From assembly GCF_000316685.1 (NCBI RefSeq), contig NC_019680.1:62001-126000 (forward strand): a DNA stretch of 64,000 nucleotides, read 5' to 3'. The position numbers were made by a program, and so were the translations under genes. Source of the DNA: Synechococcus sp. PCC 6312 (GTDB lineage Bacteria; Cyanobacteriota; Cyanobacteriia; Thermosynechococcales; Thermosynechococcaceae). This document shows, piece after piece, positions 1-64,000 of this stretch (position 1 is the stretch's first letter; the number at the start of each line of letters is the position of its first letter). The notes under the pieces are model-generated. The model made no database searches. It saw only the letters and a list, made by a program, of their open reading frames with translations, and had not been told where the DNA came from.

Positions 1-2
1 AT

Positions 3-941
3 ATTCCCTATCTTTATGGCAACGCGTCTAGCTCGACCGTATTAGAAAAAGCGGGTGTATCCCAGGCCTTGGGGATGGCTATCGCTCTTTCCGACAGTAT
101 GAGTACCCGGTTGTGCCTCAAACGGGGATTAGAATTTGCCCCAGAATTAGATGTGATTGTCCGGGCGAATCAAGACAAAGACATTGAATTGCTCTACCAA
201 CTGGGGGCGCGGGAAGTGGTGCAGCCGGAATTTGAAGCCAGCCTGGAACTTGCGGCCCATTTGTTGTTTAGCTTGGGCCTATCTGAGCCAAAAATTCAGC
301 GGCAAGTCCAAAATATTCGCAACCGCCACTACCAAGATTTACGGGGAGAACGCTCGGCAATGTTGGTCTCCCGAGAACTCCGCCAGGCCGCTCGAGATTT
401 AAATAGCCAATGGCAGACTTTAGCCGATAATTCTCCTATCTTGGGCATGAGCCTCAAGGATATTGAACTGCGGCAATTGACGGGGGCGACCTTGCTAGCG
501 GTGATGCGAGCCGATGGCACAGAAATTGACTACCCAGGTGGGGAAACAGAACTCCAGGCCGGTGATCGCTTGTTGATTACAGGGCAACCCACTGAAATTA
601 AAGCGGCTCAGGCCCTCTTTAGTGAACCGGCCCCATTTCCCAGTCCAATTCTCAGCAGTGGCAGTGGCAACGGGGATGTCATCGCCAATTTGTGGCTGAT
701 GTTACCGCCGGACAGTGCCGGAATTAATTGTCCCCTCGCGGAAGTGGGTTTACCGGAGGGAATCATTGTCCAAGCCCTGCGCCGGGATGGGGTGTTTTCG
801 ATGTTGCCCACCGCCGAGACCATTTTGCAAGGGGGAGATCGTTTGTTACTCCGCGGGCTGGTGAATGACTTGACCCTAGCTGGGGATATACTCACTGCCC
901 GGTCTGTGCTGCTGACATCAGCCCAATTGGAAGCAGTTTAA
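3..941 (+). CDS. KefB-like monovalent cation:proton antiporter, C-terminal RCK/TrkA part (5' end outside window)
   Basis: The frame is already open at the left edge, so only the cytoplasmic C-terminal part of a larger membrane protein is present. It begins inside a TrkA-N (RCK_N) nucleotide-binding domain: the segment GNASSSTVLEKAG is the typical end of the Rossmann fold, followed by a helix-strand stretch ending in VIVRANQDKD. After a helical linker come two TrkA-C (RCK_C) modules, roughly residues 140-205 and 225-300 of the visible part, each with the 'GDRLLI/LRG' strand. Known family members (CPA2 antiporters such as KefB/KefC) exchange K+ or Na+ for protons and use RCK domains to sense nucleotides. 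The tandem RCK_C arrangement fits this family. The transmembrane half lies upstream, so ion specificity cannot be judged. The internal ATG at 69 is not the true start. Confidence 0.82.
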   Translation: MPYLYGNASSSTVLEKAGVSQALGMAIALSDSMSTRLCLKRGLEFAPELDVIVRANQDKDIELLYQLGAREVVQPEFEASLELAAHLLFSLGLSEPKIQRQVQNIRNRHYQDLRGERSAMLVSRELRQAARDLNSQWQTLADNSPILGMSLKDIELRQLTGATLLAVMRADGTEIDYPGGETELQAGDRLLITGQPTEIKAAQALFSEPAPFPSPILSSGSGNGDVIANLWLMLPPDSAGINCPLAEVGLPEGIIVQALRRDGVFSMLPTAETILQGGDRLLLRGLVNDLTLAGDILTARSVLLTSAQLEAV

Positions 942-952
942 CCGGACAAAAA

Positions 953-1732
953 TTAAATTGGAAAGTATTGCGGCTCGATTCCAGGGCCAATCAGGAGAAG
1001 AGAGTTTTCTTTCATCAGTTCCCACTTCTCTTGGGGGGTAAAGGGTTCCGAGGCAATTTGTACCCCCCCTGGATTTTGCCAATAGAGAGTTGGGATGGGT
1101 TCAGGATTACCGCAGCGGGCGGCGAGGAGATAGTTACCATCGGTGACAACCATATTTAAGGCCACTCGAACCCCATTGGCTTCGGCTAGTTCTAGGACGA
1201 TGCGGAGGGTTTGGCGGAGGGCCATAATTGGGGAAAGCTGGGGATTCGAGACCATTTCACTGCAAAACAGGGCAAACAGATGTTCAGAATCTGTCGTTCC
1301 CTCAATCAGGGCATAGGACAAGTCGTTGAGGCGATTGCGAATGGGGCGATAGAGGCTTTGCCGGAAGTTTTCAATAAAACCGTTATGAATACCTAACCAG
1401 CGGCCCCAGCGAAAGGGTTGGGAATTACTCAGTTGTAACGCTTGCCCAGGGGTGGCACTTCTCACACTGGCCAGAACACAGCCGGACTCAACAAAGCGGG
1501 CTAAATGCTCTGTGAAATTGAGATCACTCCAAATCGGGAGAACTTGCCGATACAAAAACGGTTCTACGGCCTGGCGGGGATGATACCAACCGACTCCAAA
1601 GCCATCGGCATTCAGTAAGCCTACGGTCATCTCACGGGGTAAGTAGCTTTGGACTAGGAGAGAATGCTCTGGGATTAATATTAAATGTTCAAGACTGCGA
1701 ACCGGCCCCAAATAGGCTAAGAGACGACACAT
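953..1732 (-). CDS. Class II glutamine amidotransferase, EgtC/YafJ-like
   Basis: The protein starts MCRLLAYLG, giving the N-terminal Cys nucleophile (Cys2) of class II (Ntn-type) amidotransferases. I therefore choose the ATG at 1732 rather than a TTG nine bases upstream, which would bury the Cys. Further family features are the 'NADGFGVGWY' segment, 'ASVRSATPG' and the 'HNGFIENF' motif of the glutamine pocket. At about 259 residues it is the size of stand-alone EgtC/YafJ proteins, with no synthase domain attached. EgtC hydrolyses a gamma-glutamyl amide in ergothioneine synthesis, but no other ergothioneine gene lies nearby, so the substrate is open. It converges with the antiporter gene, 11 bases apart. 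Confidence 0.8.
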   Translation of the reverse strand: MCRLLAYLGPVRSLEHLILIPEHSLLVQSYLPREMTVGLLNADGFGVGWYHPRQAVEPFLYRQVLPIWSDLNFTEHLARFVESGCVLASVRSATPGQALQLSNSQPFRWGRWLGIHNGFIENFRQSLYRPIRNRLNDLSYALIEGTTDSEHLFALFCSEMVSNPQLSPIMALRQTLRIVLELAEANGVRVALNMVVTDGNYLLAARCGNPEPIPTLYWQNPGGVQIASEPFTPQEKWELMKENSLLLIGPGIEPQYFPI

Positions 1733-2083
1733 AGCAGGCAAAACTCCAGAGGGACTAGTTTAATTATGGGGGCTACCCTTCAACACGGCTCAATTCCGAC
1801 TCACCCGAGCAAGACTCCGCATCATTGGGGGATAGGCTGGCCGGGAGTTAATTTAAGTCATTCAAAGATAATGCTGATCACTATACTAAAGGTCTCATCG
1901 TTGCAGCCGGCCCAATTAAGAAGGCAGTGGATAGATGGACTCTCTGTTTGGGATGTCATTCTGCTGACTAGAGCCTGGAATCCGCTGACTGTTAGGTTAG
2001 AGAAAGTTAACTGGGTTGATCCATGCGCTGATCTACCGGAATAGATACCTGCTTTAATTGCACTCCTTCGAGATTTTAATCCT
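1733..2083. other. Intergenic region between two divergent genes, no recognised feature
   Basis: About 350 bases separate the amidotransferase start from the ExbB-like gene, which diverges from it. The segment must hold both promoters. I see no convincing protein, RNA gene or strong hairpin. Two overlapping open frames here (one per strand) have no recognisable family features and no good ribosome binding site. Confidence 0.5.
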
Positions 2084-3418
2084 ATGCCCCTGATTGCCCC
2101 CCCTTCACTGCCCGCCCGTAAGTCCATTGATGCCAATATCTGGTTAGCCCTTGCAGGGGGCCTGGTGGGGACGGTTATTATTTATGCGCTCCTGATCCCG
2201 TTTCAGACTAGTTATATTGGGCAATTGCTGTTTAATCGGGGTTGGACTCAGCCCGTGGTGATTTTGTTTGCCCTCTTAGTGGCGATTTTTACCCTCCTCA
2301 AGTGGATGCGAGTCCTAGTGGAGGCGCGGGCCCTGAAGCAGGCCTGGATTCCCGGAAATTTTCCCATTCAATCCCCGACCGATGATCAACTTTGGGACTT
2401 TCAACAAACCCTGAGTAAACGCCGGGCGGTTTTGCCGATTCGTTGTGCCCGGATTTTGGGGGCTTATATGCAGGGGCAAACCCGAGAAGCTGCCGCAGAG
2501 ATGGCCTTGGATGATGGGGCAGTGGCTAGTGCAGCATCGGAGAGTTCTTATACCTTGCCGCGAGTTTTGGTATGGGCGATTCCGCTGCTGGGGTTTATCG
2601 GTACTGTAGTCGGGATTAGCCAGGCCGTGGATGGATTTTCTCGCTTTCTCCAGGCCGCCCAAGAGGTGGATCAAATTAAAGAAGGGATTGGCAGTGTCAC
2701 CACTGGGTTAGCTGTAGCCTTTGATACAACCCTGTTGGCTCTGGTGCTGAGTGTCTTGGTGATGATTCCCCTGGTGATGGTGGAGCGGCTGGAGTCCCAG
2801 TTATTGCTGAATATGGACAGTTACATCAATGACTTTGTTTTGGGGCGCATTAGCGGGACTGCGGCGGAAACAGCCGGCCCCAGTTTGGGGGTAGAGGAGT
2901 TACGGCAAACGGTGCAAGAGGTTTTACGGGAAGAGTTACCTGGCCTGGAGGAAAAAATTGTCCCCCTGCCCGAAAAACTAGAAACCGTCTTAAATCAGTT
3001 TGGCCGACTTTCCCAGGCCTTGGCCAATGACCGCAAGCAATTTTTAGCCACCTTAACGGAAAACCAGCAAACCCAGGCCCAAGCCCTAGAGCAACTGTTA
3101 GCTCAATTTCATCATCAAGGGGCATTATTCCTGGAGACGATGCAGCAGGGACAGGTGGAAGCTTCCAGTAAAATCACCAGTCAAGCCGCTGAAGTGGCCC
3201 AAGTTCTCGATCAAACCAATCAAATTTTGCAGCAGCGATTGGAGGTGATTACTTCCCTGGATGGGGCCTTAAAAACCCTAGCGGATACGGGGAGTTTACA
3301 GGGGGTCTTAAAGGAGTTAGAACTAACCCTGATCCAATTGCAACCGACCTTGCAGCAGCTTTCTCAACCTCGCCGTGTCACCCTCGTTGAACAGGCCTGG
3401 GATAACAACAAATCCTAA
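2084..3418 (+). CDS. MotA/TolQ/ExbB-type proton channel protein with long helical tail
   Basis: 444 residues. Hydrophobic segments at about 20-43 and 58-78 are followed by a cytoplasmic stretch. Then comes the family core: a segment beginning AIPLLGFIGTVVGISQA (near 165-185) and a second around TGLAVAFDTTLLALVLSVLV (near 210-235), which form the channel helices of MotA/TolQ/ExbB proteins. After these, about 190 residues (250-444) are rich in Gln, Glu and Leu and look like one long coiled-coil tail, which ExbB and TolQ lack. These channels use proton flow to power a partner. The ExbD-like gene follows after 66 bases and is the obvious partner. No TonB, Tol-Pal or flagellar gene is nearby. The tail resembles the organisation of ZorA of Zorya defence systems, but no ZorC/D/E is present. 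The target of the force is unknown. Confidence 0.78.
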   Translation: MPLIAPPSLPARKSIDANIWLALAGGLVGTVIIYALLIPFQTSYIGQLLFNRGWTQPVVILFALLVAIFTLLKWMRVLVEARALKQAWIPGNFPIQSPTDDQLWDFQQTLSKRRAVLPIRCARILGAYMQGQTREAAAEMALDDGAVASAASESSYTLPRVLVWAIPLLGFIGTVVGISQAVDGFSRFLQAAQEVDQIKEGIGSVTTGLAVAFDTTLLALVLSVLVMIPLVMVERLESQLLLNMDSYINDFVLGRISGTAAETAGPSLGVEELRQTVQEVLREELPGLEEKIVPLPEKLETVLNQFGRLSQALANDRKQFLATLTENQQTQAQALEQLLAQFHHQGALFLETMQQGQVEASSKITSQAAEVAQVLDQTNQILQQRLEVITSLDGALKTLADTGSLQGVLKELELTLIQLQPTLQQLSQPRRVTLVEQAWDNNKS

Positions 3419-3484
3419 GCCTTAGCATTGCTTAATAATGCGCGATCTCTCTACCTGAAACCTCACCGAAGGTCTTGATGAATT

Positions 3485-3934
3485 ATGCCCCGCCGCCATC
3501 ACGCTCCTGAACTGGATCTCTTTCCATTCCTCTCTGTCTTGGCCTGTACCATTGGCACGCTGATTCTGATGGTGGTGGTGATCAGTACCAGCAGTCTTCA
3601 AAAAGACCGGAGTAATGTCCAAATTTTGGCCCGAGAAACCGCCCAAGGTGAAAAAACGCCCCGTTATGTTGAATGTCTGGCCAGAGGAGTCTTGATTCAT
3701 CCCCAAAGAACCCTGGTTCCCACAGCCCAACTGGATAGCCCCACCGCTGCGTTTACTAAACTCGTCAATCAGATCAAAAGTCGTCCATCGGAATATATTA
3801 TCGTTGCGGTTCGCCCCGATGGTTTTGACTGCTTTGAAAAAGCGCGGGCCGTTGTGGAGCAAGCTGGGGTGGCCATTGGTTTTGAACCCTTTAATGCGGA
3901 TTGGAAACTCTGTTTGAAGCAACCCTGTCAATGA
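3485..3934 (+). CDS. ExbD/TolR-like membrane protein
   Basis: 149 residues with one N-terminal membrane helix: the segment PELDLFPFLSVLACTIGTL includes an Asp at about residue 11, the position of the proton-carrying Asp in ExbD, TolR and MotB, followed by the characteristic PF motif. The remaining 110 or so residues are a small periplasmic-type domain with two Cys residues near the C-terminus; there is no OmpA peptidoglycan-binding domain. Together with the upstream MotA/ExbB-type protein it should form a proton-driven motor complex. Its stop codon overlaps the likely mutL start (ATGA at 3931-3934), so translation of the two is probably coupled. Confidence 0.75.
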   Translation: MPRRHHAPELDLFPFLSVLACTIGTLILMVVVISTSSLQKDRSNVQILARETAQGEKTPRYVECLARGVLIHPQRTLVPTAQLDSPTAAFTKLVNQIKSRPSEYIIVAVRPDGFDCFEKARAVVEQAGVAIGFEPFNADWKLCLKQPCQ

Positions 3935-5598
3935 TGTCTGCCCTCCCTGCGACCCCTCCCAGGATTCAAGTCCTTGCCCCCCAAGTGACCCAACTAATGG
4001 CGGCTGGGGAAGTCATGGATGATTGGGGAGCCGTGGTGCGGGAATTAATTGAAAATGCCCTCGATGCCCAGGCCCAGCGGATTCAACTCCATTTAGATGT
4101 ATCCGGCCAGTCCCTTGAGATGACGGATAACGGTTGGGGGATGAGTTGGGCTGATCTCCAAGTCTGTTGTTTGCCCCATAGCACCAGTAAAGCTCCTGCC
4201 GATCAGGGTTTGCCCGCTGTTCAGACTCTAGGATTTCGGGGTGAGGCTCTCCATAGCTTGGTACAGGTGGGTGAGGTAACCATTGCCAGTCGGGTCAATC
4301 CCCAGGAGCCAGGCTGGTGCGTTGTTTATAGCAGTCAGGGACAGGTAGAGCAGATTGAGACCATTGCTATGGCCCCTGGGACAAAAATCACAGTCAAAAA
4401 TCTCTTCCAGGCCTGGCCCCATCGTCAGCATCCCCCCAACTTACGAGACCTGCAACGGATCATTTATCAAGCCGCCCTTTGCCATCCCCAGGTGACTTGG
4501 CAGGTTCATAATGGCCCGCGGGCCTGGTTCCAGTTGAGTCCTGGTCAAACTGCTCAGGATATTCTTCTCCAAATTTTCCCCCACCTCCATCCCGGCGATC
4601 TCCAGGCCTGGCAGTCCCCCCAATTAGAGTTAGCCATGGGCAGACCGGATCGGTATCATCGGCGGCGGCCAGATTGGGTCTTGTTAGCGGTGAATGGACG
4701 CTGTGTTCAATTAAAAGGGGATTTGGGCCAAGAACTCCAACAAACCTTACTCCAGGCCTGGCAGCAGACTCTCCCGCGCCATCGTTTTCCCCTCTGTTTT
4801 GCCCATTTTCAGATCCCTAGTGAACAAGTGGATTGGCATTGTCATCCAGGGAAGCAGGAACTCTATGTGGCTCATCCCCAGGCCTGGCAAAATATTTTGA
4901 AAACGGCCCTGAGGGAACTCAACCAGATCACCCCTAGCCCAGACACAACCCTGCTTACCTCTAGCTTAGGCATTCAGATTGGCCGGGCCGCCGAAACAGA
5001 AGGGGTCTATGGTCGGGGAATCACCCTCCTGAACCAAGCCAATCCCGCCGCCAGTCCGCCAGAACTAAAAGTATTAGCTCAAGTGCATCAAACCTATATT
5101 TTGGTCGAGCATCCCACGGGGCTGTGGTTGGTAGAGCAGCACATTGCCCATGAACGAGTCTTATATGAACAACTCCGGGCCGATTGGGTATTGGTGGAAT
5201 TAGAGTCGCCGATCCAACTTGAGCGTTTGACCCCGCCCCAGATTGAGCAGTTAACCCAGCTACGGCTGCCTCCAGAACCCTTTGGCCCCTCCCTCTGGTT
5301 GATTCGCCAAGTCCCGAAAATGCTTCAGGATCGCCCAGACTTGGCCGCCGCGCTTTGGGAATTGAGTTTAACTCACCAGTTTGAAACGGCCCTCGTGGCT
5401 ACGGCCTGTCGGAGTGCGATTCGCAATGGGACTCCCCTGGGCCTGGGAGAAATGCAAACCTTGATTGACCAATGGCAACGAACGGAACAACCCCAAACTT
5501 GCCCCCACGGCCGCCCCATTTGTTTACGGCTAGAAGAATCGTCCTTAGCGAGGTTTTTTCGCCGCCATTGGGTCATTGGCAAAAGTCATGGGATTTAG
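3931..5598 (+). CDS. mutL: DNA mismatch repair protein MutL
   Basis: About 555 residues. The N-terminal GHKL ATPase motifs are all visible: RELIENALDA, DNGWGM, HSTSK and TLGFRGEALHS. The C-terminal dimerisation domain carries the endonuclease-type signatures EQHIAHERVLYE (family consensus DQHA-x2-E-x4-E), TACRSAIR and CPHGRP, so this looks like a nicking MutL as in Gram-positives and eukaryotes, although the first Asp is Glu and the Ala is Ile here. It couples mismatch recognition by MutS to strand incision. I prefer the ATG at 3931, which overlaps the exbD-like stop (ATGA), over a TTG 30 bases upstream. The family's proline-rich linker is short here. The coding DNA contains several CCAGGCCTGG palindromes, read in frame as Gln-Ala-Trp. 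Confidence 0.93.
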   Translation: MMSALPATPPRIQVLAPQVTQLMAAGEVMDDWGAVVRELIENALDAQAQRIQLHLDVSGQSLEMTDNGWGMSWADLQVCCLPHSTSKAPADQGLPAVQTLGFRGEALHSLVQVGEVTIASRVNPQEPGWCVVYSSQGQVEQIETIAMAPGTKITVKNLFQAWPHRQHPPNLRDLQRIIYQAALCHPQVTWQVHNGPRAWFQLSPGQTAQDILLQIFPHLHPGDLQAWQSPQLELAMGRPDRYHRRRPDWVLLAVNGRCVQLKGDLGQELQQTLLQAWQQTLPRHRFPLCFAHFQIPSEQVDWHCHPGKQELYVAHPQAWQNILKTALRELNQITPSPDTTLLTSSLGIQIGRAAETEGVYGRGITLLNQANPAASPPELKVLAQVHQTYILVEHPTGLWLVEQHIAHERVLYEQLRADWVLVELESPIQLERLTPPQIEQLTQLRLPPEPFGPSLWLIRQVPKMLQDRPDLAAALWELSLTHQFETALVATACRSAIRNGTPLGLGEMQTLIDQWQRTEQPQTCPHGRPICLRLEESSLARFFRRHWVIGKSHGI

Positions 5599-5617
5599 GC
5601 AGCCTATTTTCTGGATA

Positions 5618-5946
5618 TTACAACCCTTCAACTCCCTCGGCATCACTGTAAACCTCAATCCCCAAAGCTTCCGCCACTGGCCTGTCCCGCGGATACCCTA
5701 TCGGTGAGATGACAATTTTTTGGGTGACAGGACGTTGATGATGGTTGCCGACTAGGGAGATACTTTTTTGAATGCACTGACTGGGTTCAAGGGGGTTAAT
5801 CCTCCAATGGTTGGTTTGGGGCAGGAATCCAGGGCAGCCAAGACTGATATTGTTGTAGTTTAATGGAAATATCTCAATTCCTGAGGGGCAATTTGGGATT
5901 ATTCCCAGCCCTGGCCTGGATAACAGTTTTTAAGTTGACGATTCAT
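5618..5946 (-). pseudogene. Probable frameshifted small gene of unknown function
   Basis: On the minus strand a frame stays open for 103 codons (stop at 5618-5620, open back to 5929) but contains no early ATG, GTG or TTG. Just upstream, an ATG at 5946 opens another frame (MNRQLKNCYPGQGW...) that runs 15 codons before a stop at 5899-5901. The two frames overlap, so a single-base slip around 5900-5920 would join them into one protein of about 115 residues. The composition is protein-like: Cys, Pro and Asn rich at the front, with a C-terminal part including PIGYPRDRPVAEALGIEVYS. I recognise no family. It could be a recent frameshift mutation, a sequencing error or a recoding site. It sits in the gap between mutL and the divergent histidine kinase. 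Confidence 0.45.
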
Positions 5947-5983
5947 TGCGGATCGATGTAAATAATTCTTGGTGTGCTGAGTT

Positions 5984-8900
5984 GTGAAATTCTCCTTTCG
6001 ACAGAAGCTGCTCATTTACATTGCCGCCCCGATTGCTCTCCTTTACATTGGCATTTGGACTTACACGGTCATCACCTTATCTCGGGATGATAAGCGACAA
6101 ATTGAAGAGCAAATGAAAGAGTTAGTTACAACCTATGCCAATCAAGTAGATGGGAATCTTAAGGAACTAGAAGAAATTAACCAAACAATTGTCAATGCTC
6201 TAGAGTCGTTTCCAAGTTTGTCTGAAGCGCAACTCTATGATTACCTAACCCGAAATGTCAAGCTCAATCCGTTAATATATGGTTCAGCTATTGCCTATCA
6301 ACCCTATGGATTTCGTCCCAATCAACGGCTTTTTGCTCCCTATGTCTTTGATAATGGGCAAATTCAAAAAGTCAACATTGCTCAGATTTATGATTATACC
6401 CGTCCAGACTATCAATGGTTTCATCAGGCAATCAGCACAGGTAAACCGGCCTGGTCAGAACCCTATCTAGGACAGGCGGGTAAAGTGTTGATGGTGAGCT
6501 ATTCTGCCCCTTTCGCGATTAATGGTAAGGTGCGCGGGGTTTCTACTCTTGATGTTCCCTTAGAAACGTTAAGTGACCGCATCCAAATTGAGGCTTTGAA
6601 GAAACGAGACTTTTTCATCTTGGATCGACGAGGAGTAGTCATTTTTCACAACAAGACAGAGTTTATTGATCAAAATGCTTTTGACATTGCTAAACAACTA
6701 AATCGCCCAGATATTAAGGCCTTGGTTGAGGCAATGGTAGCTGGTGAATCGGGTCAAGTCCGAATGCCACGGTGGTCAGATAATGAGCAGCAGTGGGTTT
6801 TTTACTCTCCGATTCGGCGTACTGGCTGGAGCTTGGCCATTCGGATTAATGAACGTGAAGCCTTAGCCTATGTCCATGAGCAAACGTTAAAGGGGATTCT
6901 CTATTTAATTGTCTCCTTGGGGTTAATTGTTTCCCTAACTTGGTTGGTAACGAATCGCTTGACCATGCCTCTGCGGAAGTTAGACGGAGCGGCGCGGGAC
7001 ATTGCCCAGGGAAATTTGGATGTAGTTGTTGAGATTGATAGTCATGATGAAATCGGCAACTTGGCCCGGACATTTTCCGATATGGCGGGTCAACTCAAAG
7101 AATCTTTTGGGGAGTTACAAAAATTTAATCAAAGCTTAGAAGCCCTTGTAGTTGAGCGCACCCAGGCCCTAAAAGTTGCCAATACTGAACTGATGCAAAA
7201 AGAAGCCCTACTCCAGAAACAGAGCGAAGTCATTCCGCGCTTGAATAATTCTCCGGCACTCCAACAGGGTAACTTGGGAATTCTGTTACGCTCTGTCACC
7301 CAGGCTGCGGGGGAAACCCTGAACCTGAAACGGGCCGCAATTTGGCAGTTTACGGATACAGGCTTGGTTTGCGTGGATCTGTATCGAGAGGGAGAACGGC
7401 GACATCGCTCAGATCTAGAGTGGAGTTGGGCTAAATATCCCCAGTTTTTGAGCTTGTTACAACAGGGCTTGACCTTTATTTCCAGCCATTTGACTACAGA
7501 TGCTCGCTTAGTGGAATTGATGAGTTACTTTGAGGCCTATGATATTCAGGCCATTCTCTATATGCCAGTTTGCTTCAGTAACAAAGTAGTGGGTTTTTTG
7601 GGGGTGGAGGCGGTTGGGGAAGTCCGGGATTGGCTGATTGAAGAACGTAACTTTATTCGTAACTTAACGGATATGGTTTCCCTGGGGATTGCGGCGCGAG
7701 ATCGGGTCCAGGCCGAGCTTGAATTGGTCAAAGCCAAAGAAGCTGCTGAAGCGGCCAACCAGGCCAAAAGTATTTTTCTGGCCAATATGAGTCATGAATT
7801 ACGCACGCCCCTGAATGCCATTTTGGGGTTTAGTCAATTACTTTTACGGGATGCGAGCCTAACCCATAAACAACAACAAACCCTGGGGACGATTAACCGC
7901 AGTGGTGAGCATCTCTTGGGCTTGATTAATGATGTGCTAGATATGGCCAAAATTGAAGCCGGTCGCACGGTTCTGCAATTGGAAGCCGTTGATTTAGGCC
8001 ATTTACTGCAAACGGTTCAGGATATGTTGCAAGTGCGGGCATCGGCCAAGCAGATTTACCTGAAGTTTGAGATTGACCCAGATTTACCCCCGGCGGTGGA
8101 GGCAGACCCCGGCAAACTCCGGCAAGTCCTAGTGAATTTGTTAGGGAATGCCATTAAGTTTACCCAACGGGGAGGCGTGACCCTAACGGTGACCCAGGCC
8201 GAGCCGATGACCTCCCCAGACTTACGTCAAGATGTTCCCGGAACTCCCGTCACCTTCACAATTGCAGATACGGGCATTGGGATGGGGCCTGAGGAGCTGC
8301 AGATTCTCTTTCAACCCTTTGTCCAAACCGACAGTAGTAAAAAAGTCAGTGAAGGAACCGGCCTGGGATTGGCCATTAGCCGTCAGTTTATCCAGTTAAT
8401 GGGGGGGGATATTCAGGTACAGAGCCTCAAAGGACAAGGGAGTACCTTCACCTTTACCATTCCCCTGAAGCGGTTACAGCCTCAGCGTTCTCAAACATCG
8501 CCTCAGCATATTACCCATCTGGCTGCTGGTCAACGTCTCTACAGGATTTTAGCGGTGGATGATAAAGCTGAAAACCGGGAATTACTCTGCCAGTTGTTAC
8601 GCCCCCTTGGTTTTGAGGTAATGACGGCCAATGATGGTCAAGAGGCGATTGACGTTTGGGATCGGGAAAATCCTGATTTAATTCTGATGGATATTAAGAT
8701 GCCCGTCATGGATGGGGAAACGGCCACCCGGAATATTCGGGCACGGCTGGGGGAGGAGCGAGGATCGGGAACTAAAATTATTGCCTTAACCGCTAGTGTC
8801 TTTGAGTCGGAGCGCCAGGCCCTTGCGGATGCGGGTTGTGACGACTTTATGGTGAAGCCCTTTAACAATGACTATCTTTTAGAACGGATTAAGGTGCACT

Positions 8901-9181
8901 TGGGCTGTGAGTATGTCTATGCTGATGCGGCCCCGCCCCGGCTCACCCCCGTGACTGTAGTTGCTGACTTAACTCCAGCGGCGTTGCAGGTCATGCCCCA
9001 GGCCTGGATTGCTAACCTCGCTGCGGCGGCGAAGAAACTTAATGCTAAACAAGTCAAAGAATTAATTGCCGCCATTCCCGCTGAACAAGCCAGCTTAAAG
9101 GAGAGTTTAGAGGGCCTGCTGCAACGGTTACGGTTTGATGAATTAGTCAAGCTTTGTGTTCATTCGGCAGAAGTTAACTGA
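5984..9181 (+). CDS. Hybrid sensor histidine kinase (Cache-HAMP-GAF-HisKA-HATPase-REC)
   Basis: 1065 residues, GTG start. A membrane helix at about 8-32 is followed by an extracytoplasmic dCache-type domain (to about 295, with VSYSAPF and GVSTLDVPLE near its end), a second helix at 300-325, a HAMP domain (about 325-380), a short coiled coil and a GAF domain (about 425-580). The kinase core has the phosphoacceptor His near residue 604 (MSHELRTPLNAILGF), N box VNLLGNAIKFT, G1 box DTGIGMG and G2 box GTGLGLAIS. A receiver domain follows, with the phosphorylatable Asp near 903 (LILMDIKMP) and a conserved Lys in MVKPF. The C-terminal 100 residues are helical and carry no obvious HPt His. The Cache domain suggests sensing of a small molecule outside the cytoplasm. 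No partner regulator is adjacent. Confidence 0.9.
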   Translation: MKFSFRQKLLIYIAAPIALLYIGIWTYTVITLSRDDKRQIEEQMKELVTTYANQVDGNLKELEEINQTIVNALESFPSLSEAQLYDYLTRNVKLNPLIYGSAIAYQPYGFRPNQRLFAPYVFDNGQIQKVNIAQIYDYTRPDYQWFHQAISTGKPAWSEPYLGQAGKVLMVSYSAPFAINGKVRGVSTLDVPLETLSDRIQIEALKKRDFFILDRRGVVIFHNKTEFIDQNAFDIAKQLNRPDIKALVEAMVAGESGQVRMPRWSDNEQQWVFYSPIRRTGWSLAIRINEREALAYVHEQTLKGILYLIVSLGLIVSLTWLVTNRLTMPLRKLDGAARDIAQGNLDVVVEIDSHDEIGNLARTFSDMAGQLKESFGELQKFNQSLEALVVERTQALKVANTELMQKEALLQKQSEVIPRLNNSPALQQGNLGILLRSVTQAAGETLNLKRAAIWQFTDTGLVCVDLYREGERRHRSDLEWSWAKYPQFLSLLQQGLTFISSHLTTDARLVELMSYFEAYDIQAILYMPVCFSNKVVGFLGVEAVGEVRDWLIEERNFIRNLTDMVSLGIAARDRVQAELELVKAKEAAEAANQAKSIFLANMSHELRTPLNAILGFSQLLLRDASLTHKQQQTLGTINRSGEHLLGLINDVLDMAKIEAGRTVLQLEAVDLGHLLQTVQDMLQVRASAKQIYLKFEIDPDLPPAVEADPGKLRQVLVNLLGNAIKFTQRGGVTLTVTQAEPMTSPDLRQDVPGTPVTFTIADTGIGMGPEELQILFQPFVQTDSSKKVSEGTGLGLAISRQFIQLMGGDIQVQSLKGQGSTFTFTIPLKRLQPQRSQTSPQHITHLAAGQRLYRILAVDDKAENRELLCQLLRPLGFEVMTANDGQEAIDVWDRENPDLILMDIKMPVMDGETATRNIRARLGEERGSGTKIIALTASVFESERQALADAGCDDFMVKPFNNDYLLERIKVHLGCEYVYADAAPPRLTPVTVVADLTPAALQVMPQAWIANLAAAAKKLNAKQVKELIAAIPAEQASLKESLEGLLQRLRFDELVKLCVHSAEVN

Positions 9182-9359
9182 ACCTAGGAAGACCCCATAT
9201 TGCGTTAGTCATTTAGGGCTCTTATTGGGACAAGTCAGAAAAGGCTTGATGGGCGCAGTCTTTTTAAGATTTCTACTCTCTCAGAACAGTCTGCGTAACG
9301 CAATAGTCAGAGAGCTATCCTCACGCCAGGCGAGCATTTGCGGATGGATGTTCCCCCGC

Positions 9360-10070
9360 CTACCAGGCCAGGTTCAAGTCTGGAAGACGATTTTTCAGGC
9401 TAAAGGGTTCATCAATCACGGGCTGGGTGATGTTTAATTCCTGTCGCCATTGGGGTATGGGTTTTGACCAGCCCTCTTCCCAGCGTTGGGCAATAAGCGG
9501 TTTTGCCTCTAGGGCCATGGCCATTCCCCGGGCGATTTGGGTCGTCACTCCTGCAAGGCGATCGGGTTGGCGTTTTAGGCCGAGTCCCATGCCAGCAACC
9601 TGTAAAACGACACACATGGGATAGCCAATTTGGACGGCTTGAATGGCCAGCACGCCTAATTCTCCTCCAGTGGGGCCAAAGCCAGTGACGACATGGATAA
9701 TATCGTGGGTTTTCCGCAGCCGCATGATTAACCAGTCTTCATCGGTCTGGATGTCAGTTTTTCGATAAAAATTGGGATCATAGCCCAAAGTCAGTAAAAC
9801 GGTGGCGTAGGTATGTCCAAGGGTTCCAGCAGGGAGCGTGGCTAAAGCTGACAGGTCAATGTCTGGGCCAATAAATCGTTCTGTCATCATGGCCTGGGCT
9901 TCGGGAATTGCCCGCACCCGGTCTAAACAAACCCGCAGTTGTTCAGAGCCACGAAAATTATCCTCAATATCGAAAACATCGTCCGTATTTGCCCCCATAG
10001 ACTTGAGCAGGTCTGACACGGCCTGGAAGTTGCGTAGGGTACGGGCTAATTCTTCAAAACGTTTGATCAT
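9360..10070 (-). CDS. Coq4 family protein
   Basis: 236 residues, ATG start at 10070. The protein carries the hallmark Coq4 metal-site motif HDIIHVVTGFG with a Glu about ten residues later (GGELG), followed by the expected helical C-terminal half. In mitochondria Coq4 organises ubiquinone synthesis and has been implicated in removing the C1 carboxyl. Cyanobacteria make plastoquinone, so a role in quinone metabolism is plausible but inferred. It is transcribed convergently with the histidine kinase and in the same direction as the giant gene upstream, whose stop is 65 bases away. Confidence 0.82.
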   Translation of the reverse strand: MIKRFEELARTLRNFQAVSDLLKSMGANTDDVFDIEDNFRGSEQLRVCLDRVRAIPEAQAMMTERFIGPDIDLSALATLPAGTLGHTYATVLLTLGYDPNFYRKTDIQTDEDWLIMRLRKTHDIIHVVTGFGPTGGELGVLAIQAVQIGYPMCVVLQVAGMGLGLKRQPDRLAGVTTQIARGMAMALEAKPLIAQRWEEGWSKPIPQWRQELNITQPVIDEPFSLKNRLPDLNLAW

Positions 10071-10135
10071 GGCTGCTTTCCCTTAAATTTCAGTGTAGAT
10101 GGGATGCTTCTAATTGGTATTGACGACTATCTCCA

Positions 10136-13100
10136 TCAAGAATGGTGCTGCCAAGTTAAGCCAACCACCATATCGTTGTAGTCTAGATCACCGCCTCCGA
10201 AAAGGTCTTCAAAGCCCCAGAGAGTTTGTCCCAACCGCCGGATATGGGCTACTCCATCGGGATTTGCCGCCTCAAAAGAGAAGAAGGTGTGAATGAAGCC
10301 GGTGGAGGCATTACTGGGATTTGACCCTAAAAATTCGCCCAGACTACCATTGGTGATTAGGGCCATCCCATAGAGGAAGCCAGTGGGGAGGGTAACGGAT
10401 TGCCCTTGACTTGTAAAGATGGTTGGCACAGTGGGTAATAGTTTGCCTGTCAGGGGGTCTTGAATCCGTTCCATCACAGCTTGGGTATAGGTCGTATCTC
10501 CCGGTTGGAGATCAATGATGCCATCCCCAGTAGTATCTAGCCCCCCCGTTAAGCTATCCACCTTGAATAAGGCCAGCGTATTGTTGTAGGCCCCGCCCCG
10601 TGCGATTTCAACCTGTGCCGTGATGGTTTGTCCGGGTTGGCCTGGGGTGACAAGGACGGGGGTGCCCACCTCAAATTGGGTGTTTGACCAGCGGAGATCA
10701 AAATAGCCTCGACTATCGGCTTCAGCCTCAAAAGCAGGGTCACTGGTAGAGAGTTGAGTTTGCCCATTTTGGCTCAGGAACATCCCATAATGCTGATTTC
10801 CGGTGAGGGCCGTTGCTTGGAATGCCCCATTGGCCTGGAACTCAGATTGAACAAGGAGTTGAGGATCTTCTAATGCAGCATGGGCAGTGTTGGCGGTCAG
10901 GGCATTCAAGTTGCTCGCCGATGCATTTTGGAAAATAGTTTGTTGGCGGGCCTGGGCGGCGGCCCCATATCCCGGATTGCTGGGGAGTAAATGACCAATC
11001 CGCCCTTGAGCATCATCCACCTGAAACAGGCCAAACCGATAAGCCCCTTGGGCTGTGACATTATGGAATTGGAGTGCCCCATCGCTGGCGGTCGGAATAT
11101 AGAAAATACCGGGATTAACTTGTATGGGGCCAGGGGTGACTTGGCCCGGAGCATTGAAGCCTGCAACGACTCCATTAACAACCCCATCACTATCGCCACG
11201 CCCCCCATCAACGAGGTGAATTTTGAGGGTATCAACCAAGTTGTCACCAGTTGTATCAAGAAACTCTACGCCCGTATGGCCATCGTAGAGAAACTCCTCA
11301 TATTTTTTGACCCTAGGGTTGAAGCGGAAATAACTATTGAGGCTGCTTAATCCATTGACAGCGGAGGTGACCGTTGTTTTCCCATTGGGCGTGGAGACAT
11401 TAAAGTTGAGTTCAGCAAAGGGGAGGCCACCCATCCGACTTAAGCCCTGCTCCAGGCCAACGGGATTCATGCCTAAATTCCGCAGTTGTGTACCGGGTGC
11501 ATTTGTGAAGCTGAGGGAACGGTTACTCAGGAGTGCGGCGGCTGTGCTGGTTAAAGGCACTAACCCAAGGTGTACCTGCCGTTGCCGAGGGCCGAACTCC
11601 TGGTCATCCTTGAGGGCAATCACAACCTCCTTAACGGCCTCATGAGGCGCAAAAACAACATAGCCAGCTTGGGCATCATAGTGAACTCCGGCCTGGGCAG
11701 AATTATTGAGCGTGCGATAACGGGCGGCGGCGGATTGGGCTAAATTGCCACTGCGGGTGATGGTAAAGATGAGAGCCTGCCCATTTTCTGCGATAACGGG
11801 ACTGTTAACCGCAAATTGGGTGGCCTGGTTGGTTGAGCCAGTAGAGGTGAGTGTTGGGGCGACCAGATGGGGATTGTTACTAACCCCGGTTAGGGTGGTT
11901 GGGGGAACAGGGCCAGGGCTGTTGGTACTTGATGCTGTAAAGCTAATGTTGCCACTGGGAATCATGGTATTAATCCAGGCCTGGGCCACTCCAGCTTGAT
12001 AGACGGCGTAGGTTTGACCGTTGGCATATTGGGTTCCATTGGCGGTGAGGTCGGGGCTGAGATTGATGGTGTCGCTGTTGTCCCCATTGATGGTCAAAAT
12101 CTTGGTTGGGGAAAGTTGGAGAATTGTGGCTTGATTCAGCGTGAAAAGATTGCTGCCATAGTTGCGAATATCAATCGTTTCAATATTTTTAATGCGACTG
12201 CCGGGAGCTAAGGCGGTTAAATCCCAGGCCTGGGCGTTGTAGCCATAGAGAGCCAATGTATCAGTGCCACTGCCGCCATTCACCCGCCGGAAATTTGGAT
12301 CTTGCACTTGCAGCCAATCATTGCCAGTTGCGCCCAGTAAAACATCCAGGCCCCCCTTACCTAAAAGCACATCATTCCCGGCCTGGCCCATTAAGACATC
12401 GCCAGTTGCAGTGCCTTCCAATGTGTCATCGCCAATGCTGCCATATTGATTGACGCTGGCGGTAAAGTCCCCCCCAAACAAGACATAACTCAGGCTATCC
12501 CCAGGCGCACCGATGGCAATATCGTCAAAGCCATCCCCATTCACATCCCCGCCACCACTCACGGATTGTCCCGCGTTGGAGTTAGCATCCCCAACAATTT
12601 GGAACCCAGCTAGGCTGACTAAAGAATTAACGGTTATGCTTGCCCCTGTGCCGTCCCCCCCTTGGCTATAGTCAAAACTGAGGGTATTGATACTGGTAAA
12701 ACCGGCCCCTGGATTGGTGACTTGTACCCCAGTAATTGCCCCGCCTGTGACTGTCGCTTGAATAATTGCCGCCTCGGTACTGCTTGGACTGGCCACCACA
12801 ATACTGAAGGTTCCAGAGCCATTACTGAGATAGCCGGAGCCAGCCGCCGTGAGAGAAATTGCCCCAATCTTGCCATCGGTAATTGTGCCGCCACTGGTAC
12901 TAACAGGTTGTAACTCATCGAGGTTAATACTGCTCAAGTTGGTCAGGTTGCTGGCCCCAAAGACTACATAGCTAATCCCCGCATTTTGGCCATTCGTACT
13001 GTTGCTGTAGTTGGGGTTGCCAATCAGAATGTCATCAAAGCCATCCCCATTCACATCCCCAGCCGTAGAAAAGGTAATGTCTGCGGTTAAGTTTGCCCCC

Positions 13101-16100
13101 GTCAATAGAACTTGGGATGAAGAGAAACCAGTGGCAGCCCCAAACCAAAGATAGGCGGCTCCGGGTGTCCCAGTTTGGTTCGGGAACAATGGGGCATAAA
13201 TGACGACATCACCAAACCCATCCCCATTCACATCCCCCACTGGCGCAAGATTATTTCCTAAGGCCGTTGGATACACAATCTGTTGTGAAGCAGTCGTGAC
13301 GATACTAGTATCCGATGTGTTGTTGTTGGTTGCAGCCGGACTGACAAGATTTAACTCATTGTCAAACAGATAAAGACTGGGAATTCCCCAACCATAGATA
13401 TTGTCAACTTGATTAGGAACCGTCCAATTCACCCCATCAGTGGAGGAGGCTAGAAACAGATCGTTATTGGCATTTTGTCCACCCACCCAGGACGCATAGA
13501 GAACTTTATCATCAATATTGACCAGGGATAAACCGTAATTCGTCAGCGCGTTATTTTCACTGGAAAGATTACTGATGAACTGTACGGGTGTCCAAGCATT
13601 GGTAGCAGAATCAAACGTGGTGTAAAAGACCCCCTGGCCCCCCTCTCCAACGTAATAGGCATAGAGGGTATTTTGGAAAACGACTAAGCTGGGAACACTT
13701 TCTTGTTGCCAAATTGCGGCATCGGGAATCCCTTGGGGAGTTGTCCAATTAATGCCATCGGTTGACTGGGAAAAGAAGAGGGAATTGCCTTGATCGTTAC
13801 CAACTCCTTGCCAAATCGCAAAAAGGGTATTGTTATATTCAACTAAATCAATTCCCCCCCCCAGGCCATTGGATGGATTCAGGTCGTTATTCGTTAAGTT
13901 GGTGTAACCGAGTTGTCCCCATTGGCCATTGCCTTGATATTGGGAGTAGTAGATAGCAGTACTGTTTGCCCCATTGCCGCTGTAATACCAATAGGCATAA
14001 AGCTGATTGTTAAACTCCACCAGGCCTGGGACGGCATCGGTTTGAAAATTGTTGGGGAATAAGTTACCTGAGTTCCAATTTTGTGGATCCTTAGTAGTGG
14101 AAAAGGCTAATTGATTATTTTGATTCACCCAAATCGTCACAACTTCCCCATTAAAAACCACCGTACTCAGGCCTGTATTGCCCAAAGTACCTCTGATCGG
14201 ATCGTTGAAATTAGCATTGATATTGTTTGTACTTTCACCAGACCAGTTGAGATCATTGGCCGCAGGAGTATTAACAATCGGTGTGCTTGGATAGGTTGTT
14301 ACGGGCAAAGGGGTGTTGGTGCTGACTTGAGTGGCCAGGTTAGGATTACCCAAAAGCAGATACACTCCCCCAGCCGACTGATTCAACGCGGGATTACCGA
14401 GAACCAGATCCTCAAACCCATCCCCGTTAATATCTCCGGCAGATTTCACACTAGTGTTTTGGGGCAAGTTCAAGGCCTGGAAATTTAGTGTTCCTGTAAC
14501 ATTACCAAAGCCAATGTAGAGTTGGTTATAGTTTGTGCTATCCGGGGTAGTGGGCTGAAAACCAACAATTACATCAGCAAAGCCATCCCCATTTAAGTCG
14601 CCAGCAGGCGTACCAAAATTCAAGGGCGTAGGTGTGGTATTGGGTAGGGGATTAACCGTGAGTTGAGTTTTAGTACCTAAGTCAGCATTTCCCAAAAGGA
14701 GATAGGCATTATTATTGTTATCAATGCCACCTAAATCTTTGAGGCCATCCCCGTTCACATCTCCCAGACCAAAGACATCTTGGAAGCCTCCATTAGCCAG
14801 GGTTAAAGTTAAGTCACTGGTTCCCAAAGATTCATCCAGTAATGCTTCTGTTCCCTTGCCAAAAATCACCAAGCTGGCATTCTCTCCCCCTGCTAAGACA
14901 TCAGCAAAGCCATCCCCATTGATGTCGCCTAAAAGCCGTGCGGGACTCCCAGAAACATTACCTAAGACTGGAAAAGCCGTATTGGTGACATAGATAGAGG
15001 TATCTGTCCCCGTATAACCTACATAAAGCTGATCATTCAGGGTTGTAACGGCTGGAGCCAGGTTAGAGAATTGGTTAGGAATAACAATGGCATTACGCCA
15101 ATCCAGGCCATTGGGAGAGGTATTAACGTAAAACGCCCCTTGACCATCTGTATAGGTGAGATAGAGTTGCTTACTATCGGCGGTTAATCCAACTCCCTGC
15201 GTTGCTCCCAGACCAATATTAGTGTTCCCGTTGTAGTCCCAGATTAAGTTACCTAGGTCTGTGGGGTTGTTGACATCAAGCGTGGCAGTTCCTAACCCAT
15301 AGACACCCGTTGATGGAGACCCTAGAGTTCCTTCTTGATAGACCAGATAAAGTGTGTCATCTAAGACAGCGGCTCCAACGGCGGAAGAACTGGTTTGATT
15401 CGCACTGCCATTGTTGTAGGTGACGTTATAAGTGTTAGACCAAGCGTTCGGATCCTCAGGATTAGAGGAATAAACATATTGAATATCCCCATTATTTTCA
15501 TTGATTGTCAGCAGCATCAACTGACCTTGATACACCACCAATGTAGGGGCAGTACCTGAAGCCGTGTTTCCCAGAGCGTAATAGTTATCGGACTCCCAAG
15601 TTTGTCCTTGATCTGTACTGTAAGCAATAAAAACTTGGTTATATCCTCCACCGGCATAGGCTAGGTAAAGTACACCATCATAAAAGGCGATTGAAGGGAA
15701 ATAGTCATCTGTTTCTCCAGGTGGCAACGCATTAAATCCACCCCAGCTTTGCCCGCCATTCGTACTAGCCGCCACATAGTCAACGTTATTGGTTCCCCGA
15801 ACGGCAATAAAGAGTGTGTCATCACCATCATTTGTCATGGACGGACTATTGTTGCTGAGGCCATTAAGGTTCTGGGCTGCAAATGAGTTGCTTAAATCCG
15901 TTCCATCAATAACCAGGCCATTGTCTCCAGCTAGATTGCTCAGCTTCAGGCTGCCATCATCCGCTAACCACGGGTGACCCAAAACGGCATAGGCAGAACC
16001 ACCATAGGGCGCACTGAGTAACAGATCATCAATCCCGTCTCCGTTAACATCTGTCCCTGACCACATCGACCCGGCTGCTAAGTGTCCAACTCCGCCACCA

Positions 16101-19100
16101 TTGAGGTTAAATACGCCGGACGTGGCTCCCGGTTGCAAGCTGATGTAGTTGGGGGTGCCATTGCTAAAAATCCTATCTTTGCCAAAAATGACATGGGCCT
16201 GGCCAGTGCTGTATTGGGTGTTGGGTGCGCCTAAAACTAAGTCCGCTAAACCATCCCCATTGATATCGCCCGCCAAACTTAGGGTTTTACCCATAAAGGA
16301 GAAGGCACTATTCCCGCCAATAACTAAATCCGCCGCTTGGGTCAGGACATACTCAGATTGGAAGAGAGAGCCACTGGCCTGCCCGGCAAGGACAAAACTT
16401 AAACCCGTACCATTGTTGCCATAGGGCGCACCGATTAAGACATCATCAAACCCATCCCCATTGACATCATTCCCTGTACTGACGGCCCATCCCAGTTGCG
16501 TATCACTGACGGTCATCGGCGAGCCATCCAGGACAACCCCATTAGAGCCATTGAAACTGGAGTCGTTTAGATTTGTTGGCAGAGTTTGGCCCCCAAAGAT
16601 GATGTAACCCCGGCCTGTGTTCATGTTCTTGGTGTAGCTATAGCCACTGCCCGTATTAGCCACCGTGGCCACCAGTTGGGAGTAGGCCTGGCCTTGGGCT
16701 TTGGTGGCACCTTGGTTCAATCCGTCTCCGGCAAATTGTACCGCTTGGCGATAGTTGGGGGCCCCAATGACAATATCGGCAAAGTTATCTCCATTAACAG
16801 ATTGAGAGGGAGAGAGATCATAAAATGGAGGGGTCGGCTTCGGGCGTGACACAGCCACAGAAAAGCCCACTTGACTCGTCCAGGTGACATTATCAAGGTA
16901 TTGATCGATGTAACTGCCTGATGTCCCAGTTAAGAGAAGATTATTGCTGTTTAGATTGATTGTTGGGGTATTGAAGAAGGGTTGTCCCCCCAGAATCACA
17001 TAGGCGGCCCCCACCTGTTGACCGTTGTAGCTGGCATAGGGTGCGCCCACGATAATATCGGCAAACCCATCCCCATTCACATCCCCCGCGGCCACCGCAA
17101 ACCCAGCCTGACTTCCGGCCTGGCCACTCAGGATTACCGCTGCTGAATTGGCCAAATCAATGGTGCTGTTGGGAGTAATTGTGGCCCCAGAAATGACATA
17201 GACCTGCCCCGCTTTGTTGTTGGCCTCAGCAGCTCCAATGATCAGATCATCAATGCCATCTCCGTTAACATCGCCCGCCGCAATTACGTTTCCCAGTTGT
17301 GTTTCATTGCTATTCGTGCTGGGGGTTGAATCTTTAATCAGTGCTCCACCGGGTGGCGGTGTGGTTTCCGAAAGGGGCTGGAGATTATTGGTGTCGAGGG
17401 TATCTGTACTGCCTGCGGGTAAGACCCAAACAACTCCCTCGCTACTATTGGCACTGGGCTTACTGATGGCCAAAGCAACTTGATTATTAAGAAAATTCCC
17501 GGCGGCAAGGGCTTTTCCGGTATTGGCTGGTACATCCAGAACAACGCCACTATTGACTTGATCTAAGGCTGTGACTTCGTTTTCGAGAATCACCCCAATC
17601 GCCACCTGTTCCCGGCCATCCTCTGTGACTCCACCAATCGTGCTAATGGGGTTGGGAATAATGGTGGCCGTAATCGGGCTAGTTGGTTGAGTCTCCCCGC
17701 TGCTGGTTTCGATGTAAAAGGTGATGTCAACGGTTTTTCCCAGCACTAGATTACTTTCAGAATAGGAATCTTGAAAATAGAGATCCAGGGTGGGATTGAG
17801 TGACATTACGGTATAGGCAAAGTCAGCACTGGGATTCAGGGAATTGAGCAACTGACCATTCGCGACAACTCCAATCGCCCAGCCAGGCTCGGGGGCGTTC
17901 CCCACAGTCCAGTTCAACCCGTCAACCGAGGTGATTTTAATGCCGGTAATGGTGACACCAGGGGCAACTACTCCAGGCCCGATCTGGACACGGACACGGC
18001 TATCGGGTTGACCATCCGGTATCAGTTGAGTCGAATTGGCGACAATATCCACCACTGGGTTGCGTTCCAGAAGCGGATAGGTGGGTTGGTCAGCGGCTTG
18101 GGCACTAAATTGGGTCGCACCACTCCAGACCCCGGAATTGGGATCATAAACGCTGTAAAATGTGGCATCTTCGGCGGCATTGGGGTCATTAAAGCGGTTT
18201 TGGTAGTGGGCCGTAATTTGACCATTGCTGCTGAAGTCAAAGCTAGAAACCTGCCCATTGCTATCGAGAGTGGCACTGTTGGTATTGGTGGTAATCAGGC
18301 TGTTGTAGTAGGCCACCTCGTCCAGTTTGCCCGTAAAGTTATAGCCGAGAATTAGCGGTAGGCCACTGGCACTAAAACGACTCCCAGTTTGTTGGGCTGC
18401 AAGTTCACCATTGATGTACAAAGAAGCCGTCTGGGTGCTGGAGTTATAGGTAGCCGCAACGTAGTACCAAGTATTTGCATTTAAGGCACTGGATACCGCC
18501 TCGCCACCGCCCGCGTTAAAGACAATTGTGTTGTTCTCGCCTGTGCGGACATACCAGCCTGGCGTTTGGTTAAAGGTCAGAGTTTCGGTTTGGCTAAAGG
18601 TGGTGGTTTGTTGTCCCTCGGCCTGGGGATTGGCCACAAAGGTCGAGCCAATGATTTGTGTCACGGCCTGGCCGGTAATGCCGGTGAGTTCCCCATTGTT
18701 GACATTGAGGTTGAGGAGGGGCAGGCCATTGAGGGTGACTGGAGTCCCATCGCTGAGGGTGAGGCTGGTTCCGGGCAGCAGGTTGGCTAAATCGAGGTTA
18801 AAGGGAGAAAGACCAGAACCGCCATTGGTAATGTTGACCGAGGGATTCGCGGCAATGACCACCCCATAGAGGTAGCCCCAGGCCCCGTTGCGTTGGGTGG
18901 GTGCTTTGATAATCGTCAGGGGTAAGGCGGCGGTGGGCAGGACGGCGGTGGGATTGTAAACCCCCTGATCGACAAGACTTTGGCCGGGACTTAGGTTATC
19001 GGCGTTGACCCAAAACTCGACACTAAAATCACCCAGGGTGGACTTGCTGACCTGGCCTGGGGCGAGAACATAACCCTGACCGTTAAACCCGACACTGGGA

Positions 19101-22100
19101 TTCGGATCTCCCTGGCCATTAGGGGCTAATAAGGCTCCCGATTGGCCATAGTTAATCGTGCCGACATAGGTTCCATTGCCGGAAGTTCCTCCCGAAGCCC
19201 AGTTAAAGGCCACCAAGGAGTCAACGGGTTCCGAGAGACGAAAATAGAAGTCAGGATTATTTTGGAGAACTGTATAGGCATACCCCGGCGTAGTCGTATC
19301 GCTCCAAAACACGGCGGGATTACCTTGAAACTCACCAATCGTTAAGCTGGCAATGGCTTTTCCGGTGGAGTTGCCGACGTTGGGAATGGCGGTGGGAGGA
19401 GTTGTCCAGGCCTGGGTTTGTCCATTGAACACGGCTGCATAAACTGTTTGGCTCGTTTCCCCAGTTTGCGGATTGGGCAATGGCGTATTCACCCAGCTAA
19501 CGATCAATTCTCCCGGTGTTGGCCCCTCCCCGATGGTGACTTTGGTATCGCTGCCAAGATTTTGGGTTAAAAGTTGGGGCGTACTCCAGGCCTCTCCACT
19601 GGCAGCAATGGAGTAGTAAATATCGGTTTCTATGAGGCTACCGACAATATCGTAGGACGGGCTGGAGGGATTAAGGAGAGTGGTGTCCGCATGGGCCCAG
19701 ACCAAAAACCGCCCCGGATTGCCAGAGTCATCTAAGTAATAGCCAATGGCCGGATCAAAATTAAAGCCTGTACTGCCAACTCCTGGGATGGACTCCGGCG
19801 CGCTCCAATCGGTTCCAGATAAGCTAGCGGTTTGAATGCGGGTAATTAGACTATTGTTTTGGGTTGAATTGGTTAAGGGCGTAACATTATCCACCCCATC
19901 GGCAACCCAGGCCAGAGTGGTCGCTGTTTGAGTTGTATTGTTGACGTTATAGGTAATCGAGCTAATTTGGGGCGGGCCATCGTTGACCACATTCACCAGT
20001 TGGGTATTAATCGGTTGGGCTAATGCCGTTCCCCCTGTGCCACCACCGCCATTTTGACTGAAATCAATCATCACTGAGCTTTGGCTGTAGCCCAGGCCGG
20101 GGTTGAGAATTTGTACCTGAGTCACAGCCCCATTCGTGACCGCTACCGAGAGCAAGGCTGGATTGGTATTGGAGCCAGAGGGGGTGACAACAAAATTGCC
20201 TGATTTGCCCCCTAAATAGCCAGAACCGCCATTAGTGACTTGGACTTGTGTAATCCGGCCGGTGCTATCTACTGTGACGGTTGCCCCCGCCCCTGTGCCC
20301 CCACTGCTATTAAATTGAACAGCTAGGGGTTGATCCTGGTAGCCACTGCCTTGATCCGTAATTGTCAGATTAGTAATCCGGCCCAGGGTGACAAAAGCCG
20401 TTGCCAAGGCAGGATCATTAGTACTACTACCCGGAATCGCGATCTGAAAACTACCACTTTGACCATTGAAATAATTCGCTCCCCCGTTACTGAGGGTGGC
20501 ATAGCCAATTTGATCGGTTGAGGTTGTTTGAATGCCGCCATTACTATTGGGGCCAACTAGTTGTTGAATCACCGATTTTGAGGCGAGGCTTTGGTAATGA
20601 TTCGCATTGCCCGTATAGGGGTTATATCCAACTGTCACTAAGCCATTGTTGTCCGGGGCAAACTCGGTGGACGGAAGAGTTAACGCCGCGGAAGAACTTG
20701 GATCACTGTTGTAAATCGTGCCACCTTTGCTCCAACTCCAACTCCAGGTAAAGATTCCAGCTTGTAGCCCGGCCTGGAAGCCAATTTGCCAGGGGATGGA
20801 AAAGGCAAAATTTGGGTTGTTGTTATTTGGGGTGGCCAGTTCAAAGGTAATCCCGGCCGTGGCAGTTGCCGAAGCAACCAGGGTGTTTTGAAAAATCCCC
20901 AGTGTTCCTTGTACTTTTAACCCCAGCGGAACTTCAATACCATAGGCAAAATTTTGGTACTCATCCAGGCCTGGCCAGGGGACAAAGGGGGGCATCGTCA
21001 CATCAACAGCCGAGATCAAAATTGGAACTGCAGCCAGATCACCAACTCCCTGGAGAATTCCCCCCCCAACCCCTAAATTGGCATCGGGAACGGAGGACAT
21101 TAAAAAGCCAATTTCAGCCAGAATCGTCCCCGCCGCTCCCGCGTAAAGATTGGCATCTTCAGGAACAACTAACAAAAAGGGCGGAGTTGTGCCGGGGAGG
21201 GGATCTGTAAAGGTAAAGCCGGCTCCAATGCCCACATCAAAATAGATGCCTGCCCGAAACTGCCCCAGACTAAATTCTTTGGAACCAAAGTTGGCTTTAT
21301 ATTGCTTGTAAAAACCAATATCAACTTCCCAGGCCCGCTGTGTCCCCACGAGATTCCCGGTTTCGGCGTTGTAGTTAATCTGGCCGCTAGCACCTAAATT
21401 GATCGAATAGATATAACCAAAAATATTGCCACCAGTACGCGTACTTGAAGAAAACCCTAAGCCACTATCGGGAGCTTTCGTGCCATCTTTTTTGTTGTAG
21501 TTAGATAGTTGTAGCCCCAGCTTTGCTTTCAGAGCCTTGCGATTACCGGCCAAGCCAACACTGCCAGACAGTTGCAAGCCAAAATTACTCGTGGAGCTAA
21601 TCAGGGGAACGCCAATTCGCCCATCCACCATTTTGCTTGGCGAGCCAAAGACAACATTGAAACCCCGCGTCACACCGGCCATGAATGAGTTTTGCGGCAG
21701 GCCTGGATTATTAGACGGTTGCGGTGTTGCCAGTTCCGGATCAGGGCTAGAGTTGGCATCATTGGCACTGATTCCCTGCACTCCAGGCCCCAAGGGAGTA
21801 TAAAAGGCCGTTGTCGGTTCATTGGCCGCAAAGGTGAGATCGAATACCTGACCGTCAAAAATATTTAGGTATGGATTACCGTTATTGTCGAGATCCACAG
21901 ATAGATAGGTGTGATACAAATCCGTGTCATCTCGATTGGGGTTGGCAGCATCTATCGCCATCTGGGCGGGGTTAAGGCTATAGGCAGGATTCCGTGGATC
22001 CATCACTAACGACTTTTGATAGACCACATCCATCAGGCCATTTTGGAGGAGTGCTGCATCGAGGTTTTGATCCGCAACCCCATCATTCGTAAGTTGCACA

Positions 22101-22426
22101 GCCCGCGACCATTCAATCTGGCCATCGGCCCCATAACGCCCCACCACGGCATAAATTTCTTTGGAATTTGCTACCCCTTCTTCCCAAAATGCAATCAGGC
22201 CTGGGGCAAAGTTTGTCGCACCGCCCTCAACATAGGGGTAAATATTGCCAGCTAAAAGTTTAAGATTTTCACCACCGCGGGCATCACTTACTGGCCGGGC
22301 CTGATCCCAAGTCCCGGAATTTTGGTCATAGGTGGCATGAATCAGTTGCCCATTGTTCTCCCAGAGGATGTGATTGGTTCCGGCAAGATCAACTGCAGTT
22401 GTGGCATAGGAGGCATAAGGATTCAT
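10136..22426 (-). CDS. Giant 4096-residue repeat protein with FG-GAP, LamG, RTX and Calx-beta modules, probably secreted
   Basis: No classical signal peptide is visible at the N-terminus. In order: a unique region (1-640); a Gly/Ser-Gly-Tyr repeat block (about 640-810); a LamG/concanavalin-type domain (about 1125-1375, EFWVNADNLS ... WYYVAATYN ... GKLDEVAYYN); thirteen FG-GAP calcium-binding units of the form GDVNGDGxxDxxIGAP (about 1715-3295) interrupted by two sialidase/BNR-like beta-propeller stretches with 'S-x-D-x-G-x-x-W' elements (about 2190-2475 and 2730-3050); a second Gly-Tyr block; RTX-type nonapeptides (GQAGNDVLLGKGGLDVLLG, about 3325-3380); a Calx-beta domain (about 3540-3630); a choice-of-anchor-type LVDGGRGDSDGVVNG segment; and a DUF4114-like C-terminus ending in GGGDLDYNDMVVG. 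The architecture fits a type I-secreted, calcium-stabilised adhesin or surface-layer protein (inference). No secretion genes are adjacent. Confidence 0.88.
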   Translation of the reverse strand: MNPYASYATTAVDLAGTNHILWENNGQLIHATYDQNSGTWDQARPVSDARGGENLKLLAGNIYPYVEGGATNFAPGLIAFWEEGVANSKEIYAVVGRYGADGQIEWSRAVQLTNDGVADQNLDAALLQNGLMDVVYQKSLVMDPRNPAYSLNPAQMAIDAANPNRDDTDLYHTYLSVDLDNNGNPYLNIFDGQVFDLTFAANEPTTAFYTPLGPGVQGISANDANSSPDPELATPQPSNNPGLPQNSFMAGVTRGFNVVFGSPSKMVDGRIGVPLISSTSNFGLQLSGSVGLAGNRKALKAKLGLQLSNYNKKDGTKAPDSGLGFSSSTRTGGNIFGYIYSINLGASGQINYNAETGNLVGTQRAWEVDIGFYKQYKANFGSKEFSLGQFRAGIYFDVGIGAGFTFTDPLPGTTPPFLLVVPEDANLYAGAAGTILAEIGFLMSSVPDANLGVGGGILQGVGDLAAVPILISAVDVTMPPFVPWPGLDEYQNFAYGIEVPLGLKVQGTLGIFQNTLVASATATAGITFELATPNNNNPNFAFSIPWQIGFQAGLQAGIFTWSWSWSKGGTIYNSDPSSSAALTLPSTEFAPDNNGLVTVGYNPYTGNANHYQSLASKSVIQQLVGPNSNGGIQTTSTDQIGYATLSNGGANYFNGQSGSFQIAIPGSSTNDPALATAFVTLGRITNLTITDQGSGYQDQPLAVQFNSSGGTGAGATVTVDSTGRITQVQVTNGGSGYLGGKSGNFVVTPSGSNTNPALLSVAVTNGAVTQVQILNPGLGYSQSSVMIDFSQNGGGGTGGTALAQPINTQLVNVVNDGPPQISSITYNVNNTTQTATTLAWVADGVDNVTPLTNSTQNNSLITRIQTASLSGTDWSAPESIPGVGSTGFNFDPAIGYYLDDSGNPGRFLVWAHADTTLLNPSSPSYDIVGSLIETDIYYSIAASGEAWSTPQLLTQNLGSDTKVTIGEGPTPGELIVSWVNTPLPNPQTGETSQTVYAAVFNGQTQAWTTPPTAIPNVGNSTGKAIASLTIGEFQGNPAVFWSDTTTPGYAYTVLQNNPDFYFRLSEPVDSLVAFNWASGGTSGNGTYVGTINYGQSGALLAPNGQGDPNPSVGFNGQGYVLAPGQVSKSTLGDFSVEFWVNADNLSPGQSLVDQGVYNPTAVLPTAALPLTIIKAPTQRNGAWGYLYGVVIAANPSVNITNGGSGLSPFNLDLANLLPGTSLTLSDGTPVTLNGLPLLNLNVNNGELTGITGQAVTQIIGSTFVANPQAEGQQTTTFSQTETLTFNQTPGWYVRTGENNTIVFNAGGGEAVSSALNANTWYYVAATYNSSTQTASLYINGELAAQQTGSRFSASGLPLILGYNFTGKLDEVAYYNSLITTNTNSATLDSNGQVSSFDFSSNGQITAHYQNRFNDPNAAEDATFYSVYDPNSGVWSGATQFSAQAADQPTYPLLERNPVVDIVANSTQLIPDGQPDSRVRVQIGPGVVAPGVTITGIKITSVDGLNWTVGNAPEPGWAIGVVANGQLLNSLNPSADFAYTVMSLNPTLDLYFQDSYSESNLVLGKTVDITFYIETSSGETQPTSPITATIIPNPISTIGGVTEDGREQVAIGVILENEVTALDQVNSGVVLDVPANTGKALAAGNFLNNQVALAISKPSANSSEGVVWVLPAGSTDTLDTNNLQPLSETTPPPGGALIKDSTPSTNSNETQLGNVIAAGDVNGDGIDDLIIGAAEANNKAGQVYVISGATITPNSTIDLANSAAVILSGQAGSQAGFAVAAGDVNGDGFADIIVGAPYASYNGQQVGAAYVILGGQPFFNTPTINLNSNNLLLTGTSGSYIDQYLDNVTWTSQVGFSVAVSRPKPTPPFYDLSPSQSVNGDNFADIVIGAPNYRQAVQFAGDGLNQGATKAQGQAYSQLVATVANTGSGYSYTKNMNTGRGYIIFGGQTLPTNLNDSSFNGSNGVVLDGSPMTVSDTQLGWAVSTGNDVNGDGFDDVLIGAPYGNNGTGLSFVLAGQASGSLFQSEYVLTQAADLVIGGNSAFSFMGKTLSLAGDINGDGLADLVLGAPNTQYSTGQAHVIFGKDRIFSNGTPNYISLQPGATSGVFNLNGGGVGHLAAGSMWSGTDVNGDGIDDLLLSAPYGGSAYAVLGHPWLADDGSLKLSNLAGDNGLVIDGTDLSNSFAAQNLNGLSNNSPSMTNDGDDTLFIAVRGTNNVDYVAASTNGGQSWGGFNALPPGETDDYFPSIAFYDGVLYLAYAGGGYNQVFIAYSTDQGQTWESDNYYALGNTASGTAPTLVVYQGQLMLLTINENNGDIQYVYSSNPEDPNAWSNTYNVTYNNGSANQTSSSAVGAAVLDDTLYLVYQEGTLGSPSTGVYGLGTATLDVNNPTDLGNLIWDYNGNTNIGLGATQGVGLTADSKQLYLTYTDGQGAFYVNTSPNGLDWRNAIVIPNQFSNLAPAVTTLNDQLYVGYTGTDTSIYVTNTAFPVLGNVSGSPARLLGDINGDGFADVLAGGENASLVIFGKGTEALLDESLGTSDLTLTLANGGFQDVFGLGDVNGDGLKDLGGIDNNNNAYLLLGNADLGTKTQLTVNPLPNTTPTPLNFGTPAGDLNGDGFADVIVGFQPTTPDSTNYNQLYIGFGNVTGTLNFQALNLPQNTSVKSAGDINGDGFEDLVLGNPALNQSAGGVYLLLGNPNLATQVSTNTPLPVTTYPSTPIVNTPAANDLNWSGESTNNINANFNDPIRGTLGNTGLSTVVFNGEVVTIWVNQNNQLAFSTTKDPQNWNSGNLFPNNFQTDAVPGLVEFNNQLYAYWYYSGNGANSTAIYYSQYQGNGQWGQLGYTNLTNNDLNPSNGLGGGIDLVEYNNTLFAIWQGVGNDQGNSLFFSQSTDGINWTTPQGIPDAAIWQQESVPSLVVFQNTLYAYYVGEGGQGVFYTTFDSATNAWTPVQFISNLSSENNALTNYGLSLVNIDDKVLYASWVGGQNANNDLFLASSTDGVNWTVPNQVDNIYGWGIPSLYLFDNELNLVSPAATNNNTSDTSIVTTASQQIVYPTALGNNLAPVGDVNGDGFGDVVIYAPLFPNQTGTPGAAYLWFGAATGFSSSQVLLTGANLTADITFSTAGDVNGDGFDDILIGNPNYSNSTNGQNAGISYVVFGASNLTNLSSINLDELQPVSTSGGTITDGKIGAISLTAAGSGYLSNGSGTFSIVVASPSSTEAAIIQATVTGGAITGVQVTNPGAGFTSINTLSFDYSQGGDGTGASITVNSLVSLAGFQIVGDANSNAGQSVSGGGDVNGDGFDDIAIGAPGDSLSYVLFGGDFTASVNQYGSIGDDTLEGTATGDVLMGQAGNDVLLGKGGLDVLLGATGNDWLQVQDPNFRRVNGGSGTDTLALYGYNAQAWDLTALAPGSRIKNIETIDIRNYGSNLFTLNQATILQLSPTKILTINGDNSDTINLSPDLTANGTQYANGQTYAVYQAGVAQAWINTMIPSGNISFTASSTNSPGPVPPTTLTGVSNNPHLVAPTLTSTGSTNQATQFAVNSPVIAENGQALIFTITRSGNLAQSAAARYRTLNNSAQAGVHYDAQAGYVVFAPHEAVKEVVIALKDDQEFGPRQRQVHLGLVPLTSTAAALLSNRSLSFTNAPGTQLRNLGMNPVGLEQGLSRMGGLPFAELNFNVSTPNGKTTVTSAVNGLSSLNSYFRFNPRVKKYEEFLYDGHTGVEFLDTTGDNLVDTLKIHLVDGGRGDSDGVVNGVVAGFNAPGQVTPGPIQVNPGIFYIPTASDGALQFHNVTAQGAYRFGLFQVDDAQGRIGHLLPSNPGYGAAAQARQQTIFQNASASNLNALTANTAHAALEDPQLLVQSEFQANGAFQATALTGNQHYGMFLSQNGQTQLSTSDPAFEAEADSRGYFDLRWSNTQFEVGTPVLVTPGQPGQTITAQVEIARGGAYNNTLALFKVDSLTGGLDTTGDGIIDLQPGDTTYTQAVMERIQDPLTGKLLPTVPTIFTSQGQSVTLPTGFLYGMALITNGSLGEFLGSNPSNASTGFIHTFFSFEAANPDGVAHIRRLGQTLWGFEDLFGGGDLDYNDMVVGLTWQHHS
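12495..17290 (-). repeat. FG-GAP repeat array within the giant gene
   Basis: Thirteen recognisable copies of an Asp-rich unit are spread over this span on the minus strand, each centred on G-D-(V/I/L)-N-G-D-G-x-x-D followed by a hydrophobic strand and G-(A/N)-P. At the DNA level this gives many near-identical stretches such as catccccattcacatccc on the plus strand. The family fold is an integrin-alpha-type beta-propeller whose DxDxDG-like loops bind Ca2+. The units are unevenly spaced because sialidase-like blades intervene. One copy (LGDVNGDGLKDLGGIDNNN) lacks the G-A-P element and another has N in place of the second G (SVNGDNFAD). Confidence 0.85.
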
Positions 22427-22494
22427 GGGGTATTCCTAGGGAACGTAAAAAATTAGGAGCGAGAAGAGATTTACAGAGGATGTTGTGGCCGTGC

Positions 22495-23376
22495 TTATTG
22501 GGGGGCCTGGGTGAACCAGTTATCGAGATCAGTGGGCGTTTGAAACTCTAACAGAGCTTCGGCCAGGCTCTCGAGTTGAGGAATGGATAAGCTGCGAATT
22601 TGCTGATTGAGACCATCCGACAGGGGGCCAAATTTGCGAGTCAGTTGCCGAAGCGTTAACTCAATCTCTCCTTCTTGTCGTCCTCGTTGCATCCCTTGTT
22701 GAAGTCCTTGCTGAATCCCTTGCTGAAGACCCCGCTGTTCGCTGGTTTCAACTAACTCCCGATAGGTGACAGATTCGCGCATGATTTCCTCTCGCAGTAG
22801 TTGCTGTAACATCTCTTTCCTAAACTTTAACCCACCCAATAGATAGGTATAGGTCGTTAAACTTAGCCGTTCCTCGCGATTTTCTAAGGTCTCTAATCGC
22901 TGGGCGACCTCAGTTAAGAGGCTTTCAGGATTTGCCGTTTTGGCCAGAATTGCCAGGGGCCACAGAGTTGGAAACACCAAGAGTTCTGATGCTTCTACAT
23001 CCCACAACCGAATAACTTGATAGCGATGCAGAGTGCTGGTTGTTTCAAAAAAATCCACTTGGACAGCAGTTGAGGTGGTTGCGATCAGAAATAAAACAAT
23101 TTGCCTAACTGGTCGGCGGTATTGGCGATAAAGCCTGGTGTAGTAATCGAGCATTCTCAAGGGCATTTCTGGGTCGGCCTGGGTTTGAAATTCCAGATGC
23201 AGGATTTGATCACCCACTACTAAAAAGCTGACAAAATCGGCCCGGATGGGTTCTACAGAAAGCTCGGTTTTGAGAATATTGATTTCACTATCCTGAACCG
23301 ATTGACCTAAGAGCCACGTAACGAAGGGACTGGGATTACTTTCCACAAGAGATTTGCAGAGATTATCGTAGGCCAT
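22495..23376 (-). CDS. Rpn-family PD-(D/E)XK nuclease-like protein with DUF4351 C-terminus
   Basis: 293 residues, ATG at 23376. The N-terminal part has the Rpn/transposase-31-like nuclease core: RADFVSFL, then HLEFQTQADPEMPLRMLDYYTRLY, which matches the D...ExQ catalytic pattern of this family. The C-terminus (about 225-290) has the DUF4351 pattern (LRQLTRKFGPL ... LEALAEALLEF-like). Between them lies a low-complexity linker made of repeated QQG(I/L/M) units. Such proteins are very numerous in cyanobacterial genomes. Related Rpn proteins promote RecA-independent recombination in E. coli, but function here is unproven. It stands alone 68 bases upstream of the giant gene, in the same orientation. 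Confidence 0.82.
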   Translation of the reverse strand: MAYDNLCKSLVESNPSPFVTWLLGQSVQDSEINILKTELSVEPIRADFVSFLVVGDQILHLEFQTQADPEMPLRMLDYYTRLYRQYRRPVRQIVLFLIATTSTAVQVDFFETTSTLHRYQVIRLWDVEASELLVFPTLWPLAILAKTANPESLLTEVAQRLETLENREERLSLTTYTYLLGGLKFRKEMLQQLLREEIMRESVTYRELVETSEQRGLQQGIQQGLQQGMQRGRQEGEIELTLRQLTRKFGPLSDGLNQQIRSLSIPQLESLAEALLEFQTPTDLDNWFTQAPQ

Positions 23377-23457
23377 GTTGAGCTTAGAAGAGTTATGAAA
23401 ACTAAGCGAGTTGAGTTGCTTTAGGACTGGATGACGAGGGGATTTGCCAGGCCTGGT

Positions 23458-24513
23458 TCATAGTGTGGGTTCAATGGTTAATATCCTACGAATTTCATCG
23501 GTAGCAAACCCCAGGGCCATGGGTCGCTTGACACCCGGTAAAACCGCCACATCATAAAGCTCTGTAATCACCCCATCCAGATAAAGCCAATGAATAATAT
23601 CACCCCGTTTTAAGTCCACCACACAAAGACCACTGCGAGGCTCGGTATTGAGATCTGTTAATCGTTGATCTAACTCTAAACCGCTAAAGGATTTTTCGCG
23701 GGGCTTAGACAGGCCAACAATGGCGTAGTCTTGATAAAAAGCCAGGCCCCGTAAATAGCCAGGACAAAAACAAATGGCTTGAAACGTTGATCCATCCAAA
23801 TAGCCAAATTCACCCCGACCCGAATTTAACAACCAGAGTCGACCTTGATACCACCGGGGCGAATGGGGCATTGAGAGTCCTTGCGCAACAATATCCTGAG
23901 TCTGAACATCAATCACCAGGCCCCCACCTTGACGAAATTGCCGCCAGCCATCATGCACATCACTTTGACTCACAGCGGTGACATAGGCGGGCTGCCCCTC
24001 TTTCATCGCTAGGCCATTGAGGTGACAGCGATCTTCTGCCGCTAATTTAGAAATAAAGTCCGGTTTCCACAGGGGTTTAAAGCTATGGGTTGAACTGATT
24101 GTTGCCAGACAACTAAAGAGGGTACTCACAAAGATAATTTGCCCCTCTCGATCCACGACCACATCATGGATATCTAAATCGCCAGTTGTAAAGGCCAGTT
24201 GGGGGATATAGAGGCGATCATAGTCTTTATAGGTTTCTCTCGGAGCTAGGGAGTTTTCTAATCGCCAAATCTGATAGAGCGTACTCAAATAGATAGTATC
24301 GGGAGTAGCCCAAAGCCCCATGCACCGCTGAAAGGTTCGTTCAAAAATAGAGAGTCGTTGTTCCTGACTCTGACCAATGAAAAAGAGTTTATTAGCTTGA
24401 TAGGTGCTAAACACCAGACTCATTGTTTCAGAGGATAACCAATCCACAAACTGCCGTGATGCCGTTAATTCTAACGGAGTTTCTGGAGGTGTTGTTTGCG
24501 GCGCAGTGGACAT
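23458..24513 (-). CDS. TIGR03032 family protein of unknown function
   Basis: 351 residues, ATG at 24513. The protein shows the family opening 'W-L...S-L-V-F-S-T-Y-Q-A-N-K-L-F-F-I-G' and 'RCMGLW', then repeated beta-strand blocks such as IYLSTLYQIWRLEN, DIHDVVVDREGQIIFVSTLF and PRWYQGRLWLLNSGRGEFGY, consistent with a beta-propeller fold. TIGR03032/DUF4915 proteins are common in cyanobacteria, often near giant repeat or glycan genes, and none has an established reaction that I know of. Here it lies about 1 kb upstream of the giant protein gene on the same strand, with the Rpn-like gene between. Confidence 0.78.
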   Translation of the reverse strand: MSTAPQTTPPETPLELTASRQFVDWLSSETMSLVFSTYQANKLFFIGQSQEQRLSIFERTFQRCMGLWATPDTIYLSTLYQIWRLENSLAPRETYKDYDRLYIPQLAFTTGDLDIHDVVVDREGQIIFVSTLFSCLATISSTHSFKPLWKPDFISKLAAEDRCHLNGLAMKEGQPAYVTAVSQSDVHDGWRQFRQGGGLVIDVQTQDIVAQGLSMPHSPRWYQGRLWLLNSGRGEFGYLDGSTFQAICFCPGYLRGLAFYQDYAIVGLSKPREKSFSGLELDQRLTDLNTEPRSGLCVVDLKRGDIIHWLYLDGVITELYDVAVLPGVKRPMALGFATDEIRRILTIEPTL

Positions 24514-24599
24514 ATCAACCTAGCTAAATTCCGAAAAAATAATCTTCACCTAGGATACATTTAATCCCCGATTATCACCAACAAAGTTTATGAAGCTGA

Positions 24600-25166
24600 T
24601 CAGGCTTGCAAACTAGGAATTAGATTCATTTTAGAAAGCATTTGCAGGATTTTAGAGACAGATTCCGCAATGGTTTCATCCGCCGTATGACAGATTAAAT
24701 CTGGTTCCAAGGGAATTTCATAGGGATCGCTCACGCCTGTAAATCCCTGAATGTTTCCGGCTCTGGCTTGGGCGTATAAACCCTTAATGTCTCTGACTTC
24801 ACACACTTCTAAAGGCGCATTAATAAAGATCTCGATAAAATTATGGGTGGTTGCTTTAAGCTGATTGCGAATTTCCCGATAGGGACTAATCATGGCCACA
24901 ATTACCAATACCCCATTGCGACTGAGTAGATTCGCCACCATCCCCACTCGCTGCACATTTAAGTCTCGGTCGGCTTTGCTAAAACCCAGGCCAGGGGATA
25001 ACCAACTTCTAATCTGGTCTCCATCTAGGATTTCCACCTTCAAATTGGCCTGGATTAAGGTTTTGCATAGATGAGTGGCAATCGTTGATTTTCCTGAACC
25101 ACTCAATCCAGTCAGCCAAATAATTCCGCCGGAAATAGCCCTATTCATGCTCTTTTCATCGGTCAT
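24600..25166 (-). CDS. cysC: Adenylylsulfate (APS) kinase
   Basis: 188 residues, full length for the family. The Walker A loop GLSGSGKS is at about 20-27, followed by EILDGDQIRSWLSPGLGFSKADRDLN (APS-binding region, DGD motif) and a PYREIR segment. GLYAQARAG and FTGVSDPYE belong to the mobile lid. It phosphorylates adenylylsulfate to PAPS in sulfate assimilation and for sulfotransferases. The 5' region is non-coding and no other cys gene is near. The Ser normally found in the 'ISPYR' autophosphorylation segment is present. Confidence 0.92.
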   Translation of the reverse strand: MTDEKSMNRAISGGIIWLTGLSGSGKSTIATHLCKTLIQANLKVEILDGDQIRSWLSPGLGFSKADRDLNVQRVGMVANLLSRNGVLVIVAMISPYREIRNQLKATTHNFIEIFINAPLEVCEVRDIKGLYAQARAGNIQGFTGVSDPYEIPLEPDLICHTADETIAESVSKILQMLSKMNLIPSLQA

Positions 25167-25541
25167 ACTGTTAAAAACCTATAATTTACTGACCAGTCAT
25201 CTCTGCCTAATATGATGTCTAAACATTGGCTTAGATAATAGATTAATTTCAGCAGATACTAACTAAACGGTGTGCATTCTGGGGTGTGAGTTTGCTGCGG
25301 GTTAGTCTATGGCCTGGAACTTTACGTCCTCTCTATCCTCAATAATTGACTATCGCCGTAGACCGGAAGGTTAACTGGTTTAGCGATTTTGATGCTCACT
25401 TTCATCAACTGCCTGGGTTCAGTGGCCCCCTAAGACGATGAGACCCGCCTTGAATAGAGTTGTGCAGGGAGAGTAAGGCTGCTCTAAGCTAGATAGAAGC
25501 TGAACAGATTCAGAACAGACCGACTATTTACCTCAAGAGGA
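25167..25541. other. Intergenic region, promoter area of two divergent genes
   Basis: About 375 bases between cysC and the DUF502 gene, which point away from each other. No protein-coding potential or tRNA is apparent. A segment near 25360-25375 contains 'ccggaagg', reminiscent of the signal recognition particle RNA tetraloop, but the rest of that consensus is absent. No strong terminator-like hairpin was seen. Confidence 0.4.
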
Positions 25542-26231
25542 ATGGAACTCGCTGTGTGGCATCGAATTAAGCAGGCGATTAAAAGTGACCTAATTGCTGG
25601 ATTTTTGGTTGTGATTCCGCTGGCGACGACAATTTGGTTGACCTTTACCATTGCCCGCTCGGTGATTGGCTGGCTAACCCGAATTCCGAAACAGTTAAAC
25701 CCCTTCACGGCCTGGAATCCAATCATTCTGGAGAGTGTGAATCTGTTCGTTGGCCTGGCCGTGCCATTGTTCGGAATTTTGCTGATTGGTCTCATGGCCC
25801 GCAATATTGTCGGCCGCTGGCTTTTAGAAGCGGGAGAAGGGATTTTGACCAAGATTCCCTTGGCCGGAACAGTTTATCGCGTCTTACAGCAGTTATTAGA
25901 AACCTTACTTCGAGATTCGCGCAATCGCTTTCGCCGGGTTGTATTGGTGGAATATCCCAGGCCTGGCCTGTGGGCCGTGGGCTTTGTGACAGGCTCCATT
26001 GCCGGTGCTCTAGCGGATACGTTTCCCAGCCCAATGGTGAGCATCTTTATTCCCACATCCCCAAATCCAACCACCGGCTGGTATGCCATTGCCCCCGAAC
26101 AGGAACTCATTGGCCTGGATATTTCTATTGAAGATGCCTTTAAGCTGATTATTTCCGGCGGCATTGTTACCCCTAACTGGACAGCGATTAACCCCAGGCC
26201 TGAGGTTGCCCTCACCAACCTACCCTCTTAA
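25542..26231 (+). CDS. DUF502 family membrane protein
   Basis: 229 residues, ATG start. Two transmembrane segments at about 18-40 (AGFLVVIPLATTIWLTF) and 65-85 (LFVGLAVPLFGILLIGLMA) flank a short loop. The conserved DUF502 features follow: GEGILTKIPLAGTVYRVLQQLLETL, then VVLVEYPRPGLWAVGFVTG and FIPTSPNPTTGWY. In plants a DUF502 relative (COV1/LCV) acts in membrane traffic; in bacteria the role is unknown. The gene lies 35 bases upstream of nusB on the same strand and is probably cotranscribed with it. Confidence 0.9.
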   Translation: MELAVWHRIKQAIKSDLIAGFLVVIPLATTIWLTFTIARSVIGWLTRIPKQLNPFTAWNPIILESVNLFVGLAVPLFGILLIGLMARNIVGRWLLEAGEGILTKIPLAGTVYRVLQQLLETLLRDSRNRFRRVVLVEYPRPGLWAVGFVTGSIAGALADTFPSPMVSIFIPTSPNPTTGWYAIAPEQELIGLDISIEDAFKLIISGGIVTPNWTAINPRPEVALTNLPS

Positions 26232-26266
26232 CCCCTTAATCTTTTATTTTTCAGGAGTGTGAATCC

Positions 26267-26893
26267 GTGACATCCCCGCGTCGAGTTGCCCGCGAATTAG
26301 CACTCCTCAGTGTTGGCCAAGTTTTGCGCCAAAAACAACCCCCCAGCAATCAGGACTATAAAACCCTAGTCTTAACGGGTATCCGTACCCTGGCCAGTGA
26401 AGCCCAAGAAGCTCTAGAAGTGGCCGGATCTGCAGTTCAAGAAAGTCATGCCACGCTTTTGACTGGGGAACTCCAGGCCGCCACCCTCTCCCAGGCCCAG
26501 GCCACAGTCCAAAATGCCATCGGCCTGACTGAAAAAGCAATCAATCGTTTAGGCATTGCCCTCGAACTCCCGGAAATTCTCTATCTTGCCCATCAACCAG
26601 AAGTCCAGGCCCAGGCTGTAGAAATCTTAACCACCCTCTACAAAAACCATGGGGAGATTGAGGAGCGGATTACCGCCGCGCTTGTCGATTGGCAGTTAGA
26701 CCGGATTGCTCAACTAGACCGCTACATTTTGGAAATTGCCGTGGCTGAAATCACCTATCACCGCCTGCCCGTCCAAGTCGCCATCAACGAAGCCGTAGAG
26801 CTATCCAAACGCTACAGCGAAGAAGGGGGGCATCGGTTCATCAACGGAGTCTTACGACGGGTCAGCGATCAACTCAAACCAGAGTCGAAATAA
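26267..26893 (+). CDS. nusB: Transcription antitermination factor NusB
   Basis: 208 residues, GTG start preceded by a caggag Shine-Dalgarno about 10 bases upstream. It opens with the family motif RRVARELALLSV, and the C-terminal half holds LDRYILEIAVAEI, PVQVAINEAVELSKRYS and GHRFINGVLRRV, all classic NusB. NusB binds boxA RNA together with NusE (S10) and supports rRNA transcription. The protein is longer than the E. coli form (139 residues) because of an insert at about 30-100, which cyanobacterial NusB proteins commonly have. It is likely in an operon with the upstream DUF502 gene. Confidence 0.93.
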   Translation: MTSPRRVARELALLSVGQVLRQKQPPSNQDYKTLVLTGIRTLASEAQEALEVAGSAVQESHATLLTGELQAATLSQAQATVQNAIGLTEKAINRLGIALELPEILYLAHQPEVQAQAVEILTTLYKNHGEIEERITAALVDWQLDRIAQLDRYILEIAVAEITYHRLPVQVAINEAVELSKRYSEEGGHRFINGVLRRVSDQLKPESK

Positions 26894-26907
26894 CCGTCCT
26901 TGTAAAA

Positions 26908-26955
26908 ATCCCCCCAGGCCTTACCATGCAAATATTGGGGATCAAGCCTTTTTCG
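26908..26955 (+). terminator. Possible terminator-like hairpin after nusB
   Basis: An inverted repeat ATCCCC (26908-26913) / GGGGAT (26937-26942) with a 23-base loop is followed by a short T run (26949-26953). A second pairing, aggcctt with aagcctt, overlaps it. The stem is short, so this is a tentative call. It lies between nusB and ftsH. Confidence 0.3.
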
Positions 26956-27028
26956 GCGCGTCATCCTCAATCAGATACCCTTCAAAATTCCAGCCCAATG
27001 CGTTGTTTTGCAAGTAGGCAGTGACTTT

Positions 27029-28891
27029 ATGGCGATTAAAAACTCTCCGCAACCCTCCCGCTCCCGCCTGATTGGTAATATCCTTCTCCTGATTGGGGGG
27101 GGACTTTTACTGATCAACATCTTCTTTCCGCAAATTTTTGGTTCTGGAATTCCCCGTGTTCCCTACAGTCTGTTTATCCATCAAGTCCAAGAAGGGGATG
27201 TCACCAGTGCCTATGTGGGGCAAAACGAAATTCGCTATCAAGTCAAAGCCGAAGGAGACACGCCCGCCACAGTCTATTCCACAACGCCCATTTTTGATCT
27301 CGAACTCCCGAAACTTTTAGAGTCAAAAGGGATTGAATTTGCCGCTGCCCCACCGCCTCGGAATGGTTGGTTTACCAGTTTATTGGGTTGGGTCATTCCG
27401 CCCTTAATTTTTGTCGCCGTGTTTCAGTTTTTCGCCAGTCGCGGGGCGGGTGGAGGTGGGCCCCAAGGCGCGCTCTCGATTGGGAAAAGTAAAGCCAAGG
27501 TCTATGTAGAAGGGGATGCCCCCCGGATTACCTTTGATGATGTGGCCGGCGTGGAAGAAGCCAAAGCGGAACTGGTGGAAGTGGTTGATTTCCTTAAAAG
27601 TCCCGAACGCTATAAAGCCATTGGTGCCAAAATTCCCAAGGGTGTTCTTCTCGTTGGGCCGCCTGGAACCGGAAAAACCCTGCTCTCGAAAGCTGTCGCG
27701 GGTGAAGCTGGAGTTCCCTTTTTCTCGATCTCTGGATCTGAGTTTGTGGAATTATTCGTGGGTGTAGGTTCGGCGCGGGTGCGTGACTTATTTGAACAAG
27801 CGAAAAAACAAGCCCCCTGTATTGTCTTTATTGATGAACTGGATGCCATTGGTAAATCCCGCAGCAGTAATGGGTTTTATGGCGGTAATGATGAACGGGA
27901 ACAAACCCTCAACCAACTTTTAACGGAAATGGATGGCTTTTCTAATACCGCCACGGTGATTGTTTTAGCCGCCACCAACCGTCCGGAAAGTTTAGATGCC
28001 GCCCTCTTGCGCCCAGGCCGGTTTGACCGCCAAGTGTTAGTGGATCGTCCTGATTTATCCGGTCGGGAAGCCATTTTGAAAATCCATGCCCAGGCCGTGA
28101 AGCTCGGTGATGATGTAGATCTCCATACCATTGCTACCCGTACCCCTGGATTTGCCGGAGCGGATTTAGCCAACTTGGTCAATGAAGCCGCCCTTTTAGC
28201 CGCCCGGAATCAACGTCAAGCCGTGGCCCAGGAAGATTTTGCTGAAGCGATTGAACGACTCGTGGCTGGCCTGGAGAAAAAAAGCCGGGTCTTAAGTGAT
28301 CGGGAAAAAGAAATTGTTGCCTACCATGAAGTCGGTCATGCCATTGTTGGCTATGCGATGCCAGGAAGTAGCAAAGTCGAGAAAATTTCGATTATTCCCC
28401 GTGGCATGGCGGCCTTGGGTTATACCCTACAACTCCCCACAGAGGATCGGTTTTTATTGGATGAAGCTGAACTCCGGGGTCAAATTGCCACGCTCTTAGG
28501 GGGCCGTTCCGCTGAGGAGATTATCTTTGGCAGTATTACCACCGGGGCATCCAACGATCTCCAACGGGCAACGGATTTAGCCGAGCGGATGGTCCGCAGT
28601 TATGGGATGAGCAAAGTTCTTGGGCCGCTTGCCTTTGAAGAACAACGGGCGATGTTTTTAGGGGAAGGTGCAGTCCAACGCTCGGTGAGTGAAGAAACCG
28701 CCCAGGCCATTGATCGGGAAGTGAAAGAAATTATCGAGACGGCCCATCACACCGCCTTGGACATCCTCAAAGCCAATCGGGACTTGCTGGAAACAATCTC
28801 CAAAAAGCTGCTGGAAAAAGAAGTGATTGAAGGGACAACGCTCCATGAACTCCTAGGGCAAATTCAGGCCAAAGAACGTCAAGTGGCATAG
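27029..28891 (+). CDS. ftsH: ATP-dependent zinc metalloprotease FtsH
   Basis: 620 residues from the ATG at 27029; a TTG 21 bases upstream is possible but less likely. Two membrane helices (about 14-35 and 110-132) flank a lumenal/periplasmic domain of about 75 residues. The AAA+ module has Walker A GPPGTGKT, Walker [11 protein letters not shown] and the second region of homology [18 protein letters not shown]. The protease has HEVGH near residue 433, where most FtsH have HEAGH, and the third zinc ligand Asp in [16 protein letters not shown]. Cyanobacteria carry about four FtsH proteins that act in thylakoid photosystem II repair or iron response; which paralogue this is cannot be settled by eye. 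A 354-base gap follows. Confidence 0.95.
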
Positions 28892-29245
28892 TTAATTTAC
28901 TAACAATCCACAGTGGCCAGGTTGTGAGCAATCTACCTTGGAAATACTGACTACAATGCTTTTCTTATTTCTCAAACTAGAAAGGCTCAAGTAGTCACCC
29001 AATCCAGGTTAGCTCAGATACACTAGCCACACTATTTTTTCAGCTGTTTATAGAAGTCTTATGGATTAAGCTTTAGCCTGCAAATTTATAACGTTTTGTA
29101 TCATATTCAACCATTGAAATTGAACTAAATCTAATCATCCCTCAAATACACCAGCATCAAATTAGATTGAGGTCAGATACGGAAGTGTCAAGCTGAGATT
29201 TTAGCGAGGTACTTTGTTCTTCAACAAGTAATTTAGGAGCGAATC
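28892..29245. other. AT-rich intergenic region upstream of the CsbD cluster
   Basis: About 354 bases without a credible gene. It must hold the ftsH 3' end and the promoter of the downstream CsbD gene. The final part (from about 29040) is very AT rich. I saw no clear intrinsic terminator for ftsH and no recognisable operator. Confidence 0.4.
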
Positions 29246-29428
29246 ATGGGACTTCAAGATAGAGTCAAAGCCGCCGCGAAAAATGTTGAGGGTAAAATTC
29301 AAGAAACTGTTGGAGATGTTACGGGTAATCAGAAGCAACAGATAGAAGGTAAGGCTAAGCAGGCAGAAGCTCAAGTCCAAAATACCGTAGAAGATGTTAA
29401 GGATGAAGTCAAGAAAATTGTTGACTAG
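29246..29428 (+). CDS. CsbD-like stress protein
   Basis: 60 residues, ATG start with a taggag ribosome binding site 7 bases upstream. The whole protein is one CsbD module: KAAAKNVEGKIQETVGDVTGN followed by an amphipathic helix rich in Gln, Lys and Glu. CsbD-like proteins are small, highly charged and helical, and are induced by general stress (sigma-B regulated in Bacillus); their molecular action is unknown. It heads a cluster with a second, exported CsbD protein 0.7 kb downstream. A strong terminator follows directly, so it is probably transcribed alone. Confidence 0.88.
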   Translation: MGLQDRVKAAAKNVEGKIQETVGDVTGNQKQQIEGKAKQAEAQVQNTVEDVKDEVKKIVD

Positions 29429-29455
29429 TTTTGATTGACTCGGAAAGCCTTCAAT

Positions 29456-29510
29456 GTCATTCCATGATTTAGTTGTTGTGAGCATTAATTACTTCATGGA
29501 ATGACTTTTT
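29456..29510 (+). terminator. Intrinsic terminator after csbD-like gene
   Basis: A perfect 12-base inverted repeat, GTCATTCCATGA (29456-29467) and TCATGGAATGAC (29494-29505), with a 26-base loop, runs straight into TTTTT (29506-29510). It begins 27 bases after the CsbD stop codon. On the other strand the structure lacks a good T run. Confidence 0.8.
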
Positions 29511-29675
29511 ATGAAAAATTTGCATTGAAAAATTTAAATTAATAACTTAACTCCAAAATTTGAAATATCTTAACAATAAAGAATTAATTAGTTCAAAGCC
29601 AGAAATGGAATTCAGTTAATTGATTTTTGACTTTCGATACGTTTGATACTGATCATTAATTTTGAGGATTTAGCC

Positions 29676-30080
29676 ATGTTTTTAACTCAGCGTTATCGCA
29701 ATGCATTTCTAACTGCCACTCTAGTCATTGTCTTGGGGACAATCGTGCTGATTTCTGGCTGTCAACCGAGTTTTGCGGCTTCCCTGACTAGACAATCTAA
29801 TCCTGAGCCGATTGTTTGGGTAGTGGCAACAAATTCCTCTAACTCCATAATGGATCAGGTCGGGGCTAACATTAAAAATGGAATTAATCGGCTAACCAAT
29901 AAAGCTGAACAGAACGCCGCAGATGAAGTCAACCAAATGGAAACTAAAACCCGCGCGGCGATTAATACAAGCATCTCTAATCCTGATTATCAACCTCAGG
30001 GCAAATCCAAAGAAGCCAATCGCCAGGATCAGAATGCCCTAGAAGGGATGGAAAAGAAGGTTAAGCAAGCTTACAACTAG
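29676..30080 (+). CDS. Small exported protein, probable lipoprotein, unknown function
   Basis: 134 residues from the ATG at 29676, chosen because a gagg ribosome binding site lies about 8 bases upstream; a longer reading from 29643 lacks one. The N-terminus has basic residues, a hydrophobic stretch (LVIVLGTIVL) and ISGC, a lipobox-like end, followed shortly by a possible signal peptidase I site (SFAAS). The mature part is polar and helical, with many Asn, Gln, Lys and Glu (NGINRLTNKAEQNAADEVNQ). No named family is evident. It lies between the two CsbD genes and probably belongs to the same envelope stress group. Confidence 0.7.
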   Translation: MFLTQRYRNAFLTATLVIVLGTIVLISGCQPSFAASLTRQSNPEPIVWVVATNSSNSIMDQVGANIKNGINRLTNKAEQNAADEVNQMETKTRAAINTSISNPDYQPQGKSKEANRQDQNALEGMEKKVKQAYN

Positions 30081-30146
30081 AATTCTCAACCTGAAATAAA
30101 CGATCAATTAATAACTAACTCACCCATTGAAAAAAGGAACAAAATC

Positions 30147-30638
30147 ATGATTTCACCTCAACAGTTTCGCCGATTTTTAATTACGATACTTTTAACGGCT
30201 ATGTTTATGTTGACGCTTGGATTTGATTTTGGTAAAACGAACACCTGGGCCTGGGCCGTCATGTCAGATTCAAGCCTGAATAATCAACCGTTACTGGCAA
30301 ATATAAATCGGTCTAAGGCTACCGCTAAAAACCTGGAAGGGAAAATTCAAGAAGCAGCCGGAAATTTGAGTGGCAATCCTCAGGATCAACTCATGGGCAA
30401 AGCTAAACAAGCGGAAAGCCAGGCCCGTAATATTGTTGAAAATGTCAAAGATCAGATTAAATCCTCCGGTAGGACGCAAGCCTTTGGTAAAAACATTGAA
30501 GGTCATCTCCAAGAAGCTCGGGGCAATATTACCGGAAATCCCAGTGATCAAATTGCTGGTCGGGCCAAACAAGTGGAAAGCCAGGCCAGGAACATGGTTG
30601 AAAATGTGAAAGACTCGGTTAAGAAAGCCGTTAAATAA
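30147..30638 (+). CDS. Exported protein with two tandem CsbD-like modules
   Basis: 163 residues, ATG with an aaaagga ribosome binding site. A signal peptide or membrane anchor occupies residues 8-30 (FLITILLTAMFMLTLGF). Two CsbD modules follow, about 55-105 and 112-163, sharing the pattern KN-(L/I)-EG-x-(I/L)-QEAxGN-(L/I)-(S/T)-GN, then GxAKQxESQARNxVENVKD. Most CsbD proteins are single-module and cytoplasmic, so export of a tandem form is unusual. The two modules and the 60-residue CsbD protein upstream are clearly related, suggesting local duplication. A 50-residue membrane protein follows after 35 bases. Confidence 0.85.
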   Translation: MISPQQFRRFLITILLTAMFMLTLGFDFGKTNTWAWAVMSDSSLNNQPLLANINRSKATAKNLEGKIQEAAGNLSGNPQDQLMGKAKQAESQARNIVENVKDQIKSSGRTQAFGKNIEGHLQEARGNITGNPSDQIAGRAKQVESQARNMVENVKDSVKKAVK

Positions 30639-30673
30639 GTTTGATTCAATGTTAAAAACAAGGCAGGAAGAAT

Positions 30674-30826
30674 ATGTTTGATTTAGTTTGGACAATTGTG
30701 GTTGTACTGTTCATCCTTTGGCTATTGGGCTTTACCATTAACATTGGTGGTGGTCTGATTCACATCTTATTAGTTTTAGTCTTAATTGGTGTGATTTACA
30801 ACTTATTCATGCGGCGAAAAATCTAA
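30674..30826 (+). CDS. lmo0937-like small membrane protein (50 residues)
   Basis: A 50-residue open frame, ATG at 30674 with aggcaggaag just upstream as ribosome binding site and TAA at 30824. It is almost entirely hydrophobic: MFDLVWTIVVVLFILWLLGF, then a GGGLIHILLVLVLIGVIYNL helix and a basic end (MRRKI). This is the pattern of the lmo0937/DUF5670 family of short stress-associated membrane peptides, with a Gly-rich hinge between two helices. It follows the tandem CsbD gene by 35 bases and is likely in the same transcript. Its end lies 8 bases from the end of the convergent NACHT gene. Confidence 0.85.
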   Translation: MFDLVWTIVVVLFILWLLGFTINIGGGLIHILLVLVLIGVIYNLFMRRKI

Positions 30827-30834
30827 TATTGCAA

Positions 30835-33147
30835 CTACTCCCACTCCCGATCTTCTAACTCGGCCTGGTCTAAGAGTAAAGTAGATTCGATTTCCTGACG
30901 CACCGCGGCAGTAACTTCACAATTACTATTGAGGCAATCAACCAATAATTTATTTGCGTCATAGTACTTATTGAGAGTTTCTTTTTGTTCTGGCGTAAAA
31001 TCCCACTCATGCAGAATGTTACGATGTGTCCTTAAGGCATTTTTAAGCTGTTCAACCCAGGCCTGGTGATGGATTTGCCACCATTTTTCATATTGTTTTT
31101 GATTATTATTATGCTCAGAAAGTTCGCTAGATAGCTGATCTAATGATTTTTTTAAGCTCGCATCAATCACAACGCCTAAAATATTACTAATTACATTACT
31201 GCAAGCTATCGAAAATCTAAAATCAGGACTTTCTTGAATGGCGCATTCGTGCAATAAATTATCTAATGCTACATCGAGTAATAAGCCCTGATCTAAAGTA
31301 CAGGCTACGGCAAAGTTAGGCGCGAGGTGGGGGACATGAGCCACGGCCAAGTAAAAAGCACGGCGGGTTGCTTCTTTTTGTTCAGGAGGAGTAGATTGTG
31401 TTTTAGAATTTGCCCAGGCCAAGAATTCCTGTAAATAGGGATCTCCCGATACCAAATTATCAATTTGTTGCTTCATGGACTGCATCAAAGAATCCGCACT
31501 GCGTAACATCATTGTGGTTAAGAGAAAAATTTCATGCCAGTGGGGATCAGTGAGATGACTGACCAGGCCATTCAACGCTTTTTCCAGGGCATTGATATTG
31601 TAACTGGCCACAATATTGCGAGCCGTTAAGTATTCCTGCAATGCCAAGTAAGAAAACGAGAAAATGTCCCGGGCCCGTTCTACTAAGATGCCGTGTTGAG
31701 ACTCAATAGACTTGAGAACTCCTTCACTTTCTTGGCGCAACTCTTCACTATCATCCGAAAACTGGGGCAATGTCCGAATAAAATCTTCAATATATTGTTC
31801 TAGCTTCCGCTGCTCAAAGAAGTATTGTCCCTGACTAAATGTTGTGGCAGCAATTCGACTTAACATCTTCACTTTTTGAGGTAAGGCTAAACTCTGATAA
31901 ATTGCATCCTGATCAATCCCTTTGGCTTCGTTCCATTTATCGAGGAGTAAATCTAATCCTTCTTTATAAAAATCTGTTTTACGGGTCGGAAATCCACCTT
32001 TACTTCGATAGATCCAACAAGCCAGATGGAGAAACAAGGGTGTGACAATCAGTTGGCGAAACTTCCAATTATGGGGCAAGTCTAATTTGCGGATAAATTC
32101 TTGAGCTTCAGCCTGGCCTGCGGCGGAAGTGGTTTCACTAAAGACAACAAACCATTTTTGGGCAAAGGCGGTAATTTGTGCTTCCGTAAAGGGGGCAATT
32201 TCAACATCCGTAAAGCCTCGGAATTTTTGCCGCTCTGCTGCGGTGCGAGAGGAAATAATAAACAGATTTTTATGATACTTATCCGTAAACCGGCGAATTT
32301 CCCTTAATGTCTCCGCACTCTGATGCTGTTTAACTTCATCAAGTCCATCAATTAACAGCAAAACCCGCCCGCCCTTCAGTAATAGCTCTGGAATCGCAGC
32401 ATCACTCATGCCATTGGCCTGGAATTCCTCGACAATATAGGTGAGTAAATTTGGGGTTTGATCGCCAGTTATGGCTTCCGAAAAATGCAGCAGAGAAATG
32501 AAGATTGGCACATAATGGGCTAAAAATTCACCGGAGTTACACTGGATTGCTAAATGTTGTAAAAATGTGGTCTTGCCACTGCCCGGCTTGCCTAAAACTC
32601 TGAGTTTGCTATAGGTATTGACAGCTTCCAGGCCAGAGATTTGTCTTTGCTCAACGGCTCCCAGGCCAACTCGATCAAATGATTGCGGTGGCAGGCTTTG
32701 GAGCATACTGATATTTAATCGTTGTTGACTAGTAATAGACTCTAAAATATTGACATCAACATAAATATCATCAATACTAACCGGACGACTAATATCAAGT
32801 AATTGTAAATTGCCACATTGATCTTGAATCTTCTCATGCCGACAATCGCGTACCTGTTTGATCAACCTATCTAATCCCTGATCGGAGGATGATCCATGGC
32901 CGAATAAATCTGGAAATTCGGCTGGAGGGTTGAGGGCAATTTCACGCCAGTCAAGATTAAGAATTTCACAAACTTCGCGAAAAATATGTCGATCAACAGG
33001 CTGTCCGGTAAAAAAACGCCAAATTGGTTGCCTGGTTTTGAGTCCGACTTCCCACGCCAAATTTTCCTGTGTCCAACCTTTTTGGGCAAAGGCCTTTCTT
33101 GAGAGTTGAATGCCAGTGGGTGAAGCTTGGAGTGATCGCTTTGCCAT
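30835..33147 (-). CDS. NACHT-domain NTPase with N-terminal HTH (bacterial NLR-like)
   Basis: 770 residues, ATG at 33147. Residues about 10-70 form an XRE-like helix-turn-helix (GWTQENLAWEVGLKTRQPI ... VCEILNLDWREIA). A linker with IDDIYVDVNILE leads to a NACHT ATPase: Walker A GKPGSGKTT near 186, Walker B RVLLLIDGLDEV near 260, sensor region IISSRTA, and the winged-helix part with FSYLALQEYLTARNI near 500. The C-terminal 250 residues are helical with no LRR, WD40 or TPR repeats. Bacterial NACHT proteins of related layout protect against phages, so a defence role is reasonable but unproven; a regulatory role is also possible given the HTH. No partner effector gene is adjacent, so any effector function must be internal. 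It has CCAGGCCTGG motifs like the host genome. Confidence 0.82.
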   Translation of the reverse strand: MAKRSLQASPTGIQLSRKAFAQKGWTQENLAWEVGLKTRQPIWRFFTGQPVDRHIFREVCEILNLDWREIALNPPAEFPDLFGHGSSSDQGLDRLIKQVRDCRHEKIQDQCGNLQLLDISRPVSIDDIYVDVNILESITSQQRLNISMLQSLPPQSFDRVGLGAVEQRQISGLEAVNTYSKLRVLGKPGSGKTTFLQHLAIQCNSGEFLAHYVPIFISLLHFSEAITGDQTPNLLTYIVEEFQANGMSDAAIPELLLKGGRVLLLIDGLDEVKQHQSAETLREIRRFTDKYHKNLFIISSRTAAERQKFRGFTDVEIAPFTEAQITAFAQKWFVVFSETTSAAGQAEAQEFIRKLDLPHNWKFRQLIVTPLFLHLACWIYRSKGGFPTRKTDFYKEGLDLLLDKWNEAKGIDQDAIYQSLALPQKVKMLSRIAATTFSQGQYFFEQRKLEQYIEDFIRTLPQFSDDSEELRQESEGVLKSIESQHGILVERARDIFSFSYLALQEYLTARNIVASYNINALEKALNGLVSHLTDPHWHEIFLLTTMMLRSADSLMQSMKQQIDNLVSGDPYLQEFLAWANSKTQSTPPEQKEATRRAFYLAVAHVPHLAPNFAVACTLDQGLLLDVALDNLLHECAIQESPDFRFSIACSNVISNILGVVIDASLKKSLDQLSSELSEHNNNQKQYEKWWQIHHQAWVEQLKNALRTHRNILHEWDFTPEQKETLNKYYDANKLLVDCLNSNCEVTAAVRQEIESTLLLDQAELEDREWE

Positions 33148-33738
33148 TTATTTTCCCTTTGAAATTATATGACCTATAGACGGGCAGGGGAATCACAATA
33201 GATGACAAAAATGCTTGAGATTGTTACCCAAAACAATTAGTTATCTTATAGAGTCTAAAAGATACGTTTTTAAATTTCCAGGAAAATATACATTTCCAAT
33301 AAAATATGATTGAAATATAAAATATTCAAACAAATCAAACACGATCAATCATTGTATTTTGATGATTTTCCCAAAGATTTAAGCTCAGGACGCTTACACC
33401 GATTAAATAAACAGATTGGATACTCATTTTTTATCCTGGCAAGTCGGTGTTGTATTTATTGATTGATTTTCTGTTAAAAAATGTTGCAAAATCAAACAGT
33501 TGAGATTGACCCAAGCTGAAATATAAAATCAATTCACGAAATTGACTCAGCCTGATAATCGCTCATAGGCCCTCGGTAACTTGGTCAAGCATGGGGATGT
33601 CTTGAGAGATTGGACAGTCGCACGTTGGTCAAATTCCTGCCAGGCCCCGCCCTATGCCTCAACTTCCATCTAAATCGCATAATTCATCTTGGTTGTCCCC
33701 TAATGTCTGAAGCAAGGATGTCTGGGTAGTCTCAAGTT
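33148..33738. other. Long AT-rich intergenic region between NACHT gene and DUF2227 gene
   Basis: About 590 bases between divergent genes. The half near the NACHT gene (to about 33540) is strongly AT rich. A 13-base direct repeat, tgaaatataaaat, occurs at 33311-33323 and 33517-33529. No open frame with family features, tRNA or strong hairpin was seen. Confidence 0.45.
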
Positions 33739-34260
33739 ATGCCTTCAGGACGGGTTCATGATCGGGTCACAGTGGTCTTATCGCCTTTAGCTGGCCTGGG
33801 GGCTGGAGTTTGGGGGCAACGCTGGGAATTAGCAACATTGGCCATTGTCGGTGTCTTAGTCAGTGGTTTTTTCTTAAGTCCCGATTTAGATATTCCCTCA
33901 AAGCCTTATCAACGCTGGGGTTGGCTGCGCTGGCTCTGGTGGCCCTATCAACGGCTTATTCCCCATCGCTCTTGGCTATCCCATGGCCCGATTGTCGGAA
34001 CGGTCTTGCGGGTCGCTTATTTAATCGGCTGGCTGAGTTTGATTGGATTTGGATTGGGTTGGGTTGGCCAGGAGACTGGTTGGTGGACTTGGCGGTGGCA
34101 GGACAGCTTAGCTTGGCTAGAAAAATCGTGGCGGCAGGATGATCAGGCCTGGATCATTGGCTTGATTAGCTTAGAAATTGGCGCGATGGGGCATTATCTG
34201 AGTGATTTTTTGGGAAGTTTCTGGAAGCGTTCCCGTCCTCGCAAACCCCACCAGGCCTAG
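33739..34260 (+). CDS. DUF2227 metal-binding membrane protein
   Basis: 173 residues, ATG start. It begins GRVHDRVTVVLSPL and carries conserved metal-ligand candidates in order: His6-Asp7, the DLD of FFLSPDLDIPS, HRSWLSHG, and HYLSD near the C-terminus. Hydrophobic segments occur around 15-50 and 85-105. This set of His/Asp motifs in a small membrane protein is the DUF2227 (YdjM-like) pattern common in cyanobacteria; the substrate is unknown. The 3' end overlaps the convergent birA stop by four bases. Confidence 0.85.
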   Translation: MPSGRVHDRVTVVLSPLAGLGAGVWGQRWELATLAIVGVLVSGFFLSPDLDIPSKPYQRWGWLRWLWWPYQRLIPHRSWLSHGPIVGTVLRVAYLIGWLSLIGFGLGWVGQETGWWTWRWQDSLAWLEKSWRQDDQAWIIGLISLEIGAMGHYLSDFLGSFWKRSRPRKPHQA

Positions 34261-35009
34261 CACCATTCCGTAATCTGTCCCTGTGCAATCGTGATCGTTT
34301 CCCCAGCGGCCAATCGTAACTCCAACTGTCCCTTGCTGTTAATTCCTGTGACGATGCCCTTAACTATCTCTTGATCTCTTTGGATTGAAATCTGTTTTCC
34401 CTGCAAAATGTGGTATCGGTTTAAATCTGGCACTAATGGCGTTAACCCTTGATGAATTAAAACACCCCAAGCCTGGAGGAGATAGACCCTGATTTGTTCC
34501 AATAGTTCACCCTGATCGGGAACGGTTTCACTGATCTGCTGCAAACTAATGGCCTGGGACAGGTGCGGGGCCTGGGCCAAATCTACCGCCCGATTTAAAC
34601 CAATCCCGACAATTACCCGTGTGCCTGGTTTTGAGGGTAAGGTTTCGCAGAGAATCCCCCCCAGTTTGCGATCATCGGCATAGAGATCATTGGGCCACTT
34701 AATCCCGACTCCCCCAGGCCCAAAGGCACATAACGCCTCAACTGCGTAGAGAACCGCCAAACCGACCCCCAGCGTAAACCCCGGACAAATGGCCCCCGGC
34801 AAATCCAAAACAAAACTGACCGTCAAGACCCCCGCCGGAGCTAACCAGGCCCGCCCCCATTGTCCCCGCCCGGCCGTTTGCTGTGGGGTAAAAACCGCTT
34901 GCCCATGCTTTAACCGTGCTGAATTTTCCTTGGCCCAGGTGTTGGTACTCGGACATTCCGCCAGTTCCCATAGCCAATCCCTGATCTCACTGCCCACAAT
35001 AGAAAACAC
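34257..35009 (-). CDS. birA: Biotin--[acetyl-CoA-carboxylase] ligase, catalytic form
   Basis: 250 residues, GTG start. Biotin ligase motifs: STNTWAKE, the biotinyl-AMP loop TAGRGQWGR (GRGRRG-type), IKWPNDLY, KLGGILCE and GIGLN. The small C-terminal SH3-like domain follows, about 200-250. There is no N-terminal helix-turn-helix, so it is the monofunctional enzyme that attaches biotin to the BCCP subunit of acetyl-CoA carboxylase and cannot act as the bio operon repressor. The gene is transcribed away from the cysteine-repeat protein gene. Confidence 0.93.
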   Translation of the reverse strand: MFSIVGSEIRDWLWELAECPSTNTWAKENSARLKHGQAVFTPQQTAGRGQWGRAWLAPAGVLTVSFVLDLPGAICPGFTLGVGLAVLYAVEALCAFGPGGVGIKWPNDLYADDRKLGGILCETLPSKPGTRVIVGIGLNRAVDLAQAPHLSQAISLQQISETVPDQGELLEQIRVYLLQAWGVLIHQGLTPLVPDLNRYHILQGKQISIQRDQEIVKGIVTGINSKGQLELRLAAGETITIAQGQITEWC

Positions 35010-35051
35010 ATCCTAAGTATTACTCTCAAAAAATTGAAGCAGAATAGTCCC

Positions 35052-35354
35052 ATGTTACCCACCGTGATGATGGTTATCCTTGGCCTGGGGGTGGGTGTTC
35101 ATCCGGTGCAGGCCCAAGCTCTCCCGATCCTCAAAGATGGCATTTGTCCCATCGGCTATACCACCCAAGGTAATTATTGCGTCCCCGGCCGCCAAGCCAC
35201 AATCGCGATTCCTAAATTGGGGGTTTGTCCAATTAACTATGCCACCCAAGGGAACTATTGTGTCGGGAATCAAAGGGCTAAACCCGCTGTGATTAAATCG
35301 GGAGTCTGTCCAGTGGGCTATGTTACCCAAGGCAATTATTGTGTCGGTCAATAG
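35052..35354 (+). CDS. Secreted protein with three CP-GY-TQGNYC repeats
   Basis: About 100 residues from the ATG at 35052; a TTG at 35034 in the same frame is an alternative. A signal peptide ends near VQAQA. The mature protein consists of three copies of a unit of about 36 residues, each with the core G-(I/V)-CP-(I/V)-(G/N)-Y-x-TQGNYCV, separated by basic, Pro-containing linkers. Each unit has two Cys ten residues apart, which could form a small disulfide loop in the periplasm. I do not recognise a named family. It stands alone between birA (divergent) and ureG (downstream, same strand, 73 bases). Confidence 0.72.
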   Translation: MLPTVMMVILGLGVGVHPVQAQALPILKDGICPIGYTTQGNYCVPGRQATIAIPKLGVCPINYATQGNYCVGNQRAKPAVIKSGVCPVGYVTQGNYCVGQ

Positions 35355-35427
35355 TCCAACTCAGCCCAGCCTCCCAGGCCAAGATGGCGTTAGGATAAGT
35401 CACTAAGATCATTGAGAGTTGTGGTTT

Positions 35428-36054
35428 ATGTCCAGTCATGCTTTGCGAGTTGGGGTGGCCGGGCCAGTCGGTTCGGGAAAAACAGCCCTGGTTGCCTCTC
35501 TCTGCCAGGCCCTGCGCCAAACCCATGAATTGGCCGTTGTCACCAATGACATTTATACCCAAGAGGATGCAAATTTTCTGGTTCGTAATCAGGCCCTAGA
35601 GGCAGAACGCATCCTGGGGGTCGAAACAGGCGGCTGTCCCCATACGGCCATTCGGGAAGATGCCTCCATGAATTTAGTCGCGATTGCGGAACTGGAAACT
35701 AAACTCAGGGGCCTGGACATCATTTTTGTTGAAAGTGGGGGGGATAATTTAGCGGCCACCTTTAGCCCCGAATTGGTGGATATTACCCTCTATGTGATTG
35801 ATGTGGCGGCCGGAGATAAGATTCCCCGCAAAGGTGGGCCTGGAATTACCAAGTCCGACCTATTGGTGATTAACAAAATTGATCTGGCCCCTTATGTGGG
35901 TGCAGACCTAGAGGTCATGGCCCAAGATGCCCAAAAAATGCGGGGTAAAAAGCCCTTTTTAATGACCAATTTGAAAACTGGGGCTGGCCTGGAGTATGTT
36001 ATTGAGTTTGTCTTAGCGCAACTCCCACCCCGACCCATCGCTGTAATGGCCTAA
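35428..36054 (+). CDS. ureG: Urease accessory GTPase UreG
   Basis: 208 residues from the ATG at 35428, preferred over a TTG nine bases upstream. P-loop GPVGSGKT at residues 11-18, then [10 protein letters not shown], the nickel-binding CPH motif in [30 protein letters not shown] and the guanine motif NKID. UreG hydrolyses GTP to drive nickel insertion into urease with UreE, UreF and UreH. No other urease gene is in the window, as is usual in cyanobacteria where ure genes are scattered. The urea transporter operon lies about 5 kb downstream on the same strand. Confidence 0.95.
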
Positions 36055-36055
36055 C

Positions 36056-37270
36056 TTAAGTTTTGGGTAAACGGTACTGATCAACGATTTTCTTGGCAAA
36101 TTCGGGGACATGGGCCGCAAGTTTACTGGGGTAATTCCGCAGCGTATAAAGATAATTGCGGGTGAAGTGGGAATCTATGGAAAAACGGGCATATTCCAAG
36201 CCTTTCGGGCCAACTTTCTCAATGACAACCCCCATCAACTTTGCCGCCCACATGGGTAAGGTCACACCCTTGTCGTAAGCCGGAATACTTTGCTGCACGG
36301 CGGCCTGGCGATTTCCTTGGGAGATCATCGGCTGGGTTTCCAGTTGATCTTGAACCAGTGACAACATTTCCCGACCCGTTTGATTTCGAACCGTAATCCA
36401 TTGCCAGCCGAAGGGCGCGCCCATATAGCCGACGACTAAATCCGCTAGGCCATTGACATAATCAAAACAACTCATGCACGAGGGGGCAAAGACATCTTTT
36501 AGTTCTTTGGTATTCAAGCCAAAAAAGGGCACGGTTTCTGTAGAGCCATCCTCATGCTTAAAATGCACCCGAAAATCCTGCATAAATTCGTAATAAATCA
36601 CGGTATCGGGGGAACGGCTAGTCGTATCTAAAAACTTTTGCAGGCCTGCCCGCGTCACATTATCGACACAGGGAGTTCCTAGCACATACAGCTTTTCCAG
36701 GCCCAACTTATCTTCCACGGCCCGCAAGGCTTGGATCTGGCAACCGACCCCAATCACCAGTAGGCGCTTTAAGCCGGATTTTTCAATTTCTTCCAATACC
36801 GACAAGTTAGGAGAGAGGGTTGGTTTATTGACTCTTGCCGCTAAGATTTCTGCTGGGGTGCGGGCAATGATCGGCCGGGGTTGAAAGCGATCTTCTGGGG
36901 TATTTTGGACACAAACCACGCCTTCCACCCAGCCTTGATTGAGCATGGCAATGGCAATGGAACTCACAATCCCTGTCCACTGGGCCCCTGGAATCGGATC
37001 GGTTTTACGGGCGGTGATCATTTCCTGGTGTACCCCGAAATAACATTCATCCCAATTGTCTAGATCTCGGGAACGCCCATGGGTCTGGGTTTCGAGGGTG
37101 TCAAACTGTTGATTGATAAAGGCACAGGCTTCTTTGACGTAATGGATGTAATAGGTATCACACAGACCACATTCACTGCACAGCTCCTTGGCCGGGCGGC
37201 GGCTGTTAGCGGCGATAGCTTTGGCTTTCTTGTGGGAGGGTGTGATGGTCATCGGGATAATAGCAGACAT
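36056..37270 (-). CDS. bciB: Ferredoxin-dependent divinyl chlorophyllide a 8-vinyl-reductase
   Basis: 404 residues. The N-terminus has an iron-sulfur motif CSECGLCDTYY, and the body carries the FrhB/FdhB (F420 hydrogenase beta subunit) signature: GVGCQIQALRAVED, LGTPCVDNVT and PSCMSCFDYVNGLADLVVGYMG with further cluster Cys residues. The full-length match to the cyanobacterial BciB type (Slr1923 in Synechocystis) is strong, including the C-terminal HFTRNYLYTLRNYP. It reduces the 8-vinyl group of divinyl chlorophyllide during chlorophyll a synthesis, which supports a photosynthetic host. Convergent with ureG with almost no gap. A second ATG lies at 37252. Confidence 0.9.
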   Translation of the reverse strand: MSAIIPMTITPSHKKAKAIAANSRRPAKELCSECGLCDTYYIHYVKEACAFINQQFDTLETQTHGRSRDLDNWDECYFGVHQEMITARKTDPIPGAQWTGIVSSIAIAMLNQGWVEGVVCVQNTPEDRFQPRPIIARTPAEILAARVNKPTLSPNLSVLEEIEKSGLKRLLVIGVGCQIQALRAVEDKLGLEKLYVLGTPCVDNVTRAGLQKFLDTTSRSPDTVIYYEFMQDFRVHFKHEDGSTETVPFFGLNTKELKDVFAPSCMSCFDYVNGLADLVVGYMGAPFGWQWITVRNQTGREMLSLVQDQLETQPMISQGNRQAAVQQSIPAYDKGVTLPMWAAKLMGVVIEKVGPKGLEYARFSIDSHFTRNYLYTLRNYPSKLAAHVPEFAKKIVDQYRLPKT

Positions 37271-37428
37271 AAATGAGTGGGCAGGCCTGGAGGAAAAAAG
37301 AGCTTGGATATTGGCTATGGCCCTCTTCCTTTGTTCAGATTAACCTGGATCACCGGGTAAAGTTTTCGAGGAAAAGCATGGTGGGAAATTTTTGTAATCC
37401 CTGGGGCTTTTATGGCAGAGCAGATTTC

Positions 37429-38082
37429 TTAGGCACTGAAGGCAGGGAGAATGAAGGCCGCAATAATTCCACTAATAACTATAATTTCCCAGACTAGCAG
37501 AAGCTTTGAGGACATTAACCGCCATCCTTGAAGCCATGTTTTAGGATGATCACTGGCCCGCACTTTCAGTTGAAACATTGCCACAACTAGGGGAACTCCG
37601 CCGACCTTGACCCCCAGGCCAATGTGCAGAACCAAAACCACCAGCATCACCAGCCAGGCAAGTAGATGTCCCAAGTAGGCCCAATGATTTAGCTCGCCCC
37701 GCGGTAACCATTCTTCTTGCATCAAGCGTCCAGTAATGGCTGCAAAGGTTGCCGCTAGTAACATCACGGAATTCAATATTTTCTGGAGTGCCACCCAGCT
37801 ACTCGGTTGTCCAACCTTTTGGAGTTGTTGCCAGGATTGGGGTTGAACTAAGCGACGATATCCCCAATGAAAACTATAGATTGCGAATAGGGGTAAGACA
37901 ATCAGAAATGTTAGGGCCCCTGTCCCATGAATTCCTTGAATATCCTCTAAATTTGGCAGCGGTAGTTGACCCCAGCGATGATCGTAGGTGTTATAAACCC
38001 AAAATCCTGAAACTAAGGCAAAAATAACTAAGGCTGTGATTAGTCCATGAAGAATTCGTAGCAGCGCGGGTTGGTAGGGCAT
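37429..38082 (-). CDS. Cytochrome b561-like membrane protein
   Basis: 217 residues with four hydrophobic helices (about 9-31, 55-75, 100-120, 128-155) and a further one at the C-terminus. His residues in the right places for two b-hemes are His12 (ILHGLITAL), the His of QGIHGTGALTFL, the His of YSFHWGYRR and those of LNHWAYLGHLLAW/LHIGLG. This is the b-type cytochrome fold of Ni,Fe-hydrogenase/cytochrome b561 type. Its electron partners are unknown and no redox gene other than bciB is adjacent. It follows bciB's start by 158 bases on the same strand. Confidence 0.75.
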   Translation of the reverse strand: MPYQPALLRILHGLITALVIFALVSGFWVYNTYDHRWGQLPLPNLEDIQGIHGTGALTFLIVLPLFAIYSFHWGYRRLVQPQSWQQLQKVGQPSSWVALQKILNSVMLLAATFAAITGRLMQEEWLPRGELNHWAYLGHLLAWLVMLVVLVLHIGLGVKVGGVPLVVAMFQLKVRASDHPKTWLQGWRLMSSKLLLVWEIIVISGIIAAFILPAFSA

Positions 38083-38311
38083 TAGTGGTTCTATGAGTTA
38101 GTAACACAGTTTCACCCCCCCGAATCATTGTATAGTCATTTCTGCCAAAACTGGGGCACTCAACAGTCCAGCTCGTAACGGTTTCAAGTATTTTTGTGTT
38201 TCATTCCTAAGCGCAATGACCATAGCTACCGACTGAAAGGATTAATCACCAGGCCTGGGGAGTTGACCTCGTTACAGTTATCGGAGTCAAAAATTATTTC
38301 AGTTGAGCAAA

Positions 38312-39064
38312 CTAGAGAGACAGAACGTTAATTACTAGACTTGTTGGTAAGCTACTCGGACTCAAGGAAATACTGCTACCCCCAACGCGGCGAATGGTTG
38401 TCCCGGCCATGATCTCTAAAAAGGCTTCCAGGGGTTTTAGGTCACAGGCCTTCGGATCTGCTCCTTTCGTTAAATAATGGCTGGGAATGACCACACGGGG
38501 GTCGAGAAAATTGATGGCGGCTTTAGCTTCTTCTGGGGTGTAGGCTTTTTCACTACCACCAACGGGAATAATCAGTAAATCGGGTTTACCCATGAGGATT
38601 TTTTGCTCTAAGGTAATGGGTGCAGCAATTCCGCCCAGTTGGAGGATTTTAATTCCCCCCTGCGTCCAGGCCCAGGCTACATTGGTACCAAACCGATAGC
38701 CCCCGACCCGATCATGATTAGTCCGAACGCCTTGAAATTTAATCCCATTGACAGTGTAGGAACCGGGTTCAAAGAGCAATTTTGGCCGGCCGGGTAAGCC
38801 TTCCACAAAGCCTTCATCCAAGAGCCGACTGCTAATCATGACAATATTACTAGCGACTTTTGGGGCCGGCAGGTTTTTGGTGCAGCCACGGGGTTGAAAC
38901 GGGTTACTGAGAATTCGTTGTCCACTGCCCGTAAACAAGAAACAGGTATGGCCGAACCATTGCACCCCCAAAGAGCCACCAGACTGGGCCTGGGCCGACC
39001 AAGCAACCCCTAAGCTGGCAATTGCACCCCCTTGGACATAGCGAAAAAACTGACGGCGACGCAT
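38312..39064 (-). CDS. Exported metallo-beta-lactamase-fold protein lacking the usual metal motif
   Basis: About 250 residues from the ATG at 39064 (a TTG 15 bases upstream is less likely). It begins MRRRQFFRY, a Tat-type signal, then a hydrophobic stretch ending in SAQAQ. The mature sequence has the UlaG-like start VQWFGHTCFLFTGSG and LSNPFQP, and later NHDRVGGYRFG, ILQLGG, LLIIPVGGSEKAYTPEEA and VVIPSHYL, which track the MBL fold. However the HxHxDH metal motif is missing: the expected place reads VMISSRLLDEG. So it may bind metal differently or be inactive. Cyanobacterial relatives are annotated as MBL fold hydrolases. It is monocistronic. Confidence 0.75.
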   Translation of the reverse strand: MRRRQFFRYVQGGAIASLGVAWSAQAQSGGSLGVQWFGHTCFLFTGSGQRILSNPFQPRGCTKNLPAPKVASNIVMISSRLLDEGFVEGLPGRPKLLFEPGSYTVNGIKFQGVRTNHDRVGGYRFGTNVAWAWTQGGIKILQLGGIAAPITLEQKILMGKPDLLIIPVGGSEKAYTPEEAKAAINFLDPRVVIPSHYLTKGADPKACDLKPLEAFLEIMAGTTIRRVGGSSISLSPSSLPTSLVINVLSL

Positions 39065-39264
39065 AAGACTCCTACACAAGACAAAGACTGTGGCTTAGAA
39101 CTAATGGCAGCAAACTAGGGTATGGGTTGGGTGGGTCAAAAGTCTTAGCCAAGTTTACGGGATAATCCTGCATAAGTAACCACTTCAGGATCATAAAAGT
39201 TAGGTTCTTCCAGCGGGGCCTGGGGTTCGCTACTATAGGAACATGCATTCCCCTGTGGCTGCTT

Positions 39265-40827
39265 ATGACCGTTGTCTATCAAAGTCGGTTCCTCCGGTTT
39301 TGGCGGGTTCAAGTTCACCGCTGGCAACATCATTGGCAAATTCAGCACCGCCGCTGGCAAACCTCTTTTAAGTGGACAGTCCAGGCCTGGGTTTATCCTC
39401 TTTATCGCCTCGTCCAATTAAACCAGTGGTTACCCAGGGGCCTCAAACAGGGTCTTAAACAACAATGGCAAGCCCTCCAGGCCCAGGCCGAACCGCAACC
39501 GCCGCCCGCCAGTGATACCCCGATTGTCAATCTGCTGCACTCTTTGGACAGTCCAGGTTTAACTCTGATTCACGCCGATGGGGTAGCGGCTCCCCAGTTC
39601 ATTCTCCATCCTCCGCAACCCAAGCCACGATCACCCCTAGACCAGGCCTGGGCGCAACTCACATCCTTAGGAATCACGGGCTGGCAAACTCTGCAAACTT
39701 GGTTTCATCCGCTGGAATCGCCCCAATTAACGACTACTCCCGATCCACTGCTCCTCGCCCCATCCCTTGCCTCACCCCCCTTAAAACCCATCATCCCCCT
39801 ACAGGCCTGGTGGCAGTGGTTTCAGACTCAATCCGCAAAAATTCGTTCTGTTCGTCCAGTGGTGCCAATTCCACCCGCCAGCCCAGGAACCTCTGCCTTG
39901 GCCACTCAAACCACCTCTTTGGACTTAACCACAACAGAACTTCCAGAACATCTGACTCGTTCATCAGGTTCTCAAGGCTGGGCCTGGGTCAAAACGGCCG
40001 CGACACAGATTAGCCAAAAAGTTTCCCAAACAACCCTGGGACTTTGGCAAAAGCGGGATCACCTCACCCGGCCCAAAACCCTTACCGCAGCCTTAACTCC
40101 CCAGGCCTCAGAGATTCAACTCCGCAATGCCTCAGATTTAGAAGCTTGGCCAACGGGCAACTTAGTATCCCCAAAAATCGAAATTCACGGCATTGCCAGT
40201 CAGCTAGCCAATCAGGATTTGGTCTTAGTCGGTTCTGAAAATCAGATTTTTGATATTCTCACCCCCCAACAGCAACAACAACTCCGAGAACGGATTTTGT
40301 GGGAATTGGCTGGGTATTACTATCAACTCCGGCAGTGGCAGCATCTCACCGGCCAGTCTTTAGCCAAATGGGGATTAGCCACCAGCACAACTGTATCCCT
40401 TGATCCAGCCCCCCCGAATCCACCCCGGCCCCATGTCAGCTTGCTACCCCAACTTGGCAGATCACCCTTACCGTTCCATCGCCTCTGGGATCAATTCCAG
40501 GCCTGGTTATTGGGTTGGCCCCCTCGCTCTCGTGAAGCCCAATCCCTGATCATTCCTGAAGCTCCAGTCAGGGCTATTTGCCAAAATCCAACCCAATTTA
40601 TCAGTCCCTTATCCGGCTCACATACCCCAAAACTAGCCAACCCCACCCAATCCCCAGGTCTAACCGCCACGCATCCATTCACCCTGGATATTGACTCAAC
40701 CTTTTTAGGCTATGAACCCCAAGGCCTGGAAATGATTTGGTTGTGGCTGGATCGTCTTTTTCTATGGATAGAACGGGCCTGGGCCTGGTTGTGGGGATTA
40801 GGGCCAAAACTGGGAAATTTGGGATAA
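39265..40827 (+). CDS. Trp-rich protein of unknown function
   Basis: 520 residues, ATG start. I recognise no catalytic domain. The N-terminus is basic and aromatic (RVQVHRWQHHWQIQHRRWQ), resembling an amphipathic membrane-binding stretch. The middle (90-290) is Pro/Thr/Ser-rich and probably disordered. A conserved-looking patch occurs at about 310-370 (IEIHGIASQLANQDLVLVGS ... ILWELAGYYYQLRQW), and the C-terminus is again Trp-rich. Several of the Trp residues arise from CCAGGCCTGG palindromes read as Gln-Ala-Trp. Probably a cyanobacteria-specific envelope or membrane-associated protein. Confidence 0.55.
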   Translation: MTVVYQSRFLRFWRVQVHRWQHHWQIQHRRWQTSFKWTVQAWVYPLYRLVQLNQWLPRGLKQGLKQQWQALQAQAEPQPPPASDTPIVNLLHSLDSPGLTLIHADGVAAPQFILHPPQPKPRSPLDQAWAQLTSLGITGWQTLQTWFHPLESPQLTTTPDPLLLAPSLASPPLKPIIPLQAWWQWFQTQSAKIRSVRPVVPIPPASPGTSALATQTTSLDLTTTELPEHLTRSSGSQGWAWVKTAATQISQKVSQTTLGLWQKRDHLTRPKTLTAALTPQASEIQLRNASDLEAWPTGNLVSPKIEIHGIASQLANQDLVLVGSENQIFDILTPQQQQQLRERILWELAGYYYQLRQWQHLTGQSLAKWGLATSTTVSLDPAPPNPPRPHVSLLPQLGRSPLPFHRLWDQFQAWLLGWPPRSREAQSLIIPEAPVRAICQNPTQFISPLSGSHTPKLANPTQSPGLTATHPFTLDIDSTFLGYEPQGLEMIWLWLDRLFLWIERAWAWLWGLGPKLGNLG

Positions 40828-40957
40828 GGCAAGGCATCCTTTGAAACAGAGTGGTGGAGCCGGTGGTGGCTACCTCCTGGCCTGGGTGAGGGCGTGACTC
40901 AGATGTAGCCAAGACTACAAAGCAAAATCTAAAAGAAAAGCAAACAAGGGAGAAAAT

Positions 40958-41000
40958 GTATATTCAGATACAATTCCCAGTCCAGTCATCGCACTACTAT
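40958..41000 (+). promoter_or_regulatory. NtcA-activated promoter of the urt operon
   Basis: A perfect NtcA palindrome GTA-N8-TAC lies at 40958-40971, and a -10-like box TACTAT at 40995-41000, 23 bases further on. This is the classic layout of a nitrogen-controlled class II promoter (GTAN8TAC followed about 22 bases later by TAN3T). It sits 93 bases upstream of urtA. urt operons of other cyanobacteria are known to be NtcA-dependent, so induction under nitrogen limitation is expected. Confidence 0.8.
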
Positions 41001-41092
41001 CACTTAGCTGTGGCCAATATTCTCCAGTTTGAATAAAGCCGGCCAACATCTGTATGTATGAATTCTATGTGTGAATTTGGGAGATTAACTAC

Positions 41093-42391
41093 ATGACCAG
41101 GGGCATTCGGCGGCGTGACTTTATCGTATTTGGTTCCGTGGCGGCCGGGAGTATTCTCCTCAAGGCTTGTGGCGGCGAAACAACAACCACAACGGAGGGT
41201 TCTCCTAGCCCAGCAGCCGGTGGCGAAACCATTAAGGTTGGGATTTTGCACTCCCTCAGCGGCACGATGGCCATTAGTGAAAAAAGTGTTGTTGATTCCA
41301 CGATGATGGCGATCAAAGAAATTAATGACGCAGGCGGTGTCCTCGGCAAGCAAATTGAAGCGATCCAAGAAGATGGGGCCTCTGACTGGCCAACCTTTAA
41401 CGAAAAAGCCAAGAAACTGATCCAGCAGGATAAGGTTGTCACTGTTTTTGGCTGTTGGACATCTGCCAGCCGCAAAGCCGTGTTGCCCACCTTTGAAGCC
41501 GAAGATCATATGCTTTGGTATCCCGTCCAGTACGAAGGGCAAGAATGCTCGAAAAATATTTTCTACACTGGTGCAGCTCCCAACCAGCAGATTGAACCCT
41601 CTGTGACTTGGTTAATGGAGCAATATCCCGGTAAACCCTTCTTCCTGGTGGGGTCTGACTATGTGTTCCCCCGCACCGCCAATACGATCATCAAGGCCCA
41701 GTTGGCCGCTAAGGGGGGCAAGGTTGTCGGTGAAGACTACATTCCCTTGGGCGGTACAGAAGTCACCCCGATTATTTCCAAAATCAAGGCGGCGATGCCC
41801 GATGGCGGGATTATCTACAACAGCTTAAACGGGGACAGCAACGTTGCCTTCTTCAAACAATTGCAAGGGGCTGGGATGGGGCCAGATAAATATCCTTCTA
41901 TGTCTGTCAGTATCGCCGAAGAAGAAGTCCAGGCCATTGGGGTGGAATATTTGAAAGGTCACTTTGCGGCCTGGAACTATTTCCAAACCGTGGATACCCC
42001 GGCCAACAAGGTCTTTGTGGCTAACTTCAAGAAAATGTACGGAGAAGATCGGGTCGTCAACGATCCGATGGAAGCGGGTTACATTGCTGTCAATATTTGG
42101 AAGCAAGCCGTTGAGAAAGCTGGAACTGCTGATGACCTCAACAAAGTTCGGATGGCGGCTCTTGGGCAAACCTTTGATGCTCCAGAAGGAAACGTGACGA
42201 TGGAAAATAACCACCACTTGTCCAAATGGGTCCGGATCGGTAAGGTTCAGGATGATGGACTCTTTGAGATTGTCTATTCTACTGATGGCCCCGTTGCGCC
42301 TCTGCCCTGGAACCAATTTGTCCCGGAAACTAAGGGCTTTGCCTGTGACTGGTCTGATCCAGCTAAAGGTGGCAAGTTCAAAATGAGCTAA
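41093..42391 (+). CDS. urtA: Urea ABC transporter, substrate-binding protein UrtA
   Basis: 432 residues. The N-terminus RRRDFIVFGS...LLKACGG combines a twin-arginine-like signal and a lipobox, so it is probably a lipoprotein on the periplasmic face. The mature part is a branched-chain-amino-acid-type periplasmic binding protein: IKVGILHSLSGTMAISEKSV, then EDGASDWPTF, GCWTSASRKAVLP and MLWYPVQYEGQECSKN, which are specific to the urea/amide branch (UrtA/AmiC). It delivers urea to the UrtBC permease. It is separated from urtB by 173 bases containing a terminator, which would keep its expression above that of the permease. Confidence 0.95.
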   Translation: MTRGIRRRDFIVFGSVAAGSILLKACGGETTTTTEGSPSPAAGGETIKVGILHSLSGTMAISEKSVVDSTMMAIKEINDAGGVLGKQIEAIQEDGASDWPTFNEKAKKLIQQDKVVTVFGCWTSASRKAVLPTFEAEDHMLWYPVQYEGQECSKNIFYTGAAPNQQIEPSVTWLMEQYPGKPFFLVGSDYVFPRTANTIIKAQLAAKGGKVVGEDYIPLGGTEVTPIISKIKAAMPDGGIIYNSLNGDSNVAFFKQLQGAGMGPDKYPSMSVSIAEEEVQAIGVEYLKGHFAAWNYFQTVDTPANKVFVANFKKMYGEDRVVNDPMEAGYIAVNIWKQAVEKAGTADDLNKVRMAALGQTFDAPEGNVTMENNHHLSKWVRIGKVQDDGLFEIVYSTDGPVAPLPWNQFVPETKGFACDWSDPAKGGKFKMS

Positions 42392-42428
42392 TGACACCTA
42401 CGTCTTCAAATCCCGTTTGATTTGGCAT

Positions 42429-42480
42429 CTGGGGTTACAGATTTAAGTTCGGATTGGATTTAGACTGTACCCCAGTTTTT
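42429..42480 (+). terminator. Intrinsic terminator/attenuator between urtA and urtB
   Basis: An 11-base-pair stem with one bulged T, CTGGGG-T-TACAG (42429-42440) pairing with CTGTACCCCAG (42465-42475), with a 24-base loop, is followed at once by TTTTT (42476-42480). It lies 38 bases after the urtA stop. Partial termination here would give more binding protein than membrane components, as seen in many ABC uptake operons. Confidence 0.7.
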
Positions 42481-42564
42481 ATACCAAATTAAGGGAAACC
42501 AAGCGGGGTTCGGACAAATGAAGGCCCGTGTAATCAGTTTTTGCCTGGAGAAGGAGAACTTACC

Positions 42565-43716
42565 TTGACACAGCTTTTAGAAGCGGTTTTCGGTGGCTTA
42601 AGTATTGGCTCTGTTTTGCTCCTCTCTGCCCTTGGCCTGGCGATTGTTTTTGGCCTGATGGGGGTGATCAATATGGCCCACGGTGAATTGATGATGTTGG
42701 GGGCCTACACCACGTTTGTGACCCAAAACATTCTCAAAGCCACACCCTTGGCCCCCGTTTATATCTTTGTCGCCCTGATTGCGGCCTTCATTGTCACCGC
42801 TTTGGTGGGCTTGCTCTTGGAGCGAAGTGTGGTGCGGTTTCTCTATGGCAGACCTCTAGAAACCCTCTTGGCGACTTGGGGAGTGAGTCTGATTCTCCAA
42901 CAGCTTGTTCGTAGTGTCAGTTGGCAATTTGTGACGGGCCTGGGGATTTTTTGTTTGCTCTATTTTGGGGCGCAATCGTTGCTGGCCTGGAAAACTGACT
43001 TTGACCGCATCCGTAACTGGTTTATCGGGATTATGCTCCCCTTGTCGGCCATTATTGCCCTGGTGGTCTCCAATGTCTTGGGCAATGCCTATAAGCTTGC
43101 TTTTACAAAACCCTGGTTTGGCACTCAAGGTGTAGATGTCACGGCTCCCCAATGGTTACGGGGTGGATTGGTGATTGATACCTACCAGCTTCCCTATACC
43201 CGCCTATTCATCATTATTTTGACCATTCTCTGTCTGGTTGCCGTTTATTGGTTTTTAAATCAGACGGCCTGGGGCTTACGAATTCGCGCCGTGACCCAAA
43301 ATCGCTCCATGAGTGCTTGTCTAGGGATTCCGACCCAAAAAGTGGATGCGCTCACCTTTGCCATTGGTTCAGGCCTGGCGGGAATTGCCGGATGTGCGGT
43401 GGCTCTTTTAGGGTCTGTGAGTTCCAACACTGGCCAAGCCTATATTGTCGATACCTTCATGGTGGTGGTCGTGGGTGGGGTTGGTAAATTGGTCGGGAGT
43501 ATTGTTGCGGCTGGTACTATTGGCACCCTGAGCTATGTGATTGGCTCCAACGCCCTTTCCCCGTTAATTGGCTTTAATGACCAAATCAAAACAGTCCTAG
43601 AGTTCTTTGCAACGGCCAGTATGGCCAAGGTGGTCGTTTTTGCCTTAATTATTGTTTTTCTCCAATTCCGGCCAGCGGGTTTATTCCCCCAGAAAGGCCG
43701 CACAGTGGATGCCTAG
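42565..43716 (+). CDS. urtB: Urea ABC transporter permease UrtB
   Basis: 383 residues with a TTG start at 42565, chosen because aaggagaa lies 6-7 bases upstream; an in-frame TTG at 42541 would put this ribosome binding site inside the gene. LivH-type permease with about eight to nine helices. Family motifs are LSALGLAIVFGLMGVINMAHGELMM split over helices 1-2, the cytoplasmic loop NQTAWGLRIRAVTQNRSMS, and GSGLAGIAGCAVALLGSV. It forms the membrane channel with UrtC. The urtC start is 9 bases downstream. Confidence 0.94.
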   Translation: MTQLLEAVFGGLSIGSVLLLSALGLAIVFGLMGVINMAHGELMMLGAYTTFVTQNILKATPLAPVYIFVALIAAFIVTALVGLLLERSVVRFLYGRPLETLLATWGVSLILQQLVRSVSWQFVTGLGIFCLLYFGAQSLLAWKTDFDRIRNWFIGIMLPLSAIIALVVSNVLGNAYKLAFTKPWFGTQGVDVTAPQWLRGGLVIDTYQLPYTRLFIIILTILCLVAVYWFLNQTAWGLRIRAVTQNRSMSACLGIPTQKVDALTFAIGSGLAGIAGCAVALLGSVSSNTGQAYIVDTFMVVVVGGVGKLVGSIVAAGTIGTLSYVIGSNALSPLIGFNDQIKTVLEFFATASMAKVVVFALIIVFLQFRPAGLFPQKGRTVDA

Positions 43717-43725
43717 GAATAGCTT

Positions 43726-44937
43726 ATGACTCCAACACTTGCTCCCCCTGTCCTCCAAAAATCACCCCGCAGTCGTAAAAAGCAACTCATTACTGAAGCG
43801 ATTGTCGTAGCCGTGGTTGCCCTGATTTTACTCTTTGTCATGCCTTGGATTTTTGCCCAGGCCGGTCAGGGGGTACGGGTCAACCAGTTGGGGCGGTTTA
43901 TGGCCTTGGCGATTGCGGCCTTGGGGATTGACTTAATTTGGGGCTATACGGGTTTACTCAGTTTGGGCCATGGCTTGTTTTTTGCCTTGGGTGGCTATGC
44001 CTTGGCCATGTATTTACAGTTGCAGCCATTACCGGGGCAAACTGAAGTCCTGATTCCTGAGTTTTTTACTCTCTATGGGGTGGACAAACTGCCCTGGTTT
44101 TGGGAGCCGTTTTATTCCTTTCCCTTTACATTAGCGGCAATTATTGTCATCCCAGGCCTGGTGGCAGCGGCATTCGGCTATTTGATTTTCCGCAACCGGA
44201 TCAAAGGCGTTTATTTCTCAATCCTGACCCAGGCCGCCTTAATTGTATTTTTTAACTTCTTCAATGGGCAACAAAAGCTCATTAATGGAACCAATGGCCT
44301 GAAAACCGATACCGCCACGATTTTTGGAGTCTTAGTCGGCTCACCCCCGGTTCAAACCACTTTTTACGCCCTCAGTATTCTCTTTGTTATTGTTGGCTAT
44401 GTCCTCTGTCGGTGGTTAACCAGTGGGCGCATGGGGCGGATGTTGGTGGCGATTCGGGACGATGAAACTCGGGTGCGATTTTCTGGCTATAACCCCACCG
44501 GCTACAAGGTGTTTGTGTTTGCGATTTCGGCAATTTTGGCTGGGATTGCGGGGGCTTTGTTTACAGTTCAGTCTGGGATCATTACCCCGAGTTCCTCCAT
44601 GAGTGTGGCTTTTTCCATTGAAATGGTGATTTGGGTTGCGGTTGGGGGGCGGGGGACATTGATCGGGGCAGTCCTAGGAACCCTAATTGTCAACTTTGCC
44701 AAAACCCTTTTAAGTGAGCAATTTCCTGCCTTTTGGCTGTTTTTCCAAGGCGCTTTATTCCTGATTGTGGTCACTGTCTTACCGATGGGGATTTTAGGCT
44801 GGTTCCGCACCACAGGTTGGAAATTCATTTGGGGACGCTTTGGCCCACAACCCATCGAAACCTATCCCAGTCTTGAGCTAGATCCAGAGGTGGAGTATGA
44901 GCGGGAAACTATTGAGCATCAGCAATCTGACCGTTAG
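43726..44937 (+). CDS. urtC: Urea ABC transporter permease UrtC
   Basis: 403 residues, LivM-type permease. A basic N-terminus is followed by a first helix (AIVVAVVALILLFVM), then GYTGLLSLGHGLFFALGGYA (the conserved LSLGH motif) and the cytoplasmic loop RMLVAIRDDETRVRFSGYNPT. The C-terminal helices end in a polar tail. Its end overlaps the urtD coding region by 41 bases, which indicates tight translational coupling. Confidence 0.94.
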   Translation: MTPTLAPPVLQKSPRSRKKQLITEAIVVAVVALILLFVMPWIFAQAGQGVRVNQLGRFMALAIAALGIDLIWGYTGLLSLGHGLFFALGGYALAMYLQLQPLPGQTEVLIPEFFTLYGVDKLPWFWEPFYSFPFTLAAIIVIPGLVAAAFGYLIFRNRIKGVYFSILTQAALIVFFNFFNGQQKLINGTNGLKTDTATIFGVLVGSPPVQTTFYALSILFVIVGYVLCRWLTSGRMGRMLVAIRDDETRVRFSGYNPTGYKVFVFAISAILAGIAGALFTVQSGIITPSSSMSVAFSIEMVIWVAVGGRGTLIGAVLGTLIVNFAKTLLSEQFPAFWLFFQGALFLIVVTVLPMGILGWFRTTGWKFIWGRFGPQPIETYPSLELDPEVEYERETIEHQQSDR

Positions 44938-45649
44938 TTTTGACGGCTTCAAGGCCATTAACAACCTTAATTTCAGCATGGAAGAAGGGGAACTCCGGGT
45001 TGTGATTGGCCCCAATGGTGCCGGAAAAACTACCTTCATGGACTGCATTACGGGCAAAACTAAACCCACCTCTGGGACTGTTATTTTTAAAGGGAAGGAC
45101 TTACGCCCCTACGCTGAATATGAAATTGCCCGGATGGGAATGGGGATTGGCCGCAAATTTCAAACGCCTCGGGTTTTTCTAAATCTCACTCCCAGAGAAA
45201 ACTTAGAACTTTCCTGTTTCCGTAAAAAAAACTTATTTGGCTCACTCTTTGCTAAGACATCTAAGCGAGAAAAACTCACCGTTGATGAGGTGCTGGAAAC
45301 AGTTGGCCTGGAACACAAAGCAGATATGCTTTCCGCACTTCTTTCTCATGGAGAAAAGCAACGCTTAGAAATTGGGATGCTTGTGGCTCAATCACCCGAC
45401 TTAATGTTGGTTGATGAACCTGTGGCTGGCTTAACTGATGAAGAAACGGAAAAAGTCGGGGATTTGCTTCTAGCTTTGTCCAAAACTCACTCGATTATGG
45501 TGATTGAGCATGATATGGAGTTTGTCCGCCAGATTGCCAAACAGGTAACGGTCTTACATCAAGGGTCGGTTTTATTTGAAGGCAATATGGACGAGGTACA
45601 AAATGACCCGCGGGTGATTGAGGTTTATCTCGGCAAACAAGAAGATTAA
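44897..45649 (+). CDS. urtD: Urea ABC transporter ATP-binding protein UrtD
   Basis: 250 residues, LivG-type ATPase. Walker A GPNGAGKTT, Q-loop in GRKFQTPRVF, ABC signature LSHGEKQRLEIG, Walker B DLMLVDEPVAGL and H-loop IEHDMEF. The signature begins LSHGE instead of LSGGQ, typical of the UrtD branch. It works with UrtE to energise urea uptake. Normally urtE follows directly; here a restriction-modification pair separates them. Confidence 0.95.
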   Translation: MSGKLLSISNLTVSFDGFKAINNLNFSMEEGELRVVIGPNGAGKTTFMDCITGKTKPTSGTVIFKGKDLRPYAEYEIARMGMGIGRKFQTPRVFLNLTPRENLELSCFRKKNLFGSLFAKTSKREKLTVDEVLETVGLEHKADMLSALLSHGEKQRLEIGMLVAQSPDLMLVDEPVAGLTDEETEKVGDLLLALSKTHSIMVIEHDMEFVRQIAKQVTVLHQGSVLFEGNMDEVQNDPRVIEVYLGKQED

Positions 45650-45669
45650 TATCAAGTATTATTCAATTC

Positions 45670-46755
45670 ATGGCGCACCCTGGATTATTTGGCATCGTCC
45701 ACTCAAATCGAAACTTTGCAGAGCAGGAGAATTGGGGAAAAAATTGCTTCAATAGCTCATTCCCTATGGCCCTGTGTTGCTATATGAGTCACATGAACAT
45801 TTCTCCTGTCTACATTTCTATTGATAATAAACTGAATATTAAGCATGAAAAGGAGTCGGTATCTCAATTATTTGGTATTCCTTCAAATTCCTCAGACTTA
45901 TTTTTTGGTTTTGAAACAGTATACTTGCCATATCAAAACTTTGTTCACGGAATTTATTACTCTGCTGATGTTGTTTTGAGCAACAAGATAACTAGGCATC
46001 AATTCAGGTGCTTTGAAATCAAACTTACGGCATTACCTGACAATACAACTTGCAGTTTAAGTGATAGTGAATTTAGCTGTGAAATCGTAGTGCGACCGAG
46101 CACTATCGCATTTGTAGCACTGGGTATAGTTAACCACATTTCTAACACTGGATTAGTTCAGATATTTTCTAGGTTACTAAGCCCAATTTGTAGTCAAATA
46201 CAGAATTGGCAGGATAAGAACGAAATACTGATTCACCTTAGTCATTTTAAGCAAGCTATGATTGACGTTATATCTTTTTTGCTAAATCAAAAACAAAAGA
46301 TATACACTCAACAACCGCTAGTAATCCAACCAGTTTGGAAGACCCTAGGTAAATCATCAACACTACATGATAACTGTCTTGATACTTTTATTTGGTCAGA
46401 TTTGGCGTTAATCTTGTTGCCGCTTCATCAAATTAATACATCAAGAAGAACTCAAAACATATCAAGACCAGCCCGTACAATAATTTGGTTAATTAAGATG
46501 CTTTATGACTTTATAATCAATGGGCAGATTAATATAGCTCAAGTCATAGATACGCTAACATATGATACCAAGAACGATAAAGCTTTTGCAGCCAGTGGAC
46601 GGGTAACGCACCCATTCCTATCTAGTCCAGAACTAACTCAGCCACGGATCAAGAAATCTGAAATTAAAAATATAATCCTAAATGGTGGGCAAAATCTTTT
46701 AAGTCCTGAACGCAGATTCGATGCCATTATCGTCAATACCCCCGGATTATTTTGA
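45670..46755 (+). CDS. HindVP-type type II restriction endonuclease
   Basis: 361 residues, ATG 20 bases after urtD. The opening PGLFGIVHSNRNF, then ENWGKNCFNSSFP and CYMSH, is the signature of the HindVP restriction enzyme family (relatives HgiDI and AcyI-type enzymes), which cut GRCGYC. A charged stretch FRCFEIKLTALPDN contains a D/E-x-K-like E-I-K that could be part of the catalytic site. The C5-methyltransferase gene follows after 9 bases, as expected for the modification partner of this family. Codon use is AT-rich and unlike the urt genes. No strong ribosome binding site is visible, so it may depend on transcription and translation from urtD. Confidence 0.85.
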   Translation: MAHPGLFGIVHSNRNFAEQENWGKNCFNSSFPMALCCYMSHMNISPVYISIDNKLNIKHEKESVSQLFGIPSNSSDLFFGFETVYLPYQNFVHGIYYSADVVLSNKITRHQFRCFEIKLTALPDNTTCSLSDSEFSCEIVVRPSTIAFVALGIVNHISNTGLVQIFSRLLSPICSQIQNWQDKNEILIHLSHFKQAMIDVISFLLNQKQKIYTQQPLVIQPVWKTLGKSSTLHDNCLDTFIWSDLALILLPLHQINTSRRTQNISRPARTIIWLIKMLYDFIINGQINIAQVIDTLTYDTKNDKAFAASGRVTHPFLSSPELTQPRIKKSEIKNIILNGGQNLLSPERRFDAIIVNTPGLF

Positions 46756-46764
46756 GTTTGGCCT

Positions 46765-47775
46765 ATGTTTTTCAGTAAAAGCCTTAGGGTAATTGACTTA
46801 TTTTCTGGCTGTGGTGGAATGTCACTTGGCTTTCAATCTGCTGGCTATGATGTTGTTGCTGCTTACGATAATTGGCCTCCAGCGATTCATGTCTATCAAC
46901 AAAACTTTGATCATCCAATACTGAATATTGACTTAGGCGATCCTCTACTTAGTTTTCAAGAATTTGAAGAGTTTGATGCTGAAATAATTATTGGTGGCCC
47001 ACCTTGCCAAGATTTCTCTCATGCTGGAAAAAGAAATGAAGAATTAGGTAGAGCAGATTTAACCATAACATTTGCAAGAATTATTACCTATGTTAAGCCA
47101 AAACTATTTGTTATGGAGAATGTAGATCGCATCTTAAGAAGTAAAAAATATGAAGTTGCCAAAGACTTGCTCAAGAAAGCTGGATACGGATTAACTGAAG
47201 TTATATTAAATGCTAGTTTCTGTCATGTCCCACAAAATCGCAAAAGACTCTTTCTAATCGGTGATTTAGGTGCTTATGATCACTTTATGAATCATTTTTT
47301 AGAACACAATCTTAGTTCCGTTCCTCTAACAGTACGTCAATATTTTGAAGAAGAATTAGGGAATAGCTTAGATACAGAATATTATTATAGACACCCTAGA
47401 AACTATTCTCGTAGAGCAATATATAGCATTGATGAACCAAGTGCCACAATTCGTGGGGTAAATCGTCCAATTCCGAAAAATTATCAAATTCATCCTGCTG
47501 ATGCTTGTGATTCACTTGATAGAGTACGCCCATTAACTACGAGAGAACGTGCCACAATTCAAACTTTCCCGATTAACTTTCTATTTTCGGGTACAAAGAC
47601 TAATATTGAGCAGATGATTGGCAATGCTGTCCCTGTAAAACTTGCCCATTATGTTGCCACATCGGTTATGAGCTATATCAAGTGTAAAGAGCAGAACCAA
47701 TTAATTACTTATGAGCAGCTTTCTTTCCTTTCTTCTCAACTTCAATCCGCTCCCAGTTTAGTTTCTTTAAGGTAG
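46765..47775 (+). CDS. DNA (cytosine-5-)-methyltransferase, partner of the HindVP-type endonuclease
   Basis: 336 residues with all main m5C motifs in order: I DLFSGCGGMSLGFQ, IV GGPPCQDFSHAG (catalytic Cys), VI FVMENVD, VIII PQNRKRLFLIGD, IX ERATIQTFP and X IGNAVPVKLA. The target-recognition region lies at about 170-250. By association with the HindVP-type enzyme it should protect GRCGYC by methylating a cytosine (inference). It ends 5 bases before urtE, and its stop region supplies the aagg ribosome binding site for urtE, so it has become part of the operon. Confidence 0.92.
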   Translation: MFFSKSLRVIDLFSGCGGMSLGFQSAGYDVVAAYDNWPPAIHVYQQNFDHPILNIDLGDPLLSFQEFEEFDAEIIIGGPPCQDFSHAGKRNEELGRADLTITFARIITYVKPKLFVMENVDRILRSKKYEVAKDLLKKAGYGLTEVILNASFCHVPQNRKRLFLIGDLGAYDHFMNHFLEHNLSSVPLTVRQYFEEELGNSLDTEYYYRHPRNYSRRAIYSIDEPSATIRGVNRPIPKNYQIHPADACDSLDRVRPLTTRERATIQTFPINFLFSGTKTNIEQMIGNAVPVKLAHYVATSVMSYIKCKEQNQLITYEQLSFLSSQLQSAPSLVSLR

Positions 47776-47780
47776 TACCT

Positions 47781-48536
47781 ATGATTTCTCAAGATAACTC
47801 GAAGAATCAGTATTTAGATAATGATGGTCAACCCACTTTGAAGGTTGATGGACTGAATGTCTATTACGGTGAGAGTCATATCCTCCGGGATGTGGACATG
47901 GGGGTAGCTCCAGGTAAAATGGTCTGTCTGATTGGGCGCAATGGAGTCGGTAAAACAACCCTGCTTAAGACGATTATGGGACTCCTCAAACCCCGCCGCG
48001 GCGATATTGCCTTTCAAGGAGCATCAATTAAGAACTTGACTTCAGATCAACGGGCGCGGGCGGGAATTGGCTATGTTCCCCAAGGGCGGGAGATTATTCC
48101 CAGGTTGACGGTGGGTGAGAATTTATTGCTGGGCCTGGAGGCGACTAAGGGCGGTGTCAAGCCCAATGCTAAAGTCCCCGAAGAAATTTATGAATTGTTT
48201 CCGGTTTTGAAAACCATGCTGAATCGGATGGGCGGTGACTTGAGCGGTGGACAGCAACAGCAGTTGGCGATTGCTCGGGCCTTGATGGGAAAACCTCGTC
48301 TTTTAGTTTTGGATGAGCCAACGGAAGGAATTCAACCCTCGATCATTCTGGAAATTGAAGCTGCGGTGAAACGGATTGTTCGAGAAACGGGAATTTCGGT
48401 ATTACTTGTGGAGCAGCATTTACACTTTGTCCGCCAGGCCGATTGGTACTATGCCATGCAAAAAGGCGGGATTGTGTCTCAGGGGCCAACCAGCGAACTG
48501 AGTAATGATGTGATTCAAAAATTCTTAGCGGTTTAA
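47781..48536 (+). CDS. urtE: Urea ABC transporter ATP-binding protein UrtE
   Basis: 251 residues, LivF-type ATPase. Walker A GRNGVGKTT, Q-loop GYVPQGREI, signature DLSGGQQQQLAIARAL, Walker B RLLVLDEPTEGI and H-loop VEQHLHF. The conserved family start corresponds to LKVDGLNVYYGESHIL at residue 20. The first 19 residues (MISQDNSKNQYLDNDGQPT) are an AT-rich, polar extension that UrtE proteins normally lack. A TTG at 47838 would give the ancestral-length protein. The ATG at 47781 has an aagg ribosome binding site formed by the end of the methyltransferase gene. Its 3' end overlaps the convergent DUF92 gene by four bases. Confidence 0.93.
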   Translation: MISQDNSKNQYLDNDGQPTLKVDGLNVYYGESHILRDVDMGVAPGKMVCLIGRNGVGKTTLLKTIMGLLKPRRGDIAFQGASIKNLTSDQRARAGIGYVPQGREIIPRLTVGENLLLGLEATKGGVKPNAKVPEEIYELFPVLKTMLNRMGGDLSGGQQQQLAIARALMGKPRLLVLDEPTEGIQPSIILEIEAAVKRIVRETGISVLLVEQHLHFVRQADWYYAMQKGGIVSQGPTSELSNDVIQKFLAV

Positions 48537-49300
48537 CTCCAGGCCTTGGTCACGAGTTCCCCACAAACTGCCAGGCCAGCCCCGACTGTGGTATTAATCC
48601 CGTTGACTACTTCATTGGTGAGCCAAGCATAGTTCTCCTGCCACTTGGCCCCGATCAGACTCTCAATGTAGTTGGCAATTAAAGCAGCTAAAACGCATAG
48701 GCCAACACCCCACCCACTCACCAGGCCCAGGCCCGATCCCAGGAGCGAAATCAACAATGCTGCCCCCAGGCCGGCCAACGTCCCCTCTAAGCTCACAGCC
48801 CCTTCAGTTCCCGATGGTACAGACTGAAAAGTAGTCACTAAAAAAGTGCGCTTACCGTAGGCTTTGCCAATTTCACTGGAGGTTGTGTCTGACAATTTTG
48901 TACTAAAACTAGCCACGTAAGCCAGCATTAGGTAAGGCAGCCATGGTTCAGGGGTAATCACAGTTAAAAGCGCACAAATCGCCCCCGTCAAGGCGGATCC
49001 CCAAACATTTTCCGGCCCCCTGGCCCCATCTCGTTTTTCAGCAATTCCCTTGGCTTGCTTTTGTTCCAGTCCAACTTTTGTGACTGCTGAACCGACCAAA
49101 AAGTAAAACATGACAATGACATAGCCCCGCCACCCCAATGTCCCCCAAACCAACACCCCTAGGCCCCAAGCATGAGCCAAACCCGCCGGAGTCAGCAATT
49201 TTTTGGGAATAATGATTGCCAGGCCAGCTAAAAGGGAATTCACAACCAGGCCAACAACCCAAGGCGAAGTCAACCCTAGAGGCAGATCAAGACTCACCAT
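48533..49300 (-). CDS. DUF92 family membrane protein (TIGR00297)
   Basis: About 255 residues from the ATG at 49300. Six or more hydrophobic segments are visible. Family motifs include LLTPAGLAHAWGLGVLVWG, YFLVGSAVTKVG, ENVWGSALTGAICALL and the polar loop ASFSTKLSDTTSSEIGKAYG. The plant member VTE6 is a phytyl phosphate kinase for tocopherol and phylloquinone synthesis and cyanobacteria carry one homologue, so a prenyl or phytyl phosphate kinase role in the membrane is likely but not proven here. Convergent with urtE. Confidence 0.82.
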   Translation of the reverse strand: MVSLDLPLGLTSPWVVGLVVNSLLAGLAIIIPKKLLTPAGLAHAWGLGVLVWGTLGWRGYVIVMFYFLVGSAVTKVGLEQKQAKGIAEKRDGARGPENVWGSALTGAICALLTVITPEPWLPYLMLAYVASFSTKLSDTTSSEIGKAYGKRTFLVTTFQSVPSGTEGAVSLEGTLAGLGAALLISLLGSGLGLVSGWGVGLCVLAALIANYIESLIGAKWQENYAWLTNEVVNGINTTVGAGLAVCGELVTKAWS

Positions 49301-49483
49301 GACCAAGACACTCCCAACTCAAAACAATAGTATTAGGCTCAATGTTCTCAGCAAATAAAAGTCTTCTAAGCGTTTTCCATAGACTATTTAACGACTTACC
49401 TCTATCTAACTCTAAATGACTAATGCTATTGGGCCGTCAGGCGTGGCAAAGCATCAGGGTTCAAGTCTAGGCCCTAAGATAGG

Positions 49484-50557
49484 ATGGCAGATTTTCTTGA
49501 CCCCAATTCCCCCTGTGGCAGTCCCATGACCCTCTCCTTCCATGAGCAACTTGAGCAAGCCCAGCCGCGCCTCCAAGACCTGATTGGCCAATATCAACGG
49601 GCGAATATTTTGGTTGTGGGAGATTTAACGGTTGATGAATTTCTCACCGGGGAAGTCGAACGGCTCTCGCGAGAAGCCCCTGTCCTGATTTTGCGCCATG
49701 AATCTACTCGTCAAGTTCCTGGGGGGGGAGCCAATGCGGTCTATAACGTGGCTAAATTGGGCGCAAAGGTGAAAGCGGTGGGCCTGGTGGGGGATGACAG
49801 TCAAGGGGTTGCGCTTAAACGAATTTTTCAGGCAGCCGGAATTGATACTAGCGGCATTTTTACCGATCCCGACCGGCCAACCGTGACCAAAACTCGGATT
49901 TCTGGCCATGCCCGCCAATCTGTCACTCAGCAAATCGTCCGCGTGGATCGCAAATCCGATGCCTGGCCCCACCCTCATCTCCAGGCCCAGATGGCAGAGT
50001 ACATCAAAGCTCATTTAGAAACCGTAGATGCGCTCATTTGTTCCGACTATGGAGATGGGGTTTTTTCTGCACCCGTGATCGAAGCCGCATTGGCTCATAA
50101 ATATGTCATGGTGGATGCCCAACAGGGACTAGCCCGCTATCAAAATGCTCATTTATTTACCCCCAATTTGCCCGAAGCCGAAGCCGCAGTCGGATACCGG
50201 ATCAAAACCCCCGCCGATGTGCTCCAGGCCGGTCAGGATTTATTAGAACTTACCCAGGCGCAACGAATTTTAATTACCCGCGGTGAAGATGGGATGAGTT
50301 TGTTTAGCAGGAATGGGGAACCAGAGCATATTCCGGCCTTTAATCGCACTGATGTGTTTGATGTGACAGGGGCTGGGGATACAGTCGTTGCGGCTTTGAC
50401 CTTGGCATTAGTGGCTGGCGGCAGTTTTCTGGAAGCTTCAATCTTAGGAAATTTAGCAGCCAGTATTGTTGTCCGCCAATTCGGCACCGCCACAACCTCA
50501 GCAACGGAAATGGAAACAACGTTACACAATTTATTGGGGAGCGAACTTCTCCGCTAG
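49484..50557 (+). CDS. PfkB family sugar kinase, HldE/RfaE N-domain type
   Basis: 357 residues, ATG at 49484; a second in-frame ATG at 49526 may be the true start. The ribokinase fold is clear: VVGDLTVDEF, VPGGGANAVYNVAKLGA, GLVGDDSQG, the glycine motif DALICSDYGDGV, LFTPNLPEAEA, ILITRGEDGM and the catalytic DVTGAGDTVVAALTLAL. The overall pattern matches the kinase half of HldE, which phosphorylates heptose 7-phosphate for ADP-heptose synthesis. The cytidylyl/adenylyltransferase half is absent. The exact sugar is not certain. Convergent with the small gene at 50560. Confidence 0.82.
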   Translation: MADFLDPNSPCGSPMTLSFHEQLEQAQPRLQDLIGQYQRANILVVGDLTVDEFLTGEVERLSREAPVLILRHESTRQVPGGGANAVYNVAKLGAKVKAVGLVGDDSQGVALKRIFQAAGIDTSGIFTDPDRPTVTKTRISGHARQSVTQQIVRVDRKSDAWPHPHLQAQMAEYIKAHLETVDALICSDYGDGVFSAPVIEAALAHKYVMVDAQQGLARYQNAHLFTPNLPEAEAAVGYRIKTPADVLQAGQDLLELTQAQRILITRGEDGMSLFSRNGEPEHIPAFNRTDVFDVTGAGDTVVAALTLALVAGGSFLEASILGNLAASIVVRQFGTATTSATEMETTLHNLLGSELLR

Positions 50558-50559
50558 GG

Positions 50560-50766
50560 TTACTGCCCCCGGCCGGGTTGACAGTCTGCAAAACTTAATG
50601 CCTCAGTGTCTAGGAAACTGGCAATGGCCATCTCAATAATGGCTTCAACGGGATAATCAATTTCACTAGCACGAGCGATTAAGGCATCTTGAACTCTCTG
50701 TGGTAGGCATTTTAGGATAATTTTTGCATCGGCAGGGGAAAGCTGTTCCAACAGTTCTACTTGCAT
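50560..50766 (-). CDS. Small helical protein of unknown function next to a GIY-YIG gene
   Basis: 68 residues, ATG at 50766. The sequence (VELLEQLSPADAKIILKCLP, then AIIEMAIASFLDT) is helical, without membrane segments. Only three bases separate it from the stop of the upstream GIY-YIG gene, so the two are very likely cotranscribed and translationally coupled. The alternation of hydrophobic residues and the short size would fit a small DNA-binding or antitoxin-like protein, but I see no definite ribbon-helix-helix signature. Confidence 0.6.
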   Translation of the reverse strand: MQVELLEQLSPADAKIILKCLPQRVQDALIARASEIDYPVEAIIEMAIASFLDTEALSFADCQPGRGQ

Positions 50767-50769
50767 GGG

Positions 50770-51147
50770 TTAAGACTCCATCGGAATTTTGACATTGTAG
50801 GGTGGCTCAGTAGCCCTCAAGATGATTGACTCTAATTCCAATAGTAGTGCTGGATTTTTCGAGTAAGGGATTGTTTGGATCGCAATTCGAACATCTTCAT
50901 GGAGATATTGATCAAGCCATGCCCATAAAAAAGCCTTGTGTCCCCCCTTAAAACGTCCCCGCAGATTTTGAGTTTTGCCAATATAAAGCAATCCTCTAGT
51001 TCTGTGCCTGATTGCATAAACTCCAGGGCGACATGGAATATCCATAAAATCCCGACTGATGGGTTGACAACACTCAAATGGAGTAAACGCAATTGCATCT
51101 AGAATGTCCTGGGCCTGGCTATGAATTTCAGAGTTGTGGATAGGCAT
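50770..51147 (-). CDS. GIY-YIG nuclease domain protein
   Basis: 125 residues, ATG at 51147. The GIY-YIG core is visible: GVYAIRHRTRGLLYIGKTQN with the two Tyr elements (VYAI and LYIG), the catalytic Arg in NLRGRFKGGH, and a Glu in LELESIILRATEPPYN. The first 40 residues have no known match. Stand-alone GIY-YIG proteins cut DNA (repair, homing or stress) but its target is unknown. It is 43 bases downstream of the nucleoside transporter gene on the same strand and 3 bases from the small gene that follows. Confidence 0.8.
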   Translation of the reverse strand: MPIHNSEIHSQAQDILDAIAFTPFECCQPISRDFMDIPCRPGVYAIRHRTRGLLYIGKTQNLRGRFKGGHKAFLWAWLDQYLHEDVRIAIQTIPYSKNPALLLELESIILRATEPPYNVKIPMES

Positions 51148-51190
51148 GACAGTAAAGGGTATGGATTGTTCAAGGCCGCCTGTTAATTTC

Positions 51191-52444
51191 CTAAATCAAA
51201 AGTCCGGCAATGCAAGCGGTCATAAAACAGGCCAAGGAACCTGCCACCAAAGCTCTTACGCCTAGACGGGCTAAATCATGTTGCCGCTCCGGAGCTAGTG
51301 CGCCAATCCCCCCAATTTGAATCCCCAGTGAGGCAATATTGGAAAAACCACAGAGGGCATAGGTGGCAATAACTTGGGAGCGTTCTGTGAGGGTCGGTAA
51401 GGAATTGGGCGGGGCCTGGTCAGCCGCAACTTTAGCGGTGTTTTCAATCAGGGTGCGGAGATCCAAATAGGCTAGAAATTCGGTTAAAACAGTCTTTTTC
51501 CCTAATAAAATTGCCACTTGCCCCACATCAGTCCAGGAAATCCCCATCAACCAGGCCACGGGAGCAAACACCAAGGAAAAAATCCACTCTAGGGATAGTT
51601 GCGGTAGGTTCACCATTGGCCCCAGAATTCCTAAAACCCCATTCACCGCCGCCACCAAGGCCAAAAACGCAATTAACATCGCCACCACATTCAAAACCAA
51701 CTTCATCCCATCCAAAGCCCCAACAGTGGCCGCATCAATGGCATTGGTATAGGGCTGTTCAATTTTGGTATTGATGTGATCACCTGCCGTCACCGCGATT
51801 TCCGTTTCGGGATACATCACCTTGGAAATTGACAGGGCAGCGGGGGCAGACATCACCGACGCTGCAATTAAATGTTCTGGGGGAATTCCAAAGGAAATAT
51901 AGGCTGCCATCACCCCGCCCGCAATCGTGGCAAATCCAGAAGTCATAACGGCATGGAGTTCAGAGGCAGTCATGTCCTTGAGAAAAGGTTTAACTAAGAG
52001 AGGAGCTTCGGTTTGCCCGACAAAAATATTGGCCGCACAGACTAAGGATTCTCCCCCCGAAGTTTTCATGGTGCGGATCATCACGGTTGCAAGACGGGCA
52101 ATCACCCACTGTAGAACCCCGTAGTAGTAGAGGATGGCAATAAATGAGGAAAAGAAAATGATTGTGGGCATCACCTTAAAAGCAATCAAGTGATCCGTGT
52201 AGCTTTCCCCAAAGACAAACTCTGCCCCAGCATCAGAAAAATTCAGGAACCAACTCACGGCATTACCCAGGCCCTGAAAGAGTTTTAACCCCAAGGGCAA
52301 GCGCAAAATCACCAGGCCTAGGAGTAATTGCAATGCCAGGCCCCAAGCCAAAGTCCGCCAGCGAACTGCTTGCCGATTGGTCGAAATTAAGTAGGCAAAC
52401 CCAACAAACACCCCCAGGCCCAACAGGGAAATCCACCGCTCCAT
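51191..52444 (-). CDS. Concentrative nucleoside transporter (NupC/CNT family)
   Basis: 417 residues from the ATG at 52444, which has a strong gagg ribosome binding site; upstream in-frame starts lack one. About ten hydrophobic segments. CNT hallmarks are GESLVCAANIFVGQTEAPLLVKPFL, MTSGFATIAGGVMAAYISFGI, AALSISKVMYPETE and the C-terminal TYALCGFSNIASLGIQIGGIGAL. These proteins import nucleosides with Na+ or H+. No nucleoside catabolic gene is adjacent. It may share a transcript with the GIY-YIG and small genes downstream. Confidence 0.93.
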   Translation of the reverse strand: MERWISLLGLGVFVGFAYLISTNRQAVRWRTLAWGLALQLLLGLVILRLPLGLKLFQGLGNAVSWFLNFSDAGAEFVFGESYTDHLIAFKVMPTIIFFSSFIAILYYYGVLQWVIARLATVMIRTMKTSGGESLVCAANIFVGQTEAPLLVKPFLKDMTASELHAVMTSGFATIAGGVMAAYISFGIPPEHLIAASVMSAPAALSISKVMYPETEIAVTAGDHINTKIEQPYTNAIDAATVGALDGMKLVLNVVAMLIAFLALVAAVNGVLGILGPMVNLPQLSLEWIFSLVFAPVAWLMGISWTDVGQVAILLGKKTVLTEFLAYLDLRTLIENTAKVAADQAPPNSLPTLTERSQVIATYALCGFSNIASLGIQIGGIGALAPERQHDLARLGVRALVAGSLACFMTACIAGLLI

Positions 52445-52592
52445 CGTTTCCTCACATCCCCAAATTGCCGTCACTGATCCCATACGTTTCATAGCTCAAT
52501 TACCCTCAGGAAACTGCGCTTTGGATCACCAAACTGGGAGTTGCAGGTTAGGATAGCAATGGTGAAACGACCTTTGTGCGGAAAGCAATTCC

Positions 52593-52805
52593 ATGTTTGT
52601 GACTGAACTTTCTCCCCTGGCCCAAGAACTGGCTAAAAAACCTGTCGCGTTTCTCGGTGGCTTTGTCTCGGGATTATTAGGTCTGAGCTTGTCCGAGGAA
52701 CCTGTTAGTCAATGGTTAGCCAAACAAGGAGCAACCTCCACCAGTACCCCTAGCAGCACCCCAAAAAACTCAGCTTCGGGGCCCCAATCTATTTCTATTG
52801 ACTAG
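52593..52805 (+). CDS. Conserved small cyanobacterial protein
   Basis: 70 residues, ATG start. The front half (LSPLAQELAKKPVAFLGGFV, then SGLLGLSLSEEPVSQWLAKQG) looks highly ordered, with a short hydrophobic segment that may associate with membranes. The tail (Thr/Ser/Pro) is low complexity. I recall very similar short proteins throughout cyanobacteria but no function. It stands alone, divergent from the nucleoside transporter. Confidence 0.7.
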   Translation: MFVTELSPLAQELAKKPVAFLGGFVSGLLGLSLSEEPVSQWLAKQGATSTSTPSSTPKNSASGPQSISID

Positions 52806-52998
52806 GGATAGCCGCCGTTCCGAATAAGCATCAGCCACCCCCCGGTTCAAGAGCAAAGCCAAGTCTAATTTTTTGACGGATCGGGAGTAATTCGGGTGGG
52901 CAATAAACTCCATCAAAGCCTAGATCGCGCCCTAACCCCCTTGGACTACAGCCAGAGATTGTTACTATTAGTTAAGGATTACGACAAGGGTGTAACAC

Positions 52999-53328
52999 AT
53001 GACCGTATCAGAGGCCTGGCATGGGGCGGCGTTGGGGATTGCAGGCTCAGGTCTGTGGGCGATTGCGCTGTACTTAGGATTTTACCCCATCGGACAAAAA
53101 ATTATTGAGCGTCTGGAAACCTGGCTGGGCCAAGCAAAATCATCCCAGGCCGAGTTTTGGGCCGCAATGGCGGGGATTTTGCCCTTTGTTTTGTTGGGGG
53201 TGGGGCTATTTTATGGAGTTACCCTCTCTCTGGGCTTGAGTTGGTCAGTCAGCTTAGGAATTATGGCTACGATTGGCGGTGGAGTTTATGAATTGGGGCG
53301 GCGAGATGGTGAAATTAACCGAGAATAG
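52999..53328 (+). CDS. Small membrane protein of unknown function
   Basis: 109 residues, ATG start. Two to three hydrophobic helices: AALGIAGSGLWAIALYLGF, FWAAMAGILPFVLLGVGLFY and VSLGIMATIGGGVYELG. It ends in a charged tail (RRDGEINRE). It seems to be a cyanobacterial conserved membrane protein. The FIST gene begins 50 bases downstream, so the two may be cotranscribed. Confidence 0.65.
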   Translation: MTVSEAWHGAALGIAGSGLWAIALYLGFYPIGQKIIERLETWLGQAKSSQAEFWAAMAGILPFVLLGVGLFYGVTLSLGLSWSVSLGIMATIGGGVYELGRRDGEINRE

Positions 53329-53378
53329 AGTATAGTCCCTTCTCAAAACTGGGCAAACCACTGGGGGTACTAACGACG

Positions 53379-54608
53379 ATGAAATGGGCCACCGCACTCT
53401 CGACACATTTTTCTTTAGAACAAGCTGTTAAAGAAGTGACTGACCAGGCCCGCGAGCGATTGGGCAATCTCCAGCCAGACTTAGGGATTGTCTTTATTTC
53501 CCAGGCCTTTGCCAGTGAGTTTTCCCGCGTCATTCCCCTGTTACAAACCACCTTACATCTGCCCGTTTTGATTGGTTGTGGGGGCGGGGGCGTGATTGGG
53601 CGCAACTATCGAGATCAACCCCAAGAGGTGGAAGAAACAGCCGGCCTCTCCTTGACCTTGGCCCATTTACCCGATGTGAAGATTAAGCCTTTTAGTTTGG
53701 TGGCCGATGACCTTCCAGATCCCGATGATCCGCCCCAGGCCTGGTGGAGACTGATTGGTGTTGACCCAGAGCAACAACCCGAATTTTTACTCTTGGCTGA
53801 TACCAGTAGTGCCCGAATTAATGACCTGTTACGGGGCCTGGATTATGCCTACCCACAAGCCGTAAAAGTTGGCGGAATTACGGGCAGTAATCAGGGGTGG
53901 GGCCGGACAGGGCTGTTTTACCAAACGAAGGTGCAACGGGAAGGGACAGTTGGGTTAGCGTTGACTGGTAATATTCGCATTGATCCAATTGTGGCCCAAG
54001 GCTGTCGCCCCATTGGCCCCCTCTATCGGATCGCGTCTGGGGAAAAGAATATTATCCTCTCCCTTGAAGATGACCAAGCCAAGGTTGCCCCACCCTTAGA
54101 TATGTTGGAAAATTTGGTGGAAAGGCTCCCGGAAGTGGATCGAGAATTAGCCCGCAGTGCCCTATTTATTGGCCTGGTGCATAACGAATTCAAACCCAAC
54201 CTCGGGCCTGGGGATTTTTTGATTCGGAATTTGATTGGGATTGATCCCCAAACGGGAGCTTTGGCCTTGGGCGATCGGGTGCGGGTGGGGCAACGGATTC
54301 AATTTCATCTCCGGGATGCGGCGGCCTCAGCGGCAGATCTCCAGGCCTGGTTAGAAACCTACTGCCACTCCTATCCCGGCCCACCCCCGGAAGGCACGAT
54401 GATGTTTTCTTGTTTAGGGCGGGGCGTTAATCTTTACGGTCAACCCGATTTTGATGCCACGATGGTTGACAAATTTTTACCTAATATTCCGGTGAGTGGA
54501 TTTTTCTGCTTTGGAGAAATTGGCCCTATTGGTCAAGAAACCTTTTTGCATGGCTACACCTCGGCCCTGGCCATTTTCCATCCCCGCACCGCTAATTCTG
54601 CGAGTTAA
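53379..54608 (+). CDS. FIST domain sensory protein
   Basis: 409 residues, ATG start. The N-terminal FIST_N half has LGIVFISQAFASEF and PVLIGCGGGGVIG, then the GGITGSNQGWGRTGLFY segment. The FIST_C half starts near residue 225 and has GDFLIRNLIGIDPQTGALALGD, GTMMFSCLGRGVNLYG and FFCFGEIGPIG. FIST domains are predicted to bind small ligands, probably amino acids, as sensory modules. Here the protein is stand-alone with no output domain and no adjacent kinase, so it must act through another partner. Confidence 0.87.
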   Translation: MKWATALSTHFSLEQAVKEVTDQARERLGNLQPDLGIVFISQAFASEFSRVIPLLQTTLHLPVLIGCGGGGVIGRNYRDQPQEVEETAGLSLTLAHLPDVKIKPFSLVADDLPDPDDPPQAWWRLIGVDPEQQPEFLLLADTSSARINDLLRGLDYAYPQAVKVGGITGSNQGWGRTGLFYQTKVQREGTVGLALTGNIRIDPIVAQGCRPIGPLYRIASGEKNIILSLEDDQAKVAPPLDMLENLVERLPEVDRELARSALFIGLVHNEFKPNLGPGDFLIRNLIGIDPQTGALALGDRVRVGQRIQFHLRDAAASAADLQAWLETYCHSYPGPPPEGTMMFSCLGRGVNLYGQPDFDATMVDKFLPNIPVSGFFCFGEIGPIGQETFLHGYTSALAIFHPRTANSAS

Positions 54609-54648
54609 AGGTTTTAGTCTGGGTGAGATCAATCTACTCCCGAACTTC

Positions 54649-54987
54649 CTATGGCTCTAAACTTGTGAGAGATGTTTTGACACAGGCCTTAACCCCCTGC
54701 CAATCACGTTCTGACAGTTGGCCAATCACAACCCAATTCGCAGACGGTGGCAAGGTGACAATAAAGCAACGAAATATTGAAGTAGTTCGTAATCCTGCTA
54801 CTGCCCAATCTTGAAGGCGATAATCTGTAGCTCCGACAATCTTGGTCTGAGTTGTAATCAGGCCAATAATCACATCTGGGCGAATTGAATGATAAATTTC
54901 TGATGATAAGACGACAGCGGGACGGCGTTTAATACCTGTAACACCAGGGAAATCAACAGTCACGATATCCCCAGCAGATAGATTCAT
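54649..54987 (-). CDS. MazF/PemK-type endoribonuclease toxin
   Basis: 112 residues. It opens with AGDIVTVDFPGVTGIKRRPAVVLSS, the PemK/MazF barrel start (GDIV...D..P..G.E..K.RPAVVLS), followed by IIGLITTQ and later VIGQLSERDW. The family cleaves mRNA at short sequences. It overlaps the upstream antitoxin gene by four bases (ATGA), the standard toxin-antitoxin arrangement with antitoxin first. Confidence 0.85.
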   Translation of the reverse strand: MNLSAGDIVTVDFPGVTGIKRRPAVVLSSEIYHSIRPDVIIGLITTQTKIVGATDYRLQDWAVAGLRTTSIFRCFIVTLPPSANWVVIGQLSERDWQGVKACVKTSLTSLEP

Positions 54988-55208
54988 TGTTCAGCCTCTT
55001 CCATCTCAGAGAAATTTCTGGCTGCGGACTGGAGTGAAAAACTGACCAGATCCCTTTCATCTTCTTCTGTCCAAGTATTACTTTCATCTACTGTGGTTGA
55101 TTGCTGTTTAACAAGATCATTCAAAATCAGCGTGGCTAATCGTAACTGTTCTGCTAGGGACAAATTACGAACCACTTGAATATAAATTTCTTGGACAGTC
55201 GTTTGCAT
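54984..55208 (-). CDS. Antitoxin partner of the MazF/PemK-type toxin
   Basis: 74 residues from the ATG at 55208; the in-frame start 15 bases earlier is less likely. The sequence MQTTVQEIYIQVVRNLSLAE starts a helical domain and the C-terminal half is acidic (EEDERDLV, EMEEAEQ), as expected for a labile antitoxin that wraps around its toxin. No AbrB or ribbon-helix-helix signature is obvious, so it belongs to a less-characterised antitoxin class. It is assigned by its overlap with the toxin gene. Confidence 0.72.
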   Translation of the reverse strand: MQTTVQEIYIQVVRNLSLAEQLRLATLILNDLVKQQSTTVDESNTWTEEDERDLVSFSLQSAARNFSEMEEAEQ

Positions 55209-55343
55209 AATCGAACCTCTCATCCCTGATTTTAGAGCTTTTCTTGGTTCTGGGTCAGGTTAAGATTTCTATCTGGAGGCTCTGCAATATCCTCTTATAC
55301 CCTGTACAAAAAATCTTTCTGGTTAAGGATTTTGACCTGAATC

Positions 55344-55562
55344 ATGAGCCCACACCCTAACTTGTTGACTCCCATCACCCAAACCTCTAGTCAATGTGAG
55401 GGTCGTCCTTGGATTCGTGGCACGAGAATTAGGGCTAGCGATATTCTGGAAATGTTGGCAGAGAATGTTAGTGTTGGTGAGATTTTAGAAAACCTTCTTG
55501 ATCTTGAGATTGAAGAGGTTCAGGCCAGGTTAGTGATTGCATCTAAACTCATTGAGGACTAA
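55344..55562 (+). CDS. DUF433 protein (VapB45-like antitoxin)
   Basis: 72 residues, ATG start. DUF433 motifs are visible: PWIRGTRIRASDILEMLAEN, then GEILENLLDLEIEEVQARLV, a winged-helix-like fold. DUF433 proteins usually pair with a DUF5615 PIN-type toxin immediately downstream. Here the next gene, after 16 bases, is instead the cysteine/cystine lyase, so this antitoxin is orphaned or acts as a regulator. Confidence 0.82.
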   Translation: MSPHPNLLTPITQTSSQCEGRPWIRGTRIRASDILEMLAENVSVGEILENLLDLEIEEVQARLVIASKLIED

Positions 55563-55578
55563 CTGGAGGACTTAACTC

Positions 55579-56757
55579 TTGGTCTTAACAGAATCAAAAA
55601 TTACGGAAATTCGGCAGCAGTTTTTGGCGTTGCAATCGAAAACTTATCTGAACTTTGGTGGTCAGGGACCCTTACCCAACCCGGCCTGGGAGGCGATGCA
55701 AAACAGTTATCTCCACATCCAACAGGCTGGCCCCTTCTGTACCAAAAACTATGCTTATATTTCAAGTCAAACTACAGCCCTCCGCCAGGCCTTGAGCCAA
55801 GAATTAAACATTACGCCGGATACGCTGGCTCTCACGGATTCTGTCACAACGGGCTGCAATATTGTCCTGTGGGGCCTGGATTGGCGAGCCGGTGATCATT
55901 TGCTCTTAACGGATTGTGAACATCCAGGGGTTTTGGCCATTGGTCAACAACTTCAGGCCCGGTTTGGGATTGATCTCACAGTTCTACCCCTCCTTCAACA
56001 GGCCCAGGCTGATCCAGAACACCTAGTCACCTGCTTTCGCCAGGCTCTCACCCCCCGGACGCGCCTAGTTGCCCTCAGTCATTTACTGTGGAACACCGGC
56101 ACGACTTTACCCCTCAAAGAAATTGTTGCGACTTGTCATAAACAGGGAGTTTTAGTCCTTGCTGATGCCGCCCAATCTGTGGGAATGATGCCCTTGGATT
56201 TACCCGGCCTGGGGGTGGATTTTTATGCGTTTACGGGTCATAAATGGTTCTGTGGGCCGGATGGACTAGGGGGGTTATATGTTCATCCTGAGCAGCTTGG
56301 ACACCTTCAACCCACCTATGTTGGCTGGCGGAGTATTAAAAATGGCCCCCAAGGGTTTCCCGAATCGTTCCAGGCCACGGCCGCCAAGTTTGAAATTGCT
56401 ACCACTGCCTTTCCCTTAGTCCCTGGCTTGACCGCTGCCCTCGATTTCCATCGCCAAGCTGGAACAACCCCCACCCGCTATGAACAGATTTGTGAATTAA
56501 GTACCTATCTCTGGCAAGGCCTGGCCAACATTCCGGGGGTACAATGCCTCACTTCAACCCCACCCTCATCGGGCCTGGTGACATTTCAACTGGAATCCGG
56601 TAAACACGGGGCCTTAGTCGAATGGCTAGAAAATCAAGGCATTTTAGTCCGTCTTTTACTTTTTCCGAATTCTGTCCGGGCCTGTGTTCATTACATGAGT
56701 TTATTGAAGGAATGCGATCAGTTAATTGGGGCTGTGGCTGAATTTACCCATGGTTAG
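55579..56757 (+). CDS. L-cysteine/cystine lyase (C-DES type), PLP-dependent
   Basis: 392 residues with a TTG start, supported by an ctggagga ribosome binding site 8-9 bases upstream. Class V aminotransferase fold: LNFGGQGPLP, DSVTTGCNIVLWGLDW, LLLTDCEHPGVLAI, SHLLWNTGTTLPL, the cofactor Asp in VLADAAQS and the PLP Lys in AFTGHKWFCGP. The sequence closely follows the structurally known C-DES of Synechocystis (Slr2143), including PTYVGWRSI. That enzyme cleaves cystine or cysteine to release persulfide sulfur for iron-sulfur clusters. It may be cotranscribed with the DUF433 gene upstream. Convergent, with no gap, with the sensor kinase gene. Confidence 0.86.
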   Translation: MVLTESKITEIRQQFLALQSKTYLNFGGQGPLPNPAWEAMQNSYLHIQQAGPFCTKNYAYISSQTTALRQALSQELNITPDTLALTDSVTTGCNIVLWGLDWRAGDHLLLTDCEHPGVLAIGQQLQARFGIDLTVLPLLQQAQADPEHLVTCFRQALTPRTRLVALSHLLWNTGTTLPLKEIVATCHKQGVLVLADAAQSVGMMPLDLPGLGVDFYAFTGHKWFCGPDGLGGLYVHPEQLGHLQPTYVGWRSIKNGPQGFPESFQATAAKFEIATTAFPLVPGLTAALDFHRQAGTTPTRYEQICELSTYLWQGLANIPGVQCLTSTPPSSGLVTFQLESGKHGALVEWLENQGILVRLLLFPNSVRACVHYMSLLKECDQLIGAVAEFTHG

Positions 56758-58032
56758 TCAACCTGATTCATCCTTTTTAACCTTAAGTTTAATCAGAACT
56801 CTAGTGCCTTCATCCTGATTGGAATAAATTTCTAAACGTCCCTGATGGGCAGCTAAGATGCGTTCTACAATCGCCAACCCCAGGCCAGTTCCCCCTGGTT
56901 TCCGAGAATAAAAAGGTTGGGTTAGTTTGGGAATTTCAGTTGCGGGAATCGGTTCGCCCCAGTTTTGAATGGTGACGGTGACTTGTTGAGGATTTTGCTG
57001 ATTGAAAGGAGGCGCGGGGTTGTTAACTTGAATCGTGCAAGTAATTGGCGTATGGGCTGGGGCTGCTTCACAGGCATTTTGAATCACATTAAAAAAAACC
57101 TGTTTGAGCTTATCCCGATCTCCTTTAATCCAGACGGGCCGGGGGCCAACTCGCCATATGATCGAGCGTCCTTGGGCTTCTGGTAAATCCTCTAAAATAT
57201 GTTGGATTTCCAGGCCCAGAAAATTCAAATCAAAGCAAGACTTATTTAAGGTTTGGGGTTTGGCATAGAGCAGAATTTCACTCAGGAGCATTTCTAAGCG
57301 GTGGGCTTCCTCAAGGGCTAAGGTGAGGCGTTCTTGGGCAGCAGCGGGTAGGGCAAGCTTAAAAAAGTAATTCAGCCCCATTTTGATCGTAGTCAGGGGG
57401 TTCCGTAATTCATGGACAATCATCGTGGCAAACTCGCCAATCGCGGCTAAACGGGCCTGCTCCACCAGTTGATGTTGGGCCTGTTGGAGATCTGCTGTTC
57501 GTTTTTCCACTTCCTCGGTCAAACGCTGATTAAAGTCCTGCTGGGCCTGGTAAAGCAAGTAGTTATCAATTGCCGTGGCGGCCCGTTCTGCAAAGAGCTT
57601 GACTGTTTCTACCTCGGTGGGGTGAAACGGGCGCGGCTGCATATTAAATGAGCAAATTGTCCCTATCACTTCCCCTTCCAGGGTACAAAGAGGCACACCT
57701 AAATAGGATAAATAGCCTTCGGGGAGTTCGCCAAATTCTGGTTGTTCCCGCACATCATTGACACAGAGGGGTTGGCGCGTTAAGACCACCGTATGGGTGA
57801 CAGTGCCGTAGAGATCACAAACGCGATCTTCAGGATCAAGGGGAAGGTTACTGGCAATTAATTGTTCCTCATTTTCCTTACAAAGAGTCACCACTGTCCA
57901 ATCCATCATCAGAAGCTCACTGACTCCGCAAGCAACGGCTTCTAAGTAACTGCTTAAGTCTTTGGTACGGCAACTGAGGGAAGCCAGAATTGAGAGAATT
58001 TTGTGACTTTTCTGCCAATGCTGATCAGTCAT
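56758..58032 (-). CDS. GAF-domain sensor histidine kinase
   Basis: About 424 residues from the ATG at 58032. No membrane helix, so cytoplasmic. A GAF domain occupies about 20-165 (YLSYLGVPLCTLEGEVIGTI), then a coiled coil (EVEKRTADLQQAQHQLVEQA). The HisKA box is EFATMIVHELRNPLTTIKM with the His near 210, and the ATPase boxes are FFNVIQNACEAA (N), a degenerate G1 region and GGTGLGLAIVE (G2). It lies 33 bases downstream of an OmpR-type regulator on the same strand and is clearly its partner. The signal is unknown; the GAF domain may bind a tetrapyrrole or nucleotide, but no bilin Cys is evident to me. Confidence 0.88.
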   Translation of the reverse strand: MTDQHWQKSHKILSILASLSCRTKDLSSYLEAVACGVSELLMMDWTVVTLCKENEEQLIASNLPLDPEDRVCDLYGTVTHTVVLTRQPLCVNDVREQPEFGELPEGYLSYLGVPLCTLEGEVIGTICSFNMQPRPFHPTEVETVKLFAERAATAIDNYLLYQAQQDFNQRLTEEVEKRTADLQQAQHQLVEQARLAAIGEFATMIVHELRNPLTTIKMGLNYFFKLALPAAAQERLTLALEEAHRLEMLLSEILLYAKPQTLNKSCFDLNFLGLEIQHILEDLPEAQGRSIIWRVGPRPVWIKGDRDKLKQVFFNVIQNACEAAPAHTPITCTIQVNNPAPPFNQQNPQQVTVTIQNWGEPIPATEIPKLTQPFYSRKPGGTGLGLAIVERILAAHQGRLEIYSNQDEGTRVLIKLKVKKDESG

Positions 58033-58065
58033 CTCTACCACCAAACTGATGATTTATGACTAAAA

Positions 58066-58737
58066 TTATCGTAAGCTATAGCCCACACCCCGAATTGTTT
58101 GAATGAGTCGGGGTTGATTGGTTGATTCTAGCTTTAATCGTAGGTAGCGAATATACACTTCAATAATGTTTGAGTCGCCAATAAAATCATAACCCCAGAC
58201 TTGATTGAGAATTTGTTCACGGGTAAAGACCTGTCGCGGTCGGGATAATAAATAAGTCAGTAAATCAAACTCTTTGACGGTTAAATCTATGGGCCGTTGC
58301 TGCCGATACACTTCTCTGGTGCGTTGATTTACCCGTAAATCTTCAAACTCTAACCAATCCGATTCTTGGGGATGCTTTTGCCGTAAGCGGGCTCGAATCC
58401 TGGCTAAGAGTTCTTCAATGCTAAAGGGTTTAATCACATAATCATCGGCGCCCGCATCCAGGCCGGCAATCCGATCCGGAATATCGTCTCGCCCCGTTAA
58501 CATAATGACTGGCATGACATTCCCTGTTGCCCGCAGCCGCCGACAAATTTCTACCCCCGTTAAGCCGGGTAACATCCAATCGACAATCATTAAATCTAAC
58601 GGATGCTCACGGGCTAAAATTAATCCGGCCTGGCCATCATGACTGACCGTAATTTCATACCCCTCACTTTCAAGTTCCAACTGAATAAACCGAGCAATTT
58701 TGGGTTCGTCTTCAATCAGTAAAATCCTGCGGGTCAT
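58066..58737 (-). CDS. OmpR/PhoB-family response regulator
   Basis: 223 residues from the ATG at 58737. Receiver domain with acidic pair ED at 9-10, phosphoacceptor Asp53 (LMIVDWMLPG), Thr in MLTGRDD and Lys in YVIKPFS. The winged-helix DNA-binding domain (about 130-223) shows LTVKEFDLLTYLLSRP, VFTREQILNQVWGYDF and the wing TIRGVGYSLR. It should bind direct repeats upstream of target genes. First gene of a two-gene operon with the GAF kinase. The likely local target, if any, is the divergent secreted-protein gene at 58972 (inference). Confidence 0.92.
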   Translation of the reverse strand: MTRRILLIEDEPKIARFIQLELESEGYEITVSHDGQAGLILAREHPLDLMIVDWMLPGLTGVEICRRLRATGNVMPVIMLTGRDDIPDRIAGLDAGADDYVIKPFSIEELLARIRARLRQKHPQESDWLEFEDLRVNQRTREVYRQQRPIDLTVKEFDLLTYLLSRPRQVFTREQILNQVWGYDFIGDSNIIEVYIRYLRLKLESTNQPRLIQTIRGVGYSLR

Positions 58738-58971
58738 AGTCAAGAGCCTCCAGATTAACTCCAGATTAACAGGACTGGCTGAGAGATGCCTGAGTTACTC
58801 GCAATTGTTAAAACTTTATAAAGCATCAATTTTTTCGGGAAATTCCCAGCCAATCCTCCAAATCTTCTCAGGACTTTCTCAGACGGAGACTCCATTCTGT
58901 GGCTATTGACTGTTGATTACATGACTACCTTCTCGAACTTCATGTTCATATTCTCAAAGGAGAATAACTTT

Positions 58972-59511
58972 ATGAACCTTTCAATTCTCGGTCGCATTAG
59001 TGCCGTAACCATCGCCGTTCTTTCCGTAAGCTCGATTGCGATTGCCTCTCCCATCGGAGGCCCCGGCCCCTCTCCCCGCCGGACAGTTCCCACCACGTCC
59101 ACACCTGCCTCCGTTTACTCTTCTTCCCTGCCCGCGGCTCAATTCCCCAAAATCACCGGCGCAACCATTTCTGGCAGTTCCCATGTGATTGGGATTTCTG
59201 GCAATGGGATGAGCTTGAGCAGTGTCAGCATTGGCCTGCCCCAGCAGATGGAGAGTTTTTCGGGGATTACGCTACAAAATAAATCTGGAGGGAATATCCC
59301 GGCCCAAGTCAACAAACAAGGGGATCGTCTGAACATTAGTTTTGATAGCCCGTTGAAGGCCGGTACCTCCTTTGATGTTCGGTTTAACAATGTGACGATG
59401 CGGACATCTGGGGGTGAAAGCTTGCCCTACCAAGTCAGTGTTGTCCAGGCCGGTTCTGAGGGCGATATTAGTATTGGCACAGCCTTAATTAGTGTCCCGG
59501 TTCGTAATTAA
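58972..59511 (+). CDS. Secreted beta-rich protein of unknown function
   Basis: 179 residues from the ATG at 58972, which has an excellent aaaggagaa ribosome binding site; upstream in-frame ATGs lack one. Signal peptide with cleavage near AIASP, then a Pro/Ser/Thr-rich linker. The C-terminal 120 residues alternate in short beta strands (VSIGLPQQMESFSGITLQN, FDVRFNNVTMRTSGG, YQVSVVQAGSEGD), similar to the DUF2808 layout of small exported cyanobacterial proteins, though I would not assign it firmly. It diverges from the two-component operon, which may regulate it. Confidence 0.68.
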   Translation: MNLSILGRISAVTIAVLSVSSIAIASPIGGPGPSPRRTVPTTSTPASVYSSSLPAAQFPKITGATISGSSHVIGISGNGMSLSSVSIGLPQQMESFSGITLQNKSGGNIPAQVNKQGDRLNISFDSPLKAGTSFDVRFNNVTMRTSGGESLPYQVSVVQAGSEGDISIGTALISVPVRN

Positions 59512-59547
59512 TCGTTGGCTTGACCCTTCGTTAACATCCTCATCCTG

Positions 59548-59610
59548 AGTTAGGGGGATTTTCTAAAGCTGGTGTAACTCGGCCAAGTTTCAGATACCCC
59601 CTAGCTTTTG
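59548..59610 (+). terminator. Probable intrinsic terminator after the secreted protein gene
   Basis: Arms AGTTAGGGGG (59548-59557) and CCCCCTAGCT (59597-59606) pair over 10 positions with one G-T wobble, and the second arm runs into a short T run (59606-59609). It begins 37 bases after the stop codon. The loop is long (39 bases). The rest of the 302-base gap up to csaB holds nothing else I can identify. Confidence 0.5.
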
Positions 59611-59813
59611 TGTAATTTTCAAGCCAAGATTCAGGCGATAACCCTACATCCTTATGCTGTTGCGGACTCACGACTCTGGAATCCCTTGCCAAGCCCTTAC
59701 CTCAAAAACAGATTGGGGAATGACCCAGCCCCTAGCCTCTGATTAAGCCAGGCCTTGTGAAAGAATAGGATGGTCAGGGGCAACCTCAGATATTAGGAAT
59801 TGGAACTGGATAC

Positions 59814-60872
59814 TTGGGAAACGTCAAAGCTCACAGAACGGTTTTACTCTGCGGCTACTATGGGTTTGGTAATGGCGGCGATGAAGCACTTTTGGCAGTG
59901 TTATTACAACTATTGCCGGTGGACGTAACCCCAATTGTTTTATCAGCGAATGTATCCGAAACCCAGGCCCTGCATCGCGTTATGGCCGTGAATCGGCAAC
60001 AGTTCGGCCAATTACTCCAAACCATTCGCCAATGCCAGGGATTCATTTGGGGAGGGGGGAGTTTAATGCAAGATTCGACCAGTGTTATCAGTCCGCTCTA
60101 TTACGGTGGGTTAATGCTCTGGGCACAAATCTGGGGCTTAAAAACCGTGGCCTGGGCCCAGGGGATTGGACCATTGACCCGACCCTTTTCTCAATGGTGG
60201 ACGGCTTGGTTATTTTCCCGCTGCTCAGTGGTTACAGTCCGAGATTCCCAGTCGGCAGCTTGGTTGCAAAAACGTCAGATTTCCTATTCCCAGGCCCCCG
60301 ATCCCGTTTGGGCATTAACCACCATTGCCTATGCTGAAGAGTTGCCCGATCAACGGGTTGCCATTTGCTTACGTCCCCATGCTTCTTTAACACCGAGGGG
60401 ATTATCTCTTTTAACGGCGGCCTTGGTGGACTTTCAAAAAGCAACAGATACCTTCATTGTCCTCATCCCCTTCCAAAAATCCAAGGATGTTCCCCTGGCA
60501 ACACTCCTCCAGGCCCACCTTCCCAAAGTGAGTAAAACGGTCTATCTGGAAAATCCCCGTCAACTTAAAGGCTTTTTTGAGACGGTCGAAATGACCATTG
60601 CCATGCGTCTTCATGCTTTGATTATGGCGGCGGCGGCGGGATCCAAATGCTTTGCCCTCAGTTATGATCCCAAGGTACAGGCTCTGGCCAAAGAATTAAC
60701 CTTACCCCACTGGATTTTGCCCGATTTACCGAACACTGCCAGTGAAATGACCCAGGCCTGGTTAGACCTTTATACCCATGGGCAAGCCCTCTCTCCCAAA
60801 CGCATCCAAGGTATCTGCCAGGCCACCCAAGCCCATCAAAACGCGCTGAGTATTTTTCCCCAGGCCCACTAA
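59814..60872 (+). CDS. csaB: Polysaccharide pyruvyl transferase CsaB
   Basis: 352 residues with a TTG start. Family motifs: CGYYGFGNGGDEALL at the N-terminus, WGGGSLMQDSTS (glycine-rich donor-binding), GIGPLTRP, VTVRDSQSAAWL, and the C-terminal MRLHALIMAAAAGSK (pyruvyl transferase His motif MR.H). CsaB adds a ketal pyruvyl group to cell wall polysaccharide, which anchors S-layer-homology proteins in bacteria; a cyanobacterial homologue is general. It could relate to anchoring of surface proteins such as the giant repeat protein, but no SLH domain is visible in that protein. Confidence 0.9.
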   Translation: MGNVKAHRTVLLCGYYGFGNGGDEALLAVLLQLLPVDVTPIVLSANVSETQALHRVMAVNRQQFGQLLQTIRQCQGFIWGGGSLMQDSTSVISPLYYGGLMLWAQIWGLKTVAWAQGIGPLTRPFSQWWTAWLFSRCSVVTVRDSQSAAWLQKRQISYSQAPDPVWALTTIAYAEELPDQRVAICLRPHASLTPRGLSLLTAALVDFQKATDTFIVLIPFQKSKDVPLATLLQAHLPKVSKTVYLENPRQLKGFFETVEMTIAMRLHALIMAAAAGSKCFALSYDPKVQALAKELTLPHWILPDLPNTASEMTQAWLDLYTHGQALSPKRIQGICQATQAHQNALSIFPQAH

Positions 60873-60917
60873 AGTTCAATCAAGATAATCTTCAAGTCTT
60901 CACAGAATGATAAACGA

Positions 60918-61655
60918 TTACCCAACCTGAATCTCAGTTATTTCGGAAATGACGACATCAACCTCAGTGAGTTTTGGCGGTATTGACCAGCCCCACGCTA
61001 CGCCAATCATTCCAGCCGCTCCGGCTGCTCTCGCCATTTGCCCATCCACATCGGCATCTCCAATCATCAGCACATTTCCTGGACTCTCCCCTAATAATTC
61101 ACAGGCCTGGAGAAAAGGAGTTGGGTCGGGTTTGCTGGGCCCCTGATCTGTGCCTTTTTGGACTAGAAAATAATCGGCTAATTCGTATTTTTCTAGAAAG
61201 GCTTTAACATTCACGGTGACATCGGCCGACAACACCCCCAACTTTAATCCGGCTCCCTGTAAACGCTGCACCAATGCTAAAATTCCGGGAAATACGGGTG
61301 TATGGTCGGCTTTAACCTTCATAAAATGATCCACCTCGGCAAAGGCGGCCTGGGCAATCCGCAAAGACTCTAACCAACTCCGCCCCGTTTCGGCAATATA
61401 GGCCGCCGCGGCAATTAAGTTTTCTTGACGGGTTCCCACGGCCTGTAAACCACTGGGGTTGAGTCGGCCATTTTCCAGGCCAAAGGCTGATAATAGGGGG
61501 TCTTGGACTCCGGGAATTTGGGCATCAATGAAGCGGGCCCGCTTGGAGGTGATTGTTTTGAGATAATCTTCCGAATGAGCAAGAGTCCCATCCTTATCAA
61601 AAATAATGCCCGTAATTGAGGAAAACCGATGCCCAGCGCAGACAATATCAACCAT
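60918..61655 (-). CDS. HAD-superfamily phosphatase
   Basis: About 245 residues from the ATG at 61655, the start that fits the family N-terminus and has a purine-rich site upstream; an ATG at 61679 is possible. Motif I IIFDKDGTLAHS (nucleophile Asp), motif II region LKLGVLSADVT, motif III KPDPTPFL and motif IV MIGDADVDGQMARAAG. The helical cap lies between. It is of the Gph/phosphoglycolate phosphatase type; the substrate cannot be settled from sequence. Divergent from holA by 46 bases. Confidence 0.85.
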   Translation of the reverse strand: MVDIVCAGHRFSSITGIIFDKDGTLAHSEDYLKTITSKRARFIDAQIPGVQDPLLSAFGLENGRLNPSGLQAVGTRQENLIAAAAYIAETGRSWLESLRIAQAAFAEVDHFMKVKADHTPVFPGILALVQRLQGAGLKLGVLSADVTVNVKAFLEKYELADYFLVQKGTDQGPSKPDPTPFLQACELLGESPGNVLMIGDADVDGQMARAAGAAGMIGVAWGWSIPPKLTEVDVVISEITEIQVG

Positions 61656-61701
61656 ATCCCCACCCTCACAGTTCCCCATCTAGCATACCTTTTGGTCTAA
61701 A

Positions 61702-62700
61702 ATGCCAGTCTATTTTTATTGGGGCGAAGATAGCTACCGACTCCACCAGGCCTGTCAAGCCTTACGGGATAAACTTGTGGATCCGACCTGGGACAGTTTT
61801 AATTTTGAAAAGCTCTCTGGGGAACAATCGGACATCCTCATTCAAGCGATGACCCAGGCCCTCACGCCTCCCTTTGGCAGTGGACAACGACTGGTTTGGG
61901 TACAGGAAACTACGGTGGGGCAACGCTGCAGTGCCGAACTCTTAGCCGAATTAGAACGCACCCTGCCCCTGATCCCGGCCGAGTCCCATTTACTTTTAAC
62001 CAGTAGTGCTAAGCCCGATGGCCGCAGCAAAGCGGTTAAATTTCTCCAACAACAGGCCAAGTTTCTCGAATTTAGTTTGATCCCGGCCTGGAAAACCGAT
62101 GAGTTGGAGCAGCATATTAAAACGACGGCCAAGGGCCTGGGCCTGGAACTCACCTCAGAGGCAGTGGATTTACTTGTAGAAGCGGTGGGCAACGATACCC
62201 GGCAATTGGTGAATGAACTGGAAAAACTCCGGCTCTATGTCCCCCCTCAAATGACCATTACTGCCCAACACGTCCAAAATTTAGTCACGACCACCACCCA
62301 AAACAGCTTGGAATTGGCCAGCACGGTTCTGAAAGGGCAAGTCGGAAAATCCCTGGATCTCTTGGGCGACCTCTTACGCCAAAATGAACCACCCCTGCGT
62401 CTCCTCGCCAGTCTTACCCGTCAATTTCGGACGTGGTTATGGGTCAAACTCCTCAGCGATGCCCAAGAACGGGATCCGCAAGTCATTGCCAAAGCGGCGG
62501 AGATTGGCAACCCCAAGCGAGTCTATTTCCTCCAAAAAGAAGTTCAACCCCTCAGTCGCCAAAGCTTGGAACAGGCCCTCCCACTTCTATTGACGATGGA
62601 GCTACAACTCAAGCAGGGCAACGATCCCCAGATCACCTTACCGATGGGGATTATTCAACTGTGTCAGTGCTTTGGGAAGACTGGGCTGGGGCGGGATTAA
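61702..62700 (+). CDS. holA: DNA polymerase III delta subunit
   Basis: 332 residues, ATG start. HolA features: VYFYWGEDSYRL at the start, PPFGSGQRLVWV, LLLTSSAKPDGRSKAVKFL, the NDTRQLVNELEKLRLY segment and LLGDLLRQNEPPLRLLASLTRQFR in the C-terminal domain. Delta opens the sliding clamp within the clamp loader. The last 50 bases overlap the 3' end of the convergent DUF948 gene, so the two transcripts are antisense there. Confidence 0.93.
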   Translation: MPVYFYWGEDSYRLHQACQALRDKLVDPTWDSFNFEKLSGEQSDILIQAMTQALTPPFGSGQRLVWVQETTVGQRCSAELLAELERTLPLIPAESHLLLTSSAKPDGRSKAVKFLQQQAKFLEFSLIPAWKTDELEQHIKTTAKGLGLELTSEAVDLLVEAVGNDTRQLVNELEKLRLYVPPQMTITAQHVQNLVTTTTQNSLELASTVLKGQVGKSLDLLGDLLRQNEPPLRLLASLTRQFRTWLWVKLLSDAQERDPQVIAKAAEIGNPKRVYFLQKEVQPLSRQSLEQALPLLLTMELQLKQGNDPQITLPMGIIQLCQCFGKTGLGRD

Positions 62701-63160
62701 GTTCTGGATTTTGCGACTCCATGCTCCCAGAATCAGGCGAACTATTGGCAGAGGCTAAGGATTCATTCCGGCGTTGATTGAGGGAACGGTGGGGGGTGGG
62801 CCGATTCCAGGTTTGCCAAGCGGCTTTGACTCCGGCCATGACGCTGCGGGTGGTAACACTGGCCTGGCGGACTTGTTGTTTGGCAGAGTCTAAGCTTTGA
62901 TCCACTTGCTTGACAACTCGGCCAGCACTTTGCACCCCTTCACTGATGTCATCAGTCAAATCACTAATTTCCAGGCCCGTCAAACGAATGGCTTCTAGGG
63001 TTGGGGGTAACTCTCGCCCGAGGGTATCAAACATTTTTTCCGCACTGCGGGCCGCCCGTCCCAATTCGGCTAATACGGGCAATGCCGCCAACAAGACCGC
63101 CGTTAAGCAGACCGCTACCAGCAGGAAAGAAAGGGCTAACCAGAAAATTGGTTCGGTCAC
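62651..63160 (-). CDS. DUF948-type membrane protein
   Basis: 169 residues, ATG at 63160. One N-terminal membrane helix (FWLALSFLLVAVCLTAVLL) is followed by a helical region (LGRAARSAEKMFDTLGREL ... RVVKQVDQSLDSAKQQVRQA) with DUF948 character, then a polar, disordered tail. Last gene of an operon of three small membrane proteins, 18 bases after the YtxH gene. DUF948 and YtxH proteins often occur together in Gram-positives and cyanobacteria; function unknown. Its end overlaps holA by 50 bases. Confidence 0.8.
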   Translation of the reverse strand: MTEPIFWLALSFLLVAVCLTAVLLAALPVLAELGRAARSAEKMFDTLGRELPPTLEAIRLTGLEISDLTDDISEGVQSAGRVVKQVDQSLDSAKQQVRQASVTTRSVMAGVKAAWQTWNRPTPHRSLNQRRNESLASANSSPDSGSMESQNPELNPAPAQSSQSTDTVE

Positions 63161-63178
63161 AGCAATTGCCCCAGGCCC

Positions 63179-63535
63179 CTAAAGTTTAACCACTTCGTCG
63201 TCATCCAGCGTTTCATCCACATCGGGTTGTTCGAGGGCAGTTTGGAGGGCTTGCCGTTGTTGTTGGGAGACTTCCAGGCCATCTTGAATCGCTTCCCGCA
63301 GTCGTTCAAGAGTGTCATCCCAACTGACCCGGGCTGCTTCCGAAAGGCGATCCGTATGAATTTGCAAGCTATCGGCTAAATCTTCGACGAGTTCCGGGAG
63401 GGCATCCGCAGATTTCTTGAGCATAGAGCGGGTTTCTCGCCCAGAGCGGGGGGCTAACAAGACACCAACTAGGGCCCCAATCGCTGTTCCGACCAGAACG
63501 CCACCTAAGAAAAATCCAGAACGTTGATTAGCCAT
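63179..63535 (-). CDS. YtxH domain protein
   Basis: 118 residues, ATG at 63535. A Gly/Ala-rich membrane segment (FFLGGVLVGTAIGALVGVLL) is followed by APRSGRETR, the YtxH signature. A long amphipathic helix with many Asp/Glu and Gln follows, then an acidic C-terminus (DETLDDDEVV). Bacillus relatives are general stress proteins. Middle gene of the operon; two bases separate it from the upstream gene. Confidence 0.85.
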   Translation of the reverse strand: MANQRSGFFLGGVLVGTAIGALVGVLLAPRSGRETRSMLKKSADALPELVEDLADSLQIHTDRLSEAARVSWDDTLERLREAIQDGLEVSQQQRQALQTALEQPDVDETLDDDEVVKL

Positions 63536-63537
63536 AA

Positions 63538-63894
63538 TTATCTTCCTCGTGGGGGTCTCCGGGATGTTCTAGGCGTGGGAATTGGGACAGAACGAAACCG
63601 AAATTGCCAAATCCGCTGGGCCTGGTTGAGCAGGGTCAGAGTTAATTTTAAGCGTTGCCAGGCCGAGGGTTTACCTTTGTCCCGCTTGAGATTTTGCCGT
63701 AGACCGCCCACACTAATCTGACCAATAATAATCACATTCGGAGCCTCGCCCAAAATATTATGGGTGTCTTGTTCCACCTGTATTAGGGTATCGGCAATCG
63801 CACGGATCATCACCCGGGCCTGGAGCAGTTGCCATGCCGTCAGCAGACATAGAAGGGCAATAAACAGATTACTGGCTAGGACAATTGTCACCAT
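63538..63894 (-). CDS. Small membrane-anchored protein of unknown function
   Basis: 118 residues, ATG at 63894. N-terminal membrane helix (IVLASNLFIALLCLLTAW), then a helical stretch (VMIRAIADTLIQVEQDTHNI) and a strongly basic C-terminal half (LKRDKGKPSAWQRLKLTLTL, ending SRRPPRGR). First gene of the operon with the YtxH and DUF948 proteins. I recognise similar proteins in cyanobacteria but no function. The promoter should lie within 63895-64000, where the window ends. Confidence 0.7.
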   Translation of the reverse strand: MVTIVLASNLFIALLCLLTAWQLLQARVMIRAIADTLIQVEQDTHNILGEAPNVIIIGQISVGGLRQNLKRDKGKPSAWQRLKLTLTLLNQAQRIWQFRFRSVPIPTPRTSRRPPRGR

Positions 63895-64000
63895 AACTGT
63901 CCCACAAGACTCAGAGCTAAGGGAAATGGACTTTACCGCTGATCATACCCCTCGGCCCTGAGGAATTGGTTAATTGAGAGATAAATTAAAGCTGAAGAAA

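Follow-up and report, generated by a model that had tools for sequence, protein, structure and literature searches.

A conserved class II NtcA-type promoter predicted upstream of urtA in Synechococcus sp. PCC 6312, in a urt operon that carries a restriction-modification pair

Within a 64,000-nucleotide stretch of the Synechococcus sp. PCC 6312 genome (the window), a canonical class II NtcA-activated promoter very probably drives the urea-transport operon urtABCDE, as judged from its sequence and from the same arrangement in related genomes. The genome also encodes NtcA itself (TIGR03697, 385.3 bits; cut-off 244.95). The promoter is of the ordinary, evolutionarily conserved NtcA type, and because urtA NtcA promoters have been described in other cyanobacteria it is a fresh instance of an established kind, extending the known NtcA regulon by a further clear example. 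Only the context of the operon, which carries a restriction-modification pair, is worth following up, and we regard it as mildly interesting.

The predicted promoter upstream of urtA

The sequence at 40958-40971, read directly, is GTATATTCAGATAC, an exact match to GTAN8TAC embedded in AATGTATATTCAGATACAAT. It is followed after 23 bases by the -10 box TACTAT, of the form TAN3T, which ends 92 bases upstream of the urtA start codon at 41093. The letters and coordinates of the original prediction, which had placed GTA-N8-TAC, 23 bases and TACTAT in front of urtA, were confirmed by this reading. Transcription is predicted to start at A41006, giving an 87-nt leader, and A41006 is the natural class II start because the NtcA site is centred 41.5 bases from it. 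Searched at gathering thresholds, Rfam matched no RNA family in the window, so that neither the leader nor the hairpin found 3' of urtA (Table 1) is explained by a curated RNA family. Canonical NtcA-activated promoters are described, in the available text of PMC3898017, as carrying GTAN8TAC near -41.5 together with a TAN3T box, and the same text lists urtA, nirA, ntcB and glnA as bearing them and treats urtA and nirA as textbook nitrogen-control genes. NtcA control of the urt genes is also stated in the portions available of PMC6603209 and PMC6737895. On the urtA strand, further 5', lies a 520-codon open reading frame (ORF; 39265-40827) for which neither Pfam nor NCBIfam gave a match at E values up to 0.001.

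Table 1. Positions in the window of the predicted promoter elements and of the operon genes
Feature	Position	Strand	Basis
NtcA-type binding site GTATATTCAGATAC	40958..40971	+	exact GTAN8TAC; same arrangement before urtA in relatives
-10 box TACTAT (TAN3T), 23 bases past the NtcA-type site	40995..41000	+	sequence; spacing of 22 or 23 in relatives
Predicted transcription start (A)	41006	+	inferred from class II geometry
Second GTAN8TAC match GTAGCCAAGACTAC	40905..40918	+	53 bases upstream of the first; without a spaced -10 box
urtA, urea ABC transporter substrate-binding protein	41093..42391	+	432-codon ORF; TIGR03407, 590.2 bits (cut-off 492.75)
Terminator-like hairpin (dG -23.3 kcal/mol) and TTTTT, urtA-urtB gap	42429..42480	+	fold scan
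urtB	42541..43716	+	TIGR03409 above cut-off
urtC	43726..44937	+	TIGR03408 above cut-off
urtD	44897..45649	+	TIGR03411 above cut-off
HindVP/HgiDI-family type II restriction endonuclease	45670..46755	+	PF09519, 516.6 bits; PADLOC REase_II
Cognate C5-cytosine methyltransferase	46765..47775	+	PF00145; PADLOC MTase_II, 462.5 bits
urtE	47781..48536	+	TIGR03410 above cut-off

On its own the match at urtA is unremarkable. GTAN8TAC has 8 occurrences in the window, where 5.4 are expected, and the full pattern GTAN8TACN23TAN3T has a single exact match there. Across the 3.72-Mb genome the exact full pattern was found 10 times compared with 27 for the reversed control, and with the spacing widened to 20-24 bases the counts were 58 and 161. 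We rejected the genome-wide count as evidence of function, as it shows no enrichment. Seven of the ten exact matches fall within ORFs (at least 80 codons, called mechanically), and the one nearest the beginning of its ORF (L033) reads by inspection like a glycosyltransferase coding region. The other three lie outside, upstream of a same-strand ORF, and precede urtA, nirA (ferredoxin-nitrite reductase, 864.1 bits) and a glycogen phosphorylase gene (686 bits). At the last of these (L041, C1:3667549-3670591 of this genome) the exact class II NtcA pattern stands shortly 5' of the gene, which is a possible further NtcA target. As the pattern alone proves little, it is the context that decides, namely the position of the urtA site and its conservation.

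UrtA was searched for in 58 genomes including this one, and 43 gave a match at E < 1e-150. Genomes with a weaker match or none were excluded, as were two (G037 and G025) in which the UrtA matches were broken over contig ends or into pieces, and the comparison set consisted of our genome and 40 relatives. In each the 400 bases 5' of urtA were scanned (255 and 264 in two cases). An exact GTAN8TAC followed by TAN3T at 20-25 bases was present in 26 of these 41 regions, which are not independent, many of the relatives being close to one another. Under the same criterion the mean over 200 dinucleotide shuffles was 0.15 and the maximum 1, a second set of 100 shuffles had a mean of 0.15 and a maximum of 2, and the other strand yielded 4 of 41. 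When one mismatch at most was allowed at a spacing of 21-24, the arrangement was found in 36 of 41 regions (shuffle mean 2.96; other strand 6). The distance from the exact core to the box was 22 in 7 regions and 23 in 18, together 25 of the 26 boxes, and exact cases came from 18 of the 27 genera. Five of the 41 regions lacked the arrangement even at up to one mismatch and a spacing of 21-24, and three of these hold an exact core without the spaced box. G003, the relative whose full-length UrtA is most similar to ours (84%), has a one-mismatch site only, GTGCTTAACGCTAC. The placement before urtA and the arrangement shared with relatives lie far beyond chance, and this conservation, together with the published work on urtA elsewhere, strongly supports the class II NtcA promoter of urtA that had been proposed.

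The second GTAN8TAC match, at 40905-40918, may be due to chance. A cooperative role for the two sites, with the upstream one holding a second NtcA dimer that aids activation, would be in keeping with the exactness of both cores and with their 53-base spacing, close to five turns of DNA. We consider this improbable, however, since the upstream core is not conserved (two exact cores occur in only 2 of the 41 regions, our own included) and the chance of an extra core in about 265 bases is a few percent at the density seen in the window. That the GTAN8TAC and the TAN3T box stand 23 bases apart by coincidence, with urtA driven in some other way, is highly improbable: the genome-wide frequency of the pattern, being below that of the reversed control, would suit such a view, but the recurrence of the arrangement with the same spacing before orthologous urtA genes largely refutes it.

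The restriction-modification pair in the urt operon

The endonuclease and methyltransferase genes sit between urtD and urtE with gaps of 20, 9 and 5 nt from urtD through to urtE, and their G+C contents (0.365 and 0.363) compare with 0.487 for the window. None of the 34 relatives with both urtD and urtE in the fetched stretch had a comparable insertion, and in these the urtD stop and the aligned urtE start are at most 214 bases apart; for two of them (L045 and L066), which have partial or paralogous urtE matches, the distance was set individually, and in six other relatives urtD or urtE was missing from the stretch. The endonuclease family (PF09519) was not detected in the 28 other genomes searched from the same family of organisms; it was found in 5 of 58 genomes overall (our own included, and one a weak partial match) and in 33 of 386 in a phylum-wide draw, again including our own. 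Among 38 fetched loci that hold the endonuclease, whole or in pieces, 36 have a methyltransferase 3' of it on the same strand, and urt genes stand beside the pair at our own locus only, most loci having been fetched with 1.5 kb on each side. As urtD and urtE are uninterrupted in relatives and the endonuclease-methyltransferase order recurs elsewhere, the pair has the look of a standard cassette whose insertion into the urt operon took place in this lineage. A search for target-site duplications found no direct repeat of at least 12 bases on either side of the insertion. Plasmid relatives of the endonuclease are distant: all 24 records are below 60% identity, and the 8 among the matches listed stand at about 35%, so that no recent donor was identified.

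The pair looks functional. The endonuclease carries the motifs EIK (residues 116-118) and SPERRFD (345-351) and is 48% identical over its full length to a Herpetosiphon giganteus protein, in which EIK aligns with EIK. The text available from PMC2413257 proposes the ExK motif as catalytic in the HindVP/HgiDI family, reports that two members without ExK are inactive, and states that BsaHI, HgiDI and HgiGI recognise GRCGYC. GRCGYC, the presumed target here, occurs once in the window, where a Markov model predicts 22.2 occurrences and shuffles give 39, and once in 120 kb of other loci from this genome against 36.3 expected, a rough count as the loci partly overlap (L133 and L134, for instance). 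The whole 3.72-Mb genome contains 117 sites, a ratio of 0.045 to the reversed words.

Depletion was weaker in loci without the enzyme, with 97 sites against 172.6 expected in 21 loci from the same family and 106 against 165.2 in loci from other classes, a set that includes one genome (G049) with a weak partial PF09519 match. In two loci whose genomes do have the enzyme, 5 sites were counted against 11.9 expected. Sixteen genomes of the same family, none with a detected HindVP gene, had ratios of 0.064 to 0.625, and 15 of them contain 1,047-3,896 sites; the other, G002, contains 173. The correspondence between gene and ratio is imperfect in both directions. Two genomes, G002 and G031, are depleted (0.064 and 0.059) without a detected HindVP gene, perhaps the trace of a lost system, whereas G035 has the gene and a ratio of only 0.208, close to those of G029 (0.207) and G034 (0.219), which are without it. 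A marked site deficiency accompanies a GRCGYC methyltransferase in 78% of cases according to the part of PMC4390886 available, so the depletion in our genome belongs to a known class of effects. It points to long-standing activity of a system of this type here or in ancestors, and the insertion at its present place could be younger than that activity.

Possible nitrogen control of the pair

NtcA acts in its 2-oxoglutarate-bound form with the co-activator PipX. Under nitrogen limitation a dimer of this form, with PipX, would bind at 40958-40971 and recruit RNA polymerase to the -10 box at 40995-41000, with transcription starting near A41006. Most transcripts would probably cover urtA, and a fraction would pass the hairpin 3' of urtA and read through into urtBCD, the restriction-modification pair and urtE.

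The hairpin is a possible partial terminator or mRNA stabiliser, and it may weaken this read-through. The stretch 42388-42545 folds with a z-score of -3.67, and 22 of 38 gaps 3' of urtA, counting our own, contain a hairpin with a T-rich tail, compared with about 8 when the gaps were mononucleotide-shuffled (two shuffles per gap). In a common arrangement the binding protein is produced in surplus and the remaining operon is expressed through partial read-through; the frequency of hairpins after urtA would fit such an arrangement.

Control by the NtcA promoter that extends through the operon to the restriction-modification genes, the second part of the original prediction, is plausible, since the genes are tightly packed; the prediction as a whole is thus partly supported. 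We favour, though only slightly, joint transcription of the pair with the urt operon. The main alternative, which we hold to be a serious one at somewhat short of an even chance, leaves the urtA promoter as described and places the pair outside effective nitrogen control, with a weak internal promoter for its expression and most upstream transcripts stopped at the hairpin. The hairpin, at -23.3 kcal/mol and followed by TTTTT, would suit this, but hairpins after urtA are found mostly in relatives in which urtBCDE follows, and for that reason need not block transcription. The need for methylation also speaks for this alternative: with 117 GRCGYC sites to protect, methylation is expected under all nitrogen conditions, and some expression of this methyltransferase would be needed in all of them because no other close copy was found in the genome, the next best match being 37% identical over half of the protein. 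Against it, a crude scan of urtD, the endonuclease and the methyltransferase found no sigma-70-like promoter on the + strand, and at 20, 9 and 5 nt the gaps offer little space between the genes.

A clear induction of the pair by nitrogen is, in our estimate, somewhat doubtful. Tentatively, and with still a little less confidence, we propose that insertion into the operon has put a functional GRCGYC system under NtcA control, so that defence and DNA methylation would rise under nitrogen stress, and that a fluctuating methyltransferase is tolerated as the host has purged nearly all of its sites; fluctuating levels of methyltransferase could be tolerable because GRCGYC sites are scarce. If the pair does ride on the NtcA promoter, the barrier to phage and other foreign DNA would depend on nitrogen status, and the locus would be a natural test of a restriction system surviving a fluctuating promoter. 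In the open-licence literature we found no paper on a restriction-modification pair within a urt operon or under NtcA control.

Comparison with known systems

The predicted promoter resembles those of urtA in Anabaena and other cyanobacteria, with GTAN8TAC at about -41.5 and a TAN3T -10 box as set out in the available text of PMC3898017, and NtcA control of urtABCDE is likewise stated in what is available of PMC6603209 and PMC6737895. It differs from these operons in the restriction-modification pair between urtD and urtE, and the transcription start given here is a prediction. The pair in turn resembles the HgiDI, HgiGI, BsaHI and HindVP systems in combining a PF09519 endonuclease with a C5 methyltransferase, in the ExK motif, which is reported for the known active enzymes (PMC2413257, in the portion available), and in SPERRFD. 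The gene order of BsaHI may differ from the endonuclease-then-methyltransferase order seen here, the same portion of PMC2413257 placing the methyltransferase upstream of the endonuclease. Unlike these systems, the pair described here is embedded in a transport operon that would be under nitrogen control.
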